From IMG/VR virus record IMGVR_UViG_3300028194_000337, positions 1-20,146 of that record: DNA of 20,146 nucleotides; one strand, 5' to 3'. The position numbers were made by a program, and so were the translations under genes. The stretch's first letter is position 1; every line of letters starts with the position of its first letter. A model generated the notes under the pieces. It had not been told where the DNA came from. It saw only the letters and a list, made by a program, of their open reading frames with translations, and did no database searches. The DNA comes from a virus. Below, one piece after another: positions 1 through 20,146 of this stretch.

Positions 1-1477
1 TCGGATCGTCAGCACAAACCCTCTGAACAAATGATTTGAAATCATTGTCAACCGTTTCGGATTCCATAAAATTCCGCTTGATTATTTGATCGTCCCAAAT
101 GTAACCGTCGCAATCAATAAATTCAAGCAATTTTTTATTGTCTTTTTGAACCTCAACAACACCGTTTTGATAATAAAGAAAACATTTGTCTTTCGTGTCC
201 TGGATCATTTCAAGATCGATCGAATCCAAAAAAGACAAATATAAATCTTGAAAGTACTTTGTTGATGACGCAAGAAAGTTCCAAATTTTCAATTCCTCTT
301 TGTCAAAAAGATAATTCAAAACAAAATCTTTAATTTTTTGCGCTGAAGACGTTTTCACGATATTCGAACTAATATGAACGAAAACTGGCGAATCGGCTTT
401 TTCTGGATAGTACTTATAGAAACCCGACGTTTCCAAAAAGTGTTTGAATAATATGTTGTCAATCACAATCCTTTGACCCGTCTTCCCTTCAATGATTTGC
501 CAAAATACAATTTCCGTTGAATTCTCTTTGATATGTTTGATCGTTTCATCGTCAACGGTTGGTGTCGCTTTTTTTATTTCTTCAGCCGAAACGCCTTTTT
601 TTACTTGCAATTCAATTTTTCTGAATGTGTCGCGGTCTTCAAAATACTTTGTCCCGTGTTCGTTTCGTTTCTTGTATGCTGAACGAATTGTTGTTGTGAT
701 TTCGTGATCTTTCATTGCACCGCGAACCACGTCATGCATGATAATTGATTCCGCAATGTTTTGATTGATTCCGTAATTGTTTAACGCTGAAGCCAAAATG
801 AATAAGTTGTTGTTTCGGTTTCCGTCAACAAGTCCATATTCACGATTCCACCAAACAAGAAGCCGATCGGAAATTTGCTTTGTGTCTTGAAGAATGATTT
901 GCGGTTCGCGTTCAAAAAATGAATAGCCTTGTTCGGAATGTTTTTTTGTCCATTCCTTTGAATCGTTATTGATGAAAATTGTTGGATCATAAGATTCGTA
1001 ACAAACGCGAGAAACATTTTTGCAAGACGTGTCAAAAAATTCACAATCAAAATGTTTTTCCAATGCGGTGAAATAAAGTTTGTGTTCTTCCTTGTCGCAT
1101 TTCGGAATCTTGACAATCATTTTCAACCCGTTTCCGCTTGGTGACGTGAAGACCGCCATTGTAAATTCGGACGCTTCCAAAGTATCGCGCCACGTTTGAA
1201 AAATGTCATCGTCTGGAAACCCGTCGAAATCAAGACAAATCAAACCCGAATGTTCTTCAAGTGCGTCATCTTTTCGTTGGTTGAATTTGCCCGAAAACAA
1301 GAAACAAGGTAGTTTCTTTTTTAGATCGTTTCGTTTTTCTTTGTCGGTTTCGTTTCGGATTGATTCCAAAAGTTCTTTTGATGAACCGTTTTTGATTCTT
1401 GTGAAGACCCGTTCCACATCTAAGTGAAACGCCCCACATTTCGGATTGAATAAATCCTTGTAACAAGTTATAGTCAT
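1..1477 (-). CDS. Primase(-helicase), BT4734/VirE-N-like N-terminus, 3' end beyond the window
   Basis: An open frame runs from ATG at 1477 to the left edge without a stop (492 codons), and an in-frame TAA lies just upstream of the ATG, so the start is firm and the C-terminus is cut off. Residues 1-170 look like a BT4734/VirE N-terminal (archaeo-eukaryotic primase-like) domain: LDFDGF at 82-87 gives a DxD metal motif, SPSGNGLK at 112-119 the second motif, and a D...K..SRVCYESYDP stretch at about 149-165 the third. GNRNNNLFILASAL at 219-232 resembles a primase C-terminal (PriCT) helical domain. The last residues, FKSFVQRVCADDP, resemble the lead-in to the ATPase/helicase part of phage primase-helicases, which would lie outside the window. 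It probably primes phage DNA synthesis. It follows the DnaA-like gene across a 250-bp non-coding gap. The fold and polarity are confident; the helicase half is inferred. Confidence 0.85.
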   Translation of the reverse strand, partial: MTITCYKDLFNPKCGAFHLDVERVFTRIKNGSSKELLESIRNETDKEKRNDLKKKLPCFLFSGKFNQRKDDALEEHSGLICLDFDGFPDDDIFQTWRDTLEASEFTMAVFTSPSGNGLKMIVKIPKCDKEEHKLYFTALEKHFDCEFFDTSCKNVSRVCYESYDPTIFINNDSKEWTKKHSEQGYSFFEREPQIILQDTKQISDRLLVWWNREYGLVDGNRNNNLFILASALNNYGINQNIAESIIMHDVVRGAMKDHEITTTIRSAYKKRNEHGTKYFEDRDTFRKIELQVKKGVSAEEIKKATPTVDDETIKHIKENSTEIVFWQIIEGKTGQRIVIDNILFKHFLETSGFYKYYPEKADSPVFVHISSNIVKTSSAQKIKDFVLNYLFDKEELKIWNFLASSTKYFQDLYLSFLDSIDLEMIQDTKDKCFLYYQNGVVEVQKDNKKLLEFIDCDGYIWDDQIIKRNFMESETVDNDFKSFVQRVCADDP

Positions 1478-1727
1478 ATTAATTTAAAGTTGCGGTTTTA
1501 AATATAATGTTTTTTTATTGATTTGTGACGCTTGCATTCTGTTTGTGACGGGTTGTTGACGCTTAAACTTTTAAAGTATCACTTCAATCCGTCTGGTCTT
1601 AACTGTCTATTATTTACTTCTTTATATTATTATTTTCTATTTTGACGGCTAAAAAAAAGAAAAAGAATAAAAAAGAAAAAAGAAAAACAATAAATATAAA
1701 GCTAATAAGGGAATAAGCGTCAATGCG
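1478..1727. other. Candidate replication origin / regulatory gap with TGACG repeats and A-rich tract
   Basis: This 250-bp stretch holds no gene. It contains TGACG at 1526, 1546, 1557 and 1643, and the inverse CGTCA at 1718 and 1726. The 9-mer TTTGTGACG occurs exactly twice, 20 bp apart (1522, 1542). TTGACGCTT (1556-1564) has an exact inverted copy at 1715-1723. Between them is an almost pure A/G tract (1651-1690), which could melt easily. Repeats plus an easily melted tract, placed between a DnaA-domain gene and the primase gene, fit an iteron-type origin. They could instead be an operator for the primase gene. No TAnnTTTG promoter box or terminator was found here. Confidence 0.45.
1522..1564. 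repeat. Cluster of three TGACG direct repeats
   Basis: TTTGTGACG at 1522-1530 and 1542-1550 is exact, with 20-bp periodicity (about two helical turns). TTGACGCTT at 1556-1564 shares TGACGCTT with the first copy (1526-1533). Further TGACG units lie at 1643-1647 and, inverted, at 1718-1722 and 1726-1730. These are probable protein-binding sites; the binding protein is unknown. Confidence 0.5.
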
Positions 1728-2150
1728 TCATTTTGTTAATTCTTGATTGATCTTTTCCAGGAATTCCATTGTTGGAGGAAAACACGTGTCAACATCGTTT
1801 TGAATCTTTTTATTGGAGTGCGTCACGGTTGAATGATTAATTTTCATAAAATCACCGATCGCGTTGTTTGACAAACTTGTATTTTTTCGCGCATAATGAC
1901 AAAACATTTGACGAACCCAAAGAACTTGACGGTCTTTCGACGTTCTTATACTTTCGCGGTCGATTTTAGCGACTTTCGAGAATGTTCCAAGTATTGACAC
2001 TAAACTATTGTTTGAATGCTTTAGATCGCGTTCTTTCATCAACAAACCGTGTGCATCTTCAAAGTTCAAACCCCTTGTTGCTAATAAATGGATCAAGCGC
2101 AAATCAGATTTTGTATAAATCCCGCTGATCACTTTGTTTCTTTTACTCAT
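1728..2150 (-). CDS. DnaA domain IV-like DNA-binding protein
   Basis: A 140-aa protein whose C-terminal half resembles the DNA-binding domain IV of DnaA. The frame has VRQMFCHYARKNTSLSNNAI at 79-98, followed by IGDFMKINHSTVTHSNKKI at 98-116. This matches the DnaA signature, in which an 'IG..F..RDHSTV' helix-turn-helix precedes 'A..KI'. The HST core (106-108), which contacts DNA bases in DnaA, is intact. The N-terminal half has no AAA+ ATPase motifs, so this is not a full initiator. It may recruit host machinery to the phage origin or act as a regulator. The gene lies directly before the repeat-bearing gap and the primase gene, which fits an origin-binding role. Its TGA stop overlaps one CGTCA repeat. 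The family call is strong; the role is inferred. Confidence 0.8.
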   Translation of the reverse strand: MSKRNKVISGIYTKSDLRLIHLLATRGLNFEDAHGLLMKERDLKHSNNSLVSILGTFSKVAKIDRESIRTSKDRQVLWVRQMFCHYARKNTSLSNNAIGDFMKINHSTVTHSNKKIQNDVDTCFPPTMEFLEKINQELTK

Positions 2151-2162
2151 TTTTTTATAAAA

Positions 2163-2501
2163 TTAAATTATCACAAACATTCTTTTCACCAAATCCAACG
2201 AATGATGGTATTTGTATTTCCTATTAAACAACATTTTGATATTTGTCTTTCCAGAATGTTTCGTAAAGATTTGCGAAGACTTAATTTGTCTTTGAAACCC
2301 ACCTTTAACGATAACAACGCCGTCTTTGATGTCAGCTGGAAAGATTGGATCGAAACGGATTGACATCACGTCAGCCGTTTCACCAATTACACCTTCAATC
2401 AATCCGATCATTTCTTGTTTGATTTCGCCTTCTTTTAAGTTTGCGACAAAAACAACATCGCCTGGAAGCGGTTTTTGGTTTTTTATGTTAGAATGTATCA
2501 T
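2163..2501 (-). CDS. Hypothetical phage protein, replication/recombination module
   Basis: 112 aa from ATG at 2501. The frame can be extended to a TTG at 2534, but ATG at 2501 gives a 14-nt overlap with the exonuclease gene, like the other junctions here, and was preferred. The N-terminal two-thirds reads as a small beta-barrel-like domain (PLPGDVVFVANLKEGE, then alternating hydrophobic strands with EGVIGETADVMSIRF and GVVIVKGGF). The C-terminus is basic (KTNIKMLFNRKYKYHH). No family was recognised. Its place between the exonuclease and the DnaA-like gene suggests a DNA-metabolism role, but nothing in the sequence proves it. Confidence 0.7.
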   Translation of the reverse strand: MIHSNIKNQKPLPGDVVFVANLKEGEIKQEMIGLIEGVIGETADVMSIRFDPIFPADIKDGVVIVKGGFQRQIKSSQIFTKHSGKTNIKMLFNRKYKYHHSLDLVKRMFVII

Positions 2502-3111
2502 TTGCAATTCCTTCGTTTGTGTTAACTTTTTCAATAAATTTCAACAATTTGTTTTTGAATTCGTTTATTTCGTTGCTCCAATCTTCGCGCGTCACCGTTA
2601 TAATGTGAAGCGGTCGCGCCGTGAATCTTGGATCGTATGAAACAAAATACATCGTTTCAATCGTGTCCACTATTGTAAAATAATGTAAAAGTTGTTGTTT
2701 GTATTCAGCGGGAACGCGGTTTGTTATAATGTATTCAATATGTTTTTTTGAATCTGGACACTTTACTTCAACACCCGCCAACGGATTTTCTTGATCCATG
2801 ATCAAACCGTCGGGCGACAAATGGCAATTCGGAAAGTTTTCGTTTGTTACCATTCCGAAATGTTCAACATCAAGTTCCATGAAGTCGCGAAATTCAGCGA
2901 TTGCGATTGGTTCAAGATCAATTCCCCTTTGCATCGCTTCCGAAACAAATGAATCTTGGATCATTCCCGTCCCACGTTCAGCAATCAATTCATACATTAA
3001 ACTTGTATTTGTAGACGAAACAACTTTTTTCGCCCGTGTTCCTCCAATTGAACCTTGTCTGATTTGAAACCAATCTTCGGTTCTTTGCTCTAAGTTTTTA
3101 TGCAATTTCAT
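2488..3111 (-). CDS. YqaJ/lambda-exonuclease family recombination nuclease
   Basis: A 207-aa PD-(D/E)XK nuclease of the YqaJ/lambda Exo type. Motifs appear in order: RTEDWFQIRQGSIGGT at 10-25 (the usual R...W...R.G.IG.S start), GIDLEP at 63-68 (first acidic residue E67), LSPDG at 98-102 (D101), GVEVKCP at 113-119 (E115 and K117, the ExK pair), and PAEYKQQLLHY at 134-144 with the conserved Gln near 139-140. Length is normal for the family. Such enzymes resect one strand of dsDNA ends so that an annealing protein can pair the exposed single strand, supporting phage recombination and concatemer formation. The start overlaps the end of the 164-aa gene by 14 nt, suggesting coupled translation. No RecT/Erf-type annealing protein is visible in this window. 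Confidence 0.93.
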   Translation of the reverse strand: MKLHKNLEQRTEDWFQIRQGSIGGTRAKKVVSSTNTSLMYELIAERGTGMIQDSFVSEAMQRGIDLEPIAIAEFRDFMELDVEHFGMVTNENFPNCHLSPDGLIMDQENPLAGVEVKCPDSKKHIEYIITNRVPAEYKQQLLHYFTIVDTIETMYFVSYDPRFTARPLHIITVTREDWSNEINEFKNKLLKFIEKVNTNEGIANDTF

Positions 3112-3592
3112 TTTTCATGTTGTTTTTGGCGGTTAATACTTCTTTGTTGTTTCTTTCGTCGTTCGTCAATTCTTTCCAGACTTTTTTCATTTCGTCAAGA
3201 TCAAGACAAGATTCGATTCTTGCGATTGCTTCCGTTGGATCGATTTCAACTTTTGGTTTATATGCTCTAATTCGAAGCGCGTCAGTTGTTTCACCAAACG
3301 CCGTCACTTTTTCAGTTCCAAGAACAATTTGTTTTCCGATCCATTCTTCAACGTACGGTGTTCCGTGAACCGTTTGGATCATTTTTGCGTTGGTCTTGTT
3401 TAAAATCATTCCCTTTGCGTCTTCCTCGAAATAACAAACCATGCAAGATTCATCGCGTCCAGATTGACCCTTGACCATTTCTTGTTGTGTTCCTTTGATT
3501 GTCAATGTCCAATCTTCACCGTTTTCCAATGAATATGCTCCAAGATATTCGTAATTGTGCATTGTCTTCCAATGCGTCTTCGTGTTTTCCAT
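3098..3592 (-). CDS. Conserved phage protein paired with the exonuclease (possible ssDNA-binding/annealing partner)
   Basis: A 164-aa protein of a type I recognise from phages of Bacteroidota but cannot assign to a named family. The first ~115 residues are beta-rich, with conserved-looking stretches such as THWKTMHNYEYLGAYSL (5-21), LTIKGTQQEMVKG (30-42), MILNKTNAKMIQ (62-73) and GTPYVEEWIGKQIVLGTEKV (76-95), which could form an OB-like barrel. Residues 115-164 are charged and helical. It is the first gene after the promoter at 3651-3682 and overlaps the nuclease gene by 14 nt. The tight pairing with a lambda-type exonuclease suggests a partner that binds or anneals single-stranded DNA. That role is inferred from context only. 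Confidence 0.85.
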   Translation of the reverse strand: MENTKTHWKTMHNYEYLGAYSLENGEDWTLTIKGTQQEMVKGQSGRDESCMVCYFEEDAKGMILNKTNAKMIQTVHGTPYVEEWIGKQIVLGTEKVTAFGETTDALRIRAYKPKVEIDPTEAIARIESCLDLDEMKKVWKELTNDERNNKEVLTAKNNMKNEIA

Positions 3593-3650
3593 TTTAAGTT
3601 GCGTTTAAAATTAGTAATAAAATAAAAGTAATTATAAATATGTTACTGAA

Positions 3651-3682
3651 CAAAATTATATAATTGTTTTTTTAAATTTCAA
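3651..3682 (-). promoter_or_regulatory. Bacteroidota-type promoter for the recombination/replication genes
   Basis: On the minus strand TAATTTTG (3658-3651) matches the -7 form TAnnTTTG, with TTG at 3682-3680 and a 21-nt spacer. It lies in a 79-bp AT-rich gap about 60 nt upstream of the 164-aa gene. The 19 bases around the -7 box (3644-3662) match the upstream early promoter (4611-4629) at 18 positions, which argues for function and shared control. Confidence 0.65.
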
Positions 3683-3869
3683 TTTCAGTTCCGTTCGATT
3701 TGCGGACAATTATTGTTGCGTCGCATAGTTCACAAAACTTTTTAAATTCCGACAATTGAATTGTTTCATCGCGGACCGTCCTATGAAATGCGGTTGCGTG
3801 TTTTCGCAATTGTTCCGCGATTGAATCAACCGTGTTCGGTTCAGCTATTTTGTTGAATTGTTTTTTCAT
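3672..3869 (-). CDS. Hypothetical small early protein
   Basis: A 65-aa soluble protein starting at ATG 3869, 10 nt after the stop of the preceding 59-aa gene. The first two-thirds looks helical and basic (DSIAEQLRKHATAFHRTVRD, residues 15-34), then FKKFCELCDATIIVRKSNGTE has two cysteines three residues apart (C46, C49) and ends in beta-like segments. No family was recognised. The -33 element of the downstream promoter lies within its last codons, so it ends an early operon read from the promoter near 4618. Confidence 0.65.
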   Translation of the reverse strand: MKKQFNKIAEPNTVDSIAEQLRKHATAFHRTVRDETIQLSEFKKFCELCDATIIVRKSNGTEIEI

Positions 3870-3879
3870 GTTTTTTTGT

Positions 3880-4059
3880 TTAGGTCAATGAACTGTCAAG
3901 ACTATTACTGTAAAGAATGCACGAATTGTTTTCGTGATCAATTACAACCGTGTCGATTGCCAGACAAACACGGTTCAAATCTTTGGTTTCTATTTTTGTT
4001 TTTCCTCTTTGCCACTTGTTAAAAGTCTTCAATATCTCAATTGCTTCTTTCAGTTCCAT
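3880..4059 (-). CDS. Small phage protein of the 'AIEIL...N.W.RG' type
   Basis: A 59-aa frame from ATG at 4059 to TAA at 3880-3882. It begins MELKEAIEILKTFNKWQRGK and continues with VCLAIDTVVIDHENN. This resembles a widespread class of very small phage proteins with an N-terminal 'AI..L...N.WRRG' helix and an 'AID.VI' segment; their function is unknown. Spacing fits an operon: 23 nt after the upstream 50-aa gene and 10 nt before the next one. The recognisable start motif makes it a confident gene despite its size. Confidence 0.75.
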   Translation of the reverse strand: MELKEAIEILKTFNKWQRGKTKIETKDLNRVCLAIDTVVIDHENNSCILYSNSLDSSLT

Positions 4060-4082
4060 TTGTTTTTCTGTGATGTGTTTAG

Positions 4083-4235
4083 TTAATGTTTTTTTAAGTC
4101 TTCAATTATTTTTTGATATTGTTCAATGATTTCATCTTTCGTTTTTGAAACTTCAATCCACCCTTGAATTGTTTTGTCCTGGTCATTGATGTGATTTTCT
4201 AAACCATCAATTTTGCTTTTTATATATATATCCAT
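4083..4235 (-). CDS. Small coiled-coil protein (50 aa)
   Basis: The reading frame is longer, but the upstream part is a shadow of the neighbouring 75-aa gene. The natural start is ATG at 4235, 10 nt after that gene's stop, giving MDIYIKSKIDGLENHINDQD and a 50-aa protein ending EIIEQYQKIIEDLKKH. Almost the whole chain is charged and heptad-like (I/L spacing at SKIDGLENHI and IIEQYQKIIEDL), so a short coiled coil is likely. No function is known. Confidence 0.6.
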   Translation of the reverse strand: MDIYIKSKIDGLENHINDQDKTIQGWIEVSKTKDEIIEQYQKIIEDLKKH

Positions 4236-4245
4236 TTTGTAAATT

Positions 4246-4473
4246 TTAAAGGTGTTGCATATTGTACCCGTCCCCAACCATTTCGTCAAGATCGTTATTT
4301 GTAATCGATGACCATCTTTCACAAATCTTTGTGACATCGCGTCCGTCAAGTTCGATCGTTTCGATTTCAAGTGTTGTCATCGGCGGTGTGAAATAATCAC
4401 CTTCACAATGGTCCATGTTGACGTGTGCGGTCAATTCTTTGTCATCTATATAAATAATTATTTGAATATCCAT
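4246..4473 (-). CDS. Hypothetical acidic early protein
   Basis: A 75-aa protein with a strongly acidic composition (DIQIIIYIDDKELTAHVNMD, then TTLEIETIELDGRDVTK and ITNNDLDEMVGDGY). It looks like a small alpha/beta fold and has no membrane segment. It is the first clear gene of the early operon downstream of the promoter at 4618-4646. Its ATG is preceded by the leader TTTAAACGCAATTAAA, which is also found in similar form before two other starts. No family was recognised; small acidic early phage proteins can be host-takeover or DNA-mimic factors, but nothing here proves that. Confidence 0.7.
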   Translation of the reverse strand: MDIQIIIYIDDKELTAHVNMDHCEGDYFTPPMTTLEIETIELDGRDVTKICERWSSITNNDLDEMVGDGYNMQHL

Positions 4474-4484
4474 TTTAATTGCGT

Positions 4485-4577
4485 TTAAATATTACTAAAA
4501 ATAAAATACATGATCATTGTCGCGAAAATTAACTTTGCGATTCTGTTTTCCGTTTCTTGTTCTTTTCTTGTCTTCAT
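4485..4577 (-). CDS. Possible 30-aa membrane peptide
   Basis: A short frame from ATG at 4577 to TAA at 4485-4487. It encodes a charged N-terminus (MKTRKEQETENR) followed by one hydrophobic stretch (IAKLIFATMIMYFIFSNI). It begins about 40 nt after the -7 box of the candidate promoter and ends 11 nt before the next gene, which is what a first gene of the operon would do. The ATG follows AAACGC, like other starts here. It may be a chance frame in the leader; the amphipathic-plus-TM layout is the main argument for it. Confidence 0.35.
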   Translation of the reverse strand: MKTRKEQETENRIAKLIFATMIMYFIFSNI

Positions 4578-4617
4578 AGCGTTTTTTTTTAAAGATAATG
4601 ATAATTAATATACTGAA
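4578..4617 (-). other. Early operon leader
   Basis: This short AT-rich stretch between the -7 box (4618) and the possible 30-aa peptide holds the likely transcription start and the shared core bases TTCAGTA (4617-4611). No structure of note is seen. Confidence 0.4.
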
Positions 4618-4646
4618 CAAATTTATATACCAATAAAATAAAACAA
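4618..4646 (-). promoter_or_regulatory. Bacteroidota-type promoter for the early operon
   Basis: TAAATTTG at 4625-4618 (minus strand) matches TAnnTTTG, with TTG at 4646-4644 and an 18-nt spacer. The -33 element lies inside the T tract of the upstream terminator, so the unit boundary is very compact. The core 4611-4629 is identical at 18 of 19 positions to the promoter core at 3644-3662. Confidence 0.65.
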
Positions 4647-4673
4647 AAAAAAGCCACCCCATAAAGGATGGCT
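4643..4673 (-). terminator. Intrinsic terminator ending the late/lysis transcript
   Basis: On the minus strand AGCCATCC pairs with GGGTGGCT (4673-4652) in an 8-bp stem with one G-U wobble and a 6-nt loop (TTTATG), followed at once by eight Ts. On the plus strand the same position would be an A-C mismatch, which supports the minus-strand direction. It lies 36 nt past the last lysis gene. Confidence 0.85.
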
Positions 4674-4708
4674 AGTAAAACGCAACTTTAACCCACTAAG
4701 AAAACAGA

Positions 4709-4921
4709 CTAAATAAGTAAGTCGATCAATTGAACGACCATTTCTTTTGGGATGACCCCACAAATTAACAAGACCGCGATAATTATCAAAACCGCGATTT
4801 TGTATTTCATTTTTATTATTCTTTTTTCTTTGACACCTTCAGCAACTTCGCCAACAATTTTGTTTGTTGTTTCTTTGCTGAAAAGATTCTTTGTTAATTT
4901 TATTAATCCAAGTAATTTCAT
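4709..4921 (-). CDS. Small one-TM membrane protein, possible holin/lysis accessory
   Basis: A 70-aa protein with a basic amphipathic first half (LIKLTKNLFSKETTNK, then GVKEKRIIKMKYK) and one strong membrane segment at about 41-58 (IAVLIIIAVLLICGVIP), followed by a short amphipathic tail (MVVQLIDLLI). It begins 4 nt after the endolysin stop and is the last gene before the terminator. Its position beside the endolysin suggests a lysis role (holin, pinholin or antiholin). It lacks the lipobox or long periplasmic coiled coil expected of a spanin. Confidence 0.7.
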   Translation of the reverse strand: MKLLGLIKLTKNLFSKETTNKIVGEVAEGVKEKRIIKMKYKIAVLIIIAVLLICGVIPKEMVVQLIDLLI

Positions 4922-4925
4922 TTTA

Positions 4926-5351
4926 TTATTTTATTTGGTAATGTGGACAATCCCGCCATGATGACCAATTTCCGCCCCATGAAATTTTCACGCCTTCCAA
5001 CGCTCCCGCCTCAAGAATAACCGACGCAACTTTGTAAAAAAGAAAATCTTGTTCGATTGATGGCATTTCGTAAAAGTTGATCCCTTTAATGTATGGAATC
5101 ACGTCAATCGCTAAACCGCTTTGATGCTCCGACTTTTTTTCAAACCCGTCGCATTTTGAAACACCATCCGAAAACAAATCGTTTTGTTGATCGGCGGTTC
5201 TTATTCCCCCCATCCAGGGAATAGTCATGTCAATCCCGTCTTTCTTGCGTGACATTATTCGAATCGCGCGAAACAATACCCGAATGATTCGAGGATCAAC
5301 CCCGTCCATTCTTTTGATACTTGTTTGACCCCATTGAAAATTTTTCGACAT
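4926..5351 (-). CDS. Endolysin, M15-family zinc peptidase
   Basis: A 141-aa D-Ala-D-Ala carboxypeptidase-like/L-Ala-D-Glu endopeptidase-type enzyme. Family features: GGIRTADQQ at 48-56 (conserved Arg and Gln), SEHQSGLAID at 74-83 (zinc ligands H76 and D83), and WGGNWSSWRDCPHYQ at 125-139 (catalytic acid D134 and third zinc ligand H137 in the D-x-P-H motif). Length is typical of single-domain phage M15 endolysins. There is no signal peptide or cell-wall-binding domain, so export would depend on a holin. Candidate holin genes flank it on both sides. It would cut peptidoglycan stem peptides at the end of infection; which bond it cuts cannot be told from sequence alone. Confidence 0.93.
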   Translation of the reverse strand: MSKNFQWGQTSIKRMDGVDPRIIRVLFRAIRIMSRKKDGIDMTIPWMGGIRTADQQNDLFSDGVSKCDGFEKKSEHQSGLAIDVIPYIKGINFYEMPSIEQDFLFYKVASVILEAGALEGVKISWGGNWSSWRDCPHYQIK

Positions 5352-5379
5352 ATAGTAAATTTAATAAAATAAAACTAAT

Positions 5380-5661
5380 TTATTTCTTTTTTCTTTTTTT
5401 ATTGAAGAAACGCCAGAAAACAAAAATTGATGTTCCGATCGATAAGAATGAATTGATCATTGAAAAAAACTTGTCCGTTTGATCGATCATTGTTGGTGAC
5501 GAAGCCTTGATTGATACGTTCACGGTCGGCAAAGAATCGGAAACAAAAAGAAAAAAACATTGAACCCCCTCGAATTGAAAGAATAAACCAATCGACAAGG
5601 CAAGTAAAGAAATGAATTCTTCTGAATATGATTGTATCAACTCAATAAAACTTTCCTTCAT
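5380..5661 (-). CDS. Two-TM holin-like protein
   Basis: 93 aa from ATG at 5661 (MKESFIELIQSYSEEFISLL). An in-frame ATG at 5682 would give 100 aa, but the candidate -7 box (5692-5685) lies only 2 nt before it, so the internal start fits the promoter better. Hydrophobic segments lie at about 17-41 (ISLLALSIGLFFQFEGVQCF and on) and 67-84 (INSFLSIGTSIFVFWRFF), with an intervening polar stretch, and the C-terminus is very basic (NKKRKKK). Two membrane helices with a highly charged tail, next to an endolysin gene, fit a class II holin. No homologue was recognised by sequence. Confidence 0.65.
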   Translation of the reverse strand: MKESFIELIQSYSEEFISLLALSIGLFFQFEGVQCFFLFVSDSLPTVNVSIKASSPTMIDQTDKFFSMINSFLSIGTSIFVFWRFFNKKRKKK

Positions 5662-5684
5662 TTCTTGTGATCTTTCTCGCATAA

Positions 5685-5716
5685 CAAATATAAATGATTT
5701 TTATTAATTTATACAA
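5685..5716 (-). promoter_or_regulatory. Candidate promoter for the lysis cassette
   Basis: TATATTTG at 5692-5685 (minus strand) fits TAnnTTTG, with TTG at 5716-5714 and a 21-nt spacer, in a 77-bp AT-rich gap before the holin-like gene. It would give lysis genes their own transcription inside the long late operon. It lacks the extended core shared by the two early promoters, so it may respond to different control. Confidence 0.5.
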
Positions 5717-5759
5717 CAACAAACACGAATCAACAATAAATGATATACTAAAAATTTAC

Positions 5760-7331
5760 TTACTTACAAAATTTACCAAGATAATTTTGAACAAAATCTT
5801 TGTATTTTAATTCTAAACTAACAAAATGCGTTGTTGAATTGTATTCAATTGTTTCCATCGTGTCAAATACCACTTCTTTTTGTACGTAATTTTTTTTGTG
5901 ATTGTTCAAATTATAATCCGTGAAAATTAATTTGTTTGCAAAATTATGATATTCAATGATTTCATCCGTGATGCAATCTGGAATCAACATCGTTTGACAA
6001 GAATAATTATTAATCAATTCCGTTCGGTTTCTTTTTGAATTTCTGTTTGAATAAATGATATATTCATCCTCATATTCCGCCTGGCGATTTCCGAAGAATC
6101 CTTGAACCCTTAAACCGTCAACCCAATCCAACCCCGTGAAATCAAAATCAATGTGTTCCAAATATCGGTTCATTACTGATTGAATTCGAAACGTCCCGTT
6201 TGCGCGTTCTTGACTATATTGTTTTAAATCAAAACTGATACTAAATTCCGTTATTGCTCCACTTATGAAACTTGATTCAACCTTCAATCGATATGATCCC
6301 TCCCCCTCTAATAACAATACTTTTTGCCATTGGATTTGTATTCCTTTGTAATTTGGATAATTCGCAAGCGTTCCGAAATCGTAATATATTCCGTAATCGT
6401 TGTTAATGATTGGCAAATCTGTAGTCCCATTTTTCTGAAGTGTTAGTGTTATTGTTTCGCTTGAAAAGTTTCTTTTAAACAAGAACGAATTGATGTCATT
6501 TTGCCATTCGCTTGGATCAGTTAATGAAGCCAAAACGGGCGACTTATAACAACATTCGTCAAGTGCTTCCGTGACAATTGATGTCGGTTGTTGCGGTGTT
6601 GTTGGAACAAGACAAATCGATTGCGTGACAATTGGATTGTTTCCAAGTGTCCCCGTTGATCCGATTCCCGTATTTATCCAACCCGCATTTCCTCCACTTA
6701 AAAAAGCAAATGGCGTTGCGTTGATTGGCGTTCCTGGAACCGCTGGAAGTACGTCTTGATATGTATATGAAAATGTTCCCGTTGTTGCGTTGTATGTGTA
6801 TAAGTGTCTTGTGTCATTAATTGCAACGGCAAGACTTGTTTGTTTTTGAACCCTTATAATAAATTCAAAATTTTGTGTTTTGTCAAAATCAACAAAAAAA
6901 GCTCCCGAACCACTCGCGCCCGAAGAACCGCCCGAAGGCAAATCATTAATCGGAACCGCGATTTGATCAAACCCGAATCCCATTCCTTCAATTCCATAAA
7001 GGTTTGTTGAATTTGCTTGAAGGAAACCGCCACGATTTTTTGTGTTTACGACATTATCAAATGAAGCGTTTAAATTTGAGAAAAACGGATTCCAAGAATC
7101 TGAAACACCAGAAAGACCGCAAACATCAATTGACGTTCCGTTGTCCGTACAGTCTGAAAATTCCCATGTATTGATCGGAACTTCAAAGTTGTTTGTAGTT
7201 TCTGAAAAGTAATTTGCGGTTAATTTTTCGACACCTCCAACCTTTACGGAATTAATCTTGCAAATATATTGATCACTATTGTTGATCACCGTTTCTTGAA
7301 AAATGTCTTTTATATAAAAATAAGCCTTCAT
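5760..7331 (-). CDS. Probable tail/baseplate structural protein with inserted Gly/Ser-linked domain
   Basis: A 523-aa beta-rich protein with no membrane segment. Three parts can be seen: an N-terminal domain (1-75), a middle region (about 75-250) with a Gly/Ser linker PSGGSSGASGSG at 132-143 and many Asn, Thr and Gly residues, and a C-terminal domain (about 250-523) starting ALDECCYKSPVLASL at 256-270. The C-terminal part looks like the conserved core and the middle like an inserted module, perhaps a carbohydrate-binding or adhesin domain. It is the last structural gene before the lysis cassette, where host-recognition proteins often sit. No named family was recognised; a virion role is inferred from position and composition. 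Confidence 0.7.
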   Translation of the reverse strand: MKAYFYIKDIFQETVINNSDQYICKINSVKVGGVEKLTANYFSETTNNFEVPINTWEFSDCTDNGTSIDVCGLSGVSDSWNPFFSNLNASFDNVVNTKNRGGFLQANSTNLYGIEGMGFGFDQIAVPINDLPSGGSSGASGSGAFFVDFDKTQNFEFIIRVQKQTSLAVAINDTRHLYTYNATTGTFSYTYQDVLPAVPGTPINATPFAFLSGGNAGWINTGIGSTGTLGNNPIVTQSICLVPTTPQQPTSIVTEALDECCYKSPVLASLTDPSEWQNDINSFLFKRNFSSETITLTLQKNGTTDLPIINNDYGIYYDFGTLANYPNYKGIQIQWQKVLLLEGEGSYRLKVESSFISGAITEFSISFDLKQYSQERANGTFRIQSVMNRYLEHIDFDFTGLDWVDGLRVQGFFGNRQAEYEDEYIIYSNRNSKRNRTELINNYSCQTMLIPDCITDEIIEYHNFANKLIFTDYNLNNHKKNYVQKEVVFDTMETIEYNSTTHFVSLELKYKDFVQNYLGKFCK

Positions 7332-7357
7332 AAAATTACTTTTTAACTTTTATTAAA

Positions 7358-8023
7358 TTACATCAACAAGAAAAAGTCACCGCCCGTTGTATCAACCGAA
7401 CCGCCCAAACCTTTGATTTCCGTTCGGTCAAGTGTTATTGTTCCGAATGTTGATGTTGCCCGAACCGATACAGTCCCCGCGCTTTCACCCGCATTCGCTG
7501 AAATCGAACCCGTTGCAACTTGTCTATTTGTGTTGTGTTGCGTATATGCTTGATTTGTTCCCGTTGGAATTTGTTGACTTGTTATTGCATTCACGGAACA
7601 AGACGTGATCATTATTAGCGAATCTTGTTCAACCGTCAAGTTTTGCGTGTTTGGTGTTGATTGTCCTCCCGTTCTTCCAGACGCTCCAATTCCCCCGCAA
7701 TCCGTAAAACTTCGAATGTGCATTGATATTGGATTCCATTGTGAACCGTTGAAATTAATTCGCAATTGATTCGTCCCCGTTGGCGGATTCTCTAAATAAT
7801 AAAACGCCATTCGTTGACCTAAACCGCCCCGACTAATCGTGTACAATTGCGTCATTGCAACACCTCCATACGTGCAAGTTGTATATGAACGCGCGTTCGA
7901 CATTGTGAATTGTGCAATTACCAAACCATTCGCCCCCGTGTTTTGGGTGTGATTTTGAGTTTTGAAATTTGCGCCAGGTGTCGGGTTTGCGCTTGTCGTG
8001 TTTCCTTTCGTTGGCGTTGACAT
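7358..8023 (-). CDS. Adhesin-like beta-sandwich tail protein
   Basis: A 221-aa protein rich in Thr, Ser, Asn and Gly. The section CTYGGVAMTQL (51-61) followed by AFYYLENPPTGTNQLRINF (73-91), and then a hydrophobic strand that ends in a small-residue stretch, resembles a beta-sandwich repeat seen in many secreted bacterial adhesins and phage tip proteins ('YGGVALT...YYL.NPP.GT..V.V'). This suggests a surface-binding role, perhaps receptor recognition. It starts directly after the stop of the 93-aa gene (TAAATG, no gap), so the two are probably translationally coupled. The fold is a pattern match by eye. Confidence 0.7.
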   Translation of the reverse strand: MSTPTKGNTTSANPTPGANFKTQNHTQNTGANGLVIAQFTMSNARSYTTCTYGGVAMTQLYTISRGGLGQRMAFYYLENPPTGTNQLRINFNGSQWNPISMHIRSFTDCGGIGASGRTGGQSTPNTQNLTVEQDSLIMITSCSVNAITSQQIPTGTNQAYTQHNTNRQVATGSISANAGESAGTVSVRATSTFGTITLDRTEIKGLGGSVDTTGGDFFLLM

Positions 8024-8305
8024 TTACAATTGGTTTACGGTTGTTATTTTAAAAAGACCCAATTCGTCAACATTGTCAACCTCGGTTCTTGCTTCATATA
8101 CAAACGGCGTTGTTTCAAAAAATGTTGAAATACTAACTTGACCAATTTCCAATTTTGTTCGGTTCGCCCCTAAAAATTCACCAAGCGTTGAATCATAGTC
8201 TTCGTTAATTTGATTAATAATGTTTTGATCCGTTGTTGTTCCGTAATCTGAATAATTCAAATTGTCCGTTCCCTCCAACTCTATTTTCGAAATTATTGTA
8301 TACAT
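8024..8305 (-). CDS. Hypothetical small tail-region protein
   Basis: 93 aa from ATG at 8305, one base after the stop of the upstream gene; an upstream in-frame TTG at 8332 was rejected. Acidic and mixed alpha/beta, for example MYTIISKIELEGTDNLNYSD and YEARTEVDNVDELGLFKITT. Its place in a tight string of virion genes suggests a structural or assembly role. No family was recognised. Confidence 0.65.
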   Translation of the reverse strand: MYTIISKIELEGTDNLNYSDYGTTTDQNIINQINEDYDSTLGEFLGANRTKLEIGQVSISTFFETTPFVYEARTEVDNVDELGLFKITTVNQL

Positions 8306-8306
8306 T

Positions 8307-8978
8307 TTACGCTTGTTCTTTAATTGCAACAACGTCCCATTTTGTCGCGGTTGCGTTGTAAATTAATCCAACATAAATCGTTTTGGTTGCCGTTGTTGTT
8401 GTTGGCAATGTCACGCCAATTTCTTGAAATATAGCGTTCCAAGTCAAAGCGCGATTTGTTCCGTTGTCGGTAATTCTTAAAACTAATTTTAAACCGTTTG
8501 AAGCCGTTCCCGTTGGAGCGTTAATTGTTAACGCCGATGAAAGACCCGTGATTGTTTCTTGATCGTATTCGTCAACATTCGGTGTTAAAGTTGCTGAACT
8601 TGAAACCGTGTTGTCAATCGGTGAAACAATCGTTTTTCTTTTTATACTTTTTTTAACGAATGACGCTTCCGAATCTTCAAGAACAAATTCATCTTGATTG
8701 TCAACGCTTGTCTTTTCAGCGATCGCGGTGATTTCGTTCGCGACATCAACATGAATCGCGGTTGCGTCCGTTGTTCCTGGAATGTCCCCAATCGTTATTT
8801 TCTTTTTGTTGTTACCGTCCGCAACGTCTTCGATCAATAAAAAGTCGCTTGTTGTTGGTGTTCCCTTTGAAGCAACTCCCGAAATTTCGGAAGCAACATT
8901 GACATGAACCGCGTTTGCGTCCGCACCACCACCGCTGGAAAACGGTTCATTCAATGCGCCTTTGTAGAATTCTCCCAT
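8307..8978 (-). CDS. Tail fibre-type protein with internal repeat and C-terminal 'tip' domain
   Basis: 223 aa from ATG at 8978, one base after the previous stop (an upstream TTG at 9002 was rejected). After a short N-terminus with a Gly/Ser linker (SSGGGA, 14-19), two related repeats follow at about 20-65 and 71-116. Each reads 'DA.A.HV.VA.EI..' then an acidic 'DF.L.ED' strand and a Lys-rich strand. Phages of aquatic hosts often carry such repeats in tail or fibre proteins. Residues 130-223 (TLTPNVDEYDQETITGLSSA through TKTIYVGLIYNATATKWDVV) resemble a widespread beta-structured C-terminal domain of phage fibres ('D.Y.IT.L..ALTI..PTGT..NG.KL..RI.DNGT.RALTW'). It is probably an exposed virion protein. 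Confidence 0.8.
   Translation of the reverse strand: MGEFYKGALNEPFSSGGGADANAVHVNVASEISGVASKGTPTTSDFLLIEDVADGNNKKKITIGDIPGTTDATAIHVDVANEITAIAEKTSVDNQDEFVLEDSEASFVKKSIKRKTIVSPIDNTVSSSATLTPNVDEYDQETITGLSSALTINAPTGTASNGLKLVLRITDNGTNRALTWNAIFQEIGVTLPTTTTATKTIYVGLIYNATATKWDVVAIKEQA
8631..8921 (-). repeat. Two-copy protein repeat within the fibre gene
   Basis: Repeat 1 (about 8921-8784, residues 20-65) and repeat 2 (about 8768-8631, residues 71-116) align as DANAVHVNVASEISGVASKG against DATAIHVDVANEITAIAEKT, followed in both by an acidic strand (DFLLIED / EFVLEDS) and a Lys-rich strand. The match is clear at the protein level, so the duplication is old rather than recent. Confidence 0.7.
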
Positions 8979-8979
8979 T

Positions 8980-9342
8980 TTAGTAAGTATCTTGATTATC
9001 AATTTGCGAATAATATCCCGTTATTGTTCCACCCGTTGCGCTTGATCCGTCAACCGTGAATTTGATCCAATCCGAAACAACTGATTCAATTTCGATTGTT
9101 GCTGAACCCGTCGCGCCCGAAATCGGAATTGAAGTGACACGATTCCCGTCTTTGTCGATGAATGGAAACGCGTCGAAAGTTGTTCCATCCATTGAAACAC
9201 CAACATCGAACGATCCCGTTCCGCTTAATCCAGACCAAACTATTTGCAAAGCAATCGCATAGTTTGAAGATATTTTTTCGGTTGCCGTTGGACTTGCGCT
9301 GATTGTTAGTCCATCAAAAATTTTAAAGTTTTTATTCGCCAT
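8980..9342 (-). CDS. Small beta-sandwich virion protein
   Basis: 120 aa from ATG at 9342 (MANKNFKIFDGLTISASPTA); the frame extends to a TTG at 9369, but the ATG gives an 11-nt overlap with the upstream gene and a cleaner N-terminus. The body alternates hydrophobic and Gly/Thr-rich segments (ALQIVWSGLSGTGSFDVGVS, MDGTTFDAFPF, WIKFTVDGSS), as in small Ig-like or carbohydrate-binding beta-sandwiches common in phage structural proteins. No exact family was recognised. It is probably a tail decoration or fibre-associated protein. Confidence 0.7.
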   Translation of the reverse strand: MANKNFKIFDGLTISASPTATEKISSNYAIALQIVWSGLSGTGSFDVGVSMDGTTFDAFPFIDKDGNRVTSIPISGATGSATIEIESVVSDWIKFTVDGSSATGGTITGYYSQIDNQDTY

Positions 9343-9514
9343 TGTTTTTTGATTTGATACCGTCTTCAATTATTTCAAGTAATTCTTCAACGGCTTGATT
9401 TTTCGCTTTGATTTCTTCAAACGATCCTTGAACGGGAACGCCCGTCAATATCATTTTTTTAATTACGTCAAACGCTTGTTCGATCGTTGCTTCGTTTGTT
9501 TTAAGTTCCTCCAT
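9332..9514 (-). CDS. Small helical hypothetical protein
   Basis: 60 aa, almost wholly helical and charged (EELKTNEATIEQAFDVIKKM, then EIKAKNQAVEELLEIIEDGI). It starts 24 nt after the 136-aa gene and overlaps the next gene by 11 nt. It may be a chaperone or assembly factor for a neighbouring fibre protein, but nothing in the sequence shows this. Confidence 0.6.
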   Translation of the reverse strand: MEELKTNEATIEQAFDVIKKMILTGVPVQGSFEEIKAKNQAVEELLEIIEDGIKSKNNGE

Positions 9515-9538
9515 ATTTCAAAAATACGTTTTTTATCT

Positions 9539-9949
9539 TTATTCGTTTGATGTAACTGAATAATTTGTCACCGAAACCGTTCCAATTCCTGCAAAGTATT
9601 CTTCAATGATTTGTTTTCCGTAATTACTCATTATGTAAATAACCGATTTCAAACCCGTTTCGCCACCGTCAAAAGTTTCGTATTTGTCCGAACCGTCTTC
9701 ATTCACCATGATGAAATCTTGTCCCATTATGTTTTTTTCTGATTCTTCAACACTTAATTGAACGGCGTTTTTTGAATCCCATTCGTTGGATTCGCCATAA
9801 CACCAATTGAACGGAATGTTCCAAGTTTCTGAAACCTCACGCCCCGAATTTATATTTGCGGGACAAGTTATTTTTCTTATTCCCGACGCGTATATGTCAA
9901 GACCTCCCGCCTTGATTCCGCAATTTTCTGACAATGTGATTGTGATCAT
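9539..9949 (-). CDS. Hypothetical virion-region protein
   Basis: 136 aa. The first half has three cysteines (C10, C29, C49) and strands such as GGLDIYASGIRKITCPANIN; the second half has EKNIMGQDFIMVNEDGSDKY and LKSVIYIMSNYGKQIIEEYF. The pattern 'unique-looking N-terminal strand, invariant cysteines, then a mixed domain' resembles small uncharacterised tail proteins of Flavobacteriia phages, though no named family was recognised. It sits between the two fibre-type genes. Confidence 0.65.
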   Translation of the reverse strand: MITITLSENCGIKAGGLDIYASGIRKITCPANINSGREVSETWNIPFNWCYGESNEWDSKNAVQLSVEESEKNIMGQDFIMVNEDGSDKYETFDGGETGLKSVIYIMSNYGKQIIEEYFAGIGTVSVTNYSVTSNE

Positions 9950-9969
9950 AAATTTTAAAATTTATTATT

Positions 9970-10983
9970 TTATACTATGTTTAAAACTCCCGAATTGTTC
10001 CATATATCACCCGAAGACAATCCCGCCGATGACGTTGGAAGGCTTGAAGCGTTTATTTTTCCGTTATTTTGCACGTCTAAAAGTGAATTATTGTTAATGT
10101 CCGTAACTTTGAACCCACTTGTTCCGACTGCGTTGTTTGACCCTTTTATTAATGTATCTACTTGAATACTAAATTTTTCATTTCCTATAGGACTAAAAAA
10201 AGAACCAGAAGCCCCACCCCACACAAAAACGTCTGAAATTGTACGCCCATAAGTAACGGTATCACTATCGTTAATAAATTCAATGTTATTAGTAAAAAAT
10301 TTAACAGTTTTACTTGATTTTGTTTTAAATTCAATATTATCCTTTACGTTTACAACGGCCTCAATATTAGTATTAAATTTTCCTTTTAAAAAAACAGTTC
10401 CATCAGTTAAACCCCCGACAACGGAAGCTAAATCCACAAAATGGATTCCACTGTAGGCAGTTCCCCCCGAAAGCCTAATCGCTTCAACTGAATTATTAGC
10501 AGTTCCCGACCACATGGACAAATTGCCGTAACTTTCTAATCCTAGCAGTTGTTGACCTACGAAATTTATTCTTGACGTTCCTTGAAGTGGTGAACGTGTA
10601 TAGTTTCTTATTAAATCAGTTTGTATTAAATTAGCCGTTGAAAGATTATTTCCTGCAGTGATGTCCGACAACAACGCAATTGTTCCCGAATTGTCTGGAA
10701 AGTCCCAAGAACGGCTTCCCGTTAATGTCAGCGAATCAAGAACCCCAACATATAAACCGCCTTTGTTGTATTTAATATTATCGCCGTCAGTGATGTCAAT
10801 CGCAAAACCGCCCGTTGTGTTTCCCGTTCGCAATGTTGTTGACAATCCGTTTGACAACGTGTCAAGAATATCTTTTAACAAACCGTTATGGTCGGAAGGT
10901 TGAATTGCGTCGTTTGGTTGTAAATCATTCAATAAAGTGTTTATTGCGATGTTTACATTTGCTCTATTAAGTAAATCAGTCAT
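9970..10983 (-). CDS. Tail fibre protein
   Basis: A 337-aa protein with the build of a trimeric tail fibre. The N-terminus (1-45) is helical and may attach to the tail. Residues 91-108 (RSWDFPDNSGTIALLSDI) are the 'W.FPD.SGTIALLSDI' element found in many phage fibres. A long beta-rich shaft follows. The last 23 residues (315-337: LPTSSAGLSSGDIW, then a short strand ending GVLNIV) match the 'LPTS..GL..G.IW...G.L.IV' tip motif seen at the C-termini of phage fibres. The middle of the gene (about 10140-10640) is far more AT-rich than the ends: hand counts give about 21% G+C over 10261-10380 against 45% over 10801-10920. This suggests the shaft or receptor-binding part was exchanged by recombination. 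Confidence 0.85.
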   Translation of the reverse strand: MTDLLNRANVNIAINTLLNDLQPNDAIQPSDHNGLLKDILDTLSNGLSTTLRTGNTTGGFAIDITDGDNIKYNKGGLYVGVLDSLTLTGSRSWDFPDNSGTIALLSDITAGNNLSTANLIQTDLIRNYTRSPLQGTSRINFVGQQLLGLESYGNLSMWSGTANNSVEAIRLSGGTAYSGIHFVDLASVVGGLTDGTVFLKGKFNTNIEAVVNVKDNIEFKTKSSKTVKFFTNNIEFINDSDTVTYGRTISDVFVWGGASGSFFSPIGNEKFSIQVDTLIKGSNNAVGTSGFKVTDINNNSLLDVQNNGKINASSLPTSSAGLSSGDIWNNSGVLNIV

Positions 10984-10994
10984 AATTTTTTTTA

Positions 10995-13469
10995 TTAAGC
11001 GTATTGCGGACCGTATTGCGACCCATAAATTCCAGGAACTGCAAGATTTTTATATCCTATTCGCGCCGATGTTTTATAATTTGATTTTGTAAGATCAAGA
11101 TAATTGAAATCGATCAATCCTTCAAGTCTTATTTTTGTCGAACTTATTTTTGTGATCTTGCATTTCGTTTGTCCCGTGATCGGAATCAATATTTCGTTTT
11201 TATTGTCAAGAACCGATGAAAGCATTTCAATTCCTTTTTGTCCGCCTTCTTTATACACCTCGATTCTAATCACACCGTAATAGTCAGCAATTGAACCAAC
11301 GTCCCCCGCGACATCTTCAAGATCAAAATCGGCTTGAATTAATGTTGAAGCGTTGTCCAAGATTGCATTTGTCCGAACATTGTCAGAATTAACGCCCGTG
11401 AAAAGATTCGTTGTCCCCGCTTCGTTGAAGTGCGTAATTGCACCATCCCAAACCGAAGATTCGTCATAGTTTGCGACAAATACATTTGAACTGTTTTTTG
11501 TATTAACCAAAACACCGCCCGTGTTCAATTCAGTTTGAACCGAAAAGCGAAGTCGCCAATCGTTTGAAAAAGTGTCTTTCGATGGATAAAATTGATTTTT
11601 TCCGTCAAGTTGTTCGGTCGGATCAACCAAATCGTTTGGCACGTTTTGATTCGCAACCCAATCTTCCCAACGGAATCGCATCGCGAACCGCATGAAATAC
11701 GCTTTTTTTGTTCCGACATCTTTTGAAACATCGCGAACAAGTTGAATAATATTTTTATTTAGTCCCGCGACCATTTGGAAACCCCTTGTGTCGTTGAAAT
11801 TAATTTGTTGAACCTTACTTCCATCAACGGGAAACGATGTCGTATTCACGTTGTATTGATCAGCAACAAAGGTTGCGCCCGTTAACGTGTTAAACCCTTC
11901 AATAATAAACGAAACCGAATCAACGCTTTCATTTTTTGCCGTGTCCAAAAACATCAAACTTTGTGTCAAAATTTCATCTTCCGCCGTTCCGCTATAAGTT
12001 AACGAACCCGAATCCGTGATTCCTTGCGCGTGATTTAAAAAGTCAATATTAACATCGCCTAAAATAAACGAAATCGGTTCCTTAATAAACGAATCAAACC
12101 CGCAAAGGATTGAAACACGATCCGAAACATTTGAAACAAGACTTTCATCGGCGCAACTGATCCAAATAACAAAGTTTCCGTTTGAAACATTAATTGAATT
12201 AATATAATCATTGAAAAGTGAATTTGGTTGAAATTGTCCCGCGATTGTCACCGTGTTCGAAACATTTGTAATTGAATCAAACCGAACGTCCATTTTCGCG
12301 CCAAAACTGTTTGTGTTCCCTGCAAAAGTTGTTGTCGGTGTTGATTGGTTCAAAACTCCCGTTCCTAAACCGTTGTAAAGTATATTTTTATAATTGAAAT
12401 CGTTGTTGTTTGAAATCAATGTTTGATCAAATGGAACAAACGCAAAACCTAATTTATAAGTTGATGTTGCTGAATTGTTTGGTTGATCAATACTGATTCG
12501 GAAATTTGTCAAACCATCTTGTAAAATTGATGAAATTGTTGATCCGTTTGTGTCCGTGTAGGTTGTTCCAATATTTTTGTAAGTTGCTGGATTCCCGTCA
12601 AAGTTTTCATTAAACCAACCAACATTTCCAACCAAAGCGGTTGAAGTTTGATTTGTTGGAATTGAAACATTCGGGTTGTTTAGTTGCGGTAAAAAAGTCA
12701 ATTGAAAAACGTCCGTAATCGAATTAACGTCAAAAAATGGACTTGGAGCAACCATATTTTGAAAGTCTGCAAGACTTAAAAACAAAGGTGAAATAATAAA
12801 ATCAACCGTGACAATGAACGATTGAGTTGGTCCAACAACTCCCGCCCCTTTAATTGTCGCATTCAAAACAGTTGATCCCGAAGTGAATCCAAGCGTTGTC
12901 ATCGGAACGACCGTCACCGTGTCCGTTGGATCGATATTGTCCGCCTTGAAAGTCGGTGTTGTTCCGTCAATTAACGAACTCAATGACGCTCCCGCGACTT
13001 GACTGTTTGGAATTAAATTATAATTAAACAAAACGCCTTCAACATTATCAGTCGATTGAATGTTCATTGACGTGTTTATTTGCGTACTTGTGTTGAATGG
13101 ATATGAACTTGAAGGCGGAAAACTTCCCGTAATTGAACCCAATATCATTCTTTTTGGTGAAAGAACATTGATCACACCCGTTCCCGCATAAGTTACGGGC
13201 GGTTGTCCATTGCCATAAACATCGTATGTCGTTAACCATGAAACAGTTGTTCCAACATAGAAACCGTTTGAACTAAAATCTCCGACGTTTTGTGTTATTG
13301 TATCAACACCGTCCGATTCGAAAACATTTGAAAAAGATGAATCAACGGAAATTTCAACTTCAAGATTCAATTGAAGCGAAATTTTATCGCCTACATTCCC
13401 CAACAACCACGATGTTTTTTCGGGTCTGAATTGGTTTGTGTATTCCCTAAGAATTATTTGCGCCCCCAT
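10995..13469 (-). CDS. Large beta-rich tail protein (probable tail tip/baseplate)
   Basis: An 824-aa protein, rich in Asn, Thr, Ser and Val, with no signal peptide or membrane segment. It starts MGAQIILREYTNQFRPEKTS and ends with IGYKNLAVPGIYGSQYGPQY. Many segments look like stacked beta-sandwich domains (for example FNYNLIPNSQVAGASLSSLI near 150 and IVTVDFIISPLFLSLADFQN near 220). The region at about 590-650 (KAYFMRFAMRFRWEDWVANQ) is more charged. It overlaps the 86-aa gene by 23 nt and lies in the tail tip region after the tape measure, so a central tip or fibre-network role is likely. No named family was recognised; structural identity is inferred from position and composition. Confidence 0.75.
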   Translation of the reverse strand: MGAQIILREYTNQFRPEKTSWLLGNVGDKISLQLNLEVEISVDSSFSNVFESDGVDTITQNVGDFSSNGFYVGTTVSWLTTYDVYGNGQPPVTYAGTGVINVLSPKRMILGSITGSFPPSSSYPFNTSTQINTSMNIQSTDNVEGVLFNYNLIPNSQVAGASLSSLIDGTTPTFKADNIDPTDTVTVVPMTTLGFTSGSTVLNATIKGAGVVGPTQSFIVTVDFIISPLFLSLADFQNMVAPSPFFDVNSITDVFQLTFLPQLNNPNVSIPTNQTSTALVGNVGWFNENFDGNPATYKNIGTTYTDTNGSTISSILQDGLTNFRISIDQPNNSATSTYKLGFAFVPFDQTLISNNNDFNYKNILYNGLGTGVLNQSTPTTTFAGNTNSFGAKMDVRFDSITNVSNTVTIAGQFQPNSLFNDYINSINVSNGNFVIWISCADESLVSNVSDRVSILCGFDSFIKEPISFILGDVNIDFLNHAQGITDSGSLTYSGTAEDEILTQSLMFLDTAKNESVDSVSFIIEGFNTLTGATFVADQYNVNTTSFPVDGSKVQQINFNDTRGFQMVAGLNKNIIQLVRDVSKDVGTKKAYFMRFAMRFRWEDWVANQNVPNDLVDPTEQLDGKNQFYPSKDTFSNDWRLRFSVQTELNTGGVLVNTKNSSNVFVANYDESSVWDGAITHFNEAGTTNLFTGVNSDNVRTNAILDNASTLIQADFDLEDVAGDVGSIADYYGVIRIEVYKEGGQKGIEMLSSVLDNKNEILIPITGQTKCKITKISSTKIRLEGLIDFNYLDLTKSNYKTSARIGYKNLAVPGIYGSQYGPQYA

Positions 13470-13707
13470 ACTTGTTTTTTAATTCGTCAATTCGTTGCTG
13501 GATGTCTGAAACGCTTCCGTTTTTCGCTTCGTCCATCAACTTGCTTGACTCTTTAACAAGTGATTGCATTTTAATCTTTTCTTCATTCGTCAATTTAGGC
13601 ATCATTGATTCCAACATATTATTCAAAACATTCGGCGCATTGTCCATCTCTTTTTGAAGATTTTCAGCCAATTTTAAAGAATCAATAAAAAAATTATTCG
13701 CCCTCAT
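13447..13707 (-). CDS. Small helical tail-region protein
   Basis: 86 aa, nearly all helical, with coiled-coil potential (FIDSLKLAENLQKEMDNAPN, LTNEEKIKMQSLVKESSKLM, IQQRIDELKNKYGG). It overlaps both neighbours (14 nt with the 575-aa gene, 23 nt with the 824-aa gene), which points to coupled translation and fixed stoichiometry with them. It may be an assembly factor or small tail-tip part. No family was recognised. Confidence 0.7.
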   Translation of the reverse strand: MRANNFFIDSLKLAENLQKEMDNAPNVLNNMLESMMPKLTNEEKIKMQSLVKESSKLMDEAKNGSVSDIQQRIDELKNKYGGANNS

Positions 13708-15421
13708 TAAAAGCTAAGATAATGTTTTTTGTATAAAGTTGCGATATTTTGTATCGAATATTTGCAACTTGATTTTGAAAGTCCCAATCAATCGACAAAA
13801 TTAATCCGTTTTGTCCGCTTGGTGTTGTGAATTCCCTATTCAAAAGTAATGAAGACCAATCAGCATCACAAAACGGAACTTTTTCAGCAATTTTTATAAT
13901 TGATTGATTGTGAATTGTCAAATTTGTCACGGGATCAACAATTTCCGCAAACGATTCGATAAAATGAAATTTGTCCCATAATGTTTCCGCGGTTATTTGA
14001 GTTGTTGACAATTGTTCGTCTGAAATAAAAAGAAATTTATCAACCGTTGTTGTGTCGGATGACAGTTGCATCATTCCAACGCGGTTCGTAATTGTTGGAC
14101 CAAGTTTTGATTTTCTGAAAACATCAACACCAGTTGCGATGTCTTTCATTAATTCTTCATATTTTGTCAATCCGTTTTTTCTGAACGCCCTTGCAAATGG
14201 CGGTCGAATCGATGTCAATCCTTTTCCAAGAATGTTTTTTTTGTTTACGATTGTGATTGGTTCGGAAATTATTTGATAATTGTTCCCTTTGAAATTTTCC
14301 AAAGTGTTTTGGTCCTGGATATCAGTTTGAAACGATATGAAATAATTTTTTACAAATTCGCTTGTGTTATATGTAAATTCAGACAACCTTTTTGTTTGAT
14401 TCGTTTCCACGTCTGGCAAAACATAAGAAGAACTTCCCTTCCAATAATCGCGTCTTTCGAATATGAAAACACCGTTCACAATTTTATAATCAGCATTGAA
14501 AGTTTGGATCATTTGACGAATGAAATCACCAAAGTTATAAATCGATGAATTTATATTTGGATGACCAACACCGTTCGCGCCCCCTCCAATTTTCCCCCTT
14601 TGTGATTTCACGGGTAAAAACGTAGCGTTTGAAAACGGCAAAGATTGAAAAATACTTGATTGAAAAGTTAACCCCAAAGAACCAAGACCGACTTCAAACA
14701 TTCTTTTGAATGTCATTCCGTTATATCTTCGAACTGGCGGAAAGTATTGTTCAATTAAATCTGTAATAACTTGAACCAGCGCAAAAATAACCGCACTAAC
14801 ATAAATAATTTCGGCCGCCAATTTGATCGCGGAAGAAAGTATCAATCCAAATGCGAAACCCGAACCAATTGCGTTGATAAGTTCCCCCGTCCGATAAGCA
14901 ATTGATTTGACCCCATAAATAATTTCCTTTGTCAATAAATACGATGTAATTAACAACGGACCAACAACAAACGCTTCTGGACGAAAATTTAAAACATAAG
15001 GAACAACAACATAGTCGGAAGCAACAATTTCGTTGTTGTTTGCCATCGAACCGAATGAAATCCCGTCCGCGACTTCAGTCAACCAATCAACGCCGTCTTC
15101 CTTTACTATTTCCGCGATGACTTTTTCACAATCAACAAACGAAGCGTCATTTGTCAAGTCAACCATCCCGTTGAAAATAGTTTTTGAATTCAATTTTATT
15201 TTGTACGGAACACCTTCAAAGATTCCAGGACCACCGTTCAAACCTTCCGCAACTTTTTGATTCAATAGTTTCGCGTCTTCCATTGCGAATTCAATTGATG
15301 TCAACGAAATTTCCGATTCCTCTTGACCTTCCCCCGCTTCCCAATTTGCCGACAAAGATAATTCTGGCGCGTTCACGGGTGTTCCAGCTGGTTGCCCGTC
15401 CAATTCAAACGATAAACTCAT
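13694..15421 (-). CDS. Tail protein after tape measure, with internal hydrophobic segments
   Basis: A 575-aa protein whose ATG overlaps the tape measure stop by 4 nt. The place directly after the tape measure is where distal tail or tail hub proteins are found in long-tailed phages. The N-terminal part (1-125) and the C-terminal part (230-575, including VFIFERRDYWKGSSSYVLPD) look soluble and beta-rich. Between them lie strongly hydrophobic segments at about 136-165 (VASDYVVVPYVLNF through VVGPLLITSYLLT) and 184-222 (AIGSGFAFGLILSSAIKLAA and then IIYVSAVIFALVQVITDLI). Membrane-like helices are unusual for a tail hub; they could insert into the host membrane during DNA entry. The hub role is inferred from order, not from a recognised family. 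Confidence 0.75.
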   Translation of the reverse strand: MSLSFELDGQPAGTPVNAPELSLSANWEAGEGQEESEISLTSIEFAMEDAKLLNQKVAEGLNGGPGIFEGVPYKIKLNSKTIFNGMVDLTNDASFVDCEKVIAEIVKEDGVDWLTEVADGISFGSMANNNEIVASDYVVVPYVLNFRPEAFVVGPLLITSYLLTKEIIYGVKSIAYRTGELINAIGSGFAFGLILSSAIKLAAEIIYVSAVIFALVQVITDLIEQYFPPVRRYNGMTFKRMFEVGLGSLGLTFQSSIFQSLPFSNATFLPVKSQRGKIGGGANGVGHPNINSSIYNFGDFIRQMIQTFNADYKIVNGVFIFERRDYWKGSSSYVLPDVETNQTKRLSEFTYNTSEFVKNYFISFQTDIQDQNTLENFKGNNYQIISEPITIVNKKNILGKGLTSIRPPFARAFRKNGLTKYEELMKDIATGVDVFRKSKLGPTITNRVGMMQLSSDTTTVDKFLFISDEQLSTTQITAETLWDKFHFIESFAEIVDPVTNLTIHNQSIIKIAEKVPFCDADWSSLLLNREFTTPSGQNGLILSIDWDFQNQVANIRYKISQLYTKNIILAFNEGE

Positions 15422-18400
15422 ATTCTTTTCTTTTTAACTCGATAACGGTTAATTACTTTTTTATTATTTGATTTCCTTGTGTCAACAAAATCAATGATGT
15501 TGTCGGACAATCTTTGAACGTCAACAACTTGTTCTGGCTTGTTTTGAATCGCTTTCCGTGTTTCTTTCATTTCTTGCAACAATGCACCATCAACGCCCGA
15601 ACTACTTTGAACGACTTGAAGCGCATTGACTTGTGGTTGCATGAAGTTCGATCCGATTGATCCATTGTCAATTGATTTCGTTAATTGGATAAAATTATTC
15701 TTTCCGAATTTGTCCATTGTCGAACCTTTCCAAATCCCTTCGTTTCCTTCAGCTAATATCGGAACACCGAAACCGCGTTTCGCGTGTGATTCGCCACGAA
15801 TTACGCCGTTGTTTATTGAATTACCGTTTTTCGATCCGTTTTGTCCCGCTTTCAATGAATCGTTTATATCCCCATGTTCGCCCGTTCCCGAACCGAATGA
15901 ACTGATCGCGCTTTCAATACCTTGTAAGATGCTGAAATCACGCAACACCGTAATGATCGCGTTCTTGTCGCCCGAAGCGGACGCGGAAGAATATGCGTTG
16001 TAAAGTGCTTGAACTTTGTCAAGTGCAATTTGTTTCTTTTGCGCTTTGATCTTTTTTTGCTCCAATTCAGCCAACGCCGATTCTTCAAACGCCAAATTGT
16101 TTGACAATCCTTCTTGCGCTCTTTGTTCTTGCGTGTCAATGATTGAAAGTTGTTTCGCTTCCAATTTGTCCAATTCATCAATTTGTTTGTCAAGGTTTCT
16201 TTGGAATGAATTGAAGATTGCTTCGGCGGTTTTGTCTTGAATGTCTTTTATTTTTTGCGCTTTGTCTTTTTCAATGTCAACTTCCTTTTGCGCTCTCAAT
16301 CTTTCAACTTCAAGTTCTTCGTCAATTGATTTGATTTTTGATTGTTTTCGCAATAAAACTTCAGCATCAAGTTGTTCGATTTTCAACTTTTTTAATTTTT
16401 CGTTGATTTCTTTTTGTGTTTCACCAGCCAACAATAATTCTAGTTCCTTTTTTTTGTATGCTAATTCTTGCGAACGAATAAATGCGTCAAGTTCAACTTG
16501 TTTCCTTTTTTTGTCCGCGTCTTCTTCAATTAATTTAATTGATTCATTTAATTTTTTGAATTGTTCAGACTTTTGCGAAAACTTTTTCTTTTCAATTTCA
16601 ATTGATTCAATCGCGCGTTTTTCCTCCAATCGAATTGATTCAAGTTCGCGATCACGTTCCGAAATAAAACTTTCCGCTTTCAAATCTTCCAATTGCTGAA
16701 TGATTTGTTTTCCAATTTCAAAATGTTCTTGTTCCAAATCAATTGACGCTTGATCAAGATCACGTTCTTGCGTTCTGGCTTCCCGAACAACCTCCAACAA
16801 ACGACCTTCCAAAATTTCGGACAATTCATATCCACGAATTTTTTCATTCAACAATTTCGAATCGCTTGTTGCAATCAAATCGTTCACATCAATTTGAGTT
16901 TTTGAAACCTTGTTTATTTCTGAAATTTCTTCAGCCAATATCTTTTTTCGAAGTTCTTCCGTTTCTTTCAATAATTTTTTTCGTTCGTCAAATCTTAATT
17001 TGTCACTTGCAATCAATTGTTCGTTGATCGTCTTTTGATTGTCAAACCCATCAATCAAAATGTCAAGATTCTTTTCGATTTCGTCTTGTTCCAATTGTCT
17101 TCGAACCTTTGAAAGTTTAAGCGATTTGATTTGCGATTGTTTTTTTGCCAATAAAACTTCTTTTTCGGCTTCAAGTCTTTGAATTTTTTCATCCGTTGTC
17201 AATTGTCTTTGACTTTCCGCAATTTTCAATTCTTCGTTGACCGCTTTCAAATTGTTTTCGGCAATTTGTTGTGATATTTTCGACGCTTTTTGTTGTGCGT
17301 CAATACTTGTCAAAATCGCCTTTGTTCTTTCCTCAAATGATCGCGTCGCGTCCCCTTCGATTTCTTCAGCCTTTTCGCTGATTGCAAGTTGTTTTTCTAA
17401 TTCAACCGACAATTCCGCGTTTTCAAGTTTTATTTGATTAAGTACTTTCGACAACGCCATTGCCTTTTTTACCGCTTCATCAATCGCAAATCCTAAACCT
17501 AAAAATGTTTTTGTGAATTGCTTTGTCGCTTCAAGGCTATCTTCTGAAATAGATTTGTTTAATGTTTTTATTTTTCCTTCAATTGTTTCAATTGATTCTG
17601 GAATTTTTCCAAATTCTTCATTCACGCCAGGAATCAAATTTTTCATTTCTATAAACAACTTTTGAATGTTTAATTTGAATTTGTCAAACTTTAATCCAAG
17701 AAGCGTGAATTTGTCAGCCAACACCGAAAAGATGTTTCCCAAACCTTTACCAAAAGTAATCAAACGACCAACAACAACTTCCATGATCGCACCGAATGAA
17801 CGAATAGCACCGTCAAGACCATTCAACCCCGCTTGTGTTTTTGTTAGTGTTGCCAATAATGTACCAAGCAAAAGAACAATGATTCCAATTCCAGACGCTA
17901 ACAATCCAGCCTTCAAAACTTTCATTGCTTTCGCCGTTACAAGTGTTGCTTTGCTAAACAATCTTTGTGTAAAAGTTGCTTTTTTCGTGACCTTATCTTG
18001 AACCTCCGTTGCAACCGTTTCCGCTTGAACGCTATCTTTCAACTTGTCTTGCGCCTTTCGAAGTAATTGAATTATAGTGGTTAATTTTCCCATAACTCCA
18101 CCCAACGCGCCCGAAGTGTCAATTGCTCCAACCATTGATTCTGTAAACGCGCCCGTTTCTTCCAATGCTTCTTTGACTTGATCTTTGTAGTTTCCGACCG
18201 ATCTTTGTGTTTGTCCAACTGATTTGTCAACGGCTTTCAACTTTGTGTCCAATTCCGTGACGCTTAAAAGTAATTTTCGCGCTTCCTCCGAATTTTCTTT
18301 TCCCGCAACCGCTAAATCTTTATATTTTTTTCTTAAACTATTTAGAATTTTTGATTGCTTTTCATATTCCCCCGTCAATCCTTTGTTTCCTTTTGCTTGA

Positions 18401-18807
18401 TCTTTCAACGCTTTTTGTTGTTCGCGAATTTCAAGTTTCAATTCTTCGTTTGACAAGGCTTGATCGTCTGTCAATTCGATCAATTTCTTTTTCAATGTTT
18501 GTTCTTGCTTTGCCAATTTCAACGCTTGTTTCTTTTGCGCGTTCATTTCGCCTTCAGACGTTTTCAAATCTTCGTTCGCTTTCAAAAGTTTTTCAAGTTG
18601 CTTTTCCAACTTTTCCAATTCCTTTTCTTGATTGTCCGTTGCGTCCGTTGAATCTTCCGTTGCTTTTTTTGTTTTTGCAATTTCTTTTTGAAACGTCTTT
18701 TGTGATGCAAGAAATGTTTTTTCAAGCAATTTAATTTTTTTGATCAGCTGATCAATTGCGCCGTCGTCAATTACTAAATCGGAATATTTGATTGGATTAT
18801 CTGCCAT
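15418..18807 (-). CDS. Tail tape measure protein
   Basis: The longest gene in the window (1129 aa). It has long coiled-coil regions rich in Lys, Glu, Gln and Leu (about 18-185 and 460-940), a conserved-looking segment around 192-225 (AVDKSVGQTQRSVGNYKDQV), and hydrophobic segments at about 297-321 (VLKAGLLASGIGIIVLLLGT) and 335-356. Near the C-terminus, 1001-1025 reads GVIRGESHAKRGFGVPILAE, a form of the 'G.SHA.GG....EG.E' motif common in phage tape measures; the end is basic. Such proteins set tail length and take part in DNA delivery through the host membrane. At about 0.15 nm per residue, the tail would be roughly 170 nm. It lies directly after the chaperone genes, the usual order. Confidence 0.95.
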   Translation of the reverse strand: MADNPIKYSDLVIDDGAIDQLIKKIKLLEKTFLASQKTFQKEIAKTKKATEDSTDATDNQEKELEKLEKQLEKLLKANEDLKTSEGEMNAQKKQALKLAKQEQTLKKKLIELTDDQALSNEELKLEIREQQKALKDQAKGNKGLTGEYEKQSKILNSLRKKYKDLAVAGKENSEEARKLLLSVTELDTKLKAVDKSVGQTQRSVGNYKDQVKEALEETGAFTESMVGAIDTSGALGGVMGKLTTIIQLLRKAQDKLKDSVQAETVATEVQDKVTKKATFTQRLFSKATLVTAKAMKVLKAGLLASGIGIIVLLLGTLLATLTKTQAGLNGLDGAIRSFGAIMEVVVGRLITFGKGLGNIFSVLADKFTLLGLKFDKFKLNIQKLFIEMKNLIPGVNEEFGKIPESIETIEGKIKTLNKSISEDSLEATKQFTKTFLGLGFAIDEAVKKAMALSKVLNQIKLENAELSVELEKQLAISEKAEEIEGDATRSFEERTKAILTSIDAQQKASKISQQIAENNLKAVNEELKIAESQRQLTTDEKIQRLEAEKEVLLAKKQSQIKSLKLSKVRRQLEQDEIEKNLDILIDGFDNQKTINEQLIASDKLRFDERKKLLKETEELRKKILAEEISEINKVSKTQIDVNDLIATSDSKLLNEKIRGYELSEILEGRLLEVVREARTQERDLDQASIDLEQEHFEIGKQIIQQLEDLKAESFISERDRELESIRLEEKRAIESIEIEKKKFSQKSEQFKKLNESIKLIEEDADKKRKQVELDAFIRSQELAYKKKELELLLAGETQKEINEKLKKLKIEQLDAEVLLRKQSKIKSIDEELEVERLRAQKEVDIEKDKAQKIKDIQDKTAEAIFNSFQRNLDKQIDELDKLEAKQLSIIDTQEQRAQEGLSNNLAFEESALAELEQKKIKAQKKQIALDKVQALYNAYSSASASGDKNAIITVLRDFSILQGIESAISSFGSGTGEHGDINDSLKAGQNGSKNGNSINNGVIRGESHAKRGFGVPILAEGNEGIWKGSTMDKFGKNNFIQLTKSIDNGSIGSNFMQPQVNALQVVQSSSGVDGALLQEMKETRKAIQNKPEQVVDVQRLSDNIIDFVDTRKSNNKKVINRYRVKKKRI

Positions 18808-19539
18808 TATTGTTTTTGTTAACTAATTCAATTAAAACATAAACTTCTTTCACGGTCATTCGTTTAACATCGCGACCATTTGCATTTGCGCTTAAACTAT
18901 GACATAGTTCTTCAAATGCTTTGTCAAATTCGATTTCGTAACTTCCCGACCCATTGAAAGATTTCGGCTTAACCAACGACAACAAATATCTTTCGATATT
19001 GTCCGCAATCTTGTTATCTTCACCAGACAACAACTGATCGCATAATGCTAAAATACGGTTTTTTCGTTGAATAAAGATATTTTTGCGATCCAAACCGTTG
19101 AACTTTACGGGAAAAAACATTTCAAGTTCAAATTCTAGTTTTTTTTTACCTCGTCCGTTTTCGTGTAAACTATTGATTTCGTCAAGTCCCATTCAGACAA
19201 TTGGTCCAAGATAAACCGCAAATTTTCGTTTGAATAGTCCGTGATTAGTTCCCCATCAATCCGACGGATCAATGAAGCGAAGGCAAACCCGCGCAAATTG
19301 TTTTCGGTTTGTGCGTTGTGAACCATATTTCGTAAATTATATAATTCATTCAACGCTTCGTCAATCATTTCTTTTGACAAAAAGTTGTGAATCTTTACGG
19401 TCTTTTGATCGAAATCGGCAATTGTTGAACCAAGTTCCGCATCCAGCATAATATATTTATTGAATGCGTTGAAGCGGTTGAATGGCAAATCGTCAATCGA
19501 TTCGAATAATTCAATTTTGTGTTTTCCTAGTTTAAGCAT
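18797..19539 (-). CDS. Tail assembly chaperone fusion (G-T type) made by -1 ribosomal frameshift
   Basis: Joining the 134-aa upstream frame (19539-19138) with the downstream frame by one base back (re-reading 19138, then on to 18797) gives a 247-aa fusion. Its layout matches the lambda G/GT chaperone pair: two overlapping frames, the second at -1, placed directly before the tape measure gene. The second frame would supply the C-terminal part that binds tail tube or tape measure (LEFELEMFFPVKFNGLDRKN, then a helical YLLSLVKPKSFNG region). The second frame has an ATG at 19192, which would allow a separate 131-aa product, but that ATG lies deep inside the first gene. The second frame overlaps the tape measure start by 11 nt. 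Confidence 0.75.
19124..19148 (-). promoter_or_regulatory. Programmed -1 frameshift signal (A AAA AAC)
   Basis: On the minus strand the first gene reads GTA AAA AAA AAC TAG, so the heptamer A AAA AAC (19144-19138) is in the correct frame for -1 slippage and sits just before the stop at 19137-19135. Nine As occur in a row. Six bases after the heptamer begins a stem, TTGAACTT (19131-19124), whose perfect complement AAGTTCAA is at 19105-19098 with an 18-nt loop. The spacing suits a stimulatory hairpin; the stem is AT-rich and so may be weak. Confidence 0.8.
19135..19539 (-). CDS. Tail assembly chaperone, short form (G-type)
   Basis: A 134-aa mostly helical soluble protein starting MLKLGKHKIELFESIDDLPF and ending DEVKKN at the slippery site. 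The pattern of a short beta start, then 'LPFNRFNAFNKYIMLDAELG' and helical segments (MIDEALNELYNLRNMVHNAQ) is like small phage tail chaperones. It overlaps the membrane protein gene by 13 nt. Without frameshifting, ribosomes stop here and make this short form in excess; with it, the longer fusion is made. The identification rests on position before the tape measure and on the frameshift signal rather than on sequence family. Confidence 0.8.
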   Translation of the reverse strand: MLKLGKHKIELFESIDDLPFNRFNAFNKYIMLDAELGSTIADFDQKTVKIHNFLSKEMIDEALNELYNLRNMVHNAQTENNLRGFAFASLIRRIDGELITDYSNENLRFILDQLSEWDLTKSIVYTKTDEVKKN

Positions 19540-19787
19540 TTTTGAACGGTTGTTGCTGATAATAAAGGTACAAATAAAATTGACATTTCAAAATCAAAAA
19601 AGATTTGCGGAATTATCAAAACAAAACAAACGTGATGCGCAAAACAAAAATTGCATTCAATCGCTTTTTGAATTAAACTGTTTGGAGCGCGTCCGCTTAA
19701 TTCGTCACGGATTCCCCACTTGTCCAACAATAAAATAATGGACCAGGTGAGCAAAGAATAAAATATTAAATTTTCTATTATATACAA
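19527..19787 (-). CDS. Small membrane protein with C-x-x-C-x-x-HH motif
   Basis: 86 aa beginning at TTG 19787 (no in-frame ATG exists), overlapping the 116-aa gene's stop by 10 nt. Hydrophobic segments lie at about 3-21 (IIENLIFYSLLTWSIILLL) and 53-80 (HVCFVLIIPQIFF through SILFVPLLSATT). Between them is ECNFCFAHHVCF at 44-55, with two cysteines and two histidines that could bind a metal. It resembles small phage membrane proteins with a paired-cysteine motif (DUF1360-like); their function is not known. A membrane protein between tail genes is unusual and may act in superinfection exclusion or cell-surface change. Confidence 0.65.
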   Translation of the reverse strand: MYIIENLIFYSLLTWSIILLLDKWGIRDELSGRAPNSLIQKAIECNFCFAHHVCFVLIIPQIFFDFEMSILFVPLLSATTVQKCLN

Positions 19788-20128
19788 TTTTCTTGAATTG
19801 TTACTGTTAAATTAAATTTGAAACCCGCATAAGGATAAGAAAAAAACTGTTTGTCAATTTGATTGAATGAATAATTCGAATAAATTGAATCAATGTCTTC
19901 ATCGATTGAATTGATGTTCAATTCCATTCCGATTGAACCGCCGTTTGTCAATTTGTCCCGAACTTCTTTTTTCAATTGTTCCGTGAAATAATAGTTCGCG
20001 CCCTTTACAGAATCAACTTGTTTTAAGTTGACCCAAACAATCAAACCAAGATCAACGTCGTAAAAATTCGATGTGTTGCGCTCATATTCACCGTTGATCG
20101 TTTGTGTTCCAACCTCAAAAAATGACAT
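19778..20128 (-). CDS. Putative tail completion/connector protein (possibly partial at its 5' end)
   Basis: 116 aa from ATG at 20128 (MSFFEVGTQTINGEYERNTS). The protein is mixed alpha/beta, with VDLGLIVWVNLKQVDSVKGA in the middle, a helix (YFTEQLKKEVRDKL) and a C-terminal strand region (FFSYPYAGFKFNLTVTIQEN). This layout, in a gene two places before the tail chaperones, fits a tail terminator or head-tail connector. The frame stays open to the right edge with no stop before the ATG (six more codons), so the true start could lie outside the window. Identity is inferred from gene order. Confidence 0.55.
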   Translation of the reverse strand: MSFFEVGTQTINGEYERNTSNFYDVDLGLIVWVNLKQVDSVKGANYYFTEQLKKEVRDKLTNGGSIGMELNINSIDEDIDSIYSNYSFNQIDKQFFSYPYAGFKFNLTVTIQENCI

Positions 20129-20146
20129 CGCTTGTAAATTGTCGTT

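Follow-up and report, generated by a model that had tools for sequence, protein, structure and literature searches.

Among the closest described systems is that of phage lambda, in which a ribosomal shift between two overlapping frames yields gpG and gpGT at about 30:1, a ratio crucial for tail assembly (PMC5009743; this and the other papers are cited from the portions of their text available to us). A second is dnaX, which in Thermus undergoes transcriptional slippage at nine A's within one ORF and which also occurs as two-ORF genes with A-runs, including those of Chlorobium and Chloroherpeton (PMC5009743, PMC3711429). In a Roseiflexus insertion sequence (IS) transposase gene, slippage is mediated by a nascent stem-loop at the motif U5C5, with the loss of a C (PMC5009743). 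Transcriptional slippage has been proposed, without detail, for the tape measure protein of an Acinetobacter prophage (PMC6095929), and the available portion of PMC10885494 deals with ribosomal shifts only. In Flavobacterium phage 1/32 (KJ018210) the depositors annotate a short and a joined tail assembly chaperone, F132_37 and F132_38, at a run of ten A's (A10) with a -1 shift; this is annotation only, in a feature table that carries no note on the run or on a hairpin. A literature search that was for the most part limited to papers outside subscription journals found no publication describing the slippage reported here by its title or the start of its abstract, and none plainly on phage 1/32; nor is it described in the available portions of PMC5009743, PMC3711429, PMC8008677, PMC6095929, PMC10885494 and PMC7660901.

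The locus considered here lies on the minus strand of a 20,146-nucleotide viral stretch (IMG/VR record IMGVR_UViG_3300028194_000337), the whole of which we call the window. A first-pass annotation, made from the letters alone, had proposed a programmed -1 frameshift joining two tail chaperone frames. The finding is real, but it differs from that proposal: the pair is a member of a family built around an A-run, whose frame is free to flip, and not an orphan -1 pair. As with lambda gpG/gpGT, short and long nested frames lie upstream of the tape measure gene, and the shift is -1 in the window and in 17 other split loci; unlike lambda, most of the relatives found have one open frame, the conserved element is mostly a run of 9-11 A's, and in the main clade of the family a hairpin abuts the run on its 5' side. 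The likeness to dnaX lies in an A-run of 9-10, a long form encoded in one ORF, stop codons close to the run in the two remaining frames, and the occurrence of one-ORF and two-ORF arrangements of the same gene, whereas dnaX is a cellular DNA polymerase gene and this is a phage tail gene whose frame has flipped repeatedly and which in one clade has a hairpin at the run. A stem-loop directly 5' of the slippage motif recalls the Roseiflexus element, in the main clade only, although the motif here is A9-A11 and not U5C5.

The gene pair and its family

The minus strand of the window reads ...GAC GAG GTA AAA AAA AAC TAG AAT TTG AAC TTG..., and two near-copies, L001 (99% identical) and L002, likewise read A9 C TAG. 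The frame relation given in the first-pass annotation, with A AAA AAC in phase for -1 slippage and 113 downstream codons in the -1 frame, was confirmed on this strand (Table 1). Its two predicted products, of 134 aa from the zero frame and 247 aa via the -1 frame, stand as regards reading frames, lengths and position upstream of the tape measure gene, while their production is something that these frames suggest.

Table 1. Positions of the features of the locus in the window
Feature	Position	Strand	Basis or remark
ORF1, N-terminal domain and predicted short form, 134 aa, ending VKKN and stop	19135..19539	-	phrog_8914 positions 4-135, E 1.1e-37
A9 run, putative slippage site; heptamers A AAA AAA and A AAA AAC in phase	19139..19147	-	
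Heptamer A AAA AAC	19144-19138	-	direct reading
Zero-frame TAG, 1 base past the A9 run	19135..19137	-	direct reading
C-terminal domain, -1 frame, 113 codons from CTA (19138) and stop	18797..19138	-	phrog_8914 positions 134-246, E 9.7e-17
Stem of the first-pass annotation, arms TTGAACTT (19131-19124) and AAGTTCAA (19105-19098)	19098..19131	-	one element of a predicted three-way fold
Start codon ATG of the mechanical ORF2, not accepted as a start in its own right	19190..19192	-	C-frame closed before the run in L001
Tape-measure-like gene, 1,129 aa, directly downstream of the C-half	15418..18807	-	profile matches

The pair had been described as having no recognised family and as a possible undescribed lineage, which does not hold, as the profile phrog_8914 (250 positions) matches both halves and spans them, joined at the A-run. 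PHROGs labels this profile 'head and packaging, virion structural protein', a label that is probably wrong, since gene order suggests a tail chaperone instead. The 1,129-aa product of the next gene matches phrog_20660 (tail length tape measure protein, E 3.4e-19) and phrog_14476 (virion structural protein, E 3.7e-38), 9 of the 20 named-phage records examined carry a tape measure annotation on the next gene, and several relatives' records carry the depositors' annotation tail assembly chaperone. In phage B124-14 (L021, 1905-3369) the gene in the tape-measure place is annotated 'putative DNA segregation protein'. The chaperone role that we infer for the family rests on gene order, on the two-form design and on depositors' labels.

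Pfam gave no match for either half in the window and weak, scattered matches for 24 relatives, and NCBIfam held nothing of note for the family. A predicted structure of a fused relative, L027, whose protein is 100% identical to that of phage P2559Y, has a mean pLDDT of 87.7 and places KKK 132-134 in the middle of a predicted helix (121-142). Searched against the PDB, it gave low-weight helical matches, with no convincing match and no solved tail chaperone among the matches listed; in viral Foldseek three unnamed viral models matched well (E <= 0.001), while named chaperones matched weakly (E 0.12 and above). Among the relatives compared, the conserved residues of the C-half start at the A-run.

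Elsewhere in the window, positions 2-1477 encode a protein whose frame is still open where the contig ends and which has a BT4734-like N-terminal domain, a PriCT-1 match below threshold and a primase/helicase PHROG match; positions 2488-3111 presumably encode a YqaJ-like nuclease and 4926-5351 what we take, by eye, to be an M15-type peptidase (endolysin).

A conserved run of A's in a frame that flips

With the first half as query, tblastn returned 77 phage records, and with the second 45; 76 of the 77 first-half records bear the names of Bacteroidota genera, and by the hosts of its relatives the phage of the window has a Bacteroidota host. In all 20 named-phage records examined, an A-run of 8-11 stands at the corresponding site; 18 have a single open frame of 246-258 aa, and the other two are phage 1/32 (split at -1, A10) and P2559S (split at +1, A8). 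Adding the window and what was retrieved by scanning viral contigs and genomes gave 150 distinct loci among the matches listed, deduplicated on the site and its 150-nt flanks. The 'window's clade' (Flavobacterium-type, 23 representatives) and the 'main clade' were both defined from a tree, L203 being placed in the former by similarity.

An unbroken run of 8-11 A's stands at the junction in 149 of these 150 loci, the exception, L196, being a distant prophage member that has neither the run nor KKK. The length is 10 or 11 in 129 of the 149 and 9-11 in 148, with a single A8. Because the seed of one set of scans contained KKK, ranking was by a fused query and the lists held the best matches only (the best 80 of 121 loci in one scan), the numbers of fused and split loci that follow are not population frequencies: a single open frame giving the long protein in 130 (A9 in 10, A10 in 111, A11 in 9), a split at -1 in 18 including the window (A9 and A10 in nine each) and a split at +1 in one (A8). 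The run itself was not forced by the search, because a scan seeded with the N-domain peptide only still returned a run of at least nine A's in 80 of 80 (the best 80 of 118 loci; 67 fused and 13 split, 47 of the 80 being distinct and new). Two groups stand outside these counts: phage BF8P1, which is not among the 149, and L195/L197, a prophage in G291 that the HMM step passed over owing to its storage on the opposite strand, that is not among the 150 and in which, from a reading of two translations, the run is A10 and the second half lies in the -1 frame.

Codon choice at the run is strict. In 66 non-redundant fused ORFs all 198 lysine codons of the run are AAA, whereas the other lysines use AAA at 802 of 1,393 positions, and KKK elsewhere in the same ORFs is encoded by AAAAAAAAA in one of five instances. 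The run codons of the long frame are AAAAAAAAA in 147 of the 149 loci, the others being TAAAAAAAA and CAAAAAAAA. In the 633,514 bases around the 149 loci, the window included, the coding strand holds no second run of ten or more A's, 50 runs of A8 and six of A9. The A-run at the junction is beyond chance. An alignment of related phages had been proposed as a check on whether heptamer and frame relation are kept: the run is kept, and so is the -1 relation in 18 of the 19 split loci, but the 130 fused loci have no split to bridge. Likewise, of the programmed -1 frameshift first proposed, the nested frames with -1 as the long frame stand, but what is conserved is the homopolymer, and no -1 heptamer followed by a 3' stem. 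The element under selection in the family is thus likely to be the homopolymer rather than a fixed frame, which we regard as part of the best explanation set out below.

The frame has changed repeatedly. On a maximum-likelihood tree of 119 proteins from 147 loci, obtained by a quick search that left 42 of 116 inner branches open, the fused or split label requires at least nine changes, eight of which are forced by well-supported branches alone. The fused L121 (A11) and the split L131 (A10) differ by one A and share 81% of their amino acids. Among cultured phages, BF8P1 (A11) and VA7 (A10) are 95.3% identical over 1,652 nt with a single gap, which is either a natural frame flip or else an assembly error. 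The BF8P1 locus (L206, OP172661; run at 815-825, +1) has a zero frame of only 152 aa, and its C-half is annotated as a separate gene. P2559S (A8, +1) does not agree with its 96% relative L194 (A9, -1), and its A8 may be a miscount; it was counted as +1 anyway. Random miscounting is not the general cause of such differences, because the run length is kept among close records: 27 of 29 records of F. psychrophilum phages, some of them RefSeq duplicates or sub-isolates, show no difference across 251 nt, the A11 run among them, and 16 of 17 records of B40-8-type phages align without length change.

Stops in the other frames add to this picture. A Thermus dnaX-type gene is marked by a homopolymer of at least nine A's or T's with stops near it, and the window has A9 with a TAG one nucleotide past the run. 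Of 95 fused representatives, 61% have a stop in each of the other two frames within 12 nt of the run, against 34 +/- 4% after synonymous recoding (0 of 400 recodings), with the +1-frame stops enriched (81% against 63%) and the -1-frame stops alone not enriched (64% against 59%). In a strict set of 39 the signal from both frames is weaker (46% against 33 +/- 6%, 6 of 300), and 16 split representatives have no clear excess of quick stops. By analogy with Thermus dnaX, quick stops in both frames would fit slippage in two directions that ends in a short protein.

Structures on either side of the run

In the main clade the A-run mostly adjoins a terminator-like hairpin. Identity of synonymous codons between relatives, about 0.51 overall, rises to 0.63-0.95 in the seven codons that immediately precede the run, since in the main clade a stem ends there, for example GACCGC...GCGGTC followed by A10, with bases that differ between lineages; high values also occur away from the run (N107 0.73, N114 0.74, N123 0.84). 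For 85 fused representatives of the main clade, the 24-nt window ending at the run has a mean MFE of -8.18 kcal/mol, against -3.43 +/- 0.26 kcal/mol after synonymous recoding (z -18.1), while 20 other offsets of this 24-nt window gave z between -3.8 and 2.2. With a strict set of 36 loci, less than 60% identical and recoded with per-locus codon usage, z was -11.3 (0 of 200) and 21 of the 36 were individually at p <= 0.05. A stem of at least 6 bp within 3 nt of the run is found in 64 of 75 main-clade A10 fused representatives, against 19% of 5,280 control places; the figures at the run are four of nine for A9 and none of one for A11 main-clade fused representatives. The split main-clade loci L111, L013 and L194 have a 6-bp stem at the run too, and all representatives with a stem of at least 6 bp hold 53 different stems between them. 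For the stem of the commonest span, taken from the 76 distinct sequences among 88 representatives, the share of cells that pair is 68.6% and drops to 26-40% when the span is slid by 1-3; cells changed on both sides have no excess over the slid versions (44 against 43, 27 and 37), so that the case for the hairpin rests on pairing and energy. A terminator function for hairpin and run was rejected by reasoning, as the run on the coding strand is of A and not U, and on the other strand the run is on the wrong side. The window's clade has no clear 5' hairpin (z -2.3; a stem of at least 6 bp in 5 of 23 representatives), and the window itself has no Roseiflexus-type 5' stem, the best near the run being of 4 bp with one G-C pair.

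On the 3' side, the perfect 8-bp stem starting 6 nt after the heptamer is present in the window as first described. It is not supported as a conserved stimulator, being found only in the window and its near-copies L001 and L002, which are letter-identical to the window there and hence provide no independent test of the shared fold, and being absent from the next relatives, L114 and L115. The 100-nt 3' fold of the window has z -1.68, with 9 of 200 shuffles folding as well, and its stem is probably not a conserved element. The small pseudoknot suggested between CCG in the loop and CGG just after the stem is geometrically implausible by the rules for H-type knots, as it would leave a 0-nt loop across an 8-bp stem, and the CGG pairs elsewhere in the predicted fold. 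Neither clade has an excess of 3' structure within 130 nt of the run under a null with per-locus codon usage. A main-clade excess 36-108 nt past the run (z to -8), seen with pooled codon usage, was gone with per-locus codon usage. In the window's clade a local excess of RNA structure lies 144-168 nt 3' of the run (z -3.1 to -5.1).

Which enzyme may slip, and what it would mean

The explanation that we consider likely is a single gene in which slippage on the A-run would give short and long forms. On this reading the window carries one phrog_8914 tail-assembly-chaperone-like gene with a putative nine-A slippage run where its halves meet; accurate transcription and translation would give the 134-aa form, and a net realignment by one base, whether by an A added to the mRNA or by a -1 shift of the ribosome, the 247-aa form. 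In fused members the open frame would give the long form, and slippage into either other frame the short one. That both proteins are made, and which enzyme slips, is inferred from sequence. In the main clade a nascent-RNA hairpin ends at the run, and the most likely mechanism is that RNA polymerase slips, as in Thermus dnaX and the Roseiflexus element, whereas in the window's clade, mostly without the hairpin, a bare run may serve with either enzyme. The RNA:DNA hybrid within RNA polymerase is 9-10 bp long, so that a stem ending where a run of 9-11 nt starts fits this enzyme. Because the stem adjoins the run and no excess of 3' structure lies within 130 nt, transcriptional slippage is favoured for the main clade with fair confidence. 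For the window, with A9, no 5' hairpin and a private 3' fold of modest strength, we rate ribosomal -1 shifting and polymerase slippage as about equally likely.

A ribosomal shift throughout the family, with fused relatives shifting in the same way in reverse, as in E. coli dnaX, is possible but the less probable reading; for the window alone, where the enzyme is left open, it overlaps with the single-gene explanation. The in-phase heptamers of the window and the 3' stem that it shares with L001 and L002, spaced 6 nt from the heptamer, favour it, as do the 18 of 19 split loci at -1, which a directional shift predicts, and split locus L124, whose zero frame reads A AAA AAG. Against this, the 3' fold of the window is absent from L114 and L115 and not above chance, neither clade has 3' structure in excess near the run under the per-locus null, and the +1-frame stops are enriched in fused members. 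A ribosomal A AAA AAG site would also permit AAG as the third lysine codon of fused members, yet the long frame never reads AAA AAA AAG at the run (0 of 149). A stem whose end lies 0-3 nt upstream of the run would sit within the decoding ribosome, which when placed on the run is expected to cover the stem and melt it, although upstream hairpins have been discussed as modulators of ribosomal shifting (available portion of PMC10885494).

We consider it improbable that the run is a hot spot of replication slippage by which each phage makes only one form, a phase variation at the DNA level. The differences in run length between BF8P1 and VA7 and between L121 and L131 are what it would lead one to expect, but the constancy among F. 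psychrophilum and B40-8-type records is not; phase variation has no need of an abutting hairpin or of quick stops in both frames, and a chaperone is not its usual target.

It is very unlikely that the locus holds two genes, with translation of the second beginning at 19192 or within the C-half. Both the window and L002 have the 19192 ATG in frame, and start codons occur within the C-half in all 19 split loci, 5-105 nt past the run (an ATG at 18 nt in the window). Independent initiation at 19192, named in the first-pass annotation as the alternative, meets stops between this codon and the run in L001, one of 16 of the 19 split loci without a start in an open C-frame before the run, a comparison that bears on starts ahead of the run and not on those past it; moreover, 130 of the 149 relatives have one ORF, and the conserved C-half residues begin at the run. 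Least credible is an assembly or sequencing error that lost a tenth A from a truly fused gene, which the homopolymer and the mismatch of P2559S with L194 might suggest, since the window, L001 and L002 agree on A9 C TAG, L114, L115 and other split loci are consistent with them, and the split state recurs in separate lineages.

Returning to slippage on the A-run of a single gene, we lean, by a little more than even chances, towards a widespread group of Bacteroidota phages setting the ratio of short to long chaperone at transcription, by means of a terminator-like hairpin and a run that fills the hybrid, with a mixed pool of mRNA in each clonal phage and with frame flips tolerated. We know of no earlier tail-assembly gene run by hairpin-driven transcriptional slippage; if true, this would be the first such gene, and the classical ribosomal shift would be one of two solutions. 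Faithful expression would yield the short form in certain phages but the long one in their close relatives, a natural test of whether the ratio is kept or free. One-ORF annotations in phages of Bacteroides and Flavobacterium may conceal a second product, and a pair annotated as two genes, as in BF8P1, may be one.
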